From a virus: DNA of 61,640 nt. The DNA lies in the IMG/VR virus record IMGVR_UViG_3300032326_000597, positions 1 to 61,640 of that record, one strand, 5' to 3'. A program made the position numbers and the translations under genes. The first letter of the stretch is position 1. Each line of letters begins with the position of its first letter. Positions 1-61,640 of the stretch are shown piece by piece. The notes beneath the pieces are model-generated. The model was given only the letters and a program-made list of their open reading frames with translations. It made no database searches and had not been told where the DNA came from.

Positions 1-92
1 CACTCGATGTTCTCACACGTTGCCTGCATCGTGCTGTACTTAGGGATAAACTCCTGCCTACAGATCCTGCACTTCTTATTCCTCGCCTTCAT
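1..92 (-). CDS. ninG: NinG-like recombination protein, N-terminal part only (cut by window edge)
   Basis: Reading leftward from an ATG at 92, the first 30 residues are seen before the window ends. They open with MKARNKKCRICRQEFIPKYS and a third Cys follows near residue 26, with a fourth at the very edge. A Lys/Arg-rich start, a CxxC pair, F-x-P and a second Cys pair are the known N-terminal zinc-binding signature of the NinG/Rap family. In lambda this protein acts in Holliday-junction recombination. The gene lies 8 bases downstream of the next gene in the same leftward operon, which also holds a NinB homologue. The call rests on the N-terminus only. Confidence 0.65.
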   Translation of the reverse strand, partial: MKARNKKCRICRQEFIPKYSTMQATCENIE

Positions 93-100
93 ACGCTATC

Positions 101-376
101 TTATTTTTCGGCAGGTTTCCACTCTGCCTGTTCTTTAGCCAAGTTTGCCTTGACAGTCTCTTCAAGAATTGCTTTGAGATAGTCCGACTCTCCCGGCTCA
201 TCGATGTATTGTGCGAATTGTTCATAGTCTGCTTCTACAGCAAAGGTAGTTGATCCGTTCGTTGTACGCAAGACCGTGAAGTTCCAAAGTTTATTTTCTA
301 TGTTTGGGAACGACATGGTTATGGTTCCTGTAAAGTGTTCCACCTTCTTCGATGGCTTGTCAGAGATTTTAATCAT
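101..376 (-). CDS. Hypothetical phage protein (91 aa)
   Basis: A soluble, acidic 91-residue protein with no signal peptide, membrane segment or motif that I recognise. Its start overlaps the end of the upstream hydrolase-like gene by 8 bases, so the two are probably translationally coupled. The sequence alternates short predicted strands in the first half (TGTITMSF, FTVLRTT) with an acidic helical second half. No function can be assigned. Confidence 0.75.
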   Translation of the reverse strand: MIKISDKPSKKVEHFTGTITMSFPNIENKLWNFTVLRTTNGSTTFAVEADYEQFAQYIDEPGESDYLKAILEETVKANLAKEQAEWKPAEK

Positions 377-827
377 AGTTTTTAAAGTGTTTGTTGAAAA
401 AGTATTTTGGTATATCAGGATGACTTAGTTGTACCCTCTCGGCGTTGCCTCCGGTTGCCTTTATTCTTTCGGCCATGGGGACAAGGGACTTGTTTATGTT
501 TCCCCAGGCCGATGGGTTGTATACGATGGCCGTGTTTCTATACGTTCCCTTTAGGAAGGATGGCCTTGTCGATGGGTCTATCAGCCCCACAAACGCGTAT
601 CTGCTGTCGTAGTTCTTTAGCACGTCTATACCACCCGCGCTGAATCCCACAAGGGCTGTTGTTTGGTAGTCAACATCCGGATCAACCACGGCTAGTGGCG
701 TTCCGTATGGCACAATAAATATCTCGTACCTTGACCACATCCAATCGGGAACCTGCTTCTTCATCCAAGTAGGCGTGGCGTAGTGCATACCGCACCAGAT
801 GACTATGGTACACAGCAGGGGGTTCAC
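369..827 (-). CDS. Small alpha/beta-hydrolase-like protein (152 aa)
   Basis: The protein carries a G-x-S-x-G nucleophile elbow, ALVGFSAGG (residues 58-66, Ser63), directly after a hydrophobic strand, as in serine esterases and lipases. Asp84 in a following strand (VGLIDPS) and His136 (LSHPD) are in the right order to complete a Ser-Asp-His triad. At 152 residues it is shorter than most catalytic hydrolases of this fold, so the lid and several core elements must be reduced. Hydrolase activity is an inference from the motif. It overlaps both neighbours by a few bases in a leftward operon of small unknown genes. A cell-envelope esterase or depolymerase-type role is possible but not shown. Confidence 0.6.
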   Translation of the reverse strand: MNPLLCTIVIWCGMHYATPTWMKKQVPDWMWSRYEIFIVPYGTPLAVVDPDVDYQTTALVGFSAGGIDVLKNYDSRYAFVGLIDPSTRPSFLKGTYRNTAIVYNPSAWGNINKSLVPMAERIKATGGNAERVQLSHPDIPKYFFNKHFKNYD

Positions 828-1039
828 AGCTTGATGTTGTTCTGTTCTAGCAGTCTGTAAAACTCTTGGTATATTTCATCGCACAGATCCCACTTGTCGG
901 CTGGCATCTCCTCGTACTTTACCTTGGCCCTGAGGTAGTTTCTTACGTCATTGAGCGCATGGTACATTTCACGAGCATCTACTGCGAGGTCGAACTCGTA
1001 CTGATCGTCCGGCAAATTAAATTCAAGTATTGCTTTCAT
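824..1039 (-). CDS. Conserved small phage protein (71 aa)
   Basis: The sequence opens with MKAILEFNLPDDQYEFDLAV and continues as an amphipathic helical protein. This opening is familiar from many small phage proteins of unknown role, so the gene is very probably real. It overlaps the next gene by four bases (ATGA) and the upstream gene by 17. No catalytic motif is visible. Confidence 0.8.
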   Translation of the reverse strand: MKAILEFNLPDDQYEFDLAVDAREMYHALNDVRNYLRAKVKYEEMPADKWDLCDEIYQEFYRLLEQNNIKL

Positions 1040-1253
1040 GTGTTGTTTCTATTATTTCGTCAATTGGTTTAATTTCTTGTACATACCATAGATGCTCTTC
1101 TGCTTCTTGCAAGGTATAAAACAGGTCTCTTGCATACCATCCGTCGTAGTAGTCAGCCCACCAACGCTTCCATAGAAATTTCTTCTCCACTTGATAAAAG
1201 TAGTAGACCCTTCCGTCTGGCATTGTCCGTTTAACTATGCGTACATTCTTCAT
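1023..1253 (-). CDS. Hypothetical protein rich in aromatic residues (76 aa)
   Basis: A 76-residue basic-then-acidic protein with an unusual density of Trp and Tyr (KKFLWKRWWADYYDGWYARD, residues 24-43). Its ATG overlaps the TGA of the preceding gene (ATGA) and sits six bases behind a strong GGAGGTGA ribosome-binding site that lies inside the upstream coding sequence. The function is unknown. Confidence 0.75.
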   Translation of the reverse strand: MKNVRIVKRTMPDGRVYYFYQVEKKFLWKRWWADYYDGWYARDLFYTLQEAEEHLWYVQEIKPIDEIIETTHESNT

Positions 1254-1411
1254 TTGTCACCTCCATTATGTCTGTGACCTAGTATTATTTGGTCTTTTCC
1301 TTTGTTACGTTCTAAGACATCTGACCATATCTTGATTACCATGTCCCGACGTGGAGATGGCTCCAATCTTGACCACGTATCAAGCACGTATTGAATTTCT
1401 TCTCTAGTCAT
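1250..1411 (-). CDS. Small protein ending in GGDK (53 aa)
   Basis: An ATG at 1411 opens a 53-residue frame (MTREEIQYVLDTWSRLEPSP at the start) that ends in NGGDK and a TGA overlapping the next ATG. The last codons GGA GGT GAC AAA TGA are at once the C-terminus and the Shine-Dalgarno site of the downstream gene. The same arrangement recurs at four other junctions here. The N-terminal half looks helical. The function is unknown. Confidence 0.75.
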   Translation of the reverse strand: MTREEIQYVLDTWSRLEPSPRRDMVIKIWSDVLERNKGKDQIILGHRHNGGDK

Positions 1412-1557
1412 TTGTCACCTCCCTTTTTTATATGTTTCCATCTTTCTTTAAAAAAATTATGAAGCTGTTCAATAGTTGGGTTTTCGCTACCATATTCTTT
1501 AGGTGGATTCCTTGTTAAATAACTAAGGAGAGATTCCATTTTTCCTTGCTTTTTCAT
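1408..1557 (-). CDS. Small basic protein ending in GGDK (49 aa)
   Basis: A 49-residue basic frame starting MKKQGKMESLLSYL and ending HIKKGGDK. It is joined by ATGA overlaps to both neighbours. Its own start lies behind GGAGGTGACGA in the preceding gene, and its last codons provide the GGAGGTGA site for the next. Coding potential rests on the operon geometry and on the absence of any gap. The function is unknown. Confidence 0.7.
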   Translation of the reverse strand: MKKQGKMESLLSYLTRNPPKEYGSENPTIEQLHNFFKERWKHIKKGGDK

Positions 1558-1838
1558 TCGTCACCTCCTTTTGTTTCTTCCTTTTCCCTAGTCGCCAGCC
1601 CCGACTGCTCAACGGTTATTCCTTGGGACTTCCTGAGCTGTTTAGTCAACGTCTCATGCCTCCTAGCCCTAAGGACTGCCCGCACGTTCTTAATGATCTT
1701 GTTGGTCTCCGGGTCGATCACCTTGAAGTCCATGCTGTGAACGAGTCCGCAGTCGCAACAGGCCATCTTATATCCCTTCTCGATGGGCATCTGCCATTCG
1801 TTCTTGGGAACCTGATAAAAGTCTACTTTCTTTTTCAT
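1554..1838 (-). CDS. Cys-containing conserved phage protein ending in GGDE (94 aa)
   Basis: The core KMACCDCGLVHSMDFKVIDP (residues 24-43) has a Cys-Cys-x-Cys cluster and a nearby His. This resembles a conserved small phage family with the pattern C-C-D-C-x-L-x-H, perhaps metal-binding. The C-terminal half is a charged helix ending in KGGDE. It overlaps both neighbours by ATGA and is the third member of the run of genes sharing the GGAGGTGA stop/start junction. No biochemical role is known to me. Confidence 0.8.
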   Translation of the reverse strand: MKKKVDFYQVPKNEWQMPIEKGYKMACCDCGLVHSMDFKVIDPETNKIIKNVRAVLRARRHETLTKQLRKSQGITVEQSGLATREKEETKGGDE

Positions 1839-2062
1839 TTGTCACCTCCGTATTCTTTATAGGTTACTGTTTTAATTTTATTTCCCCAGAATTCTTCAAT
1901 ACTACTAATCGCATCTTCTTCAGAGCCATGGATATATCTCATTGTTTTGCTTGTTGATAATTCAATTATATTTTCCCACCCACCAAAAAAATATTTTTTT
2001 ACTTGTGGAGTATAATTTTTTTGACCACTATTGAGATGCTCTATTTTGATTCTATACTTCAT
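1835..2062 (-). CDS. Small protein ending in YGGDK (75 aa)
   Basis: A 75-residue, AT-rich gene coding for a basic N-terminal beta-type segment (MKYRIKIEHL) and a short acidic helix, ending YKEYGGDK. It is joined to both neighbours by ATGA overlaps with the repeated GGAGGTGA junction. The function is unknown. Confidence 0.75.
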   Translation of the reverse strand: MKYRIKIEHLNSGQKNYTPQVKKYFFGGWENIIELSTSKTMRYIHGSEEDAISSIEEFWGNKIKTVTYKEYGGDK

Positions 2063-2274
2063 TTATCACCTCCGTATGTTTCGTTGTAAAATTGTGTTGC
2101 GCCTTGTCTTTCCCAATTAAAACTACCTTGTAAGTAGGCATCAATGATCTGATCGCGCTCCATTTCTTTGGCTTCCTCAATAATTTGATTTAACTTTTGC
2201 CATTCACTTGGGAATAGTTCAAAATAAACATCTAATTTCATGTGCAACCACTCTGCTGCTGTTTGCTTTTTCAT
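2059..2274 (-). CDS. Conserved helical phage protein ending in YGGDK (71 aa)
   Basis: The pattern KQTAAEWLHMKL, then AKEMERDQIIDAYLQG, then QFYNETYGGDK is typical of a small protein found in many Bacteroidetes phages: a Trp-containing helix, a Met-Glu-rich helix with Q-I-I-D-A-Y, and a Y-N-E-T-Y/F C-terminus. Its role is unknown. It is the first gene of the five-gene run with the shared junction. Its own start lacks the GGAGG element: the upstream bases read ATTTGACAAATG. Confidence 0.8.
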   Translation of the reverse strand: MKKQTAAEWLHMKLDVYFELFPSEWQKLNQIIEEAKEMERDQIIDAYLQGSFNWERQGATQFYNETYGGDK

Positions 2275-2287
2275 TTGTCAAATCGTT

Positions 2288-2521
2288 TTAGTTAATAATT
2301 GATATCAAGAACCCGATTATCCCACCGGCCTGGGTCGCCATGATGTCTCCATAGCTGAACCTCTTGCCGTTGTAGTTGTCATACAGCTCCTTTGCTACCG
2401 CTGCGGTAAACACCGCGATAAGGGAGAATATAGGCGTGATCAGAATGGAACATAGCCCATAGATTACTACGCCGTAGATGGCGTGGTTTGCCTTGTCTTT
2501 TTCGAACATTGGTAAATTCAT
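2288..2521 (-). CDS. YfiM/VanZ-like small integral membrane protein (77 aa)
   Basis: The order DKANHAIYG, then a hydrophobic span (residues ~17-39), then AKELYDNYNGKRFSYGDIMA, then ATQAGGIIGFLIS matches small YfiM/DUF2279-like and VanZ-like proteins (D-K-x-x-H ... K-E-x-x-D ... F-S-x-x-D-x-x-A-x-x-x-G). Two transmembrane helices are expected. A longer frame starting at 2590 exists, but a consensus minus-strand promoter (2526-2556) lies inside that extension, so I start at the ATG at 2521, four bases below the -7 box. Its place near recombination and unknown genes gives no clear role. Confidence 0.65.
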   Translation of the reverse strand: MNLPMFEKDKANHAIYGVVIYGLCSILITPIFSLIAVFTAAVAKELYDNYNGKRFSYGDIMATQAGGIIGFLISIIN

Positions 2522-2525
2522 TTTA

Positions 2526-2556
2526 CAAAGATAACTTATGTGTTGTTTTAATGCAA
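2526..2556 (-). promoter_or_regulatory. Bacteroidetes-type promoter, leftward
   Basis: On the minus strand TTG, then 20 bases, then TATCTTTG. The ATG of the YfiM-like gene follows four bases after the -7 box, which implies a leaderless or nearly leaderless mRNA. Confidence 0.6.
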
Positions 2557-2565
2557 TTATTTTTT

Positions 2566-2597
2566 TTGACTTTGGTGTTGTGGCCACCATATTTTTG
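2566..2597 (+). promoter_or_regulatory. Possible rightward promoter for the 2.6-kb small RNA
   Basis: TTG, 21 bases, TATTTTTG on the plus strand. The spacing is one base longer than in the clear promoters of this window. It diverges from the leftward promoter at 2526-2556 and points at a structured, terminator-ended stretch with no gene. Confidence 0.35.
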
Positions 2598-2603
2598 CTT
2601 CAT

Positions 2604-2706
2604 AATCCTTGTCTTTCGGTGTGTAGAGAGCGGCGAAAGGCTAAGGAAGAAGGAATAAACCCCTTTGCCCAAGCCCTGGTCTCTCTACACGGGGCTTTTT
2701 CTTTTT
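2604..2706 (+). ncRNA. Candidate structured small RNA with terminator
   Basis: A perfect 10-bp inverted repeat, GTGTAGAGAG (2621-2630) with CTCTCTACAC (2681-2690), encloses a second stem (GGC-AAAGG/CCTTTGCC with one bulge) and a purine-rich loop holding several GGA triplets. A terminator follows: AGCCC (2672-2676) can pair with GGGGCT (2691-2696) before a T-rich run. The 3' arm of the outer stem lies in the loop of the terminator stem, so the two folds compete, as in attenuators. No protein frame explains the pairing. The ends are estimates. Confidence 0.45.
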
Positions 2707-2730
2707 ATGTACTACGGTCTTAAAAGTGTT

Positions 2731-2976
2731 TCACCCGTTCCGTCCAAGCAGTCTCCGGCGGAGAATGAAAGATTCATTGTCATCCAACACAAGCCCCTCT
2801 TGAAATTTGCCTTTACAGGACTTGACCAAGAAGGGGAGATCAGTCCATGCCGCTTTCTGCTCTGTCCAGCACCCGACAACAGAACCATACTGAAAAAATC
2901 AGTCTTCGGACTGACGACCTCCAGGCATTTGGACTCCGTCACGGTATGCGGGTAGGTTGAATTGGCTTGTACTCAT
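2731..2976 (-). pseudogene. Possible gene interrupted by an in-frame TGA
   Basis: From an ATG at 2976 the frame reads 25 residues (MSTSQFNLPAYRDGVQMPGG at the start), a TGA at 2899-2901, then 55 more open codons (YGSVVGCWTEQKAAWTDLPF shortly after the TGA) to a second TGA at 2731. Both halves look protein-like. There is no Met after the internal TGA. It may be a decayed gene, a readthrough site or chance. Two other frames are also open here, and nothing independent favours one of them. Confidence 0.3.
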
Positions 2977-3056
2977 CTTGCTTGAAGGTGGGGAAAATCG
3001 TCTTGACTTCTTGTTTCACTAGAGGTTATTTCAGGCGGTATAGGGGATGCTATATC

Positions 3057-3281
3057 CTATAGTGAAATGGTGTCTAAAAAAGCCTCAATATCTTCGACAA
3101 TCGGATACTCAAGCGTTCCAACTATGTTTACCTTCTCGCCCACCGGATACAAATCAAGACGCGAATTGGGGCCGATTAAACGCATCTGCCAAGGCGTGAT
3201 ATAGTAAAGGTCATAGTTGTTGTCTTCAGCGTAATATTCAGCCGCTTGTGCCCAAAATTGAATGCGTTTTTCCTTGGTCAT
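3057..3281 (-). CDS. Hypothetical protein (74 aa)
   Basis: A 74-residue protein, helical at first (MTKEKRIQFWAQAAEYYAED) and then beta-like. Its ATG overlaps the TGA of the NinB gene (ATGA), so it is probably co-translated with NinB. I do not recognise the family. About 80 bases without a clear gene follow it. Confidence 0.75.
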   Translation of the reverse strand: MTKEKRIQFWAQAAEYYAEDNNYDLYYITPWQMRLIGPNSRLDLYPVGEKVNIVGTLEYPIVEDIEAFLDTISL

Positions 3282-3709
3282 ATTTCAAGTTGTTCATTAG
3301 GGTCAGGAATGTAAATGTCTAGCGTCTCAGCCGCAAATTGCTTGACGTGTTCCATGTATTCTATAAACTCCTCCGTTGCAAGCTCCGACGTTTTGCGTGG
3401 AATCTTCATGACTTCACCGGATGTCGGGTCGGTAAACTCCGTGTAGAGAAACCTTCCCTTGAGGAACTCATGCGTGAGGTCTCGGTCAACATCATGTCCA
3501 AGCTCGCGTAGTCTCTGCGATATCATGGCCACGACCACGCCCCAATAGTATGCGTTCTGCACGTCCGACCGGAACCGCTTCTTCAGTTTGACTTCGATGG
3601 TCACAGCCAAGTCCGTCTCACGGGACATGGCTCTGACGTCCTCTTCGAAGAGGGGGCGGTTGTAGATCCGCAACGCCCCCTGTGGTGTGATTACTGCGTT
3701 GTGCTTCAT
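3278..3709 (-). CDS. ninB: NinB-like recombination protein (143 aa)
   Basis: The segment KKRFRSDVQNAYYWGVVVAM (residues ~43-62) followed by LRELGHDVDRDLTHEFLKG matches the NinB family (R-S-x-x-Q-N-x-Y-Y-W), known in lambda as the Orf recombination mediator, which binds single-stranded DNA and helps load recombinases. The length, 143 aa, is normal. A start four codons upstream (3721) is possible, but the ATG at 3709 is better: it overlaps the previous stop as ATGA and has GGAGG six bases before it. It fits with NinG at the window edge and the PD-(D/E)XK nuclease three genes upstream, together a recombination set. Confidence 0.85.
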   Translation of the reverse strand: MKHNAVITPQGALRIYNRPLFEEDVRAMSRETDLAVTIEVKLKKRFRSDVQNAYYWGVVVAMISQRLRELGHDVDRDLTHEFLKGRFLYTEFTDPTSGEVMKIPRKTSELATEEFIEYMEHVKQFAAETLDIYIPDPNEQLEI

Positions 3710-3939
3710 TGTATCCTCCACACTCTGACTCCGGTATCGAATACTTGAGTCTTGAATTTGTATTTGTCATTCTTCTTGCAGAACATACAAGCAGCTGCTG
3801 ATATTTTCTTGCGTACAGGTTCGGGGTCTGCATCTGTAATAAAGAATGAGTCTCCTACTACCATGTCCCTAAACGGGTATTTGCCAGACCTTGTGGTTTG
3901 TTTGGGTGCAGGCACATTCTTTTCGATTTGTATTTTCAT
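3706..3939 (-). CDS. DUF7303-like small phage protein (77 aa)
   Basis: The pattern KYPFRDMVVGDSFFI (residues 20-34), a Lys/Arg-Ala-rich helix, then KFKTQVFDTGVRVWRIQ at the C-terminus matches a small phage family (P-F-x-x-M-x-V-G-D-S-F-F ... G-V-R-V-W-R) seen near replication and recombination genes in diverse phages. The biochemical role is unknown. It ends four bases inside the NinB start, which suggests coupled expression. Confidence 0.75.
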   Translation of the reverse strand: MKIQIEKNVPAPKQTTRSGKYPFRDMVVGDSFFITDADPEPVRKKISAAACMFCKKNDKYKFKTQVFDTGVRVWRIQ

Positions 3940-4256
3940 TTGGTTGGTGTATTAAAATAATTATTGGTTACTAAATAATCGTACAGGCTGTCGAGGTCTT
4001 TGCATATCTCGTCCTTGTGTTCGTTATGCGCCTTCATGTCCTCTCTGAGTTCATATAGGTACGCCTTCTCGTACATGAACCATGAGAACCAGTCCATGCC
4101 TTCCTTGGTCAGCACGGCCTCCCATAGGTGCGTGGTTACGTAGTATTCGGAATCCATGAACTCGTTGAGGTCGATGCCCATCTTGTAGGCCGAGCTGACC
4201 TTGTTCGACGTCTCCTTCATGCGCTCACACGCTTTCTTGAATGCTATCTTTTTCAT
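3936..4256 (-). CDS. Hypothetical helical protein (106 aa)
   Basis: A 106-residue, almost entirely helical and charged protein with two Trp-Phe clusters (HLWEAVL, DWFSWFMYEKAYLY). It starts inside the stop of the nuclease gene (GCATGA), behind GAGGAGG, and ends four bases inside the next gene. Its position between nuclease and DUF7303/NinB suggests a recombination accessory, but no motif shows this. Confidence 0.75.
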   Translation of the reverse strand: MKKIAFKKACERMKETSNKVSSAYKMGIDLNEFMDSEYYVTTHLWEAVLTKEGMDWFSWFMYEKAYLYELREDMKAHNEHKDEICKDLDSLYDYLVTNNYFNTPTK

Positions 4257-5248
4257 GCCTCGTCCTCCTCTTCTGTTACGCCAAACCTCTTGGCTTGTTC
4301 TACTATTTGATTGAAGTCGTATCCGGCTGATTCTATCTCGGCGCGTACCTCCTCGTTCTTGGCGGTTATCTTTTCGCCTTTAGCGTAGCGGGCAATCACA
4401 CGGGTCCAACGTGCAACCTGAGACTTGACTGAGTCAGCGTAGTCTCTTGGTTCTTCGAAGTCGTATAGGAACTTGAGGTAGTTTGAATACTCGATGCCGA
4501 AGTTCTTCTTGAACTTGCCGTCTTCTACTATGATGTGTTTCTCAAGCGGAGGGCGTGTGCTCGACGTGTAGTAATGCGTGATGCCAGCAAGGTCTGCGAG
4601 GTACTCCTGCTCTAACTCTTCGTTAGGCTCGTATTGGAAGCACATCATTCGCAAGTCATCCTTGCAGATGTATACTAACTCTCCGTTGAGTCCAAGTCCC
4701 TTCATGTAGTGGAACAACTGAAGTCTGTGGTGCTTGATGGGTTTCTCGGTCTTCTCCATCATATCCATCACGAAGGATGAGCATGACTTGATTTCGAGAA
4801 CCTTCTTCTCTAATTCCTTGTCACCAAACTTCTCGTATAGCTTCTCTGCGATGTACAGGGACGATGCTTGGATAGACTCCGGCAGATGCGAGGAGGTAAT
4901 ATCTTGCTTGGCACGTTCGATGTCAATCTTGCCACCCGCTAGGAAGTCTAGGCGCCCCGATACCTTGAGCATGTTCGGGTACTCCACCATAACACGTTCT
5001 TGTGTATTGTTGATCAGTCCAGCTCGCTCTAGAACGTATCGTACCACCCATTCGACAAGGTTACCCGCTTCGAACTTGCGGAGGCTTCTCATGTTGGGAG
5101 GGTTGGTTGGTGTAACGGCTTTCATCTTGAGGTAACGGTCAACGAGAGGCTGTCCGATTTCAGATGCATAGCAATAGTCTCGTGGCTCTAGCGCACGTTG
5201 TTGGGAATACACGCATTCATTCCATAGTTGTTGTAGATTCCAATTCAT
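4253..5248 (-). CDS. PD-(D/E)XK exonuclease, RecB/Cas4-like fold (331 aa)
   Basis: The three signature blocks of the PD-(D/E)XK superfamily are visible in order: GRLDFL with Asp101, then a long helical insert, then VLEIKSC with Glu152 and Lys154, then HHRLQLFHY with Gln177 in the following helix. This is the RecB/Cas4/lambda-exonuclease-type active site, which binds Mg2+ and cuts DNA. The N-terminal 90 residues hold a conserved-looking E-A-G-N-x-V-E-W segment typical of phage nucleases of this kind. No CxxC iron-sulphur cluster is seen, so it is not a classical Cas4. With NinB and NinG it probably prepares DNA ends for recombination-dependent replication or packaging. Confidence 0.8.
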   Translation of the reverse strand: MNWNLQQLWNECVYSQQRALEPRDYCYASEIGQPLVDRYLKMKAVTPTNPPNMRSLRKFEAGNLVEWVVRYVLERAGLINNTQERVMVEYPNMLKVSGRLDFLAGGKIDIERAKQDITSSHLPESIQASSLYIAEKLYEKFGDKELEKKVLEIKSCSSFVMDMMEKTEKPIKHHRLQLFHYMKGLGLNGELVYICKDDLRMMCFQYEPNEELEQEYLADLAGITHYYTSSTRPPLEKHIIVEDGKFKKNFGIEYSNYLKFLYDFEEPRDYADSVKSQVARWTRVIARYAKGEKITAKNEEVRAEIESAGYDFNQIVEQAKRFGVTEEEDEA

Positions 5249-5258
5249 GTTGATTTAT

Positions 5259-5564
5259 TTAATTGTAAGTTGTTTTTACTTCTTCCCACACCCAGCCGTT
5301 TCCGATTCGGTAGTAGGTTTGGCCGTCGATGGTGGTTGTCGGCACGACGTCGCTACATTGCTCGTCTCGGTCGGTTTCGATAAGTGTTTCACCTTCCCAC
5401 CTGAATGTGGTCGCGCTGTCCTCGTCGAATGGTTCAGTTGCAAGGAAGCGCATTACCTCCGCCTTGCTCAGGTATGGCATTTCCCATCCGTTCCACCGTT
5501 GTCCGTCCGTGTAACCATCGTAAACGTCGCTGATTACATCGATTGAAAATTTAGTTCTCTTCAT
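5259..5564 (-). CDS. Hypothetical acidic protein (101 aa)
   Basis: A 101-residue protein with WNGWEMPYLSKAEVMRFL (residues 24-41) and several acidic stretches. A frame of similar length on the opposite strand is judged a shadow, since this one continues the direction and close spacing of its neighbours (10 bases to the nuclease, 14-base overlap upstream). The function is unknown. Confidence 0.7.
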   Translation of the reverse strand: MKRTKFSIDVISDVYDGYTDGQRWNGWEMPYLSKAEVMRFLATEPFDEDSATTFRWEGETLIETDRDEQCSDVVPTTTIDGQTYYRIGNGWVWEEVKTTYN

Positions 5565-5748
5565 TTCGCTGAATGTTAAAAAAGATTGTTTTGATTTCGT
5601 TTGGTATATTCTTGAGCAGCCTTCCGCTCGATTGGTAGCTGGGTGAGACCTTGCCTATGTACTTCACGTTCTTGCCTATGATTGCATAAACGTCACGCGA
5701 ATGTTTTACAATTTCATACCCATCTTTGGTTTTAAATAGCCTTGTCAT
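5551..5748 (-). CDS. Small basic protein (65 aa)
   Basis: A 65-residue basic protein with an N-terminal beta-rich part (LFKTKDGYEIVKHSRDVYAI) and a helical C-terminus. It overlaps the next gene by 14 bases. About 50 AT-rich bases lie upstream with a weak -7-like TATATTTA but no -33 element. The family is not recognised. Confidence 0.7.
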   Translation of the reverse strand: MTRLFKTKDGYEIVKHSRDVYAIIGKNVKYIGKVSPSYQSSGRLLKNIPNEIKTIFFNIQRNEEN

Positions 5749-5796
5749 TTGGATTGTAAATATAGTGTAACTTCAATGGTATCAGCTAATCTTAAT

Positions 5797-6117
5797 CTAA
5801 TTAAGACTATTTAGCTCTTCAGCGAACACCTCAGCGAGCACATCTGCGAGGTCTGCTTCTTCTGATTTAGTCAGTAGTTTGCGAAACGCGCGAGCATCCA
5901 CCCACCATACATTGTCGGTCTTCTCGTCGTTCATGTCGCACACAGGACACTTGGTAAATGGCCTGTCAGATTTCAATCCGATGTCCACAACGAGGATACA
6001 TCCACAGCTATTTCTTTGTATAGCCATAGCTGTGAACACATCCCCCTTGAGGAATACACCTTGTGAGTGGTCTTTGATTGCGACGATGTCGTCGCCGGTG
6101 CGGTAGTCGATTATCAT
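5797..6117 (-). CDS. Small Cys-rich conserved phage protein (106 aa)
   Basis: The pattern GDDIVAIKDHSQGVFLKGD, then SCGC, then VDIGLKS, then CPVC (C-x-C ... C-x-x-C, residues ~37-61) is seen in many small phage proteins and suggests one bound zinc in a beta-rich fold. I start at the ATG at 6117, which overlaps the stop of an upstream micro-frame (ATGA). A GTG eight codons earlier is less likely. The C-terminal half is an acidic helix. The function is unknown. Confidence 0.75.
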   Translation of the reverse strand: MIIDYRTGDDIVAIKDHSQGVFLKGDVFTAMAIQRNSCGCILVVDIGLKSDRPFTKCPVCDMNDEKTDNVWWVDARAFRKLLTKSEEADLADVLAEVFAEELNSLN

Positions 6118-6182
6118 TTGTCTACGTCTTTTAAGAGCCACATCATTAGGTTGAAGATAAGATGGTCAATTACGCGTTTCAT
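6114..6182 (-). CDS. Possible micropeptide, 22 aa
   Basis: A 23-codon frame fills the space between two genes. It starts 17 bases inside the upstream gene and ends in a TGA overlapping the downstream ATG. The product (opening MKRVIDHLIFNLMMWLLKDV) is hydrophobic and amphipathic. Support comes only from its exact fit between the neighbouring stop and start. It may simply be a translational-coupling leader. Confidence 0.35.
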   Translation of the reverse strand: MKRVIDHLIFNLMMWLLKDVDK

Positions 6183-6534
6183 TTGCGATGATTGTTGCTA
6201 AGTGTCCATGTGCTAAGTGATACTGTCCCATAAACTCGGAGCGATCAATAAAGGTAAACTCCTTGTAGTTCATTCGCAGTCTTTGTATCTCATCATTCTG
6301 CTCAGTTTGTGTCGGCTCAATCTCGTCAGTCTCTATTGCTGGAATGCTGAGGAAGTCGGTAATCGTTATGCAGTAACCTTGCTTGGTTATCATGCCGTAG
6401 GCGAATCTACCCTTGTACCCTTGCAGATACTTGAAGAATAGGGTCTCCTCAATGTAGTCGGTTGTTTCTTCGGTGTAGTGTCCGTCGTCTTCGGGGTTGG
6501 ACAACTTCCAATCGTCATAGTTGTGGTAGTTCAT
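6166..6534 (-). CDS. Hypothetical acidic protein (122 aa)
   Basis: A 122-residue acidic protein with a Tyr/Asn-rich start (MNYHNYDDWKL), a central beta-type segment (AYGMITKQGYCITITDFLSI) and a Glu/Gln-rich linker. The start overlaps its upstream neighbour by ATGA. No family is recognised. Confidence 0.75.
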   Translation of the reverse strand: MNYHNYDDWKLSNPEDDGHYTEETTDYIEETLFFKYLQGYKGRFAYGMITKQGYCITITDFLSIPAIETDEIEPTQTEQNDEIQRLRMNYKEFTFIDRSEFMGQYHLAHGHLATIIANETRN

Positions 6535-6722
6535 TCTTCAAATTTGTTAAGGATTATTGTATAGATTTCGATTCGTTCTTTAGCATTGTCGATGCAGTCT
6601 CTGATGATTTGGTCGCCCTCCCATGCTGGCTTTTTCAGTTGCTCTTCATATTTCATAACCGCTCTCCATTCGTCCATGATTTGTTGTTGGATGTGGTTGA
6701 TTACTTTCTCTTCAGTACTCAT
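6531..6722 (-). CDS. Small helical protein (63 aa)
   Basis: A 63-residue, fully helical charged protein, probably a helical hairpin: two amphipathic helices joined near residues 30-36. The length and helix pattern resemble many small phage proteins with unknown partners. It overlaps its neighbours by 4 and 11 bases. Confidence 0.75.
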   Translation of the reverse strand: MSTEEKVINHIQQQIMDEWRAVMKYEEQLKKPAWEGDQIIRDCIDNAKERIEIYTIILNKFEE

Positions 6723-6978
6723 TTTTTATAGTGTTAATTGTTACGTTAAATTCTTTCTCTGCCCATTCTATGTCCTGTTCTATTTCACCCATGTCCATGT
6801 AGCTGAATGACTCAAGCACATTCGAGCTGTCTTTGTCGTGGGTGTCGTGAACGTCCATGTAAACGATTCCGGTTTCTTTGTCCTCGTAAACTTTGATGTC
6901 AAACTCTGCATCGTATTCATAGGATGCATTTCGCATCCATTGTGAGAAACTTACGTTGTGATAATTGGATTGTTGCAT
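6712..6978 (-). CDS. Hypothetical acidic protein (88 aa)
   Basis: An 88-residue very acidic protein (YDAEFDIKVYEDKETGIVYM, then a Met-rich helix). It overlaps the downstream gene by 11 bases. A small charged early phage protein with no recognised family. Its strong negative charge would be compatible with a DNA mimic or inhibitor, but nothing proves that. Confidence 0.75.
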   Translation of the reverse strand: MQQSNYHNVSFSQWMRNASYEYDAEFDIKVYEDKETGIVYMDVHDTHDKDSSNVLESFSYMDMGEIEQDIEWAEKEFNVTINTIKNEY

Positions 6979-6995
6979 AGTGTTATTGTTTATGG

Positions 6996-7388
6996 TTATC
7001 CAAAAATTATTTCATTGAAAAACACTTGTTGCAGAATTACATCAGCGGTAATTGCATCTCCATTCTCGTTGATGGCATCCATCAAATGTGCGATGCTAGT
7101 GTTTTGCACTTGCTCGTGTACGTCTTTCATTGTAATGGTGCGCGTGTATTCGCCTTCGCATCCAATGTCTTCCATTGTCAATGCCCCTCCCTTTCTAAGT
7201 ATGCTCATTAGGATGTCTTCATGGCAAAGTTCGTAGCCAGAGCCATCATCCTTTTTTCGGGCATCTTGATATTGTTGTAGGTCGTAAGTCAGCTCAAGGT
7301 CGTAACCACCTTCAACCCATTCAAGCCCGTCGCATAGTGCGGTAAGAAATAGTTCTTCTGATTCTTCGTGTGTTAGTAATACTCTCAT
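6996..7388 (-). CDS. Conserved Bacteroidetes-phage protein (130 aa)
   Basis: The motifs LFLTALCDGLEWVEGGYDLEL, then ILMSILRKGGALTMEDI, then GEYTRTITMKDVHEQV, then DAITADVILQQVFFNEIIFG form a pattern I associate with a conserved protein in Bacteroidetes phages and plasmids. Its function is unknown. The gene stands alone, with an 18-base gap downstream and a hairpin upstream (7408-7441). Confidence 0.8.
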   Translation of the reverse strand: MRVLLTHEESEELFLTALCDGLEWVEGGYDLELTYDLQQYQDARKKDDGSGYELCHEDILMSILRKGGALTMEDIGCEGEYTRTITMKDVHEQVQNTSIAHLMDAINENGDAITADVILQQVFFNEIIFG

Positions 7389-7407
7389 AATAAATTAGTG
7401 TTTAAAT

Positions 7408-7441
7408 GTGGGTGCAATATAATTTTAAATACTGCACCCAC
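7408..7441 (-). other. Intercistronic hairpin
   Basis: GTGGGTGCA (7408-7416) pairs perfectly with TGCACCCAC (7433-7441) around a 16-base AT-rich loop. No T-run follows on the minus strand, so it is more likely an mRNA-stabilising or processing structure between two genes than a terminator. Confidence 0.5.
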
Positions 7442-7454
7442 TTGTTAACGATTG

Positions 7455-7652
7455 TTAATTTGCCCATCCGCACCCGCCGTTGTCGCGGTTCACCCAATTA
7501 TTGGTGTGTGTTGTTCTGAGGTGGTCTTGATATCCAGCCCCCCTGTGAGTTGTGCATGACGAGAGCAGAGCTGCGATTATTGCAATGATTCCGATTGTTG
7601 CTACGATGCTGTCGTAGATTTTGAGTTTCTTTTGTTTGTCCATGATGTTCAT
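7455..7652 (-). CDS. Small putative lipoprotein (65 aa)
   Basis: A Lys-rich start (MDKQKKLKIYDS) is followed by a hydrophobic segment (IVATIGIIAIIAALL) and the lipobox-like LSSC, then a short Asn/Gly-rich tail. This is the layout of a bacterial lipoprotein signal peptide cleaved before Cys, leaving a mature part of about 33 residues. Phage lipoproteins of this size often act in superinfection exclusion, an inference only. A start at 7643 is an alternative. Confidence 0.65.
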   Translation of the reverse strand: MNIMDKQKKLKIYDSIVATIGIIAIIAALLSSCTTHRGAGYQDHLRTTHTNNWVNRDNGGCGWAN

Positions 7653-7671
7653 AGTGTTTATGTTTTATTGT

Positions 7672-8166
7672 TTATGATTCTAATTCGTATCTCCATAGCT
7701 CGCAAGCCCATGCCATATCCCCTTGCTCTTCGCTTATGCGCTCGCCGTTTTGATACTCGTAGCTTCCGCAGTTATATCCTAAATCTTCGTCGGCGAATGA
7801 TACTTCAAAAGTGTTTTGAGGGAATAAAAAACTGAGCTTTTCAATTACTGCAATCGGTGTACTCCATGCTGTTTGAAATTCAATGTAATGCTCGGTTTCT
7901 TCTATGTCGTAGGCGTTCCACTTCGTACCCCAATTACTCAGCCTCCAATCGTACCAATTAGACACCCCATACTTTCGCATCAGCTCATGTTGTTTGTTTA
8001 CATCGTCTTCGGTCTTCATTGGGGTCGGGGCGGGTGTATCATTTAGTTCCTCCGGCATGGGAATAATCCTGTTGAAGTCTATCGCTGCTTTTCCGCGAAT
8101 GAATGATTTAACTTCTTGTTGGTTGTCGCCATGAATGTATAGGCGGTGAATTACGTGGTTTGGCAT
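7672..8166 (-). CDS. Api92/YubB-like ferredoxin-fold protein, DUF1281-like (164 aa)
   Basis: The layout MPNHVIHRLYIHG, DFNRIIPMPEEL, YGVSNWYDWRLSNWGTKWNA, IEFQTAWSTPIAVIEKLS, FADEDLGYNCGSY matches the DUF1281/YubB/Api92 family, small alpha-beta proteins common on phages and plasmids with no firm biochemical role. The conserved NWY-x-W ... NWGTKWNAY and ADED-x-G elements are present, and the length is normal. It stands in the leftward run of accessory genes behind an A-rich leader (AACAACATG). Confidence 0.85.
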   Translation of the reverse strand: MPNHVIHRLYIHGDNQQEVKSFIRGKAAIDFNRIIPMPEELNDTPAPTPMKTEDDVNKQHELMRKYGVSNWYDWRLSNWGTKWNAYDIEETEHYIEFQTAWSTPIAVIEKLSFLFPQNTFEVSFADEDLGYNCGSYEYQNGERISEEQGDMAWACELWRYELES

Positions 8167-8192
8167 GTTGTTTACTTTTTATTTGTTGGTTG

Positions 8193-8504
8193 TTATTGAT
8201 TTTTGTTGTTACGCATGTCGTTATGATTCTGCACATATTGGCTGTTGTCTATTTCGGTGAAGAACATATTTACAAAGTCTTGATTCCAGCCATCGCCCAC
8301 ATATATATGGCGTAGGCTTTTCAGAATCGAATCACGATGGGTAGAGATTTCCATTTCGCTTTCGTTAGCGAGTTCGGGGTTCAATAGATACAATACCGCA
8401 TCCCTAAGGAAGTCGAGGTCGTTCATGTGCTTGTTAATCTCTTTAGTCGTGTAGTCACGATAGATGATGTTGGAGTAGTAAACTCGAATCTTTTCGTTTG
8501 TCAT
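8193..8504 (-). CDS. Hypothetical protein (103 aa)
   Basis: A 103-residue mixed alpha-beta protein starting MTNEKIRVYYSNIIYRDYTT and ending in an Asn-rich tail. It is preceded by the short A-rich leader ATAACAACATG shared by several genes in this stretch. No family is recognised. Confidence 0.7.
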   Translation of the reverse strand: MTNEKIRVYYSNIIYRDYTTKEINKHMNDLDFLRDAVLYLLNPELANESEMEISTHRDSILKSLRHIYVGDGWNQDFVNMFFTEIDNSQYVQNHNDMRNNKNQ

Positions 8505-8508
8505 GTTG

Positions 8509-8673
8509 TTATGGATTTTGTTGTTGTAGAATTGTTGGTGTTTGGTATACCTCTTTCATGTAGTCTCTTAATGCTATTTGCATTTGCAAAGTCTCATTGA
8601 ATTGGGAAGTATGGTACATGATGAAGTTGTTGATTTCATCCGCGATTAGTTGGTCGATTTCTTTTTGTGTCAT
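8509..8673 (-). CDS. Small helical protein (54 aa)
   Basis: A 54-residue frame, opening MTQKEIDQLIADEINNFIMY, that fits exactly between two genes and has the same AACAACATGAC start context as its neighbours. It is predicted to be two short helices with a Gln-rich tail. The function is unknown. Confidence 0.6.
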   Translation of the reverse strand: MTQKEIDQLIADEINNFIMYHTSQFNETLQMQIALRDYMKEVYQTPTILQQQNP

Positions 8674-8687
8674 GTTGTTGTGTTTAA

Positions 8688-8834
8688 TCAGAATGAATTA
8701 AGGTGTTCTATTTCGTCATCAGTTAGGTATATGATAAGCCCGTTGTTTAGCTTTATCCAATTTTCGCCTGTGCTTTCGATTGTAAGTCCTACCAACATAT
8801 CGTTGGCTTGCTCGTTGAATTTCTGAGTTGTCAT
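8688..8834 (-). CDS. Small protein (48 aa)
   Basis: I start at the ATG at 8834, behind ATAACAAC, not at the in-frame ATG at 8873, because the longer form would run into the upstream gene and lacks the leader used by its neighbours. The 48-residue product is acidic and beta-rich (LVGLTIESTGENWIKLNNGL), of unknown role. Confidence 0.6.
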   Translation of the reverse strand: MTTQKFNEQANDMLVGLTIESTGENWIKLNNGLIIYLTDDEIEHLNSF

Positions 8835-8838
8835 GTTG

Positions 8839-9081
8839 TTATTGATTTTTAGATTGGTAAGCATATACGTCATTTAGTCCCGACAGCGAGCCAATTTCTA
8901 CGCCTATATCGTTGCCGTGGTTCAGCGCGTGCTGCAACATTAGCTGTCCTGTAATTAGCGATTCCGTGTCGTCTTCGTATAGCATGTAAATTGGCAGCGC
9001 GCCCAATGAGAATAGCTCTTTGGCTGAATCGGTGACAATTAGCCACACGAAGCCATCTTTTGTAATTTTTACGTTGTTCAT
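8839..9081 (-). CDS. Conserved small phage protein (80 aa)
   Basis: An 80-residue acidic protein with MNNVKITKDGFVWLIVTD at the start and ELFSLGALPIYMLYEDDTES in the middle. The arrangement (short strands, then a Glu/Asp-rich loop naming a gate-like LxxLYxDxxE) is familiar from small Bacteroidetes-phage proteins of unknown function. It is five bases from the next gene upstream. Confidence 0.75.
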   Translation of the reverse strand: MNNVKITKDGFVWLIVTDSAKELFSLGALPIYMLYEDDTESLITGQLMLQHALNHGNDIGVEIGSLSGLNDVYAYQSKNQ

Positions 9082-9086
9082 ATTGC

Positions 9087-9365
9087 TTAGTTGTTATTGA
9101 TTAATACTTTGCTGTCGTTTGTGCATTCGTACCACTCGCCATCGTGCTTCTCATACCACTCGCCTTCATCTTGCCAGTCCCACTCAGTATAGCAATAGGC
9201 CTCGTCGTCGTATGCCTCGTCGAGGTCGGCATATCCAATCTCAATCGCGTAGCGTTCGGCATCATCCTTCTCAATGAAGTACATTAGAGATTCTTCGAAT
9301 AGGAAACCCTCATTCATGCCTTCGTTAGTCGCGGAGCATATCCGCGCAAATCTTTCGTTGCTCAT
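9087..9365 (-). CDS. Conserved highly acidic phage protein (92 aa)
   Basis: It opens MSNERFARICSATNEGMNEG and has a C-terminal half dominated by Glu, Asp, Trp and Tyr (YTEWDWQDEGEWYEKHDGEW, residues 59-78). The N-terminal R-I-C-S-x-T-x-x-G-M-x-E-G motif recurs in small phage proteins I have seen annotated only as hypothetical. The strong negative charge is compatible with a nucleic-acid mimic, but this is a guess. Confidence 0.75.
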   Translation of the reverse strand: MSNERFARICSATNEGMNEGFLFEESLMYFIEKDDAERYAIEIGYADLDEAYDDEAYCYTEWDWQDEGEWYEKHDGEWYECTNDSKVLINNN

Positions 9366-9374
9366 GGTCTTAAA

Positions 9375-9650
9375 TTATTTGATTATTGGTAAAATTTCGC
9401 TGACTAGCTGACGTCCGTATTTTTTCGAGCTCGCCTCGTCTATATAGTGTTTTTTGATTCGGCTGTATCTCGCGGTCTTTTTTGGAATGCTCGCGTACAC
9501 GATATATCCAGCCGTTTCTTCGTGATTCGTCCACACTTGCACCTGTAACTCGCTCGCGTAGTTTATGCCGCACAAATTCACTTTGGTTGGTTTGTAAAGG
9601 TCTAGCGATACATTGCCCAACGTAGTTTGGAAATTGAAATTCTGATACAT
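9375..9650 (-). CDS. Hypothetical protein (91 aa)
   Basis: The frame can be extended to 9812, but that part overlaps another gene and depends on a GTG. The ATG at 9650 behind ACAAAAAAGCA is the natural start. The product has a beta-rich first half (FQTTLGNVSLDLYKPTKVNL) and a basic C-terminal helix (SRIKKHYIDEASSKKYGRQL). The function is unknown. Confidence 0.65.
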   Translation of the reverse strand: MYQNFNFQTTLGNVSLDLYKPTKVNLCGINYASELQVQVWTNHEETAGYIVYASIPKKTARYSRIKKHYIDEASSKKYGRQLVSEILPIIK

Positions 9651-9667
9651 TGCTTTTTTGTGTTTGG

Positions 9668-9835
9668 TTATACTTTTTTGATTATTTCGTATTTTGAGAA
9701 GGTCTGCTCTATCATTCGCCCGCGTTCGGGGTATATGAACCGAAGCAATAAACCCGACGGCGTTTCCTTGTAACCTTTGAACGTTCCTACTTTGCCGTTG
9801 GATAGTAGGCACTGCGTGTTGGTTGATAGTGTCAT
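9668..9835 (-). CDS. Small basic protein (55 aa)
   Basis: A 55-residue frame starting MTLSTNTQCLLSNGKVGTFK, containing GLLLRFIYPERGRMI, that fills the gap between two genes in a different frame from the shadow extension of its downstream neighbour. The start context is A-rich. The function is unknown. Confidence 0.6.
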   Translation of the reverse strand: MTLSTNTQCLLSNGKVGTFKGYKETPSGLLLRFIYPERGRMIEQTFSKYEIIKKV

Positions 9836-9840
9836 GGTGT

Positions 9841-10026
9841 TTAATAGTTTAGAAGGTCTCTTAAATCTCTTTTTGCGAACATTATTTGTTCCTGTATCAT
9901 GCTGAGTTGAAAACGCGTGCTGTTTACATTGCCTCCGTTGGTCATGAAGCTAGTTGTATACACTTCGCTGTGCTTTTTTTCTAGTGCTTTGATTTTGCGC
10001 TTTAGGGCTGAAATTTGCTTTTTCAT
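9841..10026 (-). CDS. Small coiled-coil protein (61 aa)
   Basis: An N-terminal Lys-rich heptad helix (MKKQISALKRKIKALEKKHS), a short Thr/Asn-rich turn and a second helix (FQLSMIQEQIMFAKRDLRDL) predict a helical hairpin or coiled-coil dimer. The start lies behind AAAAAACAACATG. The function is unknown. Confidence 0.7.
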   Translation of the reverse strand: MKKQISALKRKIKALEKKHSEVYTTSFMTNGGNVNSTRFQLSMIQEQIMFAKRDLRDLLNY

Positions 10027-10058
10027 GTTGTTGTTTTTTATTGTTGTTGAAATTTTAG

Positions 10059-10103
10059 AAACAGGGAGCGGAATCGAACCGCTCCTTGCACCATTGCCTG
10101 TTT
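10059..10103 (-). ncRNA. Miniature tRNA-like element (acceptor plus T-arm only)
   Basis: On the minus strand a 45-base stretch folds perfectly: a 6-bp outer stem (AAACAG/CTGTTT), a tiny GCA-ATGG-TGC hairpin, and a 7-bp stem GGAGCGG/CCGCTCC capped by TTCGATT, which is a canonical tRNA T-loop. No D arm or anticodon arm fits upstream. It overlaps the last codon and stop of the 61-aa gene at 10102. It may be a tRNA relic, a tRNA mimic or an mRNA 3' structure. Confidence 0.45.
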
Positions 10104-10287
10104 AGCAGTCTCTATTTTCTAGCTCTTTTTCAATTAGCTCGATTTCCTTTTTAACCGCTTCTGAAAACGTGTCGCCGTCGTTAAATGCATGGCGATATGA
10201 ACCCGTGAGCATTTTGTTTATTTCGTTCATACATTCAAGGCGCTCGCACAATTCGAAATCGCTCATAATTTGATAAGTGTTTTTCAT
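10102..10287 (-). CDS. Small helical protein (61 aa)
   Basis: A 61-residue, Cys-containing helical protein, from MKNTYQIMSDFELCERLECM to a Glu-rich C-terminal helix. Its stop codon lies in the tRNA-like element. The start is behind AACAACAGCAAT. No family is recognised. Confidence 0.65.
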   Translation of the reverse strand: MKNTYQIMSDFELCERLECMNEINKMLTGSYRHAFNDGDTFSEAVKKEIELIEKELENRDC

Positions 10288-10309
10288 ATTGCTGTTGTTA
10301 AGTGTTTGT

Positions 10310-10600
10310 TTAATACATTGAAGCTATCAGCTGCTCCGCTTCGCCGTAGCTTTCAAAAAATGTTTCTTCGCCGTCTTCGAAGTTGGTTACTAGATACTCA
10401 ACGCCGCGCCCTAACATTGAGCATATCGAAATGCCGTTTTCTAGTGCTATATATACATAGCCGCTGTTTGAATTAAAGCCGACATCCATAATTGATTCGC
10501 CCGCGCACTCGTCCGCGTATGCTTGAAAACAAACTGCGAGCCCTTGCGCTTCGCAAAATGCGATTGAATCGTTGATTCCGTGAATTTCTAAAGTGTTCAT
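10310..10600 (-). CDS. Hypothetical acidic protein (96 aa)
   Basis: A 96-residue acidic alpha-beta protein (FCEAQGLAVCFQAYADECAG, then SGYVYIALENGISICSMLGR). Four Cys are spread through it without a metal-site pattern. It is part of the leftward run of accessory genes. The function is unknown. Confidence 0.7.
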   Translation of the reverse strand: MNTLEIHGINDSIAFCEAQGLAVCFQAYADECAGESIMDVGFNSNSGYVYIALENGISICSMLGRGVEYLVTNFEDGEETFFESYGEAEQLIASMY

Positions 10601-10623
10601 GATGTTGAAATTTTAAGAGTTTA

Positions 10624-10905
10624 TTATTTTATGTATTGAAAAACTTTTTCCGCTGTGTAGTCGCTTTTGATACACTTGTAAACGTTGCTTCCTTCGTTTA
10701 TAAGTTGAAGTAGTTTAGCTGTTAGTTCTGAGCGCTTGTAACAGCCAAACAAGGCGAACGGGCTTGTGTGTCCCGCAATCATTCCAATAAAATATTGAAC
10801 TGCGCTTTTGTCGGCGTTGCGCTGGTTTGTTACATAAAGTGCGAATGCTTCGCGCACTTGTTGCGCTGTGTAGCTGTTTAGCTGTGTGAGGTTTTCGGGG
10901 GTCAT
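10624..10905 (-). CDS. Hypothetical helical protein, first gene of the leftward operon (93 aa)
   Basis: A 93-residue helical protein with an amphipathic N-terminus (LNSYTAQQVREAFALYVTNQ), a central hydrophobic turn and a basic C-terminus. It is the promoter-proximal gene of the long leftward operon, 16 bases below a good promoter, which is where phages often place early host-takeover or regulatory genes. No family is recognised. Confidence 0.7.
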   Translation of the reverse strand: MTPENLTQLNSYTAQQVREAFALYVTNQRNADKSAVQYFIGMIAGHTSPFALFGCYKRSELTAKLLQLINEGSNVYKCIKSDYTAEKVFQYIK

Positions 10906-10921
10906 TTTGTTTAATTTTCGG

Positions 10922-10951
10922 CTAAGGTAGTCTAATTTTTGTCTAAATCAA
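10922..10951 (-). promoter_or_regulatory. Bacteroidetes-type promoter for the left operon
   Basis: On the minus strand TTG, 19 bases, TACCTTAG (one mismatch from TAnnTTTG), placed 16 bases before the first ATG. No other convincing promoter is seen between here and 2556 on this strand. Confidence 0.55.
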
Positions 10952-10959
10952 TAGCTTAA

Positions 10960-11540
10960 TGAAATTTAGAATGATTCTAAATAAGAACATTCTCATTTTC
11001 AGCGATTTAAGTGAAAAAAATTTTTTTTTGGGGCTCTTTTTTTGTATATTTACGAAGCCAAAATACCCGGAATGAACAGGTATTTTTTGACGAGTCCAAA
11101 CAGCCAAACGCGGGCAAATAGTCGAAAGCTTTGCTCGATTTTCACAAAGGTAAAAGAGACAGGAAACAAGGGAAGGAGGGAAGAAAGGAAGCAAGCCGAA
11201 AGGGTAACCCCTCACGCGGGCAAATTTGCAACGGACAGCCCAAACACATAAGAGAGAGTTAAGAGAATAAGTAAAGAGCAATAAAAGCACTCATGCGCGC
11301 ACACGCATTCGGCAAACTCAATTTGAGGTTACCCCAACAAAAGAAACCCCGCACCCGCACAACTGCAAGGAAGCCCAATAAAAGCGGGCAATCTACGCGG
11401 GCGGCATATATGGTCGGCGGGCTGTTTGCATGCCTTTAAACGGGCTGAAATGCCTATTTGGAATCATTCTAAATAAGAGTGTGCGGTCTGGATGTGAAAC
11501 AATATCTACCCCGCGCACCCCTCCAAACGGGCAAATACTG
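10960..11540. repeat. Non-coding divergent region with direct and inverted repeats (possible origin/control region)
   Basis: No gene is credible here. The motif GAATSATTCTAAATAAGA, which contains the palindrome GAAT-S-ATTC, occurs at 10969-10986 and 11461-11478. A second family has core CGGGCAAAT: the identical 12-mer ACGCGGGCAAAT at 11108-11119 and 11214-11225, a variant at 11525-11536 and a degenerate copy at 11384-11392. Further GCGGGC motifs lie between. The content is GC-richer than the flanking genes. Repeats of this kind are typical of replication origins or multi-operator control regions; which one applies cannot be decided from sequence alone. Confidence 0.55.
11060..11088. terminator. 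Symmetrical hairpin with A/T flanks
   Basis: AAAATACC (11060-11067) pairs with GGTATTTT (11079-11086) followed by TT. It could stop transcription in either direction inside the divergent control region. Confidence 0.4.
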
Positions 11541-11760
11541 CATGAAATACCCCGAAAAGGTCTGGCATAAATACGCCACGCATGGGACGCGAAATATAAC
11601 GTGCTGACTATCAATGCAAAAGTGCGGTTCGCCCACGCGGTGGAGACAAAAGACCCGCGGCATGGACAGGGGTGGCAAGATAGGCACCCCACCCCGTTTG
11701 CCAAGTCGACTTCGGGTCGGGCAGGGGGCGGTGGCCGTGTGGGGGGTGACCCCAACCAAT
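11541..11760. other. GC-rich non-coding stretch with clustered G-runs
   Basis: No supported gene. G-runs at 11714-11716, 11719-11721, 11724-11728 and 11741-11746 are close enough on one strand to allow a G-quadruplex. The stretch continues the repeat-bearing control region into the phased repeats at 11761. Confidence 0.3.
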
Positions 11761-11877
11761 ATGAGTTTATGAATTATTCACCCCCACCAGGATGAGTTTG
11801 TAAAACGCGTACTACAACCATGATGGGTTTATAGTTTATTACCCCCACTATGATGAGTTTACAACCAGCATGAGTTT
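11761..11877. repeat. Phased direct repeats, core ATGAGTTT
   Basis: Five copies start at 11761, 11792, 11823 (ATGGGTTT), 11853 and 11870. The first four are spaced 31, 31 and 30 bp, close to three helical turns, and most follow a C/A-rich box (CCCCCAC or CAACCA). They end 10 bp before the -33 element of the promoter at 11888. The layout suits a protein bound on one face of the DNA: an activator array or origin iterons. Confidence 0.6.
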
Positions 11878-11887
11878 TCAGAATTTG

Positions 11888-11917
11888 TTGGATATTTCAT
11901 AACTCCATGTATATTTG
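11888..11917 (+). promoter_or_regulatory. Bacteroidetes-type promoter, rightward
   Basis: TTG (11888-11890), 19 bases, TATATTTG (11910-11917), a perfect match. It drives the small basic genes from 11931 and shows that the upstream in-frame ATG at 11907 cannot be the start. Confidence 0.75.
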
Positions 11918-11930
11918 TAAAAAAAAGGCT

Positions 11931-12269
11931 ATGTTATACGCTTCAGAGGAATATATGGACAACATGAATGGCATTAGTTACGTCAGTCAGTTTTTGAAGA
12001 AGAGAAAGAAGAAGGGCGAGGGTTCTAAGGACGAGGTTACTTGCGGAAGGGATGGCGATAAGGCTTGTGGTGAGGAGCGTGGTGAGGTTCGCCAGGGCGG
12101 AGATGTAAAGGAAGGCAAGACGTCGTCTGGTTCAAGTGGCGAGAAAAACGAGGTCTTGACTCAAAAGCAAGCAGCCAAGAGAAAGAAGGAGTTTGAGGAG
12201 TTTCGTGAGAAGGAGAAAAAAAGACTGGAGAAGAACTCTGCATTTCAAATAGACAGAAGCAAGGCATAA
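11931..12269 (+). CDS. Lysine/glutamate-rich hypothetical protein (112 aa)
   Basis: I start at the ATG at 11931, since the earlier frame start lies inside the promoter. After a short hydrophobic N-terminus the protein is a highly charged low-complexity chain: KKRKKKGEG, a Gly/Asp/Cys-containing middle and a long Lys/Glu helix (KKEFEEFREKEKKRLEKN). It is probably disordered or coiled. It leads an operon of small basic proteins upstream of a strong terminator. The function is unknown; nucleic-acid binding is suggested by the charge. Confidence 0.7.
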   Translation: MLYASEEYMDNMNGISYVSQFLKKRKKKGEGSKDEVTCGRDGDKACGEERGEVRQGGDVKEGKTSSGSSGEKNEVLTQKQAAKRKKEFEEFREKEKKRLEKNSAFQIDRSKA

Positions 12270-12272
12270 GGC

Positions 12273-12392
12273 ATGGCAAAGTCACTAGGAAACGGTCAGA
12301 AGACCACGTTTGGCAAGCGCAAGGAGGGGAAGCCCTTTAAGCGTAAGTCGCCAATGGACAAGAATGTAAAACCATCAAGAGGACAGGGATGA
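12273..12392 (+). CDS. Small very basic protein (39 aa)
   Basis: A 39-codon frame directly after the previous stop and overlapping the next start as ATGA. The product is rich in Lys, Arg, Gly and Pro (KTTFGKRKEGKPFKRKSP), and probably unstructured until bound to nucleic acid. The exact fit and the shared composition with the neighbouring genes support it. Confidence 0.65.
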   Translation: MAKSLGNGQKTTFGKRKEGKPFKRKSPMDKNVKPSRGQG

Positions 12393-12544
12393 AAGCAAGG
12401 GCAGGACTATACGCAAACATTCACGCCAAACGCAAGCGAATAGCTGAGGGATCAGGCGAGAAGATGAGGAAGCCCGGAAGCAAGGGCGCACCTAAGTTGA
12501 AGGACTTCATCAAGTCCAAGCTGACTGCTAAAAAGAAAAAATAA
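12389..12544 (+). CDS. Conserved small basic phage protein with YANIHAKRKRI motif (51 aa)
   Basis: A 51-residue protein with ARAGLYANIHAKRKRIAEGS followed by GEKMRKPGSKGAP. This Y-A-N-I-H-x-K-R-x-R-I ... G-S-G-E-x-M-R-x-P-G-x-x-G-A-P pattern is well known from aquatic phages, usually close to head genes, but has no proven role. It overlaps the upstream gene by ATGA. The basic, motif-like character suggests a virion-associated or DNA-binding peptide. Confidence 0.8.
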   Translation: MKARAGLYANIHAKRKRIAEGSGEKMRKPGSKGAPKLKDFIKSKLTAKKKK

Positions 12545-12557
12545 AAAAAAATAAAAA

Positions 12558-12977
12558 ATGGTTAAGGCATATACACTGCAAGACAAGATTGTACAACAGG
12601 GGTTCAACGACTTCGAGTCGTTTGTTGGCCTGGTGTTTAAAAAAGATGACGGAGACTCGACTAAGCGGTCGTCTCTTAACGAGCTACAGGCGTCCGGTGC
12701 CACACAGATAAATGTCGGACAGGTTGCTGCCGCTATATGTGACGACAACAGTCTCTATGACACGTATGGGGTCACGGAGTTGATGTTGTCTGACCCAGAC
12801 GTTTCACCCGTCTTAAGCAGGGTGATGAACGCATGGGCTGCTGTTGGTAAGACGCAGTACGTTGTTATCAGGAGGCTTGACTCCTTCCCTGTAATCGACC
12901 CTTCGAGCCCGTTGGTTCCGGTGGCTGTCTGTTACAAGGTAGTTGTTGACGCGTACCTGGCACCTGTTGCACCATAA
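12558..12977 (+). CDS. Hypothetical protein (139 aa)
   Basis: A 139-residue soluble protein with a helical N-terminus (LQDKIVQQGFNDFESFVGLV), an Ala-rich centre (INVGQVAAAICDDN) and a hydrophobic beta-like C-terminus rich in Val and Pro. It is the only acidic/neutral member of this small operon and sits behind an A-run leader. A minor structural protein is possible. No family is recognised. Confidence 0.75.
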   Translation: MVKAYTLQDKIVQQGFNDFESFVGLVFKKDDGDSTKRSSLNELQASGATQINVGQVAAAICDDNSLYDTYGVTELMLSDPDVSPVLSRVMNAWAAVGKTQYVVIRRLDSFPVIDPSSPLVPVAVCYKVVVDAYLAPVAP

Positions 12978-13003
12978 AAAAGTAAAATCTTAATTCAATC
13001 AAT

Positions 13004-13111
13004 ATGAAAAAGACTCAAAACATGCCAGGTAAGCCAATGACGCCAAATCAAAAAAAGGCGTTGGCACTTAAAGAAAAGTCAAAGACTCCAATGCCAAAAT
13101 TTAAGAAGTAA
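13004..13111 (+). CDS. Small basic protein (35 aa)
   Basis: A 35-codon frame (MKKTQNMPGKPMTPNQKKAL at the start) ending in KFKK and a stop that overlaps the next ATG (TAATG). Lys/Pro/Met-rich, like its neighbours. Support comes from position, A-rich start context and shared composition. Confidence 0.6.
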   Translation: MKKTQNMPGKPMTPNQKKALALKEKSKTPMPKFKK

Positions 13112-13374
13112 TGGCAAAGACAGCGGCATGGCAACGTAAGGAGGGCAAGAACCCGGAAGGCGGACTAAACGCCAAGGGCCGTGCCTCGTATAAGCGTGAA
13201 ACCGGAGGCACACTGAAGCCCCCAGTGTCGGCCAAGCAGGCAAAGAAGTCTCCCAAGGCCGCTGCCCGAAGAAAGTCGTTCTGTGCAAGAATGAGCGGAA
13301 TGCCAGGCCCGATGAAGAAGCCTAATGGCAAGCCAACTCGGAAGGCGTTAGCCCTCCGCAAGTGGGACTGCTAG
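13111..13374 (+). CDS. DUF6321-like basic phage protein (87 aa)
   Basis: The sequence AWQRKEGKNPEGGLNAKGRA, then KRETGGTLKPPV, then RRKSFCARMSGMPGPMKKPN, then KPTRKALALRKW matches a conserved phage family (DUF6321) common in marine and freshwater phages: W-Q-R-K-E-G-K-N-P-x-G-G-L-N-x-K-G-R followed by S-F-x-A-R-x-x-G-M-x-G-P. The role is unknown; the strong basic charge and late-gene neighbours suggest nucleic-acid or virion association. It is the last gene before the bidirectional terminator. Confidence 0.85.
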   Translation: MAKTAAWQRKEGKNPEGGLNAKGRASYKRETGGTLKPPVSAKQAKKSPKAAARRKSFCARMSGMPGPMKKPNGKPTRKALALRKWDC

Positions 13375-13412
13375 AAAAAACACGGTCTCGTGTGGGGGAC
13401 CGTTGTAGTTAC

Positions 13413-13447
13413 GAATAAAGCCGGGGTAATACCCGGTTTTTTTATTC
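13413..13447. terminator. Bidirectional terminator between convergent operons
   Basis: CCGGG (13421-13425) pairs with CCCGG (13432-13436), extended by AATAAA pairing with TTTATT, with a T-run on the plus strand and A-run to match on the minus. It stands exactly between plus-strand genes ending at 13374 and minus-strand genes ending at 13442. Confidence 0.8.
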
Positions 13448-13534
13448 GTCAGACTTTTCAACGATCCTAACGACGGCATACACCCCAAGATATAGGGCCA
13501 CCATGGCGATTGTTCCTTGGATAAAGGGATCCAT
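13442..13534 (-). CDS. Tiny single-helix membrane protein, fourth of four (30 aa)
   Basis: A 31-codon frame starting on the stop of the previous tiny gene (TAATG). It reads MDPFIQGTIA, a hydrophobic span (~7-25) and a charged C-terminus (RIVEKSDE). This is the layout of a one-helix membrane peptide. It ends in the terminator at 13413-13447. Evidence is positional plus hydropathy. Confidence 0.55.
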   Translation of the reverse strand: MDPFIQGTIAMVALYLGVYAVVRIVEKSDE

Positions 13535-13629
13535 TACTTTCTGTCTGTTTTTCTAATCATTCGTACCCCTAGCCAGATCAGGGCGACATACATCGCAAGG
13601 GCTATTATACCGTATACAGAATTGTCCAT
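13534..13629 (-). CDS. Tiny single-helix membrane protein, third of four (31 aa)
   Basis: MDNSVYGIIALAMYVALIWL is followed by a short basic tail (RKTDRK), giving an N-out/C-in single helix by the positive-inside rule. It overlaps the upstream tiny gene by 25 bases in another frame and its stop shares bases with the next start. Confidence 0.55.
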   Translation of the reverse strand: MDNSVYGIIALAMYVALIWLGVRMIRKTDRK

Positions 13630-13745
13630 ATTAAAAGGATTATTGAGGTTGTCATGAAAATGTAATAACCAAGGATAAAGTAGTCTGGCTTTCGAAGCTC
13701 CCGATCGACCATTCGGAGCATTTTTCTTACATTAGACTTACACAT
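13605..13745 (-). CDS. Tiny single-helix membrane protein, second of four (46 aa)
   Basis: A basic N-terminus (MCKSNVRKMLRMVDRELRKP) is followed by a C-terminal hydrophobic helix (YFILGYYIFMTTSIILLIWT). This is a tail-anchored layout with the charged part in the cytoplasm. It overlaps both neighbours, by 19 and 25 bases, in different frames. Confidence 0.55.
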   Translation of the reverse strand: MCKSNVRKMLRMVDRELRKPDYFILGYYIFMTTSIILLIWTILYTV

Positions 13746-13858
13746 AGGATGAGGAGGTAATAAAATCCGACGCCGACGGCGATCATGATTAGGTAAGGTA
13801 AAAGGGTTTCAATTTCTTTGTTAGAAAGGATACCCAACAATTTGTTTTTTAGCTTCAT
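13727..13858 (-). CDS. Tiny single-helix membrane protein, first of four (43 aa)
   Basis: A 44-codon frame starting 38 bases inside the preceding gene. The N-terminal 20 residues are charged (MKLKNKLLGILSNKEIETLL) and the rest is a hydrophobic helix (IMIAVGVGFYYLLILCVSLM). It opens a run of four overlapping one-helix membrane proteins. Size and topology would suit small holins, antiholins or membrane-active inhibitors. Confidence 0.55.
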   Translation of the reverse strand: MKLKNKLLGILSNKEIETLLPYLIMIAVGVGFYYLLILCVSLM

Positions 13859-14156
13859 CTTCGTTATTGTTTGACCATAAATCTTTGGCTACATCAAGTA
13901 GCGAATTGAAGTTGTTTGACACGTATTGTGCCTCCACCTCGCAGCCCCATGGTGTTCCACTTGGACTAAGTAGCTCGTAGCTTACACCGGTTTCGGTGCT
14001 GTAGGTGTAGTAATCAACTTGTGCTTGGTAAATTGCAATGTGATCGGTTGGACCATTGTCGTGCCACCTTGAGATTGCATATACCTTCGACCCAATTGGG
14101 TAGGCTTGGAACGTCACTTGAGTTTGTGCGCCCTCTTGTGTTTTTGCTTTTTTCAT
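13821..14156 (-). CDS. Hypothetical protein (111 aa)
   Basis: A 111-residue soluble, beta-rich protein (QVTFQAYPIGSKVYAISRWH, then a Tyr/Thr-rich middle) with an acidic Asn-rich C-terminal helix. It lies just downstream of the tRNA region, behind two TTTCGTTTAT-type repeats, and its end overlaps the first tiny membrane-protein gene by 38 bases. The function is unknown. Confidence 0.75.
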   Translation of the reverse strand: MKKAKTQEGAQTQVTFQAYPIGSKVYAISRWHDNGPTDHIAIYQAQVDYYTYSTETGVSYELLSPSGTPWGCEVEAQYVSNNFNSLLDVAKDLWSNNNEDEAKKQIVGYPF

Positions 14157-14174
14157 TTCGTTTATTTCGTTTAT

Positions 14175-14206
14175 TCTTGTAACAAAAAAGGTAAAAATTT
14201 GTTACA
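14175..14206 (-). other. Inverted repeat between tRNA and CDS
   Basis: TGTAACAAA and TTTGTTACA form a 9-bp stem around a T-rich loop just downstream of the tRNA at 14212. It could be a tRNA-processing or termination structure. Confidence 0.45.
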
Positions 14207-14211
14207 GTTAG

Positions 14212-14310
14212 TAGCCAGGGCAGGACTCGAACCTGTAAGTTTTTAGTTTAACGTCTAAAACACCTCGTAAGGCAAAAATTCCATTGCGTCTACCATTCCG
14301 CCACCTGACT
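14212..14310 (-). tRNA. tRNA with Leu-like body but non-canonical anticodon region
   Basis: On the minus strand the 7-bp acceptor stem (AGTCAGG/CCTGGCT, one G-T pair), a D arm of tRNA-Leu type (GGCGGAATGGTAGACGC) and a T arm with loop TTCGAGT are clear, with A as discriminator and no encoded CCA. The 48 bases between D and T arms do not give a normal 5-bp stem with a 7-base loop. They contain two hairpins instead (CCT-TACG-AGG and TTTTAG-N8-CTAAAA). The gene is 99 bases long, longer than a standard type II tRNA. The anticodon cannot be assigned; it may be degenerate or hold an insertion. Confidence 0.6.
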
Positions 14311-14317
14311 ATGTTGA

Positions 14318-14420
14318 GGGTGAGAAGTCCTCTGTGTTGTGTCATAACTGGATGACCTACCAACTAATTCCTTTCTCAAGGGAACAACACTTTGTAGCTC
14401 GTCTTTCCGAGCTGTCACCC
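14318..14420 (-). ncRNA. Candidate multi-branched structured RNA between two tRNAs
   Basis: GGGTGA/TCACCC (14318-14323 with 14415-14420) closes a 103-base unit. Inside are a hairpin AGCTCG-GAAAGA-CGAGCT and a 7-bp stem GTGTTGT/ACAACAC (14334-14340 with 14384-14390), which itself holds two hairpins, TTCC-N9-GGAA and GTCAT-CCAGTT-ATGAC. It has no T-loop and does not fit a tRNA. No protein frame on the minus strand explains it. The stretch 14421-14481 has further pairing (GCCTC/GAGGC, CCACAATGTGG). Confidence 0.45.
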
Positions 14421-14481
14421 ACTTTGAAGCCTCTAGGTTTTCGTTCCTGTCAGGGTGAGGCAATTAACCACATTGTGGCTG

Positions 14482-14554
14482 TAGTCAGGACAGGATTCGA
14501 ACCTGTATCAATGCAGAGAGCGACTCCACAGCGTCACCGTTGCGCCACCTGACT
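14482..14554 (-). tRNA. tRNA, tentative anticodon CGC
   Basis: A 73-base cloverleaf on the minus strand: acceptor AGTCAGG/CCTGACT (7 bp), D arm GCG...CGC with GGT in the loop, anticodon stem GTGGA/TCTGC (two G-T pairs) with loop GTCGCTC, variable region of 6, T arm ACAGG-TTCGAAT-CCTGT, discriminator A, no CCA. By position the anticodon is CGC, which would read GCG (Ala), but there is no G3-T70 pair, so charging identity is doubtful. Acceptor and D-arm bases are close to the tRNA at 14212, which suggests duplication. Confidence 0.75.
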
Positions 14555-14633
14555 AATCAAAACTACCACGTAAGTGTGCTGTTCTAATGGGAAGCATCGT
14601 GGTATTTAGTCACAATTCTTCAAATTTATGAGA

Positions 14634-14960
14634 CTAAGCTTCATTCTTCCCCTCAACGCCACGCTTGATTCTGTTGGCGGTACGAGCGGTTTGCCAGTGA
14701 ATTGCTTCTTCGATCTTTGTAATCGTGAGCGCATTTTCACGGCATGGAAACGCTTCGTTCAAGCTTTCGAAAAGACACTTCACATACTCCAGCATATCAA
14801 CTACTTGTACGCCGTTCACACCAACCTCACCGATTGGATCCGACTGAATAGTAAAAGATACTACAGGAGCGATACCCTTTATATCTTCTTCGTTTTCAAT
14901 AAAAATAAAATCTTTTGCTTTTTCTGGCATCTTGTTCAATGCCTTGGTTACATGTCTCAT
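14634..14960 (-). CDS. Acb2/Tad1-like anti-defence protein (108 aa)
   Basis: The C-terminal two thirds reads GEVGVNGVQVVDMLEYVKCL (44-63), then CRENALTITKIEEAIHWQTART (~73-94), then GVEGKNEA. The pattern G-V-N-G ... P-C/S-R-E-N-A-L-A-x-T-K-x-E-E-A-x-x-W ... R-T ... R-G-V-E-G is the helical-hairpin motif of a large phage family which I associate with Acb2/Tad1-type proteins. Acb2 is a cyclic-nucleotide sponge that blocks CBASS immunity, and Tad1 sequesters Thoeris signals. The binding residues are not verified here. It lies with a MazG-like protein and tRNAs in an accessory operon driven from 16025-16054. If the assignment is right, it protects the phage against signal-based immunity. Confidence 0.55.
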   Translation of the reverse strand: MRHVTKALNKMPEKAKDFIFIENEEDIKGIAPVVSFTIQSDPIGEVGVNGVQVVDMLEYVKCLFESLNEAFPCRENALTITKIEEAIHWQTARTANRIKRGVEGKNEA

Positions 14961-14976
14961 ATTGGTTTGTTTTAAA

Positions 14977-15189
14977 TTACATTTTCATAATCTTTTTTAG
15001 ATAAAGCGCCAGATCAAGCGCCTCCTCGTATGCGTGTTGGATCCACTCCTTGTGACTTAGGTCATTTCTGTCCATTGTCTGCTTGTATTCCGAGTATCCC
15101 TTCTTCTCACGCATGATCATGTCTACAATCACCTCGTTGAGTAGTTCTGAGGCGTATTTTATCGGCTTATCGTCGCTTGTATGTCCCAT
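14977..15189 (-). CDS. MazG-like NTP pyrophosphatase-type helical protein (70 aa)
   Basis: The segment REKKGYSEYKQTMDRNDLSH then WIQHAYEEALDLALYLKKIM is the helix pair H-A-x-E-E-x-x-D/N-x-x-x-Y of small phage proteins related to all-alpha MazG/dUTPase-type NTP pyrophosphatases. Only one E-E-x-x-D-type metal-binding helix is visible, so a dimer would be needed for catalysis. At 70 residues it is a minimal version. Alternatives are a non-catalytic structural homologue. Confidence 0.55.
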   Translation of the reverse strand: MGHTSDDKPIKYASELLNEVIVDMIMREKKGYSEYKQTMDRNDLSHKEWIQHAYEEALDLALYLKKIMKM

Positions 15190-15347
15190 CGGTAGCTTAA
15201 CCAGTTTTGTTCTTTACCCATTAGTTTATCGAGCTTGAAGCAGTCGTTCAGAGCCTTTGTTTTGGCTTGTTCTGGACTCTTTGCTTTAGCTTTAGCGTTG
15301 TGGACCAGCTTGTCCCCATCCCAAATTGTGATCACGTAGTTATTCAT
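15159..15347 (-). CDS. Hypothetical basic protein (62 aa)
   Basis: A 62-residue basic alpha-beta protein (NYVITIWDGDKLVHNAKAKA, then a Lys/Ala helix). The D-G-D turn and a helix with S-P-E-Q-A-K-x-x-A resemble small phage proteins that modify or bind other proteins, but I cannot name the family. It overlaps the MazG-like gene by 31 bases and the upstream gene by 8. Confidence 0.7.
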   Translation of the reverse strand: MNNYVITIWDGDKLVHNAKAKAKSPEQAKTKALNDCFKLDKLMGKEQNWLSYRWDIQATISR

Positions 15348-15534
15348 GTATTCCGTAGGTTGAGTTTACCCAAACCTTCACCTGGTCGCTTTCAAAGTGT
15401 CTGATATGACCGCCGTCGAGAAGCACAACTGTTATTTCGTCGTTTTCATACATCCCGCCGGGGTTAATGTACAGGATGTATCCGTCACCGAGTGGTGTTG
15501 TTACCGGGATCGGGTATGGAGGAAAGCTCATCAT
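15340..15534 (-). CDS. Conserved small beta-rich phage protein (64 aa)
   Basis: The pattern PIPVTTPLGDGYILYINPGG, then NDEITVVLLDGGHIRHFESDQVKVW and a C-terminal N-x-T-Y/F-G-I is one I recognise from many Bacteroidetes phages as a small conserved protein, probably an SH3-like beta barrel. No role is known. Its start overlaps the stop of the upstream gene, with two adjacent ATGs. Confidence 0.8.
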   Translation of the reverse strand: MMSFPPYPIPVTTPLGDGYILYINPGGMYENDEITVVLLDGGHIRHFESDQVKVWVNSTYGIHE

Positions 15535-16010
15535 TGCACAGGTTCAGTAGTTGTTGGATTTCCTGCTGCCTCATTTTCCTCAACGTCGGAAGGTTCTTCA
15601 TTATTATCTGCATCACCTCCATCTTCTTGCTCGGATGAGCTGTCTTCAGCTGTTCCGCCAGATACTCCGTCAGCGCTTGCTTGGTTCTTTTCATCTATTT
15701 GTCGTTTTATATCATCAACTCCGGTGTTTATCAAGGCCCAATACTCTACGGGCAGGGTTGCAAGGTTTTGAAGGGTGACTTCCATCAGTTCTACCGCGTT
15801 TAAATACGCCTCACCGCCCTGCACGTTCCCCAAAACGCCGTATATCGGCATCAGCTCACGTTCTAACTTGGCAACTAGGTTCTTTGAGTGCATCTTGAGG
15901 TCTTGTCGGAAGAACTTCAGCTCAACACATTCGTCGTGGCACTGCGCGTAGATTTGCTGTGCTGCTAATGCGGTCACTACCAACCGTCTTTTCTTTTCTT
16001 GTTCGTTCAT
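15531..16010 (-). CDS. Hypothetical protein with acidic disordered tail (159 aa)
   Basis: Residues 1-110 are helical (EKKRRLVVTALAAQQIYAQC, then a long charged helix). The last 50 residues are a low-complexity Ser/Glu/Asp/Gly tail (EDSSSEQEDGGDADNNEEPS). It is the promoter-proximal gene of the operon that holds the Acb2-like gene and the tRNAs. Acidic tails of this kind often contact DNA-binding proteins. The function is unknown. Confidence 0.7.
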   Translation of the reverse strand: MNEQEKKRRLVVTALAAQQIYAQCHDECVELKFFRQDLKMHSKNLVAKLERELMPIYGVLGNVQGGEAYLNAVELMEVTLQNLATLPVEYWALINTGVDDIKRQIDEKNQASADGVSGGTAEDSSSEQEDGGDADNNEEPSDVEENEAAGNPTTTEPVQ

Positions 16011-16024
16011 TTCGTTTATTTGTG

Positions 16025-16054
16025 CAAATATATGCCACGCAAGTCAATTTGCAA
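16025..16054 (-). promoter_or_regulatory. Bacteroidetes-type promoter, leftward (accessory/tRNA operon)
   Basis: On the minus strand TTG, 19 bases, TATATTTG, a perfect match, 15 bases before the ATG at 16010. It should drive the Acb2-like gene, tRNAs and tiny membrane proteins down to the terminator at 13413. Confidence 0.75.
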
Positions 16055-16065
16055 GAAAATTAACA

Positions 16066-16320
16066 TTAATTTGCGCTAAATGTGAAGCTCATGTCGCTCA
16101 TGATTATGTCGTCCACCTCCTCCATCGACAATCCTACGATAAAATCATCCCCTCCGGAGCTTACCATGCATAGATTCTTGTAGTTTAGGTAAGGGCGGAC
16201 GTTATCAATGCTGTAGAAGATGGCTGCCTCACACTCAAACTTGTCTGGAGTCACCCCGACAAGGTCGGCAAGCCTCTTCTCGTCGTTGTCAATAACTATG
16301 GGAAGTATGACTCTCAGCAT
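16066..16320 (-). CDS. Conserved hypothetical protein (84 aa)
   Basis: An 84-residue acidic protein: a hydrophobic first strand (MLRVILPIVI), then AAIFYSIDNVRPYL, then MVSSGGDDFIVGLSMEEVDD. The F-Y-x-I-D ... S-G-G-D-x-F-I-V pattern is familiar from small Bacteroidetes-phage proteins without known function. It is separated by one base from the HExxH gene, so the two are co-transcribed. Confidence 0.75.
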   Translation of the reverse strand: MLRVILPIVIDNDEKRLADLVGVTPDKFECEAAIFYSIDNVRPYLNYKNLCMVSSGGDDFIVGLSMEEVDDIIMSDMSFTFSAN

Positions 16321-16321
16321 A

Positions 16322-16564
16322 TTAGTCCAAATTTACTCGTCTATAACCAAGTGTCCACAGGAATTCAGATATTTTTCTCCCATATTCTTCAACATGGCTT
16401 TCCTCCCAGTGCTTGAACTCGTGGTGCAAGTATTCGTGGATGGCAACCTCCAGATGTTCCTTGGCGGGAAGGCGTGGGTCGATCTCGATAAGACCGTCCT
16501 CATGGTAAAGGCCACGCGCCTTTTCCCTGCCTAGCTTCCTGTATTTGATTCTGAACTCTTCCAT
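16322..16564 (-). CDS. Small HExxH zinc metallopeptidase-like protein (80 aa)
   Basis: The sequence GLIEIDPRLPAKEHLEVAIHEYLHHEFKHW (opening part ~25-40, active-site helix ~41-53) holds H-E-Y-L-H, the zinc-binding active-site motif of gluzincin-type and ImmA/SprT-like peptidases, preceded by a short strand and E-x-A-I as usual. A later Glu/His (EESHVEEYG) could be the third ligand. At 80 residues it is a minimal domain like those in many phages. Substrate unknown; ImmA-type proteins cleave repressors, which would make regulation a possible role. Confidence 0.75.
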   Translation of the reverse strand: MEEFRIKYRKLGREKARGLYHEDGLIEIDPRLPAKEHLEVAIHEYLHHEFKHWEESHVEEYGRKISEFLWTLGYRRVNLD

Positions 16565-16589
16565 TGCACATCCGATTATGCAAAATACA

Positions 16590-16625
16590 GAAAAAAACGC
16601 ACACGTTCTGTAACAAAAACGTGCA
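16590..16625 (-). terminator. Hairpin with T-run, leftward
   Basis: On the minus strand GCACGTT pairs with AACGTG (plus a TGC extension) and is followed by GTTTTTTT. It is the second of two tandem terminators downstream of the phosphoesterase gene. Confidence 0.5.
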
Positions 16626-16636
16626 TAAAAATGTTA

Positions 16637-16676
16637 CGAAAAATGTCAAGTTAACCGAGTTGAAAACTTGACATTT
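16637..16676 (-). terminator. Terminator of the phosphoesterase gene
   Basis: AAATGTCAAGTT and AACTTGACATTT (16641-16652, 16665-16676) form a 12-bp stem that begins in the stop codon at 16675 and is followed by T residues on the minus strand. Confidence 0.75.
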
Positions 16677-17694
16677 ACTTAATCTTTCCGTTCACGATTC
16701 GGTAGTTTGTAACCTCAAACTCCTCATTATCAAACACTTTCACGTGCGCGAAGCCGTGAGTAAACTTGTTGATCGGCATGTAGTCGGGGTGAAGCTCACA
16801 CAAACAAGCTACCGACCAACATGTTGTCACCTTCCCGTTGATGTTTGGCTCGGTATGCTCCGAGGTCTGGTGGTGGTGTCCGCAGATTGCGTTGTCCTTG
16901 GCCCGGAGATATAAACCACGGGCGATGTTCACCGGGCTGAACATGCTTGACCCAAACTCGTGGCCGTGAAGTGCTATTAGCTTGCCCATTTTTACAAGCT
17001 GCTTGTCTGGGATGAAGTTGATGTTGAGCTGCTTGAGATGCAGGATGGATTCCAAGGAAAATTCTTCAATTCCAACTAGATCGGACGCGTTGTTGATCAG
17101 ATAGTGGTCCCAACGAATGTCGTGGTTTCCTGCTTTGAAGTATATTGCCTGAGTAGGAAACAATTTCCGCAGCGTGTAGAGGAAGTCCCTTGCCATATAG
17201 ATTTCAGAGGCGAGGTCTCTCTTGCGTGGGTCTTTTTGGAAGCGGCTGATTGCGTAGAAGTCGATGAGGTCCCCATTGATGTAGATCGTGTTGACCTCAT
17301 TTTCGAGTCCGTACTTGAGCGCCGCTGTGAGAGCAGGGATGTTGTGATATGGTACGTGAATGTCGGTGAGAAATAGGATATCATTGTGGTTAACTGGGAA
17401 TTTATATGGGCTGTATTTTTTTTCCTTTGAGTCAGGCAACCCTAGTGGGTTACTGTCGGGAATCAGCTCATTAATGATATCCTCGAATGCGTTTGCGATG
17501 ACCTGCGGGTTCACCCGCGCCTTCTTTGCTGGTTCTGCTTTGTTGTTCTTCTTCCAGGCAAGAAACTGTCGTTTAAAAGACTCAAGCGTGATCCCGGACG
17601 TTACGTTATCATACTCTAATTCAATCTTTTTGCTTTGACTAAGGTCTCGCGTGTCGTTTAAGATGTTGCGATAGTTCTGTACGTTGTTTTTCAT
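16675..17694 (-). CDS. Calcineurin-like metallophosphoesterase (339 aa)
   Basis: All signature blocks are present in order (numbered from the ATG at 17694): FLTDIH (109-113), YINGDLIDF (139-146), KAGNHDIRWDH (187-197), ALHGHEFG (241-248) and ICGHHHQ (270-276). These are the two-metal ligands of the Mre11/lambda-PP/MPE fold, so it should be an active Mn2+/Fe2+ phosphatase or nuclease. Residues 1-95 are extra; they contain a helix pair (ITLESFKRQFLAWKK) that could bind nucleic acid. The longer frame start at 17712 is a TTG inside the promoter, so I use 17694. It is a single-gene transcript with its own promoter and terminator, beside replication genes. Substrate could be DNA ends, RNA or nucleotide signals. 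Confidence 0.85.
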   Translation of the reverse strand: MKNNVQNYRNILNDTRDLSQSKKIELEYDNVTSGITLESFKRQFLAWKKNNKAEPAKKARVNPQVIANAFEDIINELIPDSNPLGLPDSKEKKYSPYKFPVNHNDILFLTDIHVPYHNIPALTAALKYGLENEVNTIYINGDLIDFYAISRFQKDPRKRDLASEIYMARDFLYTLRKLFPTQAIYFKAGNHDIRWDHYLINNASDLVGIEEFSLESILHLKQLNINFIPDKQLVKMGKLIALHGHEFGSSMFSPVNIARGLYLRAKDNAICGHHHQTSEHTEPNINGKVTTCWSVACLCELHPDYMPINKFTHGFAHVKVFDNEEFEVTNYRIVNGKIK

Positions 17695-17709
17695 TAAGGT
17701 AGATATTTG

Positions 17710-17739
17710 CAAATATAATGAGTATCACCACGAAAGCAA
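17710..17739 (-). promoter_or_regulatory. Bacteroidetes-type promoter for the phosphoesterase gene
   Basis: On the minus strand TTG, 19 bases, TATATTTG, a perfect match, ending 15 bases before the ATG at 17694. Confidence 0.75.
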
Positions 17740-17768
17740 AAACCGCCTCGCTTAGGAGACGGTTTTCA
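17737..17768 (-). terminator. Terminator upstream of the phosphoesterase promoter
   Basis: AAAACCG (17739-17745) pairs with CGGTTTT (17760-17766), with a further short stem inside and T5 following on the minus strand. It ends the DnaA-like operon and shares bases with the -33 box of the next promoter. Confidence 0.65.
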
Positions 17769-17849
17769 CAAACGAAATGAATAAAACAAACTGAACTTGC
17801 GCTATAAAAGCACAACTCAGCAAATGTATCGACAAACAATTTAGTTTGC

Positions 17850-18068
17850 TCACTTTCTTTTGATTACGATGACTTTATGCTTCTTTTCGTTATCATCGCT
17901 CTGCACCTTTATCTTCCTCCACATGTAATACTTAATTGGAAGGATGGATGCCACGATCAGAAACGAAGCAATCGCGCTTGGGTAGTTTTTCTCCCAAAGG
18001 GAAACTACAAACGCGATGACGAACGCAAACAGGAATGCTGTAAGTGTGATGTTGGGTAACTCCAACAT
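17850..18068 (-). CDS. Two-helix membrane protein with basic tail (72 aa)
   Basis: From the ATG at 18068: two hydrophobic helices (ITLTAFLFAFVIAFVVSLW, 7-25, and SAIASFLIVASILPIKYYMW, ~31-50) separated by a short loop with Glu-Lys-Asn, then a 22-residue Lys-rich tail (KKHKVIVIKRK). A holin-type or membrane-anchor protein by layout. The upstream extension to 18161 starts with a TTG and is covered by another gene. It closes the operon before the terminator at 17737. Confidence 0.65.
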   Translation of the reverse strand: MLELPNITLTAFLFAFVIAFVVSLWEKNYPSAIASFLIVASILPIKYYMWRKIKVQSDDNEKKHKVIVIKRK

Positions 18069-18088
18069 GTAGGCTGGGAATGATTTTT

Positions 18089-18235
18089 TTAGTTCCAAAA
18101 TATAAATTGTGATTTTTCGACTTTTTGATTCCTCATGATTACCAGTGTGGCAGGTACGCAAATATACATTATTTTTTCTTCGCCGTCCTCACACACATTG
18201 TATGGCACGTACATGATAGACTCAATGGTGTCCAT
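18089..18235 (-). CDS. Small hypothetical protein (48 aa)
   Basis: A 49-codon frame whose ATG shares bases with the previous stop (TAATG). It reads MDTIESIMYVPYNVCEDGEE, then a hydrophobic strand pair (IMYICVPATLVIM) and a basic end. It fills the gap between two genes exactly. A TATATTTG in it is explained by its own codons. The function is unknown. Confidence 0.6.
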   Translation of the reverse strand: MDTIESIMYVPYNVCEDGEEKIMYICVPATLVIMRNQKVEKSQFIFWN

Positions 18236-18513
18236 TAGGAAATTGTTTCAAACTTTAGCTTGTCGTACTCTTCAAGGTCGATGATTTTACCATCAAACTT
18301 TCCGCGATACGTGCAGTCTATCACCTCAGCGTACCCCTCGCTGTTCCAAGCAAGAGCCATCGCCTTGATGTGCTTCTTCACGCTGTCGATCGTGTTCAAC
18401 ACCTCAGACGTCTGAAGTATTTCATTGTTATCTCCAACAGTACGGACCCGGTACGCGTTGACCTTCTGTCCGTCTACTGTGCGCTTTGCGTCTTTTATTT
18501 CAATTCTGCCCAT
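18235..18513 (-). CDS. Hypothetical protein, possibly DUF1508/YegP-like (92 aa)
   Basis: The segment NAYRVRTVGDNNEILQTSEVLN (19-40) followed by a helix (SVKKHIKAMALAW) resembles the YegP/DUF1508 repeat (Y-x-W/V-R-L-x-x-x-N-G-E-x-I-x-x-S-E ... x-x-x-x-x-I-x-x-V), a small beta-beta-beta-alpha fold. Only one repeat is present and the match is loose. It overlaps its upstream neighbour by 14 bases and sits in the DnaA-like operon. Confidence 0.6.
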   Translation of the reverse strand: MGRIEIKDAKRTVDGQKVNAYRVRTVGDNNEILQTSEVLNTIDSVKKHIKAMALAWNSEGYAEVIDCTYRGKFDGKIIDLEEYDKLKFETIS

Positions 18514-18766
18514 CTTCTATTTTTTTAAGTTCGTTAAAGTGTCCGCTGATCCAAAGGTACATATCTTTCCCCGTAAGCTCGTACAATCTTATGTTGATTA
18601 GCTTCATTAGGGACTTGTCACGGTCATATTTTTTCTTCGGCTTATGAACACCCGCCTTGGGGTATTCCATGTCGTCAGTGAGGAGCTTATGCCTCAGATT
18701 CCGAAGGTGCTGCAACTCGCTCTGGTCTGACGGTGTAGGCGGTAAGTATATCGGGATTCCGTTCAT
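18500..18766 (-). CDS. Hypothetical basic helical protein (88 aa)
   Basis: An 88-residue protein starting MNGIPIYLPPTPSDQSELQH with a Lys-rich helical centre (KPKKKYDRDKSLMKLINIRL). Its first 80 bases overlap the end of the DnaA-like gene in another frame, an unusually long overlap for this window. Both frames look genuine: this one has Pro-rich then helical structure and a clear ATG. The function is unknown. Confidence 0.65.
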   Translation of the reverse strand: MNGIPIYLPPTPSDQSELQHLRNLRHKLLTDDMEYPKAGVHKPKKKYDRDKSLMKLINIRLYELTGKDMYLWISGHFNELKKIEDGQN

Positions 18767-19172
18767 TGAAAAAGTCTAATAAAAGTTCTTGTCTTGTTTG
18801 GTCTAGGTCGGCAATGAAGTGACGTATCTTTTTTCTTCTTGCCGCGTTGTAGTCGTAGTCAACCTTTAGTGTTTTCAAGGCGTGAGAAACCGTTGCATGG
18901 TCCCTTTCAACAAGCCTGGCGACGTCCATAAGGCTTTTTGTAGTACACACCCTTACGGTTGTCATGAACATCTGCCGGGCAAATACTACGTCTCTAAACT
19001 TTCTCTTGCCCTTGATGTCTGCCACGGGTACATGGAAGTGTCTTCCAACCTTCTCTAACAACTCGTTTTCTTGTGCGTCTTCTACCTTGTGTAGGTACTC
19101 GTAAATCTTTGTGAACTCGGCCCGGTTTTGACTTGGGACCACGTTTATTAAGTCTTTGAATGTATATCTCAT
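18687..19172 (-). CDS. DnaA domain-IV-like DNA-binding protein (161 aa)
   Basis: The middle of the protein (about 37-110) matches the C-terminal DNA-binding domain of DnaA: VGRHFHVPVADIKGKRKFRD, then an Ala-Arg-x-Met helix (FARQMFMTTVRV), then SLMDVARLVERDHATVSHAL, with the D-H-A-T-V-x-H-A signature that reads DnaA boxes. The AAA+ ATPase of DnaA is absent, so it cannot melt DNA by itself. It could bind phage or host DnaA boxes as a replication regulator, competitor of host DnaA, or transcription factor. It follows SSB in a replication operon with a 9-bp hairpin between the two. Confidence 0.8.
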   Translation of the reverse strand: MRYTFKDLINVVPSQNRAEFTKIYEYLHKVEDAQENELLEKVGRHFHVPVADIKGKRKFRDVVFARQMFMTTVRVCTTKSLMDVARLVERDHATVSHALKTLKVDYDYNAARRKKIRHFIADLDQTRQELLLDFFNERNPDILTAYTVRPERVAAPSESEA

Positions 19173-19189
19173 GTTCGTTTGTTTAAAGC

Positions 19190-19224
19190 CGTGGCGGGTT
19201 TACCTGCGTTTATCCCCCGCCACG
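19190..19224 (-). other. Hairpin between ssb and DnaA-like gene
   Basis: CGTGGCGGG and CCCGCCACG form a perfect 9-bp GC-rich stem with a 17-base loop; no T-run follows. It may reduce read-through or protect the mRNA end. Confidence 0.55.
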
Positions 19225-19238
19225 ACTCTTGGTTAAGA

Positions 19239-19871
19239 TTAGAATGGCAAGTCGTCTCCAGGGTCCTCGGTTATGTCGGCAGCTCCGTATGAGTCTAGTT
19301 TCTTTACGGAACTCACAGCCTTGACCTGTGGAAGGAAGATGTCGTTGAGGTGCTTCTCAAAAAACTCTTGGCGTTCTGAGTCGTCCCATACAACCTGACC
19401 CTTCACCTTGATCTGCTTCATCTCAGGCATATTGCCAGGGTTGTCTTTTGTCCAGCCCCACTTAATGTCCTCTTGGCCATGGCGCAGATAAAGCATTGTG
19501 CGAGTCTTTCCGTCGATCTCCTTAGACCATGGGGTAAGAGTAATTTCTTTCCCGGCGTCGATGTTAGGCATTGATAAAAAGAATCCTGACGAGTAGCGTG
19601 ATGACCAAGGCATTTGGATTTGATACTCTTCTCCTCCATCCTTTAGAACTATGCAGAGCTGGTCTCCATATCCTTTTTCGGATACGCGTTTGAACACGTC
19701 TACGATGTAGCCAGATAGCGAAGCAAATCGCTGCTCGTACCACACACTTGTGCCGTCCTTGCTGTTACACTTAATTGAGCCAGCTGTGCCTTCCGGAACT
19801 CGCTTGGCAATCTTACCGTTAGATATACTAAGGTAAGTGCGGTTTGATGAACCCTCTTGATTTAATCCCAT
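19239..19871 (-). CDS. ssb: Single-stranded DNA-binding protein (210 aa)
   Basis: The C-terminus ends TEDPGDDLPF, the acidic tip with terminal hydrophobic/Pro-Phe used by SSB proteins to recruit partners. The body (about 30-165) is beta-rich with aromatic residues spaced as in an OB-fold (WYEQRFASLSGYIVDVFKRV, then EYQIQMPWSSRYSSGFFLSM). Similar 200-residue SSBs occur in Bacteroidetes phages. The ATG at 19871 lies 32 bases below a consensus promoter. It is encoded just after the primase-helicase, as expected for a replication block. Confidence 0.75.
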   Translation of the reverse strand: MGLNQEGSSNRTYLSISNGKIAKRVPEGTAGSIKCNSKDGTSVWYEQRFASLSGYIVDVFKRVSEKGYGDQLCIVLKDGGEEYQIQMPWSSRYSSGFFLSMPNIDAGKEITLTPWSKEIDGKTRTMLYLRHGQEDIKWGWTKDNPGNMPEMKQIKVKGQVVWDDSERQEFFEKHLNDIFLPQVKAVSSVKKLDSYGAADITEDPGDDLPF

Positions 19872-19903
19872 AATTTTTATGATTAATTAATTGGTTATAT
19901 TCG

Positions 19904-19934
19904 CAAATGTAGCATATATGTTTCTTTTGTGCAA
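19904..19934 (-). promoter_or_regulatory. Bacteroidetes-type promoter for ssb
   Basis: On the minus strand TTG, 20 bases, TACATTTG, a perfect match. It lies in the 104-base gap between ssb and the primase-helicase gene. Confidence 0.7.
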
Positions 19935-19975
19935 GAAAAAAACTGTTAAATTTATACCCGATATGGTTTTTTTCG

Positions 19976-21928
19976 TCATTCCCAATCCTCCCTATACCCG
20001 TTCGGGTGTCCTGGCTCCTCATTCCATTCCTTTGCGTCTTTAGAGTCTGTCCAGTTTCTGTTTGGTCTTATCACGGAAGGCTTCGGCTCTTCGATGTTAG
20101 ACTGAACGAATTTACCCTCGATCGCCCGTTGAAGGTAATCGACGCCCTCGAACGTAAACCTGCGGGTAGACCTTACAAGCTCAAAGTCAAAGAATCCCTT
20201 TATCCCAACGATCTTTTGTCTGCGGATCTTCTTGGAGTGAAACTCACACAGCGGACTTTCGGGAGCCGTCTGAGCAACAGGTCTGTGGTAGATAATAATA
20301 TTATCAGCCTTATTGTTCCACATAGCGCCATCAGCAAGGTCAAACACCTCCGGGCATGGGTAGTTTCCGTCGTCTCCCTTCCTCATCTTGTGCGGATGGA
20401 CCACGATGTCGAAGTACACGTTGTTCTTCCTTGCAAACCTTGTGCAGTCAGATAGAAATGTCTCAAGGTACTTGTCGCTACGCCCACCGCCCTTGCTATA
20501 GTCGTTTGCCATTTGGTTGAATGGGTCGATTACCACGCGGTCGATTCCATGTTTAATAATCATGCTTAGGAAAACTTCTTTCACGTAGTCAGGAGTCGGG
20601 CTTACGTTCTTTGGATACACCATGAAGATGTGTTTGCCAATCATATCATACACCTTCTTGTACGCATCGTAACTTGGTCTGTGGTAGTTGTTGGGTGTGC
20701 AATCCTTCCCGAAGTAAATTTCGACCAGATCATGATAGAACTGTTCAGCAGGCAACTCCTCAGGGGTGAAGATGGCAACCTTCTCTCCAAACTTTACCAT
20801 GCGGAATATCATCTCCCATTTCATGAACGATGACTTACCATAGTTTCCAATTCCGGAAACAATTGTTAATTCTCCCTTGACTCTTTTGAAGTGTTTGTCT
20901 AGAAGCGGAACGCCAAGCGGCATGGCTGCCTGATAGCCCTTGTGGTAAATCTCAGACGCCTGTTCGAATACCTCTTCAGCGTAAATGACATCTTCTGCGG
21001 CGATATTCTCCGCATCTTCTGCGGTGATTACGATATTAATCTCCGCATTTGTAGACTTGGATACAAGCTGATCCTTAGTAAACTCGGCGGTATTCCACTG
21101 ATTCATGTTGGCCCGGTACGCGCTGCGGATGGCTTGCCTGCATTCCTTTTGGCTAAAGCTAGAGTTTGGAGTAACGTAGGTCATTATTAGGTTGTAGCAG
21201 GTCTCCTCAATCATCCCAAACCGGCAACAACTAGCAGCCAACTTGAACACGAAGTGATTCCTCTCCCCTTCACGGAACGCATCACCCTTGGATGTCATCC
21301 ACGTCAGAAGGTTTTGGAATATCTTGTCGTCGTCGTTTATGGTTTCAGTAGTTGTCTGTTGTGGCAACCTTCTGTCTTCCTTTTTTACAGGCAGCTTTGT
21401 GTATGTTTCGGCGTTTTCGTTATACCAAAGATTGGTATCATACGACTCAAAGCATAGGCGGGAAACATTTCTACCAGTCTTGTCAATGTCGGGCATCTCT
21501 TCCATTAGTGCATCAAAGTGTTCCTTGTGCTTGGTTTTCCACTCAATTTGGACGAGCGCTTTTAAGCCCTTTCCTGAGGGTGATTCCCAGACAGCGGTAA
21601 TATACCTCACCGAACACAATTCGCTTCGTTTTTGGGCCATATCCGCAACGTTATCGAAGTCCAACACGATGTATCCGGAGTGTTCGAGCAGCTCAGAGTC
21701 TTTTCTTTTGGAAAAGGTGCCACTGAAACAAACTGCTGGAAGTTTCTTTTTTAACTCGTCCGCCTCTTTCTTGGTCTTGGCTTCCCTCGCCTTCTCAACA
21801 AGTGCCTTTGACTTTCCAGTCCTAATTCGTTCAAGTGCGCCCAGTACACTAATTGTGTGTCCTTGCAGGTCATTGAAGTCTTTGTAGATGGATACCTTAC
21901 CATTTATTCCTTGGGTCATTTGGGTCAT
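19976..21928 (-). CDS. VirE_N/BT4734-type primase fused to RecA-fold helicase (650 aa)
   Basis: Numbered from the ATG at 21928. Residues ~65-170 match the VirE N-terminal/BT4734-like domain (VCFSGTFSKRKD, GYIVLDFDN with Asp90/Asp92, then ESPSGKGLKALVQI), a primase-polymerase-like module common in Bacteroidetes mobile elements. Residues ~200-290 resemble a PriCT-type helical linker. The C-terminal half is a DnaB/RecA-type ATPase: Walker A GIGNYGKSS (359-367), TPEE (388-391), Walker B RVVIDPF (~464-470) and VVHPHK. Together this is a primase-helicase that primes and unwinds at the phage fork. The start (21928 or 21919) overlaps the initiator gene by about 30 bases. The longer frame to 22039 is rejected because it runs far into that gene. 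Confidence 0.8.
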   Translation of the reverse strand: MTQMTQGINGKVSIYKDFNDLQGHTISVLGALERIRTGKSKALVEKAREAKTKKEADELKKKLPAVCFSGTFSKRKDSELLEHSGYIVLDFDNVADMAQKRSELCSVRYITAVWESPSGKGLKALVQIEWKTKHKEHFDALMEEMPDIDKTGRNVSRLCFESYDTNLWYNENAETYTKLPVKKEDRRLPQQTTTETINDDDKIFQNLLTWMTSKGDAFREGERNHFVFKLAASCCRFGMIEETCYNLIMTYVTPNSSFSQKECRQAIRSAYRANMNQWNTAEFTKDQLVSKSTNAEINIVITAEDAENIAAEDVIYAEEVFEQASEIYHKGYQAAMPLGVPLLDKHFKRVKGELTIVSGIGNYGKSSFMKWEMIFRMVKFGEKVAIFTPEELPAEQFYHDLVEIYFGKDCTPNNYHRPSYDAYKKVYDMIGKHIFMVYPKNVSPTPDYVKEVFLSMIIKHGIDRVVIDPFNQMANDYSKGGGRSDKYLETFLSDCTRFARKNNVYFDIVVHPHKMRKGDDGNYPCPEVFDLADGAMWNNKADNIIIYHRPVAQTAPESPLCEFHSKKIRRQKIVGIKGFFDFELVRSTRRFTFEGVDYLQRAIEGKFVQSNIEEPKPSVIRPNRNWTDSKDAKEWNEEPGHPNGYREDWE

Positions 21929-22619
21929 AATTGTAGTTAGTTTGTTTTGTATTTGTATTCGTATTCGTTGTTTCGTCTTCCCATCTTCTGTCGCGAAGAT
22001 ATCGTATCGGGTCCTTCCAGTATTTGCGCTCGCGACCATTCTTGTGGTTTCCCATGCCTTCTACTGCTAGGGTTCGGTCCTCATCAGATAGTTTATTCCA
22101 AACAGCAAGGGTTTGTTTCTTATCCACCTTCTTGTCATACATCAACCAAAACTGCTCGAAAGAATACTTACTTTCTTCTTTTACTTTATTCTTTTTATTA
22201 TGTGAGCATTCCTGAGCAGGGGTATGCTCATTTTTGAGCAGGGGGTATGCAGGTTTTTGAGCAGGGGTATGATCAAAAAACTCATCTTCTTCATTTTCAG
22301 ACATTGGTATTTCGGGAGTAACCGTTCTGCTCAAAATATCAGCATCTGGATTTATCGTTAAACATCTTACCTCAACCTCATTTCGATTATTGAGTTTAAC
22401 TATTCTCCCCAAAACACCCTTCTGTTCGAGGTCGGCAATTACGCGACGAACACTATGCTTGGATATACCAAGGCACTCACCCAGGTAATGGTTTGAAGCG
22501 AAACAATAACCTTTGATGTTTGATAGATTTGATATGACACCTATGAGTAATTTCTCAGTAGATGACAATTCCTTGCTAAGCAGCACACTTGCAGGGATAA
22601 TTGAATATTGATTGTGCAT
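21897..22619 (-). CDS. Replication initiator / helicase-loader-like protein with winged helix (240 aa)
   Basis: Residues 1-85 form a helix-turn-helix domain of the phage replication-protein type (YSIIPASVLLSKELSSTEKL, NIKGYCFASNHYLGECLGIS, SVRRVIADLEQKGVLGRIVK). After an acidic linker, residues ~150-215 match the C-terminal module of phage replication proteins (FEQFWLMYDKKVDKKQTLAV ... WKDPIRYLRDRRWED), thought to contact the helicase. Starting at the ATG at 22619; the extension to 22646 uses a GTG inside a terminator hairpin. It lies directly upstream of the primase-helicase and behind a leader with hairpin, so it is probably the first regulated replication gene. Confidence 0.8.
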   Translation of the reverse strand: MHNQYSIIPASVLLSKELSSTEKLLIGVISNLSNIKGYCFASNHYLGECLGISKHSVRRVIADLEQKGVLGRIVKLNNRNEVEVRCLTINPDADILSRTVTPEIPMSENEEDEFFDHTPAQKPAYPLLKNEHTPAQECSHNKKNKVKEESKYSFEQFWLMYDKKVDKKQTLAVWNKLSDEDRTLAVEGMGNHKNGRERKYWKDPIRYLRDRRWEDETTNTNTNTKQTNYNYDPNDPRNKW

Positions 22620-22623
22620 AAGA

Positions 22624-22659
22624 TAAAAAAAGCTCGCAAGAACCACTTTGCGAGCTTTT
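22624..22659 (-). terminator. Terminator hairpin at the start of the replication operon (possible attenuator)
   Basis: AAAAGCTCGCAA (22628-22639) pairs over 12 bp with TTGCGAGCTTTT (22648-22659) and is followed by a T-run on the minus strand. It ends only five bases before the initiator ATG at 22619, between that gene and its promoter at 22739. Confidence 0.8.
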
Positions 22660-22738
22660 GAGTTGGTTATGATTTGTAACCACCTTCCAACCCTAGTTTA
22701 CTGTGGTTCGTTAGCAAACGAGGGGTGAAATATTTTGG

Positions 22739-22769
22739 CAAACATAAAACAACCACGCGAGGTTGTCAA
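22739..22769 (-). promoter_or_regulatory. Promoter with internal palindrome for the replication operon
   Basis: On the minus strand TTG, 20 bases, TATGTTTG. The spacer contains ACAACC-N6-GGTTGT, a perfect 6-bp inverted repeat centred between the -33 and -7 boxes, where a repressor would block RNA polymerase. Confidence 0.7.
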
Positions 22770-22957
22770 GTATTTTCTTCATTATTTTTTATGTGCCACA
22801 TTTCACAGTCCCAGCACATAAACACCTGTTGGTCGTAATCGCAATGATCCTGAGCCTCCTTTCGGGTCTTGTAACACCGTTTGCCACATCCGTAAATAGA
22901 GTTCTTAATCATCAGATAGATAGATACAATAGTTAAGATAATTGAGAGGATAAACAT
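22766..22957 (-). CDS. Membrane-anchored small zinc-finger-like protein (63 aa)
   Basis: A hydrophobic N-terminal helix (MFILSIILTIVSIYLMIKNS) is followed by a Cys-rich basic domain: KRCYKTRKEAQDHCDYDQQV, then MCWDCEMWHIK. The spacing Cys/Lys ... Cys ... C-x-x-C-x-x-W-H-x is that of a small treble-clef-type zinc finger seen in many phage proteins, here with an added membrane anchor. It is transcribed from the leaderless promoter at 22962 and ends inside the next promoter. Its place beside the replication/structure boundary suggests regulation, unproven. Confidence 0.7.
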   Translation of the reverse strand: MFILSIILTIVSIYLMIKNSIYGCGKRCYKTRKEAQDHCDYDQQVFMCWDCEMWHIKNNEENT

Positions 22958-22961
22958 ATTG

Positions 22962-22991
22962 CAAATCTACGTTGTTTAGTACTATTTCCAA
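22962..22991 (-). promoter_or_regulatory. Leftward promoter of a divergent pair
   Basis: On the minus strand TTG, 19 bases, TAGATTTG, then four bases and the ATG at 22957. Confidence 0.75.
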
Positions 22992-22999
22992 GCAATAAT

Positions 23000-23029
23000 T
23001 TGACACCGTGTTGTTTTTGAGTATATTTG
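23000..23029 (+). promoter_or_regulatory. Rightward promoter of a divergent pair (head operon)
   Basis: TTG (23000-23002), 19 bases, TATATTTG (23022-23029), then four bases and the ATG at 23034. The -33 boxes of the two opposed promoters are eight bases apart, so one regulator could set the direction. Confidence 0.8.
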
Positions 23030-23033
23030 CAGC

Positions 23034-23249
23034 ATGACGAAATTGAGACCACCAGATGGGCGTGTCTTTGTGACCATTGACAAGAGACAGCCAAAGCAAA
23101 TAGACGTAACCATAACGGCGGTAGGAAACGGGGTTGAACTAGAGGTCGGCCAGAAAGCTTGCGTTATAGGTAAAGTTGAAAAAATTGAATTGCAAGACAC
23201 GGAGGTTTACTCCGTGCATGAACGAAACATTGCATTTTTATATGAATAA
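23034..23249 (+). CDS. GroES-like (Cpn10) co-chaperonin-type protein (71 aa)
   Basis: The sequence MTKLRPPDGRVFVTIDKRQ, then TITAVGNGVELEVGQKACVI, then DTEVYSVHERNIAFLYE follows the GroES plan: an N-terminal L-R/K-P-P-x-D-R-V strand, the A-V-G-x-G ... V-x-V-G-D/Q-x-V turn, and the C-terminal E-x-x-x-V-x-E-x-D/N-I-A/L-A strand. At 71 residues it is shorter than bacterial GroES (about 95), and the mobile loop that contacts GroEL is reduced or missing. Phage T4 gp31 is the known precedent for a phage co-chaperonin that helps fold the capsid protein. It opens the head operon. Confidence 0.7.
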   Translation: MTKLRPPDGRVFVTIDKRQPKQIDVTITAVGNGVELEVGQKACVIGKVEKIELQDTEVYSVHERNIAFLYE

Positions 23250-23544
23250 GACAGACAACTGGAAAAGGGCCATATCAATCGTTAACCGTATGCTTGACGA
23301 CAAGATTGAGATATACGAGGTGATGAAAATATTCACACCTATGGCTACATCCGCGCGGAGAAAACTGCTTTACTGTGACCCAAACATTACAGCGGATGAC
23401 TTGGATCAGGTTGAGAAGGCCATCGTAAGATACAACAGCACGTTAGAAGAAATGGGAAAAACACAGGTAGAGACCCGAATAAAACGGTCAATGTATTTCC
23501 AAAAACTGAAGGAGCATTATGATAAGGACAAAGACAAAAAGTAA
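23242..23544 (+). CDS. Hypothetical helical protein (100 aa)
   Basis: I start at the ATG at 23242, which overlaps the GroES-like gene's end by 8 bases; the frame could extend to 23176 but that part lies in the other gene. The product is a helical, basic protein (NKTDNWKRAISIVNRMLDDK, then DDLDQVEKAIVRYNSTLEEM) of unknown role. Small helical proteins here, before terminase, can be terminase small subunits, but no helix-turn-helix is evident. Confidence 0.7.
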   Translation: MNKTDNWKRAISIVNRMLDDKIEIYEVMKIFTPMATSARRKLLYCDPNITADDLDQVEKAIVRYNSTLEEMGKTQVETRIKRSMYFQKLKEHYDKDKDKK

Positions 23545-23767
23545 CTACTACAGGATCATAGAGGTTTACAACTACTACATCGAGCGGGAGAACACCGACA
23601 TGAAGGATGTAGAGAAGCTGATGAGTAATTGGGACGCCATAAACCTGTTTGGAACATATTCATCCCTGCGCCGGGGCGTGAATAAAATCAAGAGACGTAT
23701 GCCGGTTGGAAAGAAGAACTTCGAAACCCAAAAGCAACTTTTTGAAATTTACAAGAAGACACTCTAA
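23519..23767 (+). CDS. Hypothetical basic helical protein (82 aa)
   Basis: An 82-residue basic protein (RTKTKSNYYRIIEVYNYYIE, then FGTYSSLRRGVNKIKRRMPV). The second half looks like a short DNA-binding helix with Lys/Arg. It overlaps the gene upstream by 26 bases and shares TAATG with the next. The family is not recognised. Confidence 0.7.
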   Translation: MIRTKTKSNYYRIIEVYNYYIERENTDMKDVEKLMSNWDAINLFGTYSSLRRGVNKIKRRMPVGKKNFETQKQLFEIYKKTL

Positions 23768-24570
23768 TGAACTTTGAAGACATTGAAATAAACAGACTAA
23801 GACTTCTAAACGGAGAGTGTTTGGTCGAGATACACAGCATGGTTGAGAATGAGGTAGTCTTTAACGGTGGTAAATTGAAAATAGTTACTAGCGTAAAGGA
23901 TCACATAGAAGACTTTGCTCCAAGCGAGCTTATATCCACTCTTGAGGCATTGAAAAAGTCAAACTACAAGGACCAAAATGCTAAGAAGGAGTATATGAAG
24001 ATGATGGTTTCTCAAAAAAAGCAGGCTGACCCAAACAAGATAGACCACGAAGCGAAACAAGCTGTCCGTAGAGGAAAGATTGTAAGGTTGCCAGAACGAG
24101 AACTTGGCGATAGCGGATGGGACTTTAACTGCGAGTTTGATGGCGTTGTTGGAGACGAGGTTTGGTTTGACTCTTCTTACTCTAGAGAAAGACTTGAAGA
24201 GAAGGAAGGTGGAATTATAATCGGAGACAAGACCTATCTCCTAATACCAGCTAGATCGATATTCGCGGCCAAAAGAGGTGATGAGATATTTAGTTTGAAT
24301 GGGTATATAATTGGAAAAAGGCTTCCAAATGACAGAACCTATGGATCTTTATTCTTGCCGGAGTCTAATATAGCAAGGGTAATGGTAGATGTTGTTCCGT
24401 CTAGAACCCCAAAGTACAAGGATGCTCAATTTTGGACTAACACGGACGTTAAAAAAGGCGACGTTGTATGTTTAAAAGAAGTTTTTGCTATTAAGCTAGA
24501 CTCAACGCTTGCAAACACAACCGATCTTGTAAGATTCCAGTCCCGCGTAATACTTGCAATCGAAGAATGA
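23767..24570 (+). CDS. Larger GroES-like protein (267 aa)
   Basis: The segment VVGDEVWFDSSYSRERLEEK, then GDKTYLLIPARSIFAAKRGD, then EIFSLNGYIIGKRLP (about 131-205) resembles the GroES core (V-G-D-x-V-x-F ... Y-x-x-I-x-x-x-x-I-x-A-x-x) followed by the opening of a second such unit (L-N-G-Y-I/V-I). The protein therefore seems to contain one and a half or two GroES-type barrels, with an extra helical stretch (residues ~65-100). It lies three genes from the short GroES-like gene and directly upstream of the terminase block. A dedicated folding cage lid for capsid proteins is the best guess. Confidence 0.55.
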   Translation: MNFEDIEINRLRLLNGECLVEIHSMVENEVVFNGGKLKIVTSVKDHIEDFAPSELISTLEALKKSNYKDQNAKKEYMKMMVSQKKQADPNKIDHEAKQAVRRGKIVRLPERELGDSGWDFNCEFDGVVGDEVWFDSSYSRERLEEKEGGIIIGDKTYLLIPARSIFAAKRGDEIFSLNGYIIGKRLPNDRTYGSLFLPESNIARVMVDVVPSRTPKYKDAQFWTNTDVKKGDVVCLKEVFAIKLDSTLANTTDLVRFQSRVILAIEE

Positions 24571-25220
24571 TAAAACTAGACTTTAGTAAAATATCCTACA
24601 ACATTGAAGGCATCCCGGATGACGAGTCGGTCGTATACCGCTTCTCGGACCTGGCCAGTCAAGCCCATATTCTCGACAGGTCTGACGACCTTCCTGAGGG
24701 GGTTAGCGCCGACAAAATTGTTCGATATCTCATATATATGTTCGCTCCAGGTACACCTGTAAAAGATGCGTATCCGGACATCAACCAGCGCAAGCGATAT
24801 ACTTTGAACAAACTGAATATCATGGTTGATGACACGGATTCGGAGGACGGGTACGCTCAGCTCTGCATGATGAATGTGGACTGGGCGGTGGAGCGGTACA
24901 TTACGTTCACCCGCCTGCAATGCTCGGAGGACTACTCGATCATGAGTACAGCCGACATTCGAATCTCGGCGCTTCAGAGGGCCTTGTTGACACAGCCTGT
25001 GGACAGATCGAACGACGATAAAAACTTCCAGGCGGGTCTTGAGAGTTGGCGTCAAACACTTGTGGATGCCCGTAGTCGAATAATGAACGACGAGGTGAGC
25101 ATTACGTTACAGAAAGCAATCACGTTCTCAGTTCGGGCGGAGAACTTAGGAATACAACCCGAACACTACGCTAGAGTTTGGCGTGAAAAGAAAGAGATAT
25201 TCCCGGAGGTAATACCATGA
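24567..25220 (+). CDS. Protein upstream of terminase, candidate small terminase subunit (217 aa)
   Basis: A 217-residue helical protein overlapping both neighbours by ATGA. It has an acidic N-terminus, then FSDLASQAHILDRS, a basic YPDINQRKRYTLNKLNIM and a long helical C-terminus (VSITLQKAITFSVRAENLGI). Its place directly before the large terminase subunit is where small subunits usually lie, and the length is normal for one, but I see no clear helix-turn-helix. The assignment is positional. Confidence 0.5.
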   Translation: MIKLDFSKISYNIEGIPDDESVVYRFSDLASQAHILDRSDDLPEGVSADKIVRYLIYMFAPGTPVKDAYPDINQRKRYTLNKLNIMVDDTDSEDGYAQLCMMNVDWAVERYITFTRLQCSEDYSIMSTADIRISALQRALLTQPVDRSNDDKNFQAGLESWRQTLVDARSRIMNDEVSITLQKAITFSVRAENLGIQPEHYARVWREKKEIFPEVIP

Positions 25221-27679
25221 AGTACGAATACGAAGAGGAGGATAAATTTGTTTCATTCCACGAGGATGACGACGAGTTGGATACAATCCGAATCCCTCTC
25301 CCGCGCCTTGAGGAGTGGTATTCACATCACCTCAAGCGTGAAGTTACAAGAGAGGAGGCGTTTACATATGTTGACGGATATGGTTTGGACCCAAGGGAAC
25401 AGAAGTTTACTTATCAGGAAGTGCCTGAGAAAATAAAACTTATCTACGAGGTTGTGTTCAATAAGAAACACGCAACCAACAAGTCTAAATACAAAGAGGT
25501 TGGTGACGTAAGACTTGAGGACATCTACGAAGAGATTGAATCAAACCAGAAGTACTACGCCATGGAGATTGAGTGGATTAAACTCCAAATCAAGCGTAGA
25601 TACGTTGGTTACTGGTGTTTCATTAAAGGGAAACCCACCTACATCAACGGGGCAAACTATTTCTTCCTAAACTTTTGGACGGTAAAGAATTTCGGTAAGA
25701 ACAACAACAGGCCCGACTACAGGGACTACCAGCGTAAGATGTTTCACCTGTTCATGTACGCCTACTCCACAGAGGATGCGTTCTACAAGCACAAGGTAAT
25801 ATATCGCGAAGAAGGAACGGTGAAGACAAAGTACTCAAACCAAGACGTGAAAAACGTGGTTGACGAGATGAACGAGATGGGGGTGGAGTATTTCATGGAG
25901 CCAAACGTCAACATCACTGTTAAGAAGGGGAAGCGCACCGTGCATGGGATAAACTTCGTATCCGGGCGTCGTATTGCAAAGACAGCTATTGCTTGTTGCT
26001 TCTGTACATGGGGGACACTTAACATGCCCGACCAAACCTTCATCATCCAAGCGATGAACGAGGACCAGGCGGTCAACAAGATATTCATAAAACAAATTCA
26101 AACACCTGTAAGCAAACTTCCATTCTTCTTTCGACCGTACTATCGCGGAAGAATAGAAGCAAAGGAGGGTTTGCGTTTTCAGTATGAGGGAGCAATCGCA
26201 TCAGCAGCAAGGGCAGGAATTGTCCCAGAACAAATGGAGTGCTTCATCACGCCGCTCCCTTCGACGGAGAAAGCGGCGGATGGAGAAGCGGAGATCGCTT
26301 TTGTCTACCGTGACGAGCCAGCGAAGAAAACGGATGCGAAGGCGGCGGACCAAAACATCCCGACGTGGTGGTACAACACGATGAAGCCCGCCATCGAGCG
26401 CGGGGAAAACATTCGTGGATTCTGCATCATGCCATCTACAGTAGGTGACATGGACACAGGGGGTGGAGCGCAGTTCTTTGATATTGCCAACGACTCGCAC
26501 TTCTCTGATCGTAACGAGAACGGAACTACTCCGTCTGGACTCATCAACTTCTTCTTGCCGGGTTACTACGCGGTAGAGGGATACATTGACGAGTATGGGG
26601 CAAGTATTATTGACGACCCGAAGGAACCTGTAATGTCTAACGAGGGTAAGTGGATTACCAAGGGAGCTAAGTCGTATCTTTTGAACCAAGCTGACTACTT
26701 CGAGCGTAAGAGGGAGTGGCAGAAGCTGATTAAGTTACAGCAGAACTTCCCAATGAGTTGGAAACAGGCGTTTGCTGTTATCCCCAAGGACATGGGTATG
26801 CCTATTGAGAAGATGCGCGACAGGATATCTGAACTCAAGTTCTCTCGCACCCCGATTACAACGAAGATCAACTTTAAGTGGGCGGGAGACAAGTTTGGAA
26901 GCGAGGTGTATGTAGAAAACGATTCAAGGGGTAGCTGGACCATGAGTTACCTTCCCCCCAATGAGATGCGTAACAGGAAAACAGTTGTCACACCTGAAGA
27001 GGGATATATTCCCCCAAAAGACAAAGGTGTAATTTACGCTCCCGATCCATCGGTGATGAACAAGTTTTTCCTTTGTTGTGACCCGGTAAAGTTCCATAAA
27101 AGAAATACTGTAGGTAAAAAGAAATCAAACGCTGCTGCCGCTGTGTTTTACAAAAGGGATAGCCAAGTAGATCCTGACAACAAGCCTAGGAATGAATGGG
27201 TGAGTAATGATTGGGTTTTAATTTATAATCGTCAAACAGAAGACAAGGCCGAGTACCATGAAGAGTGGCTAAAGGCGGCTGTGTTCCTCGGAGCCTACGT
27301 CTACCCCGAATGGCCAGATGGAGAGGCGCTTGTTGAATACTTTAGAGATAACGGGTTTGATGGATACCTTTTGAAGGACGTAGGTTCTGACGGAAAGCAA
27401 GACTCAAGGCCAGGTGTTTGGGCGGGTGAGTCTGAGAAGAACGAAATGGCCGGAGACATCATGACTTTCTTTAACAACAATGTTAAGTACGTGAAGATGT
27501 GGGAGATAGTCGAGGAGTGGAGTCAGATGCGGGGCATTGATGACTTAACAAACCACGACTTGTGTGCCGCTACGGGTTGGTGCATGAGGGCCATAAAGAG
27601 CCGGATGCCCGACCTTTACAAGGAGGCTTACCAACCGATAGAGGTGCAGGGAGGGTTTTCGTTTTTCGAAATAGATTGA
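25217..27679 (+). CDS. terL: Terminase large subunit (820 aa)
   Basis: The packaging motor ATPase and nuclease. Residues 250-256 (GRRIAKT) are the Walker A motif in its terminase form, preceded by the strand HGINFVS. The Walker B segment is AEIAFVYRDEPAK with Asp366/Glu367. The C-terminal RNase H-like nuclease shows its acidic residues: LCCDPVK (Asp622), YPEWPDGEALVEYF (Glu698/Glu703 region) and LTNHDLCAA (Asp781). The length is large (typical 450-700), with a 250-residue extended N-terminus that resembles the long terminases of crAss-like and related phages. It overlaps the upstream gene by ATGA and stands before the portal gene. Confidence 0.93.
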   Translation: MKYEYEEEDKFVSFHEDDDELDTIRIPLPRLEEWYSHHLKREVTREEAFTYVDGYGLDPREQKFTYQEVPEKIKLIYEVVFNKKHATNKSKYKEVGDVRLEDIYEEIESNQKYYAMEIEWIKLQIKRRYVGYWCFIKGKPTYINGANYFFLNFWTVKNFGKNNNRPDYRDYQRKMFHLFMYAYSTEDAFYKHKVIYREEGTVKTKYSNQDVKNVVDEMNEMGVEYFMEPNVNITVKKGKRTVHGINFVSGRRIAKTAIACCFCTWGTLNMPDQTFIIQAMNEDQAVNKIFIKQIQTPVSKLPFFFRPYYRGRIEAKEGLRFQYEGAIASAARAGIVPEQMECFITPLPSTEKAADGEAEIAFVYRDEPAKKTDAKAADQNIPTWWYNTMKPAIERGENIRGFCIMPSTVGDMDTGGGAQFFDIANDSHFSDRNENGTTPSGLINFFLPGYYAVEGYIDEYGASIIDDPKEPVMSNEGKWITKGAKSYLLNQADYFERKREWQKLIKLQQNFPMSWKQAFAVIPKDMGMPIEKMRDRISELKFSRTPITTKINFKWAGDKFGSEVYVENDSRGSWTMSYLPPNEMRNRKTVVTPEEGYIPPKDKGVIYAPDPSVMNKFFLCCDPVKFHKRNTVGKKKSNAAAAVFYKRDSQVDPDNKPRNEWVSNDWVLIYNRQTEDKAEYHEEWLKAAVFLGAYVYPEWPDGEALVEYFRDNGFDGYLLKDVGSDGKQDSRPGVWAGESEKNEMAGDIMTFFNNNVKYVKMWEIVEEWSQMRGIDDLTNHDLCAATGWCMRAIKSRMPDLYKEAYQPIEVQGGFSFFEID

Positions 27680-27709
27680 TTGTTTTCAGTTATTTATGAG
27701 AAAATTTTA

Positions 27710-27737
27710 TACATTTGTGGTTGTTTACTTAAATTTG
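27710..27737 (+). promoter_or_regulatory. Two -7-like boxes before the portal gene
   Basis: TACATTTG (27710-27717) and TAAATTTG (27730-27737) lie in the 64-base gap between terminase and portal. Neither has a TTG at the right distance, so a promoter is only suggested. Confidence 0.3.
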
Positions 27738-27743
27738 TAAGAT

Positions 27744-30140
27744 ATGATACTACCTCAGTTGGCTGGGGGGGTCTTGTTCCCCGAAGACAATATTCCTGAA
27801 GTGGATAAGTTGAAGCCAGACTTTGGCTTACGATGCGGAAGAGCTTTGTATTCTCGATATTGTTCGGGCGGTGCATATTTTTCTTTCAATCAGCTATCAG
27901 AAATGCAGGACACCCGCAACTACGGATCCGGCATTCAAAATAACGAGAAGTATAAGAACTGGTTTTCAAATGGTTCCCCAATAGGGAACAAGTCAACAGG
28001 CGGGGCCGAGAGTGGTCCTTCGACTAAAGGAATGAGCAAGGCGCAGAGAAAGGCGATGGCTAACATAAGCTACGACATTTTCTCTCCAATGAAAAAACTG
28101 ACCAATGTTCTTCTATCAATTCTTGCAGATAACGATTATAAACTTGATTGTGTTTCTCTTGATAAAACTATCATCAATAAAAAGAAGCACGAGAAAAATG
28201 ATATCTACGCTAAAGCGAATTTTACAAATCCGTTAATGCGTGAGCTTGGACTACCAGAGTTCAAATTGCCGTTTGTGCCAAAGGACGAGAACATGCTAGA
28301 GATGGCTGACCGTCTTGGTTTTTTCAAAACCAAATATGAAGTTGCTTTGGAGAAACTAGCTGAGGCTGGTTTTCGTTCTTCTAACTGGAGTTCGATGCGT
28401 AATGAAATAAATCGTGACGCTATCGACTACCACTTCCGGGCGGCAAAGATTTACAATGACCCAATCACAGGACAGGTAAAGGTTAAGTACATTGACCCTG
28501 CTCGTCTTGTAATGCTTTGGAACGAGGACAATCAAGACGAGCCTGTTGCTATTGGCCACATTGAGATTGAAACCGTTCAGTCGATATACCCAAAACTAAT
28601 TGAGGCGGGCTTTGATGAGAAGCAGATTCAGGCCATGGCTAAGTCATATGTTCCGTATCAAACAGACGCTTCAATGATTCCCGTGTGGGCATTTGAGCGT
28701 AAGGATCAGACCACAAACCGTTGGGTGTGGATGGATTTCAAGGTTTATGTGTTGAAGTTTGAGTATCTTTCTACTGACTACAAGCAGTATGTAGAAAGAA
28801 CAAACAAGCAGGGATACGCTTCATTTCTTCGCAATAATAAGCCGGTAGAGGAAAAGAAAAAGAATCCTAACGACACCTACGAAGAGGTGTCTTGTAACTA
28901 TTGGTACGAGGGTTCATACATCATATCAGGAACCGGTCTTGACCGAATCTACGACTGGAAGAAAAAGCCTAACCAGATGCAGAAGGGACTCACTCCGATG
29001 AGTTCTTATGTTATCGACCGCATACAGGGACAATCACCCACGCGAAGCGTTAGAGGATTGCTTGACGACTTAATGTTCGCCATCCTTAAACTTCGAGCTG
29101 CTGTATGGGCCGCTGCACCTAAGGGATATCGAATTGACGTGGGTGAGGCCGCCAACATCAAGATTGGCGGGGTAGAATACGATTTGTTTGATCTTGTACA
29201 CGTACATCGTCAGAATGGTATTCAAGTTGTTGCCACCAAGTTCAATGCGGCAACAGGTAAGTACGTTTCTCAACCACTTACTGAAATGGACAACGGCTTA
29301 GGTCCACAGGGGGCTGAATGGATTCAGCAAATTGCCAACTTGCAGATGATGATCAAGGACACCATGGGTATCCCTGACGCCATGGCCGCAAGCCCAGACC
29401 AAAGCGCGGAAAGACTTGTTGGCGTAATGGAACAGGACTACCAAGCCGGAAACCACGCCAACTGGCCACTTCGAGAGTCAGAGCGTGAGTTTAAGCGTAA
29501 GGTTGGAGAGCGCATGATCCACCAGGCTCGTATAGACATAGAGTACGACTCTAAGATTCGTGATTTTTATGAGGCTGTGATTGGCAAGACTATGGTTGAC
29601 TCCTTGGATGAAATCGAGGGCTTGTCATTAGACCAGCTTGCAATTAGCGTTAAGTCTATTCCAAACGAAAAAGAAAAAAGCGCAATCCTTCAGAGGGCCA
29701 TGCAGATGTCTCAGATTCCAACTAAGGACGGTTCAGTTCTCCTTCGTCCATCAAGCGTTGAGCGTGTTGCTCAGCTTTTGAAGAATGGAGATGTAGACGA
29801 GGCACTCTGGTTCATGGCTACTGAAGAAACCGAGGCCCGTGAGCGGGAGGAAAGACACGCCCAAATGATGATGCAGCAGAATATCCAGGGCCAGCAGCAA
29901 TCAGCAATGATGGCCGAAGAAGCTAAGCGTCAAACGGCTATGCAGCTTGCTCAGATTGAAATCATGAAGCAGCGCGAGATGGCTAATATGGAGCTTATGA
30001 AGGAGCAACAGCTTGCTAAGATTAAGGCTGATGCAAACTACCAAGTACAATTATTGAAGGGTAAGCAAGCCCTCGAAGAGATACAGCTTGAGGCAACCCT
30101 TGAAGCTGAGTTAGGAAACGAAATCACAGGAAGAGTATAA
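27744..30140 (+). CDS. Portal protein (798 aa)
   Basis: The position between terminase and scaffold/capsid, the length, and the overall layout fit a portal (head-tail vertex) protein of the large crAss-like type. N-terminal region with clip/wing segments, a central beta-rich part containing YIDPARLVMLWNED, a stem region (GQSPTRSVRGLLDDLMFAIL, residues ~430-450, with the amphipathic helix typical of the channel), and a long C-terminal helical Gln/Met/Lys-rich barrel domain (AEEAKRQTAMQLAQIEIMKQ). Dodecameric assembly is inferred from the family. No Zn or nuclease motif. Confidence 0.82.
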   Translation: MILPQLAGGVLFPEDNIPEVDKLKPDFGLRCGRALYSRYCSGGAYFSFNQLSEMQDTRNYGSGIQNNEKYKNWFSNGSPIGNKSTGGAESGPSTKGMSKAQRKAMANISYDIFSPMKKLTNVLLSILADNDYKLDCVSLDKTIINKKKHEKNDIYAKANFTNPLMRELGLPEFKLPFVPKDENMLEMADRLGFFKTKYEVALEKLAEAGFRSSNWSSMRNEINRDAIDYHFRAAKIYNDPITGQVKVKYIDPARLVMLWNEDNQDEPVAIGHIEIETVQSIYPKLIEAGFDEKQIQAMAKSYVPYQTDASMIPVWAFERKDQTTNRWVWMDFKVYVLKFEYLSTDYKQYVERTNKQGYASFLRNNKPVEEKKKNPNDTYEEVSCNYWYEGSYIISGTGLDRIYDWKKKPNQMQKGLTPMSSYVIDRIQGQSPTRSVRGLLDDLMFAILKLRAAVWAAAPKGYRIDVGEAANIKIGGVEYDLFDLVHVHRQNGIQVVATKFNAATGKYVSQPLTEMDNGLGPQGAEWIQQIANLQMMIKDTMGIPDAMAASPDQSAERLVGVMEQDYQAGNHANWPLRESEREFKRKVGERMIHQARIDIEYDSKIRDFYEAVIGKTMVDSLDEIEGLSLDQLAISVKSIPNEKEKSAILQRAMQMSQIPTKDGSVLLRPSSVERVAQLLKNGDVDEALWFMATEETEAREREERHAQMMMQQNIQGQQQSAMMAEEAKRQTAMQLAQIEIMKQREMANMELMKEQQLAKIKADANYQVQLLKGKQALEEIQLEATLEAELGNEITGRV

Positions 30141-30145
30141 AACAT

Positions 30146-31207
30146 ATGGAAAACAACGAATTAGAAAATCAAAACGAACAAGTTAACGAACAAGTTAACG
30201 AACAGATCAACGAACAAGTAAACGAGCAAATTAACCAGGAGGATATGCCTTGGTTTTCTGCTTATGGCTACGAGAACGAAGATTCTTTTAAAACTGAATT
30301 TGAAGAGCTTCGTTCTTATAAAAGTCTAGCTGCCGAGCTTGCTGAAAAGCAAAAGGATATTGAAGAAGGAATTGCCTTGCTTCAAGAGGCTGATGACCCA
30401 TTCGGCGGAAACGAAGAGGCGCGGACACTTGTTGCGTTTGGTAAGAAGGGTATCAACCAGTCTATTGCTAATCAGATTGTATCTTCAAGCCCAGACTCCT
30501 TGATGGAGGACCCACTCAAGGCACTTGTCATTGCCGAGGCGGTAAAGAACCCAGACAAATTCAAGCGTTTAGGCCAAGCCACTATCGAGGAAGCTATTCG
30601 CGAAAAATATAACTTAGGTGACGGAGATTATTACGCCACAGCTCTTTTAAAGTCTGACGCTATAGATGCTATAGAAATAATTGAAAAGACTAAGAAAGAT
30701 GTTGAAACTGTTAAAAATCCTTTTACCTTTGCAAAAGAGCTAAAGAGCCAAAATCAAAAACAGATTGCGGAAAGACAGACATTAGCACTTGCCGAGGCAG
30801 AGTCCTACGCCAAGCAGCTAAAGGATGTCCCCTACAAATTCGGGGAATCAGAAGTTTCGTTAAAAGTTTCAAACGAAGAGATTGATTCGATTTTGAAGTC
30901 GCAGTATGCAGGTTATTTAGGTCAAGCCTTCGATACGACCACTAAAGAAGGAAAGCAAGCGGTTAGAAACTGGCTAGAGAACCAAATCCTCATTCATAAG
31001 GTTCAGTCTGGGGATCTCGGAGTTCAAATAGCTAAGTCACTTTCGGCAAGCGTAGAAAAGAAAGTGGTCAAAGAGGTCTACAATGGTCAACCTAAAACGA
31101 TTAACCGTGTAGACAAAACAACTGTAGATGCTAAGGAATTAACTCCTGCACAGCAAGACTTGTTGGCAAGAGGGCTTCCGCTACCATCTCAGAAAATAAA
31201 ATCATAA
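30146..31207 (+). CDS. Scaffold-like protein with NEQ repeats (353 aa)
   Basis: It lies between portal and capsid, where scaffolding genes sit. The N-terminus is a near-perfect repeat of N-E-Q-V/I (residues ~10-30, encoded by five 12-bp units at 30173-30232), followed by a long, charged helical protein (Glu/Lys/Ala-rich, 36-330). Scaffolds are usually acidic, helical and elongated. The C-terminus is basic (PLPSQKIKS) as in scaffolds that bind the coat protein. No protease motif is seen. An alternative is a minor head-decoration protein. Confidence 0.65.
   Translation: MENNELENQNEQVNEQVNEQINEQVNEQINQEDMPWFSAYGYENEDSFKTEFEELRSYKSLAAELAEKQKDIEEGIALLQEADDPFGGNEEARTLVAFGKKGINQSIANQIVSSSPDSLMEDPLKALVIAEAVKNPDKFKRLGQATIEEAIREKYNLGDGDYYATALLKSDAIDAIEIIEKTKKDVETVKNPFTFAKELKSQNQKQIAERQTLALAEAESYAKQLKDVPYKFGESEVSLKVSNEEIDSILKSQYAGYLGQAFDTTTKEGKQAVRNWLENQILIHKVQSGDLGVQIAKSLSASVEKKVVKEVYNGQPKTINRVDKTTVDAKELTPAQQDLLARGLPLPSQKIKS
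30173..30232 (+). repeat. Five tandem 12-bp units in the scaffold-like gene
   Basis: Units of the form AACGAACAAGTT (two identical, three with 1-3 changes) encode N-E-Q-V/I. They probably expand and contract by slippage. Confidence 0.8.
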
Positions 31208-31215
31208 TAACTTTG
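31208..31215 (+). promoter_or_regulatory. -7-like box before the capsid gene
   Basis: TAACTTTG lies 16 bases before the capsid ATG. No TTG at 19-20 bases upstream. A separate strong capsid transcript is plausible since a terminator follows the gene. Confidence 0.35.
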
Positions 31216-31231
31216 TAAAAAATCTAATAAG

Positions 31232-32635
31232 ATGGCATTCGTACAAAGTCCCACTATTAATCCGTTGTCAGTCCCCAGAGGCGGGGCTATGACCTATGGC
31301 GGAATAATGAATAACTGGGACGCAATTAAAGAAGACTTCGACGCCGTGGCATATTTGCCTTTCGGTGATGAATACTGGAGCGCAATGAACCAAATCATGA
31401 ACGGTATTGGTAACCGCGAGGTGGCCACTAACCCTAAGGTTCGTTGGTTCGAATTGACCCGCATGGAGGTTCCTGCGTTGATTGCTACCGGAGCAACTCT
31501 TGCTGACGGTGACAATACACTCATTTTGAACACTAGCGATCGTCAAGACCTTGATGGTACTTTCTACTCTTGGCCTAATGTTCGGGAAATTTGGCGTCAC
31601 GCCCCCTCTGGTAAGCTCATTCAAATCACAGCTAAAAACTCTAACGCTATAACATTGACCGTGCGTCCTGTTACAGCTGATGGTGTTGGAACTGTAATTG
31701 CAACAGGAGACTACTTGTTCTACGTGGGTGTTTCTGTTCCTGAAAACTCAACAGCTCAAGCTGGTAAGTTCATGTTTGATGAAGTTAAGACTTCATACTT
31801 GCAGACCATGCGTCACGACATCTTGACTAGCTCTGAGTCATTGTACAACCAGTTGTGGTATTCTCAGCTTGAGAACGGTACTGCAACTCCGTACTCTAAC
31901 TCACGCGACATCATCTACTTGCAGCGTGAACACCAGGTTGCAATCGTGAACACCTTCTTGGCTGGTGAAACCACAACTAGCACTTCTTTAAGTTCGGCTT
32001 CGTCGTTCCAAACCACTCCAGGTTTGATCCCGACTATCTTTGCTGACGGTCAAACTGAAGATAGCGCTGGTGCAATCGACCAAGACACGTTCTACGCTCT
32101 TGAAGCAAAACTGACTACTCAGGACGCTTCTGTGAAGAACTACATGGTTTGGACCACTGGTCAGACTTCAGCTCAAATCGAGCAGGCTATGTTGACTTAC
32201 AACCAGAACGCTAACATCCAAATCAACAAGGTTCAGATGGAGAAGACTTTCTGGGGTGAGGGTGCATACGCTGACTTGATGTCTACTACCTACTCATTCA
32301 ACAACCTCGTGTTCAATAATAAGAACTTCGGTCTTGTTCGTATGGGTATCTTCGATAACCCACAAACCTTCGGTGTTGCTGGTTCATCTTGGTCAGACTA
32401 CGCAGTATTCTTGCCAATGGCTCCTGGTAACGTAGACGACGGTATGGGTAACCTCGGTAAGTACATCCGTCTTTGCCATAAGCCTGGTGCATTCATGAAC
32501 ATGTGGCAAACAGGTGGTCGTGCAGCAACTAACAAGACTGATGCATGGCAGCTTGGCGTTCACATCGTATCTGAAATCGGGTTCAAGTTCATCAACGCGA
32601 ACAAATACGGTATCATGTACAACGCTGGAGCCTAA
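31232..32635 (+). CDS. Major capsid protein (467 aa)
   Basis: Follows the scaffold-like gene and is followed by a strong terminator, as for highly expressed coat genes. The codon choice is visibly more uniform (repeated use of CTT, GGT, AAC, TAC) than in its neighbours, a mark of high expression. The N-terminal segment (NPLSVPRGGAMTYGGIMNNW) and the later VSVPENSTAQAGKFMFDEVK, then a conserved loop-rich C-terminus (HKPGAFMNMWQTGGRAATNK) fit HK97-type coats in Bacteroidetes phages. No separate decoration or protease gene is visible. The identity is from order and expression features, not a tested match. Confidence 0.82.
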   Translation: MAFVQSPTINPLSVPRGGAMTYGGIMNNWDAIKEDFDAVAYLPFGDEYWSAMNQIMNGIGNREVATNPKVRWFELTRMEVPALIATGATLADGDNTLILNTSDRQDLDGTFYSWPNVREIWRHAPSGKLIQITAKNSNAITLTVRPVTADGVGTVIATGDYLFYVGVSVPENSTAQAGKFMFDEVKTSYLQTMRHDILTSSESLYNQLWYSQLENGTATPYSNSRDIIYLQREHQVAIVNTFLAGETTTSTSLSSASSFQTTPGLIPTIFADGQTEDSAGAIDQDTFYALEAKLTTQDASVKNYMVWTTGQTSAQIEQAMLTYNQNANIQINKVQMEKTFWGEGAYADLMSTTYSFNNLVFNNKNFGLVRMGIFDNPQTFGVAGSSWSDYAVFLPMAPGNVDDGMGNLGKYIRLCHKPGAFMNMWQTGGRAATNKTDAWQLGVHIVSEIGFKFINANKYGIMYNAGA

Positions 32636-32651
32636 TCTAATGACTAATGAT

Positions 32652-32679
32652 AAAAGGGGGCAATGTCGCCCCCTTTTTT
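32652..32679 (+). terminator. Strong terminator after the capsid gene
   Basis: GGGGGC (32656-32661), loop AATGTC, GCCCCC (32668-32673), flanked by AAAA and TTTTTT. Confidence 0.9.
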
Positions 32680-32696
32680 AAAACCCAATATACGTT

Positions 32697-33620
32697 ATGC
32701 TTTTCGATATAAGTACAAATCAGCCAATCTCTATTCCAGATTGGGCTGAAAAACAAATGAAAGAGGATTTTCCAGACTTTTATAAGGGCAAGCCCGTTAA
32801 GATAAAGGTTTTGGAAAGCAAAATGAGAAGATCTTACAAGGTCCCATCAACAGACAAAGAAGGAACACCACGTTTATTTATTGAGCCGCCAAAGGGGAAC
32901 TCAAGGAAGGCTAGAGGAATCGTTGTTGACCCTGAGACAGGCGAGGAGTATTACGTTCAATACTCAACAAGCTCCCCACAGCCAGGGCCATATGGCATGA
33001 AGTTCTCTTATCCCGGAAACAATGTTACCGTTCATCACGGAATGGAAATCAGACCGGGACAGAAGGATTTGCTTTTTTACTTGCACTACATATGTCCGAT
33101 AATCTCTGACAATCGATGTTCAAGAAAATCAAGCGACTGTTGGTATGCTTATGACAAACCAGAGGTTGTTGCTAAAGCAAAAATCGAATCTGCTCGTTCA
33201 GCTCGTGAGCTAGAGAATTTGATTTATTTTGACGCTGCATACGACATGGTGTTGAAGGCAATCGATGGATTAGCTCTTCCAAAGAAAGGTTCTGAGGAGG
33301 AAAACCGCGTTATGCTTCATGATGCAATTAAGAATGGCAGCGACACGTTCCGTAAAAACGCGTTCGAAATACTTGACTCTCGTCCCAAGAAACAAGAGGT
33401 GAAGACCGAGGAAACTATCCACGAGATGGTAAATCGACTTTCTTCTGAAGGTTTTATTAAAAATGAGGACGGAATTTGGTATCTTCGCGACCGTAGAGGT
33501 GACGGAACCAAGTGGTTAAAGAATCCGTTCTTCGAATCAACAGGAGAGAAGGACGCATTTGCCTTGATTGATCACCTCAAAGTAAATGAAGAATTATTAG
33601 GTAAATTAAGAAAACTATAA
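32697..33620 (+). CDS. Hypothetical structural-operon protein (307 aa)
   Basis: The first gene after the capsid terminator. The N-terminal ~110 residues are basic (SKMRRSYKVPSTDKEGTPRL) and the centre contains RPGQKDLLFYLHYICPIISD, then CSRKSSDCWYAYDKPEVVAK, with three nearby Cys. The C-terminal part has TIHEMVNRLSSEGFI and KDAFALIDHLK helices. I recall similar proteins downstream of capsid genes in aquatic and crAss-like phages, with no known role. Head completion or capsid-associated functions are possible. Confidence 0.7.
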   Translation: MLFDISTNQPISIPDWAEKQMKEDFPDFYKGKPVKIKVLESKMRRSYKVPSTDKEGTPRLFIEPPKGNSRKARGIVVDPETGEEYYVQYSTSSPQPGPYGMKFSYPGNNVTVHHGMEIRPGQKDLLFYLHYICPIISDNRCSRKSSDCWYAYDKPEVVAKAKIESARSARELENLIYFDAAYDMVLKAIDGLALPKKGSEEENRVMLHDAIKNGSDTFRKNAFEILDSRPKKQEVKTEETIHEMVNRLSSEGFIKNEDGIWYLRDRRGDGTKWLKNPFFESTGEKDAFALIDHLKVNEELLGKLRKL

Positions 33621-33624
33621 AAAG

Positions 33625-36558
33625 ATGATTAGCACCGTATCCCTTTCGTTTGATTTAAGCGCATCTCCACCGAGAGCCGTTATTACGGATTCAACCGACT
33701 ATGGAGCATTGTTTTCCGTGTCAACCCAACAAGCTAAGGGATACGGTGTTCTCACTTTTAATGGAGAGATAGTTCAATCGTTTGATTCTCCAAGTAATCC
33801 ACTCATTGACTTGGCTGCTGGAGATACCGTTGGATATATCAACCTTCAGCTTGATAACAACGGCAATGTGGCCAATGGTATTTATGGTTTTGAATATAGT
33901 TTAAGACTTGCAAATCAACCTTCTTCTATACCTGTCAACATCCCAAGTACATCATCTACGTTTTCATTTGTTGGATACGAATGGATGAGTGATTTTTTTG
34001 AAACAGGAAATGATGTCACATTAACCGCTATTACATCGGGAACACCAAATTATAGGACTATTTCTAGCGTAAGCTATGCAGCTGGTAGTACTACTATTGA
34101 CATTAATTCACCAATCACTACGCCTCCATCTCTTTATTATTTTACTTATGATGTAGCAAATGCTCAGTTCAGTCAAACATACACCTATGCAGGTTGTACT
34201 CAAACAACAGCAGATGTAAACTTCATTTACGATTGCGAGTATGGGGATAGCGGAACATGGTCTGTATCAAATGCTACAGTTTTAGGTTCAAACGAAATCG
34301 TATCAAGCCTAAGCTGTACGATAAACTATCCATCTTGGACGAATATCGACTCGCTGTTCAATCCACAGGTAGTTACCACGTCTCTTCCATACCCAACCTT
34401 ACCAACAGAGGACACACCTCTTGCTACGGGTACTTATAGCGTTTTACTGTCACAACAGATTCAGCAAACTCAAACCTCTGGACTTGTTGTTCTTTACAAC
34501 AATTCAATAACAAAAGAATTTACTGTAAGCTGTGCGGGAACCCTTTGTGGACTTGTTCCTTGCATTGAGAACCTTCGTGCAGCTCACGCGGCAGAACTTG
34601 TACGAAACAGAATTTCAAAATACCAAGTTTTTGTAGACAATGTCCTTCTGTATTACACAGAGGCTATGAACTACAGGTCTTGCGGAGAACTTGACAAATA
34701 CAAAGAAACTATCGCCCTTCTTCAGGCTCAATTAGACGCCTCAGGGTGCGACTGTGCTTGCTGTGACAACGAGACCTACTACTGGGTGTCAAATAACTCA
34801 GCTAACTCTATTATCGACGAGTTGCTCGCTAACTTCCAATACCGATTGTTCAATACAGGTAGCGGAGATCCTGGACCCGCCCAAGATGGGGTAGAGTTTG
34901 GGGCTATTTGGCAAAATACTAATACCGGTGTTCTTTACCGTTGCACAGACGCGACACCTACGGCTTTGATTTGGGAGGAGTATTACAACCCTTCCACCTC
35001 ATCTTCTGTTGGAGCCGCAAACGGCTTGTCTGTCACCGCAAGTGATATAGTGCTTGGTGGCACTTTAGATACTGACACCACGATTACTTTAGGTACACGC
35101 GATATTGATTTTTCTGGAACTAGCGGAAATCTAACATTTTCTGGAACTACTGGAAACGTAATAGTTTCGTCCACTACTGGATCGGCTATAGTTGCAACAG
35201 GAACAACCAACGCACTTAGCGTTGAGGGAACTACTAACGCTCTTAGCGCTCAGGCCACTAACGATGTAGCTGCTTTTCTTCGAGTAGATCGCGCTACAAA
35301 TAATACCGTTGCTAAAAATCTTGTCTTATCAACAACCGTAACAGGGTCTGGTGTTGGAGCGAACGGCTTAGGTTCTTCAATAGAATTTTTGGCTGAAGGA
35401 TCGTCTTCGTCTTTCCCCTTTACTACATCTTCTATTGAAAGTGTGGTTACTAACTCTGCGTCACAGAGAGGAGAGTTGAAGTTTAATGTAAAGGCAGGAA
35501 GCCTTGTAAATAGTCTTACTCTTAATCCGGACGCATCTGTAACCCTTCCATTTTATGGTGACGGAAACTACACCGGAACAGCTACTCAATCATTGAGTGT
35601 AGATGTAGATGGAAACGTTATTGAAACAACCCATATTTCAGGCGCGGACAATGGCCTTTCAATTTCATCAGGAAACGTAATCCTTGGGGGTTCCTTGGAC
35701 GCTCCGACTACGATTGATTTAAATTCTCAAGATTTGACTTTTTCTGGTGGAACTGTTACAGCTTCTGCTGTAGACAATGCCTTACAAGTGAATGGAGGTG
35801 TAGGCGCTCTCACCGTAACGGGATCATCAAATGTTGTTGATGTTACAGCAAACAATAGTGTAGCTGGTCGTTTTGAAGTCGAGAGAGCTACAAACAATAC
35901 TGTTGCCACAGTTTTGAGTCTAAGAACATCTGTTGACGGAGGCGATGGAGCAGATGGTATCGGTACAGCTATTCAATTTGCATCAGAATCGAGTACTAAC
36001 ATAGTTTCCACAACAGCTTCTATTGAAAGCGTTTTAGTTAGCGCGTCATCACCTTTGCAAGCGAATTTAAACTTTAAGACAAGATCAAGTTCAGGTTCAG
36101 CGCTTCTTGACAGGTTAACTCTTAATTCAGACGGTTCTGCTACATTGCCTTCCTATGGCAGCGGATCCATTGCGGGAACGCCCACGTATTCATTAAGCGT
36201 TGACTCTTCTGGTAACGTAATTGAAACAGCGCTTTCTGGTGGTCCTTTAGTTTATATAGCTAGACTTTTTCAGTCTGGCACTACTGCTCCAACAGCCGTT
36301 GAGCTTGTAAATACTACAGGCGCTACTTTTACATGGAGTTATGTAATTTCTGGTATTTATCGGGTAACGGCATCATCTGCTGTTTTAACTACAGATAAAA
36401 CAGCCATGTTTGTAACAGCGTCTGGCACTAGTCCATATATACTTATGGGTGCAATAAATACCACAACTCAAGGTACGATAATTTCATCAAATAATTTTGT
36501 TAGTTATGTGGACAACTTAATTAATGGAGCTATTGTTAAAATAGAAATTTATCCATAA
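33625..36558 (+). CDS. Beta-rich fibre/spike-type protein with internal duplication (977 aa)
   Basis: The protein is Ser/Thr/Gly/Asn-rich and beta-structured. Residues ~1-320 are a beta N-terminal domain; 320-400 a helical spacer with a Cys cluster (CDCACCDNETYYW). Residues ~462-671 and ~672-870 are two copies of one module, each opening with A-N/D-G-L-S-V/I-x-x-x-x-I/V-I/V-L-G-G-T/S-L and ending in a G-x-V-I-E-T segment. The last 100 residues are a beta C-terminus. The G-L-S ... L-G-G pattern is typical of phage tail-fibre shafts. Encoded between capsid and neck genes, it may decorate the capsid or serve as a receptor-binding fibre. Confidence 0.75.
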   Translation: MISTVSLSFDLSASPPRAVITDSTDYGALFSVSTQQAKGYGVLTFNGEIVQSFDSPSNPLIDLAAGDTVGYINLQLDNNGNVANGIYGFEYSLRLANQPSSIPVNIPSTSSTFSFVGYEWMSDFFETGNDVTLTAITSGTPNYRTISSVSYAAGSTTIDINSPITTPPSLYYFTYDVANAQFSQTYTYAGCTQTTADVNFIYDCEYGDSGTWSVSNATVLGSNEIVSSLSCTINYPSWTNIDSLFNPQVVTTSLPYPTLPTEDTPLATGTYSVLLSQQIQQTQTSGLVVLYNNSITKEFTVSCAGTLCGLVPCIENLRAAHAAELVRNRISKYQVFVDNVLLYYTEAMNYRSCGELDKYKETIALLQAQLDASGCDCACCDNETYYWVSNNSANSIIDELLANFQYRLFNTGSGDPGPAQDGVEFGAIWQNTNTGVLYRCTDATPTALIWEEYYNPSTSSSVGAANGLSVTASDIVLGGTLDTDTTITLGTRDIDFSGTSGNLTFSGTTGNVIVSSTTGSAIVATGTTNALSVEGTTNALSAQATNDVAAFLRVDRATNNTVAKNLVLSTTVTGSGVGANGLGSSIEFLAEGSSSSFPFTTSSIESVVTNSASQRGELKFNVKAGSLVNSLTLNPDASVTLPFYGDGNYTGTATQSLSVDVDGNVIETTHISGADNGLSISSGNVILGGSLDAPTTIDLNSQDLTFSGGTVTASAVDNALQVNGGVGALTVTGSSNVVDVTANNSVAGRFEVERATNNTVATVLSLRTSVDGGDGADGIGTAIQFASESSTNIVSTTASIESVLVSASSPLQANLNFKTRSSSGSALLDRLTLNSDGSATLPSYGSGSIAGTPTYSLSVDSSGNVIETALSGGPLVYIARLFQSGTTAPTAVELVNTTGATFTWSYVISGIYRVTASSAVLTTDKTAMFVTASGTSPYILMGAINTTTQGTIISSNNFVSYVDNLINGAIVKIEIYP

Positions 36559-37313
36559 TGATAACTACTCTAGGTGAAATATATGAAGAGTTACTCTTCC
36601 GCGCGGGTAAGGACTTGCGCGGAGGATACGTGACTCCCGAAACCTTCAACAAGGGAATCAAGACAGTTAACCAACGATACTTAAACCGCTTGGTTGACTT
36701 GTTCGAAAAGAATCGGGAGATTACGAGTGATCTTCAGACTTTTATCAAGACCTTGGGTAGCCCTCAGTATCCAGCGATGAACTTCACCCCTGTATTTGCA
36801 GGAGACCCGAAAAAGGGTGGATACACCGATATCCCAGACGACATTTGGTATGAGGCTTCTTCTAGTTATCTTGAGTTATTAAACGTGAACTGTGGGCTTG
36901 AAGCCAACTACAGAAGTGTTGAGTTTGTTAGCCAGCATCAGTTTGATGCCCGGATGAGAAGCTCTATTATAAGTCCTATAGACAACCCGGAAGAGAACGA
37001 CCCAATCCTTGTCACACGAAACGACAAATATTTCATTTATCCATACCTCCCGCGCATCACGTTTACTTACATAAGAACTCCAAATATTCCTTACTTCGAC
37101 TACGATATTGATAACGGAATTCCCGTATATTTACCACCGGGTAGCGTACATACTAACAGTACTGTAGCCGCTCAGGGATCTCCGAGTTTGAGTGTTGAGT
37201 TTGAGTATCCTGAGAGCTGCGTAGACCACTTGATCGACATGATTAAGACGTATGTTGGTATCGGTAACGAGAACCAGTGGAACATTCAGACTCAAATGCC
37301 AAGTAAGGTATGA
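36558..37313 (+). CDS. Neck/ring-type connector protein, first of three (251 aa)
   Basis: ATG overlaps the fibre stop (TAATGA). An N-terminal amphipathic helix (LGEIYEELLFRAGKDLRGGY, with G-G-Y-V-T-P-E-T-F-N-K) and two further helices precede a beta-rich core (DKYFIYPYLPRITFTYIRTP). Proteins with this opening occur as neck or ring components between portal and tail in short-tailed Bacteroidetes phages. The three consecutive genes here share helical-N, beta-core layout. Function assigned by position. Confidence 0.6.
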   Translation: MITTLGEIYEELLFRAGKDLRGGYVTPETFNKGIKTVNQRYLNRLVDLFEKNREITSDLQTFIKTLGSPQYPAMNFTPVFAGDPKKGGYTDIPDDIWYEASSSYLELLNVNCGLEANYRSVEFVSQHQFDARMRSSIISPIDNPEENDPILVTRNDKYFIYPYLPRITFTYIRTPNIPYFDYDIDNGIPVYLPPGSVHTNSTVAAQGSPSLSVEFEYPESCVDHLIDMIKTYVGIGNENQWNIQTQMPSKV

Positions 37314-37930
37314 TAACAAAACGCCAGGCCATAGAACTCATACAGCACAGGTTGACTGGAGGAGACACCCCAGAGGACTTGCGCCGTCTGTACCCACGCT
37401 CGGTTATCTCTCGCGTTATGAATATGGCTCTTGCAGATATTGTAAGTGCTAACCCATACGATGCGAGCGACATGGCGGTTCCATATGTTTTTACTCCGTC
37501 AACGGACGCTAACGGATACTACGTGACTCTAAGCCCACAGCCTGTGGCGGGGTCACTTGCTATATTTACGGTTACGGACGAGGGTACAGGAAGTAACGAA
37601 TACATTATTCAAACCAAGGCAGAGGCAAACGCCATGAAGGTGTTGCGCGGGGCTAATAGCTCTGCGGCTATTCTTTACAATAACAAGCTCCGCTTCAACA
37701 AGAGACCTGAAGGAGACGTAACAGTTGTTATGGTCCCCAACGTATACCAAATGGAGGATGACGATGTATTAATCATCCCATCCAATGAGACAGGTCGCGG
37801 AGAAACAATGTTATTCCAGATGTGCCTTCAACTACTAGCTTCACAGCAATATCAAGACGACTTGAACAACGACTCTGTCGATGCTCAGTCGCTTGCGAGA
37901 GATACATCAAGATTATACAGTAACGAATGA
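37310..37930 (+). CDS. Neck/ring-type connector protein, second of three (206 aa)
   Basis: Overlaps its neighbours by four bases on each side. N-terminal helices (TKRQAIELIQHRLTGGDTPE, RVMNMALADIVSAN) are followed by a beta domain (GYYVTLSPQPVAGSLAIFTV, LRFNKRPEGDVTVVMVPNVY) and a C-terminal helix that begins ETMLFQMCLQLLASQQYQDD. This is the fold plan of head-completion/adaptor proteins. Assigned by layout and place. Confidence 0.6.
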   Translation: MITKRQAIELIQHRLTGGDTPEDLRRLYPRSVISRVMNMALADIVSANPYDASDMAVPYVFTPSTDANGYYVTLSPQPVAGSLAIFTVTDEGTGSNEYIIQTKAEANAMKVLRGANSSAAILYNNKLRFNKRPEGDVTVVMVPNVYQMEDDDVLIIPSNETGRGETMLFQMCLQLLASQQYQDDLNNDSVDAQSLARDTSRLYSNE

Positions 37931-38658
37931 CCATTAAGAATATAAAATATATCGCCACTTCGGCCCTATATCGTTTGGGGAAGAACCCGGTTGGTCGTGA
38001 GTTGAACTGGATGGTTCAAGTGGCTATTGACTACCTAAGCGAGAAGTCTCCGCTAGACGGCAACGTGTCCCTGAGAACAATCTATGGAAAGATTGATACA
38101 GGGGCGCGGGTATTTACCATGCCTGGGGACTGCATGAGAATCTCTAAAGTGGGATTAAAGTCAGGCCGTCGCATTTGGACCCTGACTCCGGACACGTCTT
38201 TGACTTATCCTGAGGAGTTCTTTCAGTGTGAAAGCGATCAGAACGATCCAGTTGTTGTTGATGGATTATTTCCTTACGGATATTTTGGGTTTTTTTATAA
38301 TCAACCCGAATATGGCCGGGGTGGTGGACGTAATGAGAACTACTACCGAATAGACGGTAACAATATCATTTTCGATCACAACATCCCCGACGGGCAGTTA
38401 GTAATCGAATACTTCTCAAACGGCTCGGACGTTAACGAGGATAGCTTGATTGACACGGCATACGCGGAGCCATTCCGTTTGTATTTGATGGCGGAGTATT
38501 GCCTGCACAAGGGTAACTCATTGGACCGCTCTAAGTTCAAAGAGTTACAGATGCAGTACGAGGCAGCCCAGTGGAGTGCCAACATTTTAGTTAAGGCCCC
38601 ACGACTGAGTGAGATGATTGACGCGCTTGCACAAAGTTCAGAGTTTAACTTAGGATAA
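37927..38658 (+). CDS. Neck/ring-type connector protein, third of three (243 aa)
   Basis: Overlaps both neighbours by a few bases. It begins with helices (YIATSALYRLGKNPVGRELN, MVQVAIDYLSEKSPL), has a beta core including RVFTMPGDCMRISKVGLKSG and a Gly/Tyr-rich loop (YGYFGFFYNQPEYGRGGGRN), and a C-terminal helical pair (LYLMAEYCLHKGNSLDRSKF). Similar adaptor proteins (tail-tube/neck) are found before the giant stabilisation protein in crAss-like phages. Confidence 0.6.
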   Translation: MTIKNIKYIATSALYRLGKNPVGRELNWMVQVAIDYLSEKSPLDGNVSLRTIYGKIDTGARVFTMPGDCMRISKVGLKSGRRIWTLTPDTSLTYPEEFFQCESDQNDPVVVDGLFPYGYFGFFYNQPEYGRGGGRNENYYRIDGNNIIFDHNIPDGQLVIEYFSNGSDVNEDSLIDTAYAEPFRLYLMAEYCLHKGNSLDRSKFKELQMQYEAAQWSANILVKAPRLSEMIDALAQSSEFNLG

Positions 38659-41600
38659 TGGATTTCAACGAGATAATAACATTTGAGGGTGGTATAAACA
38701 CCGACGACACGCCTCAGGGTATGCCCAAGGGCGACTATCGTGACTTTTCATACTGTCGCCTTGGTTATAACTCTGGTAACGCCTTCGCTGTAGAGACGTC
38801 GAGCGGAACTATTGAAATAAACAACTCATTTATTAGCGAAGAAGACAAGGTGCTTGGAGCTACGCAATGGCTTAAAGAAAACGCGATTGTTTATTTCGTT
38901 TACAAATACTCGCCGCCTCCAGTACCTCCATTTCCTCCGCCTCCCATACCTCACCAGATTTGGGTTTACTATATCGCGACTCAGACCCATGAGCTTGCAG
39001 TTCAAGACTTAGTGTTAAACTTTAGCCCAGACTGGCCAATCTTTCACGCGAATGTGATAGACGATATTCTAAAGTGGACTGATGGACGTTGGAATGATCA
39101 AATGTATGAGGACGACGGAACTCGACTTTTCAACCCGCCGTATCAAATCAATTTACGCAAGGCTCTTGATGGCTTTTATACATTAATTGACCTTCAGACT
39201 ATAGACGCTATTAAGTGGCCGATGGAGCCACCTATTGTGAGTTACTTTACGGATACAACCCGCAACGACAACAAGCTGCGCGGCAAACTTTTTAAGTTCA
39301 TAATTCAACCGATATATGAAAACGGAGAACTTGGTGTTTGGTCGATGTATTCTAATTTGGCACTGCCCGATCAGTCTGAGCTTGTTAGTGGAACTAACTG
39401 GGTGTTTCTTAATAACGACAACGTAATTAGGATTCAGTTTGATACAGGCCCAAAGGTTATTCGAGGCTTCAATTTAGCTGTTCAACAGTACGATAGAGAC
39501 TCATTCGGTGCTATTCCTCCATTTGGTGTTTTCTTGCAATTAGATAAAGTTCTTGACAACATAAACGATAACTCGTTTCATACAGTTAACTTTTACGGCA
39601 GTGTTGCCACAAGTCCAGCTATTGACGTACTTAAGAATTACGACAGGCTACCTGTAATTGCTGATTGTCAAGAGTACTTGCCAACTAATCAGTTGACGTA
39701 TTCAAACTTTAGAGAGGGTTACGATAAACCTACAGGCACTCCATTTACATTGAACGTTCAGGTAGGTTACGATGTCAGCGAGGTTAGATGGAACCCGGCT
39801 GATTCTAGGACACTATATAAGGCAGAAATAGAGATCGATAAGTTTATAATTCAATACGATGGCGATCCATACGCTAATGCAAGTAGTAAGTTTATATATC
39901 AAGTAGGAGATATAATTTATTTTATTACATGGAGCGATAGTGATCCTCAAAATCCATACAGCAATAGGCGACTGTTTTACAGCATATCACAAGAAGATGT
40001 AGATGTCGCGCTAACCTTTCCTCTTCCAATAGATCAAAACGGATATATACTACGGCTGATAGGCGATTCTTTTATAACACAATGGAATGCTACGGGATAT
40101 TTTCAATTGCCCGGAACCACCTCGGTTTATAGTACGGACGGAATACAGTACGAAGCAAATCGCCTAATAGGCTTTGATGGCCCAGTCAGAACTTCTGATT
40201 ATCAGAGTACAGGAAAGTTGATTGTTGGCGGTTCATTTAACGCGGCTGCAAACTCTCTTTCAAAGGGGATATGCAGGCTAAACACCCTGGGAACAACTCT
40301 GACGATTGGTTCAGTTGACCGCACGTTTAGTGAATATGCAGGAACAGGCTTCAACGGTGATGTTTATACCGTAAAGGTTCAGATAGATGGATTTGATTAC
40401 ATATTAGTGGGTGGTTCGTTTACTGAGTTTAATGGGGTTTCAAGAAACAAAATAGCTCGACTAGGTCCAGACGGTTGGCTTGACACGACATTTGATCCAG
40501 GAACGGGTTTTAATGGAAACGTATATTCAATAGATATACAAGAATCTGATAATAAGATTGTAGTTGGAGGAGACTTTACGAGTTATAACGGGCAACCAGT
40601 AAATCTGATTGCTAGGTTAAACTTTGATGGAAGTTTAGACGACACCTTTACGTCTCCTGTGACTACCGTTACTCCTGGCGTGAGTAAGGTTAATGTGGTG
40701 GCTGTTCAATCCGGAACGTCTAATCCAATGGCTGGAAAGATAATTATAGGTGGATTTCAACTCGGAATACCGTCCGCTATTTCTAGCAACATAGCAAGAC
40801 TAGGTGTTGACGGATCTTACGATAACACGTTTATAGCAAATCCGAATGGAGCTGTTTATGACATAGCCTTTTCCACACTTACCGGCACACCAGACGCCTA
40901 CATAGCTGGAGATTTTACTAATTGTAATGGGCAACTTAGAAACAGAATTGCTCTTTTATATTTTACATCAGGAATTGTAGTGCCTAGCATTTTTATAGGC
41001 TCGTCATTTAACGACACGGTCAGGTCTATAAGTATAAACCCCGTCAGTAGTGGTACACAGGAGTGGATTTATTGTGCAGGCGACTTTACGGATTATGACT
41101 CTACTGCAACTTATGGTATTGCTACATTAACAGAAACTGGATTTCTTATTCAGTCTAATGCTAGCGCAACTACAATTAACGGAACTCCCCTTAACATTAT
41201 ATTTAACGACTTCCCAAATCGTCTTTTTCTTTTTGGCGATTTTATATATGACGGTGTTACCTTACCAGATGGTAGAAACGGTGTTCTTTTATCATCCACT
41301 TTACTTCTTTATTCTACAAATGCAGGGAAACCATCTATAGATATTGGTACATTACCAACTGGCACTAACTCTGCAAAGCAAATTGATTACGACAAGGTAA
41401 CGGCGGCAACACCAAGCTTGAAGGTGGGTGCGACCCATGAGTTTGGAATTGTTTACGGAGACAGGGCATATAGGGACAGCACGGTTTACACCGTGGACGA
41501 CATGAACTTATTTGTGCCTTGGTTTTATGATATAGCTAATTCCGGGGTATTAAATGATAATAAGAATCCGTTCACTGTAACCCCAAACATTACAATCAAT

Positions 41601-43937
41601 CATGTCCCCCCTGTTTGGGCTGATAGGTACTGGATAGTAGCCAAACCTGCTACTGAAGTTTTAAGTTTTGGTCAGTATATAACCAATAACAACGACGGAA
41701 CTACAAGTTGGCAGGATTCTATAGTTTTAACCGGTGTAGGAAATAATAAACGATATAAAATATATATCGACAACTGGTATGAAAGAGAAAACAAGGGGGC
41801 TACCATCAGGCATGAAATCAAGATTGGTGATAAACTTAGATTTAAGAGGTCAAACTTTTATTATTTAGATTACCTATCATACCTAGAGCTTGATATTGTT
41901 GGTGTAGAAATTGGCGCAGGTAACGATGGTAGGACTGCTGTATATACAAATCTTTTTGACAGAAATATCATATCTGTTGCGGATGATTTCGCAGGATCCG
42001 GCAGTAAAGTGTTTGGACAAGAATTAGAGATATACACTCCAAGACCTTCGGTAGACGACACAGGTAATATATTTGTGTCTCCATGGAAGGATATAACCGA
42101 GGCGATTCAGATAAAAAATCCACACACAGAGGATAGGTCGCACGGGTCTCCTGTTCAGTATTACCTTCAGTGGAGTCCTAATTTTTTCAGTGGAAACTAT
42201 TTTTACATCAGCGGAGACCAAAGCCAACTGTCTGGAACATCTTGGCCAAACTCGACCGTCCATTATGCGGACGGAACAGTTTTCCAAGAGGCAACAAGCG
42301 TAAATACCGCATCGTATGACAGCATAGAAAACATCACAAGAATAGAACTAACAACCGTTAGTCCTGATCCGACAATTTCTTACATAACACTTAACGGTCA
42401 AGACCAAGTAGTTAACGGCCTTGTTAGCAGCACCGCTGCGTCTTATAGCATCAATTATGGAGATGTTTATTTAAGACTAAGAAACAGCAGGACTGGAACT
42501 TCGGGGGCGCAAGATGAGTTTTATTATTTCATGGAGGACTTCAACTACTCTGACTACTACCCAAGCGACGTTCATAATGACGGAAGGACTAGGATTGAAG
42601 ATCAGAACGCCAAAATGGTTCACCGCAAGGCGTCCTCTATTCATTCGGACTCTTTTATCTTAGGGACTCAGATAAACGGACTTTCTTCGTTTGGACTTGA
42701 CAATCGTAATATCGAGGACATGAATCCTCTTTATGGAGAGATAGTAAGGACTTATATGTCTGGTCGTGAGGGTAAGACATTAAAATGTCTCCAACCAAAG
42801 AGGGAGAACTCGATTTACATTCAGTTCTATCCCAACGAGGTTGGTTCCGATTCAAGTGTTCGCGTATCCAACAAGACATTTGCTTCTTGGTTTGACTACA
42901 AGAGTCTTTTCGGGTGTTCTGATGCCGGGGCTGCCGCGCTTCTTCCAAACGGAGCTGTGATGTACTTTGACAACAACTCCGGGGTGTTCGTTTACTCAGG
43001 CGGAAACGGCCAGATGGTGGTAAGTGAAATAGATCCTGATACCGCAAAAGATTACAAATTCAGAACAAAGACAAAGGAGCTTGCTAAGGCCTATAACGAG
43101 AGCGCAAATCCTCTTGTTAGGACGTATATAAACGAAACCGTTGGTGAGGTAGGTTTTGCGTTTAGTTTTGATAACGAGGAGACATACGAACACGTAGTGT
43201 TTGACTACGTAAACATGAGGTGGCGTTCAACCTACGACTACAACTTCCGTCAGTTCTGCAATTTAGGACAGACGCTAGTTGGTTGGGGTAAGAACAATCA
43301 GCTTTACCTACACAACCAAGACGGTGTTTGGACATTCCACGGAGACTCATTCATTCAGAAGGTCTCGTTCGTATCAAACGAGAATCCATTACTGTTGAAG
43401 CGTTATCAGGACATAACTTTAATATCGGACGATAAGTTTTCAATCGAGGCGGTATCTGAACCAAACAGAAGTTATCCTCTTGGAATGAAGACCATGATGA
43501 CCGAGAACTTGCTTGGAATGTATGAGGGGTATGGTAAGACGAACTACAGAAAGAACCTGTACGATCCTAGGTTCTGGATTCCTGGAAACGTGAGCGAAAC
43601 AAACACAACGACGTGGATACTAAACGGTAATCAGACCTCGCTTGTCGGGGAGACCATTACCATTGTCCAAGATGACAAGAATATATATACAGGGGTAATT
43701 ACAAACCCTGTTTATAACTCAGGACCAAACACTACAGATATCGAAATAGTAGGATTTCAGCCAGGAACTGCGGGCGTGGATGGCAAATGGTATTTGAGTG
43801 AGAAGGTGTTATTGAACGGAGAAGATGTGAGAGCAAACGCCTTAACACACACGTTGAGTTATGACCCGGCAGCATCTGGGGCATCTGGTGAAGGTTCTGT
43901 TCTTTTCTCTGTTGGAATTAAGGGTGTTTTATCATAA
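38658..43937 (+). CDS. Giant tail-stabilisation-like protein with delta-60 beta-propeller (1759 aa)
   Basis: The N-terminus IITFEGGINTDDTPQGMPKG then DYRDFSYCRLGYNSGNAFAV matches the G-G-x-N-T/S-D ... P-x-G-D-Y-R-D ... G-N-x-x-A-V-E signature that I know from stabilisation/tail-hub proteins of crAss-like and related phages. A proline run (SPPPVPPFPPPPIPH) lies near residue 85-99. Residues ~515-880 hold delta-60-type repeats (I-x-V-G-G-x-F ... N-G ... I-A-R-L-x-x-D-G-S/W-L-D-x-T-F), predicted to form a beta-propeller inserted into the chain. The C-terminal 500 residues are beta-rich again. It is a tail-associated structural protein; the propeller may bind host surface sugars. Confidence 0.7.
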   Translation: MDFNEIITFEGGINTDDTPQGMPKGDYRDFSYCRLGYNSGNAFAVETSSGTIEINNSFISEEDKVLGATQWLKENAIVYFVYKYSPPPVPPFPPPPIPHQIWVYYIATQTHELAVQDLVLNFSPDWPIFHANVIDDILKWTDGRWNDQMYEDDGTRLFNPPYQINLRKALDGFYTLIDLQTIDAIKWPMEPPIVSYFTDTTRNDNKLRGKLFKFIIQPIYENGELGVWSMYSNLALPDQSELVSGTNWVFLNNDNVIRIQFDTGPKVIRGFNLAVQQYDRDSFGAIPPFGVFLQLDKVLDNINDNSFHTVNFYGSVATSPAIDVLKNYDRLPVIADCQEYLPTNQLTYSNFREGYDKPTGTPFTLNVQVGYDVSEVRWNPADSRTLYKAEIEIDKFIIQYDGDPYANASSKFIYQVGDIIYFITWSDSDPQNPYSNRRLFYSISQEDVDVALTFPLPIDQNGYILRLIGDSFITQWNATGYFQLPGTTSVYSTDGIQYEANRLIGFDGPVRTSDYQSTGKLIVGGSFNAAANSLSKGICRLNTLGTTLTIGSVDRTFSEYAGTGFNGDVYTVKVQIDGFDYILVGGSFTEFNGVSRNKIARLGPDGWLDTTFDPGTGFNGNVYSIDIQESDNKIVVGGDFTSYNGQPVNLIARLNFDGSLDDTFTSPVTTVTPGVSKVNVVAVQSGTSNPMAGKIIIGGFQLGIPSAISSNIARLGVDGSYDNTFIANPNGAVYDIAFSTLTGTPDAYIAGDFTNCNGQLRNRIALLYFTSGIVVPSIFIGSSFNDTVRSISINPVSSGTQEWIYCAGDFTDYDSTATYGIATLTETGFLIQSNASATTINGTPLNIIFNDFPNRLFLFGDFIYDGVTLPDGRNGVLLSSTLLLYSTNAGKPSIDIGTLPTGTNSAKQIDYDKVTAATPSLKVGATHEFGIVYGDRAYRDSTVYTVDDMNLFVPWFYDIANSGVLNDNKNPFTVTPNITINHVPPVWADRYWIVAKPATEVLSFGQYITNNNDGTTSWQDSIVLTGVGNNKRYKIYIDNWYERENKGATIRHEIKIGDKLRFKRSNFYYLDYLSYLELDIVGVEIGAGNDGRTAVYTNLFDRNIISVADDFAGSGSKVFGQELEIYTPRPSVDDTGNIFVSPWKDITEAIQIKNPHTEDRSHGSPVQYYLQWSPNFFSGNYFYISGDQSQLSGTSWPNSTVHYADGTVFQEATSVNTASYDSIENITRIELTTVSPDPTISYITLNGQDQVVNGLVSSTAASYSINYGDVYLRLRNSRTGTSGAQDEFYYFMEDFNYSDYYPSDVHNDGRTRIEDQNAKMVHRKASSIHSDSFILGTQINGLSSFGLDNRNIEDMNPLYGEIVRTYMSGREGKTLKCLQPKRENSIYIQFYPNEVGSDSSVRVSNKTFASWFDYKSLFGCSDAGAAALLPNGAVMYFDNNSGVFVYSGGNGQMVVSEIDPDTAKDYKFRTKTKELAKAYNESANPLVRTYINETVGEVGFAFSFDNEETYEHVVFDYVNMRWRSTYDYNFRQFCNLGQTLVGWGKNNQLYLHNQDGVWTFHGDSFIQKVSFVSNENPLLLKRYQDITLISDDKFSIEAVSEPNRSYPLGMKTMMTENLLGMYEGYGKTNYRKNLYDPRFWIPGNVSETNTTTWILNGNQTSLVGETITIVQDDKNIYTGVITNPVYNSGPNTTDIEIVGFQPGTAGVDGKWYLSEKVLLNGEDVRANALTHTLSYDPAASGASGEGSVLFSVGIKGVLS

Positions 43938-44010
43938 ATTTGCCGCTAATGGGTGTCGAGATACGCCAAAATGTGAAGTAGTAAGAGATTATTTAATTAA
44001 GATATAGATC

Positions 44011-44769
44011 ATGCCGTTACCTTTATTAGCAGTACCATTAATAGCAGCGGGCGCAATAGCCGCCGGAAAAGGTATACAAAGTGCTGTACGTGCCAATCAA
44101 GCTAAAAAAGAAATAGACAGGCTTAAGCAGGGTTTAGTAGACCCTTCATATGAACTTCCTCAAGAGTTGATGAGTGCCTACAATAGACAACTTGGTATGC
44201 CTACACAAATGCCAGGATCACAACTTGCTAGATATATTATGGGAGAGGATTATAGCCGGGCAATGGGAAACGCTAGTCGAGCAGCAACAAGTTCTCAGGA
44301 TTTATTGTCAGTAGCAACAGGTCTTGGTGAAAAGCAAATGATGGCAGGTTTGGACCTTGCCAAAACATCTGCTGAATACGAAAGAACCGCCGAGCAGGAA
44401 AAGATGCGTGGAATCACTCAACTTGCCGGTCAGATAGGTCAATACAGAGACGTAATGTACAGAGAGAATGAGTTAAATCCATTCTTAAGAACATCAGCCG
44501 CTATTTCTGCCCTTCGCGAAAAGCGATATAAGGAATCAAACAATACCTTTAATGCATTTGGTAATTTGGCTCAAACAGTGGCCAGTGGAATAGCTCAATT
44601 CGGCGGCGGAGCAGGAGGCGAAGGCGGTGGAGGCGGAGGAATGTCAATTGGTTCAGGTGCAACGACGCAATTAGGTCAATACACTTCAGGTGGAGGGTTC
44701 CAGGGGAATCCAAACTTTTCATCACAAATAGGTTCGGGTTTTCCTCCATTAATGCCTTTTCCGGGATAA
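44011..44769 (+). CDS. Internal-virion/ejection-type protein with hydrophobic N-terminus (252 aa)
   Basis: MPLPLLAVPLIAAGAIAAGK is a membrane-active N-terminus like those of T7 gp14-type ejection proteins. A helical centre (KKEIDRLKQGLVDPSYELPQ, EYERTAEQEKMRGITQLAGQ) and a Gly/Ser-rich tail with runs of Gly (residues ~198-215) follow. It sits directly after the tail protein and before three larger proteins of the same sort. Probably ejected to make a channel through the envelope, an inference. Confidence 0.65.
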   Translation: MPLPLLAVPLIAAGAIAAGKGIQSAVRANQAKKEIDRLKQGLVDPSYELPQELMSAYNRQLGMPTQMPGSQLARYIMGEDYSRAMGNASRAATSSQDLLSVATGLGEKQMMAGLDLAKTSAEYERTAEQEKMRGITQLAGQIGQYRDVMYRENELNPFLRTSAAISALREKRYKESNNTFNAFGNLAQTVASGIAQFGGGAGGEGGGGGGMSIGSGATTQLGQYTSGGGFQGNPNFSSQIGSGFPPLMPFPG

Positions 44770-44788
44770 ACGATTAAAGAATAAATAA

Positions 44789-46063
44789 ATGGGAGTACCA
44801 AGCGCGGCAGTAGTATACACAGGGGCGGCAGGCGAAATGTCTGGTTCGGGAAAAGGTGCGGCCTATTCCGAGGATGTAAGCTCTTCACTTGAAAACGTGA
44901 ATCAGTGGCTTAAGGATATTCGTGAAGACGAAAAACTTAGGAAAGAAGAGCAGCAAAAGAAGAACAACGCATGGAACACCATGCTTGAGGAGACCCCTGA
45001 CGTATGGAATTTAGACTTTGAGAAGGTTAAAGAAAAAAGTTTAGCTTATAACGACTACGTCAGATCTCTCAGAGAACAAGGATATAATCCATACGACTTA
45101 CCAACAAAGGAGTCAAGAGAACTTGAAAGACTTAGGGCTGAAGTGGTTCGAGAAACTAATGCGGCCAAGGCTAATAAAGAGTGGTGGGATAAAAACACCT
45201 TCAACATAAATGAAGATGATGGTAAAACCTGGGATAAGGGATACGCTACCAAATGGTTTGAACAATACGCCAACCCAGACATAACACCTTCTGAAAGATC
45301 CAAAATCCGTCAACAAGGCAATCCTTACCAAAGAAATGTAGATCTTGTAGATATTGTTTCTGATCTTACCGATAAAATGGAGGAGCAAAAAATAACTCAG
45401 GGCGGATACGATATAACTCAAAAAACTGAGGAAGACTTTAAGAATTTACTCTCTATTTATTTCCAAGACCAAGCGGGCATGGAGGAGTACGAGTCTCTCA
45501 TGAATCGCGGTAAATATAAGACCGACGATGACCTTATGAAGGAGGCTGTCTCCATATTCAATAGCATATACAAACCAGACAAGGTGAAAAGAAGCACCCC
45601 GCAACAACCTAAAAAAGATAAGGAAGAGAAGAAAAGTGGGTACGGTACGGGTAACTGGAATGGTCAATTAACTATAACGTATGGAAACGATGCCGCTTAT
45701 CCATCCGCTACTAGAGCAAACGCAATAAGCATTACAAGAACATCGTCAAATGATAACCTCCCATTTTTAAATCTAAAAGATGACAACGGTAATTTAATAC
45801 AGTTTCAACCGACCGATTTTTACTTAAAGGGCGATGAAGTTAGTATCAGAGGATTTAAAAAACAAGGTGGCAAAGATGTAGACTCATACATTAGTTATAA
45901 TAAAAACAAACAGGCATTGAAAGCGCAGATGAACGGCTATGATGTGATGGAAGACTTTATTCAAAAAAATAATTCAACCGATAATACAGACACATCAACC
46001 GGTACGGGTTCAACAGGAGGTAAAAAGACAATGGCCGAACTCATGAGAGAGCAAAATAAATAA
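44789..46063 (+). CDS. Internal-virion/ejection-type protein (424 aa)
   Basis: A charged, mostly helical protein with a Lys/Glu-rich N-terminus after a Gly/Ser start (SGSGKGAAYSEDVSSSLENV), a Trp-containing helical part (ETPDVWNLDFEKVKEKSLAY), a basic linker (QQPKKDKEEKKSGYGTGNW), then a beta domain with SITRTSSNDNLPFLNLKDDN. The end is Thr/Ser-rich. Its role in the ejection apparatus is inferred from its neighbours. Confidence 0.6.
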   Translation: MGVPSAAVVYTGAAGEMSGSGKGAAYSEDVSSSLENVNQWLKDIREDEKLRKEEQQKKNNAWNTMLEETPDVWNLDFEKVKEKSLAYNDYVRSLREQGYNPYDLPTKESRELERLRAEVVRETNAAKANKEWWDKNTFNINEDDGKTWDKGYATKWFEQYANPDITPSERSKIRQQGNPYQRNVDLVDIVSDLTDKMEEQKITQGGYDITQKTEEDFKNLLSIYFQDQAGMEEYESLMNRGKYKTDDDLMKEAVSIFNSIYKPDKVKRSTPQQPKKDKEEKKSGYGTGNWNGQLTITYGNDAAYPSATRANAISITRTSSNDNLPFLNLKDDNGNLIQFQPTDFYLKGDEVSIRGFKKQGGKDVDSYISYNKNKQALKAQMNGYDVMEDFIQKNNSTDNTDTSTGTGSTGGKKTMAELMREQNK

Positions 46064-46075
46064 TTTGTATAAATT

Positions 46076-49000
46076 ATGAACGAGAATCAGTTAAAGTTCC
46101 TTTGGGATAATTACGCAAACAATAAGGGTTTCAATGGCTATGATGAGTTTAAGTCTTTAATGGCTAACAACAATAGTCGTAAAGTGTTTTTTGAAAACTC
46201 TAATAAGGAGCTTGGATTCAAAGACTATAATGAATTTGAGAGTATTCTTGGTGTAAAAAAAAAAGACGGTACACAAGCCGCTTCTGGTCAGCCTGTACAG
46301 CAGCCTGGTCAGCCTTCTGCGCCGAGTTTTGGCCAGAAAGTAGTAACACAAGCGTTTACTAGCGGAGAGCCGATCATGACTAAGGGCGTTCAAAAGAAGC
46401 CCATCGAGAAAAGACCCTATCAAGATATTTATTACAAGCCTGAAGCACAACCGTCTGAAACTACTCAGGCCGTGGAGACTCCTGTTATTAAGGCTGCAAA
46501 GCAAGACTTTAAGCAAACACAACTAAAGTCACCCGTAAAAGCACCCGTTACTCCTGAGGGTATACAAGAACTTGAAGAGAAGATCAAGGAGCCGGACAAG
46601 ACATTCCTCAAATTCCAAGACTATCAAACAAGCATTGAAGACTTAGATGAACTGGAGGAGTTGTATGATGAAGATTTATCCGCGTTTCAATCCAAGATAA
46701 GTAGACGGCCTGATCTATACGCTAAATATTCGGGTAGAAACGAACAGGAAGTTGCTGACTTCTTTGATGCGCTTTCTGATGACTCAAACCCATACAGACG
46801 TAATGAAGCTCAGGCTCAGTATAAAGCCGAGTCTAATGCGTTGTATGAGAACTTTGTAAAGGATTACAAATCACTAAAATCAAAGCACGGTCAAATAACA
46901 TCCGACCTGGGTGTTATGACCGATAAGTTGATTAGTGATGTGGTCAATGAAAAAACTTACAAAAAATTTTTAGCGAAAAGAGAATTTGCTGTTGGCCCCA
47001 CAAACGCAGAGGCTTCGTTTGGCGAGGTAATTAGCATTGATGATGTTGACAAGGCCGCTACAGAAATAGTTGATAGGTACGGATTACCCACGGACGGAGA
47101 GGCATGGAGACTTGTGAAGAATAAGATTAAGGGTGAAGTTTTTAATCAGTACATGAAACCTAAGGTTAATGAAGAACTGAAGAAAACAAACCCAGAGCTT
47201 TTAGCTAAGAGACAACAAATGTTTGATGCCGGCTTCAAGGCTGATGATGATATTTATGCTAAGGCAGACTCGGTATTGATTGCACTTCAAAGTCAATATG
47301 AACAAGACGCCAAGGCTGAAATGGATTTGATAAACTCAGAGTACGTAGGTGCTTCTGACAAACTAAATCAGGTTTATCAAACGGCTGTTGCCAATATAGA
47401 AAAACAACAATCCGCTTTAAATGATGCATACAAGAGTGGTAAAATAGATCAGCTTGATTATGAGTCTGCTTTTACTAAACTTGAAGATGACAAAAAGCTA
47501 TATTATGATGAGTACCAAAAGAATTATCCAAGCTACGACCAATATGTCAAGAAATCTAATGAGATAAACTCTAGGTATAATAGGAAGTTTGAGATACAGA
47601 AAAAATTAATTACAGACAAGGCCCAAGCAGAATTAGAAGCGGCATATAAAAAGTATTCCGAAACATATGAAGAGGACCCTAAGCTTCTTGAAGAATTAAA
47701 CAATGCATACAAGGTTGCATATGACAATGTTGTAAAGCAACAGGGAGATGTAATGAAGATGGGTGCTAGTATATCAGCGAACCCGCTTAGCTCTCTTTAC
47801 AATTCAACAATGAGTGCGGTTGGTGGCGTGTTCAAGGGATGGGGTGGATCGATGGGTAGCAAGTCACTAGAGCTGCTTGGTGAGACCATGGAGCAAAACT
47901 TTATGATGCCTGCCCCAAGAACTGAGGATTTTTCCGACTGGGCAGACCCTCAAAACCTATCCATGATAACAGGTAACGTGATAGGTTCAGCGGGATTATC
48001 TATGATTCCAACGGCAGCAGCAGCGGTTGGAACCGCATACGCAACCGGAGGTTTGGGACTCCCTGCGTCCGTTAATATGGTAACTTCAGGTATTGTAGGC
48101 GCATTGGTTCAATGGGGAGCTGAAACCATTGATACCGGAGGAAGATCTTATCTTGATGTTTTTGAAAGAAGCGGCGGCGATGTAGCGAGAGCAAATCAAG
48201 CCGCCAAAAGATCAGTCAAATCTCAGTTCGATATAATCGGGTTATACTCATTTGAGGCATTACCATTTATTGGAAAGGCTTTGAAGTTTATCCCCACACA
48301 AGTCGCTAGGGCGGGTGTTGGCGCCGTTGTAGAAACTACAACGGAATTTACTCAGGAGATTAGACAAGGTATTGCCGAGGAGAATATCGTGGAGTTCGAG
48401 CGTGACCCATGGTACAATTTTGACGAGGCTATAAACGATGAGAGAAGAAGAAAACAAACCTTAATCTCAATAGGCCCTGTCGGCATCTTGGGAGGTGCTG
48501 GGCAGATTGGCTCTAAGTCAATTTATCAAGAGCGAAGAGATGCGGCTATTGCCCAACAGCAAAAGTCAGCACTGGTTACTGCGCTTCCAGATCAAAGAAG
48601 ACAGTACATTCAAAACATGGTGTTTAACAGAAACGGCAAGTTCGCCAATGCTGTTATAGCATCGTTGTACGCATCAGGAAAGATAGATGAGAAAACATCT
48701 GCCGACATGATGCTCGAAATCAAAAGAGCTGAACAAATCAAGGAGGCTGGCAAGTCCGCTGGGCTGAGTGGTTCGAAACTAAACATCTACGGATTCTATT
48801 CAGCAAGGGCTGAGGAGGCTGAAAGAAATGCAGGAAAGTTTGCGGCGGACCCTATACTCTCTAAGGTGTATGAGGACATGGCAAAGCAATATCGTGATGC
48901 TGGTGTTGAATTTATGAATGGCAAAAGTCCTGATCTGTTGACGCTGACTTACGCGGACGGGTCACAAGCCATTATGCTGCCGGAGGATGTTAATGCCCTC

Positions 49001-52000
49001 TTCTCTGATCCTATAGCTCTTTCTCTTTTGAATGATAAGTCTATATCGATAGAGGCATATGATGAAAATGGTCAAGGGCCAAAAATAATTGAAGAACTAG
49101 GCCAACGTGCTGAGACATATGCTAAGAAGAATAGGTACACGGAGGCTTCTAAGTTTTCATCACCTATGCAGGGGCTGCGTCAAAACATTAGCGACAGAAT
49201 CCAGCAGCTGTATGCCATGAGGGCTGACTTGAATGAAAGACAAAAGCAGCAGGAGGCGGAAAGAATAAGACAAGAAGAAACTGCCGCATTTGAGCAGAAG
49301 CAAATGCAGAGACAGCAGCAAGAGTCTGGGGAAAGGGATTTGGAGATTGAGAGACTGCAACAGCAAAGAATGGCGTTAGGCATAGATGACGTCACCGCCT
49401 TCTTTAGCGACATGAAGCCGTTGGTAGCAACAATGGTTGAAAGAATGGAGGCTGGTCAATCCGCCCCACAGTCCGGTATAAAGGCAGCGTCTGACTATCT
49501 GTACTCAAAGTACAAGGAGTTGACAGCAATGAAGTCTGACCCTAACAGGATGATGACCATTGCTCAGATTGAATCCATACAGGCTCAGTTAGAACAAGAT
49601 TTACAAACCTTGGCGGGGAATCCTCCGTCACAAAAAACACAAGTCAATGATCAAGAAAACATCCAAGGGGTATCAGGTGAAGTCGGAGTCGGGCAAGAAC
49701 CTGTCACAACCGAACCTGTCGAAGTCCCAAGCGCAGAAACGCCTGAAGCAGGTGGAGTACTTCAAGCACAAAGGGAAGAAATAGACCCTAGGAAAATTGC
49801 AGTAGAAAAAGCTCAAAATCAATTAGATGGAGTAAACTCTAGAATAAATCCAAAGGCTAATCATCCACTTTTTAATGTTGGACAAAAGCATGATCCTGGT
49901 AATAAACTTATAGTAACAAACAGTGAAGACAGGCGAACCGACACGACTAAAGATGGCGTAGAGGTAATAACTAAAATACTTTCCCCAGCTGAAGTGGATG
50001 AGAACGGTAGAATGACTAAGGCCGCTGAAGTGGAGATAGGTATATTTGATTCGTATGAACAGGCACAGGAGTATGTAAATAGCCAGTACAATAAATATAA
50101 GGCTATAGCGGATGAAAAATTAGCTAAAGCTAAAGCAGAGCTAGCCGCCGTAGAGGCCCCTAAAACACAAGAAGAAGTAACTCCTGAAGCTGCCTCTGAA
50201 GTTAAGCAGCCTGAGATTGCAAAAGATATATACGTAGGAAGCATAACTCAAACTAGTTTGGGCTGGGAGTCAGCTACCGAAGACCAAGGTCCTGGGGATA
50301 TGAGGCAACTCAGTTATACAGCTAATTCTGGAGTGGAGGTCACAAAGGGTGAGGATGGTAAAACATACGCCGTAGCATTCACTACAAAGTCAAGCGATGG
50401 CAAGAAAAGCCTTACCGACATAAGCGGAAGACCAGGATTCTTCTCTGTGTCGGTCAATATCCCAGACGGAGCGACTCAGGAACAGATTGACAAAGCAAAA
50501 CAAAAGGCTTCAGAGCAACTCAGTTTGTTGCACCCATTCATCAAAGCTCAGAAGGGCGGAATGAACAACACATCTGTGTTGAAAAAAGTGCTGAGTGGTG
50601 AAGTAAAAATAAAACCAACAACTACAGCGGGCGGCGTATCTCAAGCAAAACAAGCCGCCCCTCAAGTAGAAGAAGCAGCTCCAGCTAAAAAAGAGAAAGC
50701 TCCAGAGACAAAGCCTGAAGTCAAAACCGAACCCGTCTTTAACGACGATATAAAAACAAACTTTAAGCCTTCTGAAAATCTGTTATTTAACCAAGGGGGC
50801 TTTGATAATCTTCAGAGTCAAATAGGTGTTGATCCAGATATAAAGACTAAGTACGTACAGTCTAAGGGGGTTAGTACTGCTGCCGGAAGAAGAAAAACTT
50901 TATCAAACAACTTGACGGATGCTTTGAGAAAGATAGGCCGCGTATTTGAAGGTGAAAAGATTGACCTGCGTGGTATGTCTGAACAGGCAATTATTGACTA
51001 CGCAAACACGCTTGATGAAATAGCGACAAAGAACGAAAGGTTTGGTGGCAAGAGAGCAACCATAACCAAGTCATCTAACTTTGGAAGAGACGTTGAAGAG
51101 TTTGACGGTCGCGTTATTGGTTATGGAAGCTTTGGTGTTCGCATAATTACTGATGGCGGCGCGATTATAGAAGGTAAGAAATTTTCTGATTACACTCCAA
51201 AAACTGAACAGAAGCCAGTATCCGAGGTCAAAGAAGCGCCTAAGGGTAAACCAGGCCGCCGTGAAAGATTAGCCAAACTATTTGAAGAACCTAAGGTAGA
51301 AGTTGTGCCTACTGAAGAGGCAGGGGTGGAAGCTGCTCCTGAAATGACTCCTGAAGAGATTAGAATCAATATGAAGCCAATCACAGATGAGATGGCTAAC
51401 ATTGAAATGGAGTTTGCTAATAACGGGTATTCTATTGACTGGGATTACGACAATGAGATAATCATCACCGATAAAAACGGGGAGATAGTAGACGCTGAAG
51501 AATTACCTAAAAAACTTCTACCTCTTGCCGCTCAATACGAAAAGGCGACAGCCGGCCTTGCAGGGTATGATTTCGATTCATATCGAAAAGCCCTTGAGCA
51601 ATCAAGAAAGGATGTTGGCGGAATAGAAACTGAGTTTGAAGAAGTAAAACCACTAGCAATAACCGAAAAGAAAACAGAGAAAGCCCCAGCAAAGCCGTTT
51701 GCCAACATCAAAAATTTGTTCAAGAAAGGATTTGGCGGCAAGAGGGTTTCAGAAAGAGAGGCTTTTTCCTTGAACAAAGAGTTAAACACCCTTATAGAAA
51801 AAGCTGAAAAAGAGAACGGTGTTCAACGTGATAATCTTAAACTCGCTACCTGGAAAACAAATGACGGCTACACTATAACCGAGTTTTTTGAAAATAAGAG
51901 AGGAGGAACAAGAGTCATCACTCCAGAAGGCGAGGAGATAAACCTGTATGATAATAAATACAAGTACGAAACTGGCCAAGAAATATCATATTTCCCAGAG

Positions 52001-53548
52001 GCGGCACTAGCAACTACTGAAAAGGCGACGGAGGAGGCTCCGCAGCCAAAACCCCAAGCGGCTCAGACAGAAATGCAGATGCCTGAACGGGTTGTTGTTG
52101 AAAAGAACAATGAAAACATAAATTCACTTATAGCCAAAAAGAGTCGTTATAATTCATTGCCAAAAACAAAAAAGGCAATTGGAGCAAATTTGCTTGAAAA
52201 GATAAAGCAGGAGGCGGCTGATATGGGCTTTAGTGTAATAACCACTTCGGGGTTAAACATAAAAATAGTAGATGCTCAAACTAGAAAGCCAATATCAAAA
52301 AGAGGAGTTTCAAGGACCTCTAACAAAGAGTATATACAAAAGAAAAGAGAAGCGCAATCATTAGCCGAAACAGGACAGCTAGGTTTAAGGGCAAGCATTT
52401 TAAATTACTTCATAGGTGGCAAAAAAATTAAGTCTAGTCAATCTGAACTTGGGGAAGGGTCTGCGGAGATAAAGTCAGCCGAAAGAAAAGGTCTCGTTTC
52501 TGCATCTGCGGAAAGCATAGATGGGGTAGCTGGAGATATTATTAGCAATATCTATGGCGATATAGAAAACGCTCCTGAAGGCATGGAGGACAATGTAATT
52601 ACTGAATTGCAGGACGTTCTTGCCACCCATGAAGATAGAGTGAGTATGGAGGAAGAATTGTTTGACTTGTATGAAAAGTTAATCAAGGATCAAGAGGAGG
52701 CGGCAAGATACAATACGGCGGAAGATGCTGATAGCGCAATGGATGAAGGATTGCTTGATGAGGATTCTCTTGTTGAGTATTACGAAACACAATCTCAGAT
52801 AAATAAATTAACAGAAAATGAACAAGAAAAACTATACAGGGAACTCTACCCAGAAGCCTTTGAGCAAGAGGCAGAAGGCACTAGTGGCATGGGCGATGTT
52901 GAAGGATCTACGCGAGAAGGGAGAGGGGCAGAAAAATCTAAATCGAAAAGACTCCAAAGGGCAGAAGAACTAAGGGCAAAGGCTCAAGATTTAAGAGACG
53001 CTTCAGGCGGAACGCTTATGGCGGGTCCAAAGTTACTTGCTGCCGCATACGAAGCTTACGCGACTATTCTTGAAACCACCGAAAGCATTATTGAGGCAAT
53101 CAAGAAGTTCAAGGGAACAAAAGAATACAAAGACCTCGATGTTAACGGCAAGAAGGAACTAGACGTTGTTCTTGCCACCGACGCGGTTGAAGAAGAGATT
53201 TCTTCGGGGAGAGATCCTCAAGAGGCTGTTGATGATTTAATCGGAAGTCAAGACTGGTATGGCGATTTGAGTGACGCTCAGAAAGAACAGTTGAATGAAA
53301 TCCTTCAAGACGATTTTGGAGTTACGGTAAGCGAGCCAAAGCAAGTGACGCCACTTGGGGAACAGATTTCAAGCATTGTTGATAATTACTACAAGCTCAA
53401 GGACAAAACGCCTGGAGCAAGGGATGCTATCAACGAAATTTTGGACGCTGACCCAAAGTTGAAGTATATTTACGACAATATTCGCAAGATTAACAAGCAG
53501 CTGCAAGAAGCAGGTGTGATAACAGATAAAACCGACGGTTGCCCGTAA
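46076..53548 (+). CDS. Giant internal-virion/ejection-type protein (2490 aa)
   Basis: The N-terminal 65 residues show two copies of a short helical motif (N-K-G-F-N-G-Y-D-E-F-K-S-L and N-K-E-L-G-F-K-D-Y-N-E-F-E-S-I). Then come Gln/Pro-rich linkers, long charged coiled coils (~150-580), a hydrophobic stretch near residues 645-700 (IPTAAAAVGTAYATGGLGLP) that could enter a membrane, more coiled coil (~870-1180), then alternating Ala/Pro/Glu-rich linkers and small globular parts (1200-2100) and a helical C-terminus. No RNA polymerase DxDxD motif, lysozyme or protease motif was seen. Such giant proteins in short-tailed phages are packaged in the head and ejected with DNA. Confidence 0.65.
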   Translation: MNENQLKFLWDNYANNKGFNGYDEFKSLMANNNSRKVFFENSNKELGFKDYNEFESILGVKKKDGTQAASGQPVQQPGQPSAPSFGQKVVTQAFTSGEPIMTKGVQKKPIEKRPYQDIYYKPEAQPSETTQAVETPVIKAAKQDFKQTQLKSPVKAPVTPEGIQELEEKIKEPDKTFLKFQDYQTSIEDLDELEELYDEDLSAFQSKISRRPDLYAKYSGRNEQEVADFFDALSDDSNPYRRNEAQAQYKAESNALYENFVKDYKSLKSKHGQITSDLGVMTDKLISDVVNEKTYKKFLAKREFAVGPTNAEASFGEVISIDDVDKAATEIVDRYGLPTDGEAWRLVKNKIKGEVFNQYMKPKVNEELKKTNPELLAKRQQMFDAGFKADDDIYAKADSVLIALQSQYEQDAKAEMDLINSEYVGASDKLNQVYQTAVANIEKQQSALNDAYKSGKIDQLDYESAFTKLEDDKKLYYDEYQKNYPSYDQYVKKSNEINSRYNRKFEIQKKLITDKAQAELEAAYKKYSETYEEDPKLLEELNNAYKVAYDNVVKQQGDVMKMGASISANPLSSLYNSTMSAVGGVFKGWGGSMGSKSLELLGETMEQNFMMPAPRTEDFSDWADPQNLSMITGNVIGSAGLSMIPTAAAAVGTAYATGGLGLPASVNMVTSGIVGALVQWGAETIDTGGRSYLDVFERSGGDVARANQAAKRSVKSQFDIIGLYSFEALPFIGKALKFIPTQVARAGVGAVVETTTEFTQEIRQGIAEENIVEFERDPWYNFDEAINDERRRKQTLISIGPVGILGGAGQIGSKSIYQERRDAAIAQQQKSALVTALPDQRRQYIQNMVFNRNGKFANAVIASLYASGKIDEKTSADMMLEIKRAEQIKEAGKSAGLSGSKLNIYGFYSARAEEAERNAGKFAADPILSKVYEDMAKQYRDAGVEFMNGKSPDLLTLTYADGSQAIMLPEDVNALFSDPIALSLLNDKSISIEAYDENGQGPKIIEELGQRAETYAKKNRYTEASKFSSPMQGLRQNISDRIQQLYAMRADLNERQKQQEAERIRQEETAAFEQKQMQRQQQESGERDLEIERLQQQRMALGIDDVTAFFSDMKPLVATMVERMEAGQSAPQSGIKAASDYLYSKYKELTAMKSDPNRMMTIAQIESIQAQLEQDLQTLAGNPPSQKTQVNDQENIQGVSGEVGVGQEPVTTEPVEVPSAETPEAGGVLQAQREEIDPRKIAVEKAQNQLDGVNSRINPKANHPLFNVGQKHDPGNKLIVTNSEDRRTDTTKDGVEVITKILSPAEVDENGRMTKAAEVEIGIFDSYEQAQEYVNSQYNKYKAIADEKLAKAKAELAAVEAPKTQEEVTPEAASEVKQPEIAKDIYVGSITQTSLGWESATEDQGPGDMRQLSYTANSGVEVTKGEDGKTYAVAFTTKSSDGKKSLTDISGRPGFFSVSVNIPDGATQEQIDKAKQKASEQLSLLHPFIKAQKGGMNNTSVLKKVLSGEVKIKPTTTAGGVSQAKQAAPQVEEAAPAKKEKAPETKPEVKTEPVFNDDIKTNFKPSENLLFNQGGFDNLQSQIGVDPDIKTKYVQSKGVSTAAGRRKTLSNNLTDALRKIGRVFEGEKIDLRGMSEQAIIDYANTLDEIATKNERFGGKRATITKSSNFGRDVEEFDGRVIGYGSFGVRIITDGGAIIEGKKFSDYTPKTEQKPVSEVKEAPKGKPGRRERLAKLFEEPKVEVVPTEEAGVEAAPEMTPEEIRINMKPITDEMANIEMEFANNGYSIDWDYDNEIIITDKNGEIVDAEELPKKLLPLAAQYEKATAGLAGYDFDSYRKALEQSRKDVGGIETEFEEVKPLAITEKKTEKAPAKPFANIKNLFKKGFGGKRVSEREAFSLNKELNTLIEKAEKENGVQRDNLKLATWKTNDGYTITEFFENKRGGTRVITPEGEEINLYDNKYKYETGQEISYFPEAALATTEKATEEAPQPKPQAAQTEMQMPERVVVEKNNENINSLIAKKSRYNSLPKTKKAIGANLLEKIKQEAADMGFSVITTSGLNIKIVDAQTRKPISKRGVSRTSNKEYIQKKREAQSLAETGQLGLRASILNYFIGGKKIKSSQSELGEGSAEIKSAERKGLVSASAESIDGVAGDIISNIYGDIENAPEGMEDNVITELQDVLATHEDRVSMEEELFDLYEKLIKDQEEAARYNTAEDADSAMDEGLLDEDSLVEYYETQSQINKLTENEQEKLYRELYPEAFEQEAEGTSGMGDVEGSTREGRGAEKSKSKRLQRAEELRAKAQDLRDASGGTLMAGPKLLAAAYEAYATILETTESIIEAIKKFKGTKEYKDLDVNGKKELDVVLATDAVEEEISSGRDPQEAVDDLIGSQDWYGDLSDAQKEQLNEILQDDFGVTVSEPKQVTPLGEQISSIVDNYYKLKDKTPGARDAINEILDADPKLKYIYDNIRKINKQLQEAGVITDKTDGCP

Positions 53549-53554
53549 TAAAAC

Positions 53555-54046
53555 ATGAAACCTTATAGCTTAGACAAAGGTGTAGTAGACCTACTAGCTC
53601 CACGCCATCTTGACGAGATGGATGCATTTTACTTCTATCGTGCCGCCAGCAACTGGTGTCAGGGTGTTGGATACTTCAAGGCAGCTGCCTTTTTCGCGGC
53701 TGAGTCTCAGGACGAACTCGAACACGCGGCCAAGATTGAAAAGTACTTGGTGGACTGGAACATCACCGTTCCACTTCCCACTGTACCCAAGCCACGTGTA
53801 GACTTCTCCGGGCTTCTTGAGGTGCTAGAGGAGGCGTACAAGATTGAGTACGATTTGTACGAGGCGTATGAAGACACGTCCAAGAAACTTTTCAACATGG
53901 ACCTTTGCACGTTTGACTTCTTGCAGCAGTTCCGTTTGATACAGACCAAGTCTGTGGCGGAATACAGCGACAAGCTTAACCTGCTTGAGGATGTGGATGG
54001 AAAGGATAAATTCAAGTTATTGCTTCTCGAAGAAAAATTGTTCTAA
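53555..54046 (+). CDS. Ferritin-like iron-binding protein (163 aa)
   Basis: The first helix DEMDAFYFYRAASNWCQGVG aligns with ferritin helix A (E-L-x-A-x-x-x-Y-L-x-x-A-x-W-C), and FKAAAFFAAESQDELEHAAK with helix B (A-x-F-F-x-x-x-S-x-E-E-x-x-H-A-x-K). Iron ligands predicted: Glu21, Glu54 and His57, plus acidic residues at 92-98 and Gln130 in helices C and D. After helix B comes L-P-T-V-P-K-P, matching the ferritin loop to helix C. The length (163) is that of bacterial ferritin. It sits 6 bases after the giant ejection gene and shares TAATG with the next structural gene, so it is translated with virion proteins. Iron storage, oxidative protection or a virion role are possible. Confidence 0.85.
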   Translation: MKPYSLDKGVVDLLAPRHLDEMDAFYFYRAASNWCQGVGYFKAAAFFAAESQDELEHAAKIEKYLVDWNITVPLPTVPKPRVDFSGLLEVLEEAYKIEYDLYEAYEDTSKKLFNMDLCTFDFLQQFRLIQTKSVAEYSDKLNLLEDVDGKDKFKLLLLEEKLF

Positions 54047-57000
54047 TGGCGAAACCTTGTAAGGTAACTATAAAGATGCCGGGCGCTACTGTTGCGGAGG
54101 AAAAAACCTTTGAGCAGTACATGGAGATGCTCTATAACGGGGCGTTGCAGGAGCTTATCAACAACGACAAATTGAACGTTAACGCCCTCAAGGGTGATAA
54201 TCCGTTTAACGAGGCTCCTAAGACCACCAAGAAACAACCTAAAGAAAAGAAGAGCACGATGTCTGACTTTATGAAGTCAAGGCTGGGTGAGGCTTACGGC
54301 GACGTAAGGCAGAGGGCTTACGGAGAAAGGCTTGCAGAGCAACGAGGCATAGGTACTGAAGAGTATATTGCCATTGATCAAAGGGCCATGGAGGTTTTAG
54401 CAAACGAAAAGTTCGAGCAACTTAAAGCCCAATATGAAGCTGGAGAAACGGATATATTTAATGACTTATTAAGTGCATACGGAAACACAACCGAGAACGA
54501 ATGGATTGAAAACTCTGGGTTAAAGTATGAGTACTTAGTGGTTATGGCTAAGGCTGCTAACTACTTCTACGTGAAGGGCGACTATAAGATGGCCAAGAAG
54601 ATATATAATACTAAGGGTACATCAGGAACTACGGCGGGTCAAACAGTAGCTGCACTCGCAGCGGCGTCAACTCCAGAGCAGTTAGCAAACAGAATAATGG
54701 ACGAGGATAGTTCAAAGCGAAACTTCCTCAATCAGGTAACGTCAGGCGGAATGACTATTGGAGAGGCTATCACACAACTGCGTGAGATAGCAAAACTCAA
54801 CCAGGCCGAGGCAATCGCTATTGTTGCGGCTGCAATGCCAAAGGTTAAGAAGACGGCCACCGTTGTAACGGTCAAGCCGGAGTTTAAGGCTCAAAGAACC
54901 GCTAGTGTAAACGCAATCAAGGGTATTCTGGCAAAGAAGAGGACCCCAGGCCCACTTGCCTTGTCAAATTCAATTATAGTTGAGATAACTCCACACATCA
55001 GGGACCTTATTAGCTCATACATCGAGGAGGGTGCGTACTCGGCCAAGATGATTAAGAACAAGGTGTGGAGTCAAATCAAGGACGTACTGCCCGGTGAACG
55101 TACATCGATCGACCAAATCGTTGACGACAACATGGCCTCTTTCGATACCGATATTAAGAAGAACAAGGAGGCAAGCGCAACCAATCGTTTGGCCAAGGCG
55201 TTCGAGGGTATTGCTGATACAAGGAACATCAAGGACAAGGCCCTGAAGATGTTGTCCGACACGATTCTACAGAACGACCCTGAGTACGTCATGGCCAAGA
55301 GCCGTGGCGAGAAGGTGAAGGCAAAGGATAGGCTCAAGACAATTTTAAATAACAAGGCCCAGGTTGAGTCGATGGTGACCAAGGCCATGAATATTGCCAA
55401 GGCAAACGTAGACGCTAACGAGAAGTTAGATGCTGCGACCAAGATGGCAATCAAGAACGAGATTGACGCGCTAGTATCTGACCTGCTTGAGATGCCAATT
55501 GGTGGTGTAGAAAAAAGAGCCGCAGCCGCATCGCTTAGTAAGGAGGATATGGACAAGGAGATTGCTCGTATAGCCGCCGAACACATCACAAACCAAAACG
55601 CGGAAATACAAACCCTTGCAGAGGCAATGGTCGACAACCTTGGAATAGACCCGGCATACGCATCACAGCTACAGGCTGAAATCGAACCCTTGATTGCGGA
55701 GAAGGTTGATGAAAAAATCAAGGCCAAAAAGCAGAGCATAGACTCTATCATGCAGGGCATTAAGGACGCCGAGAGTGTGAAGAAGGGAGTTATCAGGGCT
55801 ATTGCTAAGGGGCAGGTTTCTGACTCTCAGTTTGAAACTGAACTTCTGAAGACACTTGGCTATAAGGGGATATCTCAAAGCGACATTGTGAAGTTGCAGG
55901 GATACTTTGATAGGCTGCAAGCACTCCAGCCCGGAGAGGAGTTGTACCAAGAGATTAACAGGTACATCAACGACATCCTTAGTGAGTACGACGAGACCAC
56001 TGCTGCACTTGTTGGCCGCTGGCTTACCGAGCAGTTCTATACGAACGCGCTTTCGGATATATTTAAGACGGCGATCATGGCCTCTGGTGTGGGTGCTGTA
56101 GTATCGAGCATTCAGCACGGTGCGTTCACGGCCCTTTACAACCCCGCTAGAATGGCCAGGGCGATTAAGTTTGCTAAAATGATGAGGGCCGAGGGCGCCA
56201 CAATGGGATGGGAAACCGTTGCCGCGAAGTGGGAAAAGCCACAGTCTAGGTTTGGTGAAACAACCATGCTTGAAAGACCTGAGGAAAAAGCTCACGGTGC
56301 AATATATCGTGTTACAAAGAAGGAGTACGCTCAGATACTAAGCGACTTCATAAACAAGAAGGGAGGCAGGAGAGCGCGTTACGCAACAGAAGCTTTTTTG
56401 AAGTCCTTTAGTCATTTAATGAGTTCAGGTTATAGAAAGCGCAAGTTCTTGCCTGCCATTTCAGAGATAAGTATGGTACTCATGAGCGCCCAGGATATAC
56501 TTATGGGCGGCGCCTTGCAAGACATTTACACCTACATCGAGGCTGAAAATTACCTCGACATGGTGAATAAGAAGTCAGGTGTCAAGATGAAGAAGGGGTC
56601 AGCGGTTTGGAATCAACAACTTAAGGAGCTTATACAGGCAGGTCCTGATCAGATAAACAATTTCAAAAACGAGGTTGCTCAAGAGGCGGCAGAAAGGATT
56701 GCCAACGGAGAGTCGTTACCGAAGGGTTGGTCAAAGAGAAAGCTTCGCGACAAGGTTCATAACGCAATGCCGAAGGAGGTTATCGACGAGATGGCTCACC
56801 AGGCCAGGAAGTCGCTCCTTCTTCAAAAACCGGAAACACTTGCTGGAGCAGCTGCGTTCAACCTCATATCCAAGGCAACTCCATTTCGAGATACGGACAA
56901 CCCGGTTGTTGCATTTGGAAGACTTACCCTGAGTACGGTGCTAGGCTTCATCCGATTAAACACGGTAATGGCGGAGTACTTCTACAAGTCCATACCTGTT

Positions 57001-58230
57001 GTTCCTGCTGTAATAGCGGCCATACCGGGTAAAAAGATTACTGGGGTTAAGGTTAGATACATAGACGGAAAGGCAACCACCGTACCTCTAACTAACGAGG
57101 AGAAGATATCCAGAGCGTTTAAAAACGTAGTGGCTACAATGATTTGGGGTGGTCTTATCGCGTCATTGTTTGACTTTGGCGACGAGGATGACGATGAAGT
57201 AAGACTCGACCCTAATGCGTGGATCAAATTCTATGGCTCGGCTGAGGACAGCAAGCAAAGAGCTGAGATGGAGGCTGAGGGTGCGGAGCCAAACAGTGTA
57301 ACCATAGCAGGCAAAAATATTCCTCTGTCATTGACAGGCCCTGTGTTTGGGGCAATAGGTAAAATCCTTGGCGAGGTATCAAACGATATAAGGTTTGGTG
57401 AAGGGGATAAAACAACCGTAGGCTTTAACAAGATACTTGCTCTTGTCGGCGCCCAGTTAACAGGTAGTGAGATGTCCGCGCCAAAGAGAGCGATAGAAAA
57501 ACTATATGGGGGATATGGCGAGGCAAAGGCGGCTGAAGCGTTGGAGATATTTTTCTTAGACGGTATAGAAACATCGTTCTCTCCAACCCTGTATGAAAAC
57601 ATCAAGAAGGACTACGAGGCGTGGAAGGGTATCCAAAAGGAGAAACGAAGCGGGGCGGTTGATAACATAGTGTCGGATATTTTCTTTACTGATGTATTCA
57701 TGGACACCAACGGAGGTCTGATGTACGACCACTTCGGCGAGCCTGTGTACGTGCAGCCATCGAACCCGGTACTCAAGGCTCTTCTTCCAGAAAGTGTATG
57801 GAAGGACGGAACTAGCCACGTTGAAAACAGCCCGTATTACAACCTGACAAACGAGAAGTGGTTCCCTAAGACTTACTCTAGATGGGATGCAAAGGACTGG
57901 ACAGAGGTAAACGTTGGCTCTGAGAGGGAACCTTTTGAGATGGACGACGACTTCAAGCAGTCACTTAGTCTTATAATCAACAAGGAAACCGCTCAACTAA
58001 TAAATAGTAATAAGTCAAGTATAGACGCTGCTTCACAGGCCGAAAAGATTGAGTTGTTGAGTGGCTATCGCCAGGACGCAATCGAAAATGTTCGTTATGA
58101 GTTTTGGCAAAAGATGTACGATTTAGACGTGCAGGGCATGAGCGAGAAGGGTATGCAAGAGGCGGTTTACAAAAAAAGAGAGCAAATAGTAACCGAGTTA
58201 CGAAAAAAATACGGCATCGAAACAAAATAA
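54046..58230 (+). CDS. Large internal-virion/ejection-type protein (1394 aa)
   Basis: N-terminal ~70 residues are a globular beta-helical start (AKPCKVTIKMPGATVAEEKT); then a helical, Ala/Lys/Glu-rich rod (~70-640), hydrophobic segments around 680-710 (YTNALSDIFKTAIMASGVGA) and 960-1000 (LTLSTVLGFIRLNTVMAEYF ... IPVVPAVIAAIPG) that could insert into membrane, another at ~1030-1045 (VVATMIWGGLIASLFDFG), and a charged end. Large polyproteins of this plan are injected by podophages. No catalytic motif is seen. Confidence 0.65.
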   Translation: MAKPCKVTIKMPGATVAEEKTFEQYMEMLYNGALQELINNDKLNVNALKGDNPFNEAPKTTKKQPKEKKSTMSDFMKSRLGEAYGDVRQRAYGERLAEQRGIGTEEYIAIDQRAMEVLANEKFEQLKAQYEAGETDIFNDLLSAYGNTTENEWIENSGLKYEYLVVMAKAANYFYVKGDYKMAKKIYNTKGTSGTTAGQTVAALAAASTPEQLANRIMDEDSSKRNFLNQVTSGGMTIGEAITQLREIAKLNQAEAIAIVAAAMPKVKKTATVVTVKPEFKAQRTASVNAIKGILAKKRTPGPLALSNSIIVEITPHIRDLISSYIEEGAYSAKMIKNKVWSQIKDVLPGERTSIDQIVDDNMASFDTDIKKNKEASATNRLAKAFEGIADTRNIKDKALKMLSDTILQNDPEYVMAKSRGEKVKAKDRLKTILNNKAQVESMVTKAMNIAKANVDANEKLDAATKMAIKNEIDALVSDLLEMPIGGVEKRAAAASLSKEDMDKEIARIAAEHITNQNAEIQTLAEAMVDNLGIDPAYASQLQAEIEPLIAEKVDEKIKAKKQSIDSIMQGIKDAESVKKGVIRAIAKGQVSDSQFETELLKTLGYKGISQSDIVKLQGYFDRLQALQPGEELYQEINRYINDILSEYDETTAALVGRWLTEQFYTNALSDIFKTAIMASGVGAVVSSIQHGAFTALYNPARMARAIKFAKMMRAEGATMGWETVAAKWEKPQSRFGETTMLERPEEKAHGAIYRVTKKEYAQILSDFINKKGGRRARYATEAFLKSFSHLMSSGYRKRKFLPAISEISMVLMSAQDILMGGALQDIYTYIEAENYLDMVNKKSGVKMKKGSAVWNQQLKELIQAGPDQINNFKNEVAQEAAERIANGESLPKGWSKRKLRDKVHNAMPKEVIDEMAHQARKSLLLQKPETLAGAAAFNLISKATPFRDTDNPVVAFGRLTLSTVLGFIRLNTVMAEYFYKSIPVVPAVIAAIPGKKITGVKVRYIDGKATTVPLTNEEKISRAFKNVVATMIWGGLIASLFDFGDEDDDEVRLDPNAWIKFYGSAEDSKQRAEMEAEGAEPNSVTIAGKNIPLSLTGPVFGAIGKILGEVSNDIRFGEGDKTTVGFNKILALVGAQLTGSEMSAPKRAIEKLYGGYGEAKAAEALEIFFLDGIETSFSPTLYENIKKDYEAWKGIQKEKRSGAVDNIVSDIFFTDVFMDTNGGLMYDHFGEPVYVQPSNPVLKALLPESVWKDGTSHVENSPYYNLTNEKWFPKTYSRWDAKDWTEVNVGSEREPFEMDDDFKQSLSLIINKETAQLINSNKSSIDAASQAEKIELLSGYRQDAIENVRYEFWQKMYDLDVQGMSEKGMQEAVYKKREQIVTELRKKYGIETK

Positions 58231-58235
58231 TCTAC

Positions 58236-58243
58236 TATATTTG
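58236..58243 (+). promoter_or_regulatory. -7-like box before the holin-like gene
   Basis: TATATTTG eight bases before the ATG at 58252; no TTG at a proper distance. Confidence 0.35.
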
Positions 58244-58251
58244 TGAGCGCA

Positions 58252-58467
58252 ATGCAGCATGATATCAATCATACAGATATGACAGGAGATGGATACGTAG
58301 ACGGAGCAGCGTCAGTTTTATTAACTACATTTGCTACTGTGCTTTCATGGCAGGAACAGGCCGAATGGGCCTTCCGAATCGCGTCTCTACTACTAGCCTG
58401 CACTGTGTCTATCGTCGTTCTTTATGGACACCACAAGAAGTCCAAGGCGAAGCGTTCTACCAAGTAA
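58252..58467 (+). CDS. Holin-like membrane protein (71 aa)
   Basis: From the ATG at 58252 (a GTG at 58243 is possible but lies in the -7-like box). Hydrophilic N-terminus (MQHDINHTDMTGDGYVDGAA), a moderately hydrophobic helix (SVLLTTFATVLSW), a charged turn (QEQAEW), a strong membrane helix (AFRIASLLLACTVSIVVLYG) and a basic tail (HHKKSKAKRSTK). One or two spans with a charged C-terminus suit a holin. No endolysin is visible nearby. Confidence 0.5.
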   Translation: MQHDINHTDMTGDGYVDGAASVLLTTFATVLSWQEQAEWAFRIASLLLACTVSIVVLYGHHKKSKAKRSTK

Positions 58468-58489
58468 TTTCTCCCTTCTGTAATTGTAT

Positions 58490-58572
58490 ACCTTCTGAAA
58501 ACACAGAGGGCGGTGATCAGCCCGCCCTCAAAGTTCTCGTCTCCCGACTGCACTGATGTGCGCGAACTTGCA
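58490..58572 (-). ncRNA. Candidate small RNA or leaderless peptide antisense to the holin-gene 3' region
   Basis: The promoter at 58576-58605 would start a leftward transcript near 58572. It would end about 80 bases later after the perfect hairpin GAGGGCGG-N8-CCGCCCTC (58506-58529) followed on the minus strand by TGTGTTTTC. The only frame is 18 codons, starting two bases below the -7 box. It lies entirely in a non-coding gap; the ends are estimates. Confidence 0.4.
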
Positions 58573-58575
58573 TGG

Positions 58576-58605
58576 CAAATATATGACATTTCTTAATTAA
58601 TACAA
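58576..58605 (-). promoter_or_regulatory. Bacteroidetes-type promoter, leftward, facing the structural genes
   Basis: On the minus strand TTG, 19 bases, TATATTTG, a perfect match in a 270-base gap where both flanking genes run rightward. Confidence 0.6.
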
Positions 58606-58685
58606 AATAATTTGCACAACTAAACATGAGGGTGTATATTCGCCCCGGTTTTGGTAATAATAGTGTTAGTGATTACTTATGGTTG

Positions 58686-58716
58686 ACCCAGGCAACGGCT
58701 TGGGTTTTCTTTTTAT
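58686..58716 (+). terminator. Terminator before the 216-aa gene
   Basis: ACCCAGGC pairs with GCTTGGGT (one G-T) around an AACG loop, followed by a TTTCTTTTT run. A -7-like TATATTTG follows at 58714-58721 without a -33 element. Confidence 0.75.
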
Positions 58717-58737
58717 ATTTGCATCCAATACAACGAT

Positions 58738-59388
58738 ATGATAGAACTGAAAATAGCGGATCCAACCCCGCATGAATTAGGTGAATATAGAGTGCTAATT
58801 AAGGAGCTGAAGGAAAGGTTCCCAGATGCAACTGTACTTGTTGACAGGGAGTATTCAGATTACGCGATTAGTATTACATCAATATGGATAGACGGTGACA
58901 AACGCACAGACTCGCACTCCGCAATTTACCCCTCGGTTCCCAACAGGGGGACGGCGCAAATCAAGGCGGACATTCTCTCCCTTACCTTCGCTATGCGTGA
59001 ACTTGGGTTTGATATTAAGTTTTTGGACAGCGATCCGGTCATTCGCGAGAAGGTTTCGATAACCCGTGGTAAGCTCGATTCTTGCATATCTCTTCGTCAG
59101 ATGGTGGAACTGCTTGAAGAAGCGAACCACGAAAAGCTAGACGAGGTAAAGATTCTGATTGAGAACAAACGAAAGCAGGGCGGTCGTCCTAGCAAGAAGT
59201 CTGTAATCGATTTCATCTTTTCGGGAGCTAGGGAAGAGAAGCGTGGACAGGCTGTACGCACCGGCCCGGAGTGGGCGCGGGTCAAGATGGAGTGGCGTGA
59301 CAAGTTTCCTACATCTAAGTATGTGAAAATGTACAAAAGTCTCGACGAGTTTTGTACCTTTGCTTCTGACGCCGAGTGTAAATCATGA
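58738..59388 (+). CDS. Hypothetical protein upstream of a fibre gene (216 aa)
   Basis: A mixed alpha-beta protein (KELKERFPDATVLVDREYSD, then ISITSIWIDGDKRTDSHSAI), with a helical linker (RQMVELLEEANHEKLDEVKI) and a basic C-terminal part (KKSVIDFIFSGAREEKRGQA). Its stop overlaps the start of a fibre gene (ATGA), so it could be a fibre chaperone or a regulator. The family is not recognised. Confidence 0.7.
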   Translation: MIELKIADPTPHELGEYRVLIKELKERFPDATVLVDREYSDYAISITSIWIDGDKRTDSHSAIYPSVPNRGTAQIKADILSLTFAMRELGFDIKFLDSDPVIREKVSITRGKLDSCISLRQMVELLEEANHEKLDEVKILIENKRKQGGRPSKKSVIDFIFSGAREEKRGQAVRTGPEWARVKMEWRDKFPTSKYVKMYKSLDEFCTFASDAECKS

Positions 59389-61640
59389 ATTCAAGAGTTA
59401 ACAGAATACAGATAGAGGGAAACAATACCGTTTCTTTCTTAGAGGGTACTACCTATGTGAATGGCATGAGCCAGGTCATGCCTCAGATTCCGACCTATAT
59501 TTCTTACGGGTTCGATAGCATAACTATAACCCAGGATGGCGCAAAGAGTTTTCAGTTCACCATCTACGAGATGACGCAGGTTGGTGGAAACACTTTTGTT
59601 CCGCTTAACTCCGACAATACATCCAAGGAAATTCAGGACAGGACCGTTGAGATTTACAGGCTGCTTGTAACTTCTATATTCAAGGGATGCTGCGAGTGCG
59701 GTAATACAGAGCCAGAGTGTTCGATTCAGTACACTTACGGAAATGGAACAGATCCCGGCACTATATTTTACAACGGTGGCGGGGCTATTCGAGTTAGCTA
59801 CACTACTGCGAACAACCAAGACTTCACAGGATTCTGGCCTATCATTCAAGACGGTTCGTGGATATTTATCTTCAGCAAGACAGATCCAACTGTATACGGA
59901 GTTTATCAGCTTTCGAATTATACTGACGGCGGCCCTGGTGTATATGCTCAGTTCGACGCCACGCTTATTGCTGGGCCTTCGGATTTCCCCGATGGCACTT
60001 CGGTATGCGTGGATGTGACTAGCGTTGGTGGCAATTTAATACAGACATGGCAAGAAACCTTGGTCACAGGTTCTATCCTTGACCAAAACAACACGATTGA
60101 TGGCGGAGGGTTTGACCTTTTGTTTGACAACAACTTGTCGTTCACGGCTAACTCGACCACAAGTTCATTGGAAACAGACGCCACCGGGTCTAGGATGGTA
60201 TCAGGCGCTCAGTCTGTAGAAGTTACACCAACCTACGTAGATATTATAACGCCAAACCACGGCACGGCTACAACCGGAATGGTTTTAGCTTTGGATGCCT
60301 CAGGCCACGTTGAGTATGTTTCAGCAGGAAGTGGATCAGGAACGGTCACTTCGATAACAGCGGGAACAGGGCTTGATGGCGGGACGATAACAACAAGCGG
60401 AACCATTGACCTTGCCGACACGGCTGTTACTCCTGGGGCTTATACAAACGCGAACATAACTATTGACCAGCAGGGTCGTATTACCCTTGCGGCCAACGGA
60501 AGTGGCGGAGGCTCAGGAACGGTTACATCGATCGATGTGGACGGCGGAACGGGAATATCTGTGTCTCCTGCTGGTCCTATAACCACTTCGGGTACGTTTA
60601 CCGTAACAAATACGGCTCCTGACCAGACGGTTGTCCTTACAGACGGAACAGGAATTACCACGTCAGGAACCTACCCCAACTTTACCATTACTAACTCGGC
60701 TCCCGACCAGACAGTTAGTTTAGGGACAACAGGTACTGGTTTAGCAGTTACCGGGACATATCCTAGCTTCACTTTAGAGAACACATTGCCAGACCAAACC
60801 GTTTCTTTGACTGCGGGTTCGGGGATAAGTGTGACAGGAACCTATCCTAGCTTTACTATCGCTAGTACAGGGACGGCAGCGGGATCCATTTTGTTTGGAA
60901 CCGCAAGCGGAACTGACACATACACGGTAACCATAGGAACGGTGTCGTCTTATACAGACGGAGATGCCTACATTATTCGATTTACAAACGGAAACACAAA
61001 CGCGGCTACGCTCAATATCAATAGTATTGGGGCTAAGACTTTATATCGAAACAACGACGGGCCGCTGATCGGTGGAGACATTTGGGACGGCGGAGAAATG
61101 CTTTGTATCTACAATGCTGTCAACGATGGGTTTGACTGTATCGGAACGTCTCCAAACAGTCTGTTTGCTTACATAACCAACGACGAGGCCATTACTATTA
61201 CAAGGGGGCAGGCGGTGTATGCCTTTGGTGGTACAGGCAACCGGATGACGGTTAAACTCGCTAGGGCCAACACGGATTCTACGTCTGCCCAGACCATTGG
61301 ATTTGTGTTCTCGTCAAGCATCGCGGCCAACCAGAAGGGTATAATCATTATCCAAGGATACTTTACGGACTTAAGTCTGTTCCCTCCGTCAAGTGGCTGG
61401 GTGGATGGAGACACCGTTTATCTCAGCCCGACTACTGCGGGAGCCGTAACTAGAATAAAGCCATACGCTCCAGACCATCTTGTATACCTTGGAGTGGTGG
61501 CAACTGCAAGCCCCGGCGCGGCAGGCCGTATGTACGTTCGTGTTCAGAACGGATATGAGCTAGACGAACTTCACAACGTACAGGCACAGACCCCGACGGT
61601 TAACGACGTTCTTTACTACTTTGGAGGAAGTCCTGGTCAA
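59385..61640 (+). CDS. Tail-fibre-type protein with tandem beta repeats, right part cut by window edge
   Basis: An open frame of more than 750 codons that reaches the window end with no stop. The N-terminal ~100 residues end in a Cys cluster (CCECGNTEPEC), which resembles the Cys cluster in the 977-aa fibre at 33625. From residue ~320 on, the sequence is a Gly/Thr/Ser-rich beta shaft, with three clear repeats of the form P-D-Q-T-V-x-L ... G-x-G-I/L-x-x-T/S-G-T-Y-P-x-F-T-I/L (~400-490), a typical fibre shaft. A receptor-binding tip is expected beyond the window. Confidence 0.75.
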   Translation, partial: MNSRVNRIQIEGNNTVSFLEGTTYVNGMSQVMPQIPTYISYGFDSITITQDGAKSFQFTIYEMTQVGGNTFVPLNSDNTSKEIQDRTVEIYRLLVTSIFKGCCECGNTEPECSIQYTYGNGTDPGTIFYNGGGAIRVSYTTANNQDFTGFWPIIQDGSWIFIFSKTDPTVYGVYQLSNYTDGGPGVYAQFDATLIAGPSDFPDGTSVCVDVTSVGGNLIQTWQETLVTGSILDQNNTIDGGGFDLLFDNNLSFTANSTTSSLETDATGSRMVSGAQSVEVTPTYVDIITPNHGTATTGMVLALDASGHVEYVSAGSGSGTVTSITAGTGLDGGTITTSGTIDLADTAVTPGAYTNANITIDQQGRITLAANGSGGGSGTVTSIDVDGGTGISVSPAGPITTSGTFTVTNTAPDQTVVLTDGTGITTSGTYPNFTITNSAPDQTVSLGTTGTGLAVTGTYPSFTLENTLPDQTVSLTAGSGISVTGTYPSFTIASTGTAAGSILFGTASGTDTYTVTIGTVSSYTDGDAYIIRFTNGNTNAATLNINSIGAKTLYRNNDGPLIGGDIWDGGEMLCIYNAVNDGFDCIGTSPNSLFAYITNDEAITITRGQAVYAFGGTGNRMTVKLARANTDSTSAQTIGFVFSSSIAANQKGIIIIQGYFTDLSLFPPSSGWVDGDTVYLSPTTAGAVTRIKPYAPDHLVYLGVVATASPGAAGRMYVRVQNGYELDELHNVQAQTPTVNDVLYYFGGSPGQ

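Follow-up and report, generated by a model that had tools for sequence, protein, structure and literature searches.

A set of three very small membrane-protein genes, tm43, tm46 and tm30, was found to be real, co-conserved and under purifying selection in a group of related phages, and the site between tm43 and the terminator behind the set holds different genes in near-identical phages, as an accessory swap slot does. We tentatively favour the view that these genes belong to a translationally coupled micro-operon that would encode an accessory membrane complex, most likely for superinfection exclusion or counter-defence. The whole stretch of DNA analyzed, here called the window, is the 61,640-base virus record IMGVR_UViG_3300032326_000597. 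Judged by its sequence, the phage is of flavobacterial type; with identities of roughly 24-38%, the GenBank matches of its terminase and primase were mostly phages of Flavobacterium, Cellulophaga, Maribacter and their relatives. The replication-side genes end, at their 3' side, with the micro-gene block, which comes after the tRNAs; the block comprises or adjoins the following features:

14481..14554, minus strand: tRNA-Ala (CGC), inside the region unshared with the relatives L061 or L034
14212..14310, minus strand: tRNA-like gene bordering the exchanged block; its Rfam RF00005 score of 29.7 bits is marginal, the gathering score being 29
14178..14206: inverted repeat TGTAACAAA...TTTGTTACA preceding the block; several relatives have it at this position too
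13821..14156, minus strand: gene for a 111-aa soluble protein, first in the overlapping chain, overlapping tm43 by 38 bases
13727..13858, minus strand: tm43, 43-aa single-helix gene; homologues in 18 of 24 relative records; pN/pS 0.32
13605..13745, minus strand: tm46, 46 aa, with a basic amphipathic N helix and one membrane helix; pN/pS 0.38
13534..13629, minus strand: tm31, 31-aa single-helix gene, in the window and L002/L034 only
13442..13534, minus strand: tm30, 30-aa single-helix gene, found by tblastn in 20 loci; pN/pS 0.43
13417..13440: terminator-like hairpin, bidirectional, that separates the block from the convergent genes

The preliminary description had reported four nested micro-genes, each encoding one hydrophobic helix with charged ends, in front of a bidirectional terminator. 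Four minus-strand frames of 43, 46, 31 and 30 codons are indeed present, with overlaps of 19 bases (tm43/tm46), 25 bases (tm46/tm31) and 1 base (tm31/tm30, TAATG), and the hairpin at about 13417-13440 matches the terminator pattern in both directions. However, the chain begins earlier than described, with the 111-aa soluble frame, and the charges are confined to one end of the proteins: tm43 and tm46 have a basic N end and an uncharged C end, and tm31 has a basic C end.

A search with the primase (19976-22039) yielded 79 related loci. The genes tm43, tm46 and tm30 recurred in the same order and the same frames, with about a dozen distinct homologues. Their pN/pS values were summed over 12 distinct homologues with pS of 0.59-0.64; some of the tm43 starts in this set were one codon short, which did not affect the conclusion. 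Compared with the nearest match for the block (L002/L034, which are one contig), third-position changes accounted for 7 of 11 differences in tm43, 6 of 7 in tm46, 4 of 7 in tm31 and 8 of 14 in tm30. tm46 was present on 14 contigs in IMG/VR and in 7 of the 24 relative records searched, and homologues of the 111-aa gene at 45-88% identity were detected in 25 further loci. The co-conserved order, the intact frames and the purifying selection bear out the proposal of real single-helix membrane micro-genes for three of the four; tm31 is confined to the window and a single relative.

In the other relatives with the set, tm46 runs directly into tm30. The similarity of tm31 to the tm30 family exceeded that of segment-preserving shuffles (p 0.002-0.03), and a diverged tandem duplicate of the tm30 gene is a moderately supported origin for tm31. 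The four genes first proposed are reduced to a set of three and one probable recent copy.

In the relatives, one of three alternatives filled the slot that lies between tm43 and the terminator: tm46 together with tm30, a C5 DNA methyltransferase (NCBIfam TIGR00675) or an acidic gene of 92 aa (phrog_13182). About half of the close relatives lacked tm46 and tm30 and carried either a soluble gene or the methyltransferase instead. On a primase tree, the slot states needed 12 changes, and presence or absence of the membrane cassette needed nine. A second primase tree gave 11 and 8 changes with some distant labels wrong, and the first tree is the cleaner one; its slot-state label for L047 was confirmed by a later check. 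In the second tree the methyltransferase labels of L066-L068 and L081 were rejected as weak unrelated matches elsewhere in those loci.

Comparison at the DNA level indicated exchange of the block. L061, the nearest kin by primase (98% identity), has the acidic gene in the slot; its DNA matched the window at 92% over 22100-14984, showed no match over 14984-13443 and matched again at 89% from 13443, at the terminator. L034 was only 80% identical over the replication genes and 88.7% identical over 14207-13111. The window therefore carries a block that otherwise occurs in a different clade, and its edges are the tRNA genes and the terminator. The second half of tm43 differs where the cassette is absent, a difference that its overlap with tm46 partly forces. 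Since relatives carry other accessory genes in the slot, the micro-genes look like host-interaction accessories and not like the main lysis machinery.

The C end KTDHF is shared by tm30 and the methyltransferase, and homology of the two was considered on this basis and rejected. The tail is common to unrelated proteins because the terminator stem (AAAACCGACCATTTCTGATCGGTTT-like) is read as codons; tm30 or the methyltransferase ends on the stem in this way in L003 (6555-6600), L007 (18455-18490), L013, L015 and L040.

The first gene of the block displays an A-rich start context, AAACGAAATG, which is located at tm43 itself in four relatives. The later genes of the chain are without this context, and each has its start within the preceding gene or right at that gene's end; ribosomes therefore probably reinitiate, so that the products would be made together. 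The tm43/tm46 overlap was constant at 19 bases in every listed homologue, and the tm46/tm30 overlap varied from 16 to 28 bases. This layout appears to be that of coupled translation. The inverted repeat lies just ahead of the first block gene and is possibly a regulatory site.

Related arrangements were observed elsewhere. The overlapping-pair layout recurs in L041 (9006-9304) and L048 (17909-18192), away from the site of the block: there the partner whose end is overlapped by a tm30-like gene is another gene, of about 70 aa, with an N-terminal helix. Further 31-aa single-helix micro-genes occur in another small-gene array in G010 (56832-56927, minus strand) and G005 (33987-34082, minus strand). 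A run of small genes at 1250-2274 of the window (minus strand) ends in GGDK, a motif whose codons contain GGAGGTGA, which resembles a Shine-Dalgarno site for the overlapping gene that follows; sites of this type precede only nine of the 88 called genes, unlike the rest of the genome.

An AlphaFold2 model of tm46 placed an N-terminal helix at residues 3-17 and a long helix at residues 20-45, with a mean pLDDT of 82. The N helix of the window protein was amphipathic beyond shuffles (p 0.003), and the N helices of two relatives were marginally so. Charge balance suggests that tm43 and tm46 are oriented N-in and that tm31 and most tm30 proteins are oriented N-out; for the window's own tm30 it was ambiguous by simple count.

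From these features we infer the following course. Translation would start at the first block gene, with its A-rich context, and reinitiate at each overlapping downstream gene, giving joint synthesis, presumably together with the replication genes. The products would be single-pass inner-membrane peptides of mixed orientation, with tm43 and tm46 N-in and tm31 and probably tm30 N-out. Their most likely arrangement would be a single small helix bundle in which the basic, amphipathic N-terminal helix of tm46 lies on the cytoplasmic face. The role may be exerted at the membrane and pay off only against certain hosts or rivals, as superinfection exclusion or counter-defence would.

Superinfection exclusion or counter-defence is favoured because it fits the swap slot and the methyltransferase alternative best. 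The conserved order, frames and purifying selection, the constant 19-base overlap and the later genes without AAACGAAATG support it, as do the alternation of unrelated accessory genes in the slot with its 12 changes of state, the difference between the window and L061 at just this place, the occurrence of the block in a distant clade and the location of the lysis candidates elsewhere. Against it, homologues of known function are lacking, and sharing a slot with a methyltransferase does not bear directly on function. A narrower form, in which three or four co-translated peptides make up a heteromeric device for exclusion or counter-defence that is exchanged as a unit with the methyltransferase or the acidic protein, is possible though doubtful.

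DNA methyltransferases are common anti-restriction genes of phages. T4 Imm is a superinfection-exclusion protein, and such phage proteins are small inner-membrane proteins. The micro-proteins, whose role in exclusion is putative, resemble them in this respect but are smaller, are several in number and have no sequence match in the family libraries. The site likewise resembles moron-like swap slots, where unrelated genes, including DNA methyltransferases, alternate at one site between near-identical phages; it differs in that membrane micro-genes, arranged in a chain and below the usual length limits of gene finders, are one of the alternatives. Genes of 30-46 codons are often lost to length cut-offs, and comparison of relatives reveals a conserved, co-swapped set. 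These families, without a match in the libraries searched, provide a small system in which a possible multi-part phage membrane micro-protein complex can be tested, and the slot between tm43 and the terminator is a place to seek host-interaction genes in this phage group.

None of the micro-proteins had a match above the cut-offs in PHROGs, Pfam, NCBIfam or PADLOC, the last of which covers defence and not counter-defence systems. Weak matches to DUF2127, PspB and phrog_37624 were rejected as reflecting membrane-helix shape only. The 111-aa gene had no match in the family libraries. No match to tm46 was found by tblastn among GenBank phages, and bacterial genomes searched with tm46 and with the terminase gave none, so there is no link to a host. 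No description of this gene set was found in the literature.

The end of the window falls inside a late gene, and the lysis genes were traced in longer relatives. G010 carries a CHAP endolysin after the late genes (Pfam E 2.6e-6; PHROG 'endolysin' 2.4e-8), and endolysin-like proteins also accompany the late genes in G006 and G005, while the micro-genes are on the replication-side strand. A 62-aa protein at 58279-58467 on the late strand of the window combines hydrophobic segments with a basic tail. Its conservation in G010, G006 and G005 is 83-90%, and it had no family match. G006 has both an endolysin and this protein without having the cassette. The 62-aa protein is a better candidate holin than the cassette.

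Next after exclusion or counter-defence ranks a role in lysis timing, in which the peptides would be early-made antiholins or lysis-inhibition factors acting on the holin, with superinfection raising their dose. We consider this unlikely. The products are single-helix membrane proteins and optional lysis regulators could be missing from relatives, but the late-strand endolysin and holin candidates lie a long way from the block, and relatives fill the slot with a soluble gene or with a methyltransferase. A precedent is ORF52 of Salmonella phage BSPM4, an early-expressed 64-aa antiholin-like protein with a single helix (PMC11657625). The micro-proteins are likewise predicted small single-helix membrane proteins, presumably expressed with the replication genes as ORF52 is with early genes; ORF52 is the product of one gene with its helix at the N end, in contrast to three or four smaller, presumably co-translated peptides in a swap slot.

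It is also conceivable, but quite unlikely, that tm30 and tm31 are membrane-depolarising host inhibitors like type I toxin peptides, stopping host growth or respiration. Membrane-associated type I toxins (Fst/Ldr, TisB and kin) are about 30 aa long with one helix and a charged tail that is often cytoplasmic (PMC8309996), and tm30 and tm31, with 30-31 aa, one helix and a charged C end, are comparable. They fall within the type I toxin size range (20-60 aa, one membrane helix), which many other proteins share. The likeness is one of shape only. Several distinct co-conserved helices are encoded here in a chain in a phage accessory slot. An Rfam search of 12900-15000 recovered tRNAs only and no antisense or antitoxin RNA of a described family, although an undescribed RNA may be present. 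Moreover, tm30 is conserved alongside tm43 and tm46, pointing to a function in common.

The preliminary description had also considered a holin/antiholin set. That the cassette is the primary holin set of the phage appears very improbable, despite the small membrane proteins, the overlapping genes and the lack of a proven holin in the window. Its genes are grouped with those for replication and are not part of a late lysis cassette with an endolysin; its proteins match no holin or antiholin family in PHROGs, Pfam or NCBIfam; and tm46 and tm30 are not kept throughout the relatives sharing the lysis genes, as the example of G006 and the absence of the pair from about half of the close relatives indicate. 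Better lysis candidates, the CHAP endolysin and the conserved 62-aa membrane protein, are on the late strand.

That the frames are untranslated and open by chance can hardly be credited: they are very short and without family matches, but their order, frames and hydrophobicity are conserved under purifying selection, a case that is weaker for tm31 alone. Among 5000 dinucleotide-preserving shuffles of the 500-base region, 73 contained one membrane frame of at least 28 codons and none contained two, and the rest of the window held no second chain of membrane frames. Since no shuffle gave a chain longer than one membrane frame, a chance origin of the chain is excluded, as had been supposed at the outset.

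Some other genes were observed in the course of the analysis. A small hydrophobic gene of 78-79 aa with a holin-like shape follows a conserved 87-aa basic gene in L107 (8939-9175, plus strand) and L027 (17564-17803, minus strand); it is on the opposite strand and faces the micro-gene block in some relatives. A 681-aa subtilase (L099 12649-14694, plus strand; Pfam PF00082, E 1.8e-36) lies directly after the CHAP endolysin of the relative G010. In the window, a 161-aa protein with a DnaA C-terminal DNA-binding domain (18687-19172, minus strand; Pfam PF08299, E 6.5e-17) adjoins the replication genes, and a 65-aa protein (7455-7652, minus strand) with an N-terminal helix and a lipobox-like LLSSC is possibly a small lipoprotein. 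Between structural genes, the window encodes a ferritin-like domain protein (53555-54046, plus strand; Pfam PF00210, E 7.7e-19) that relatives have conserved.
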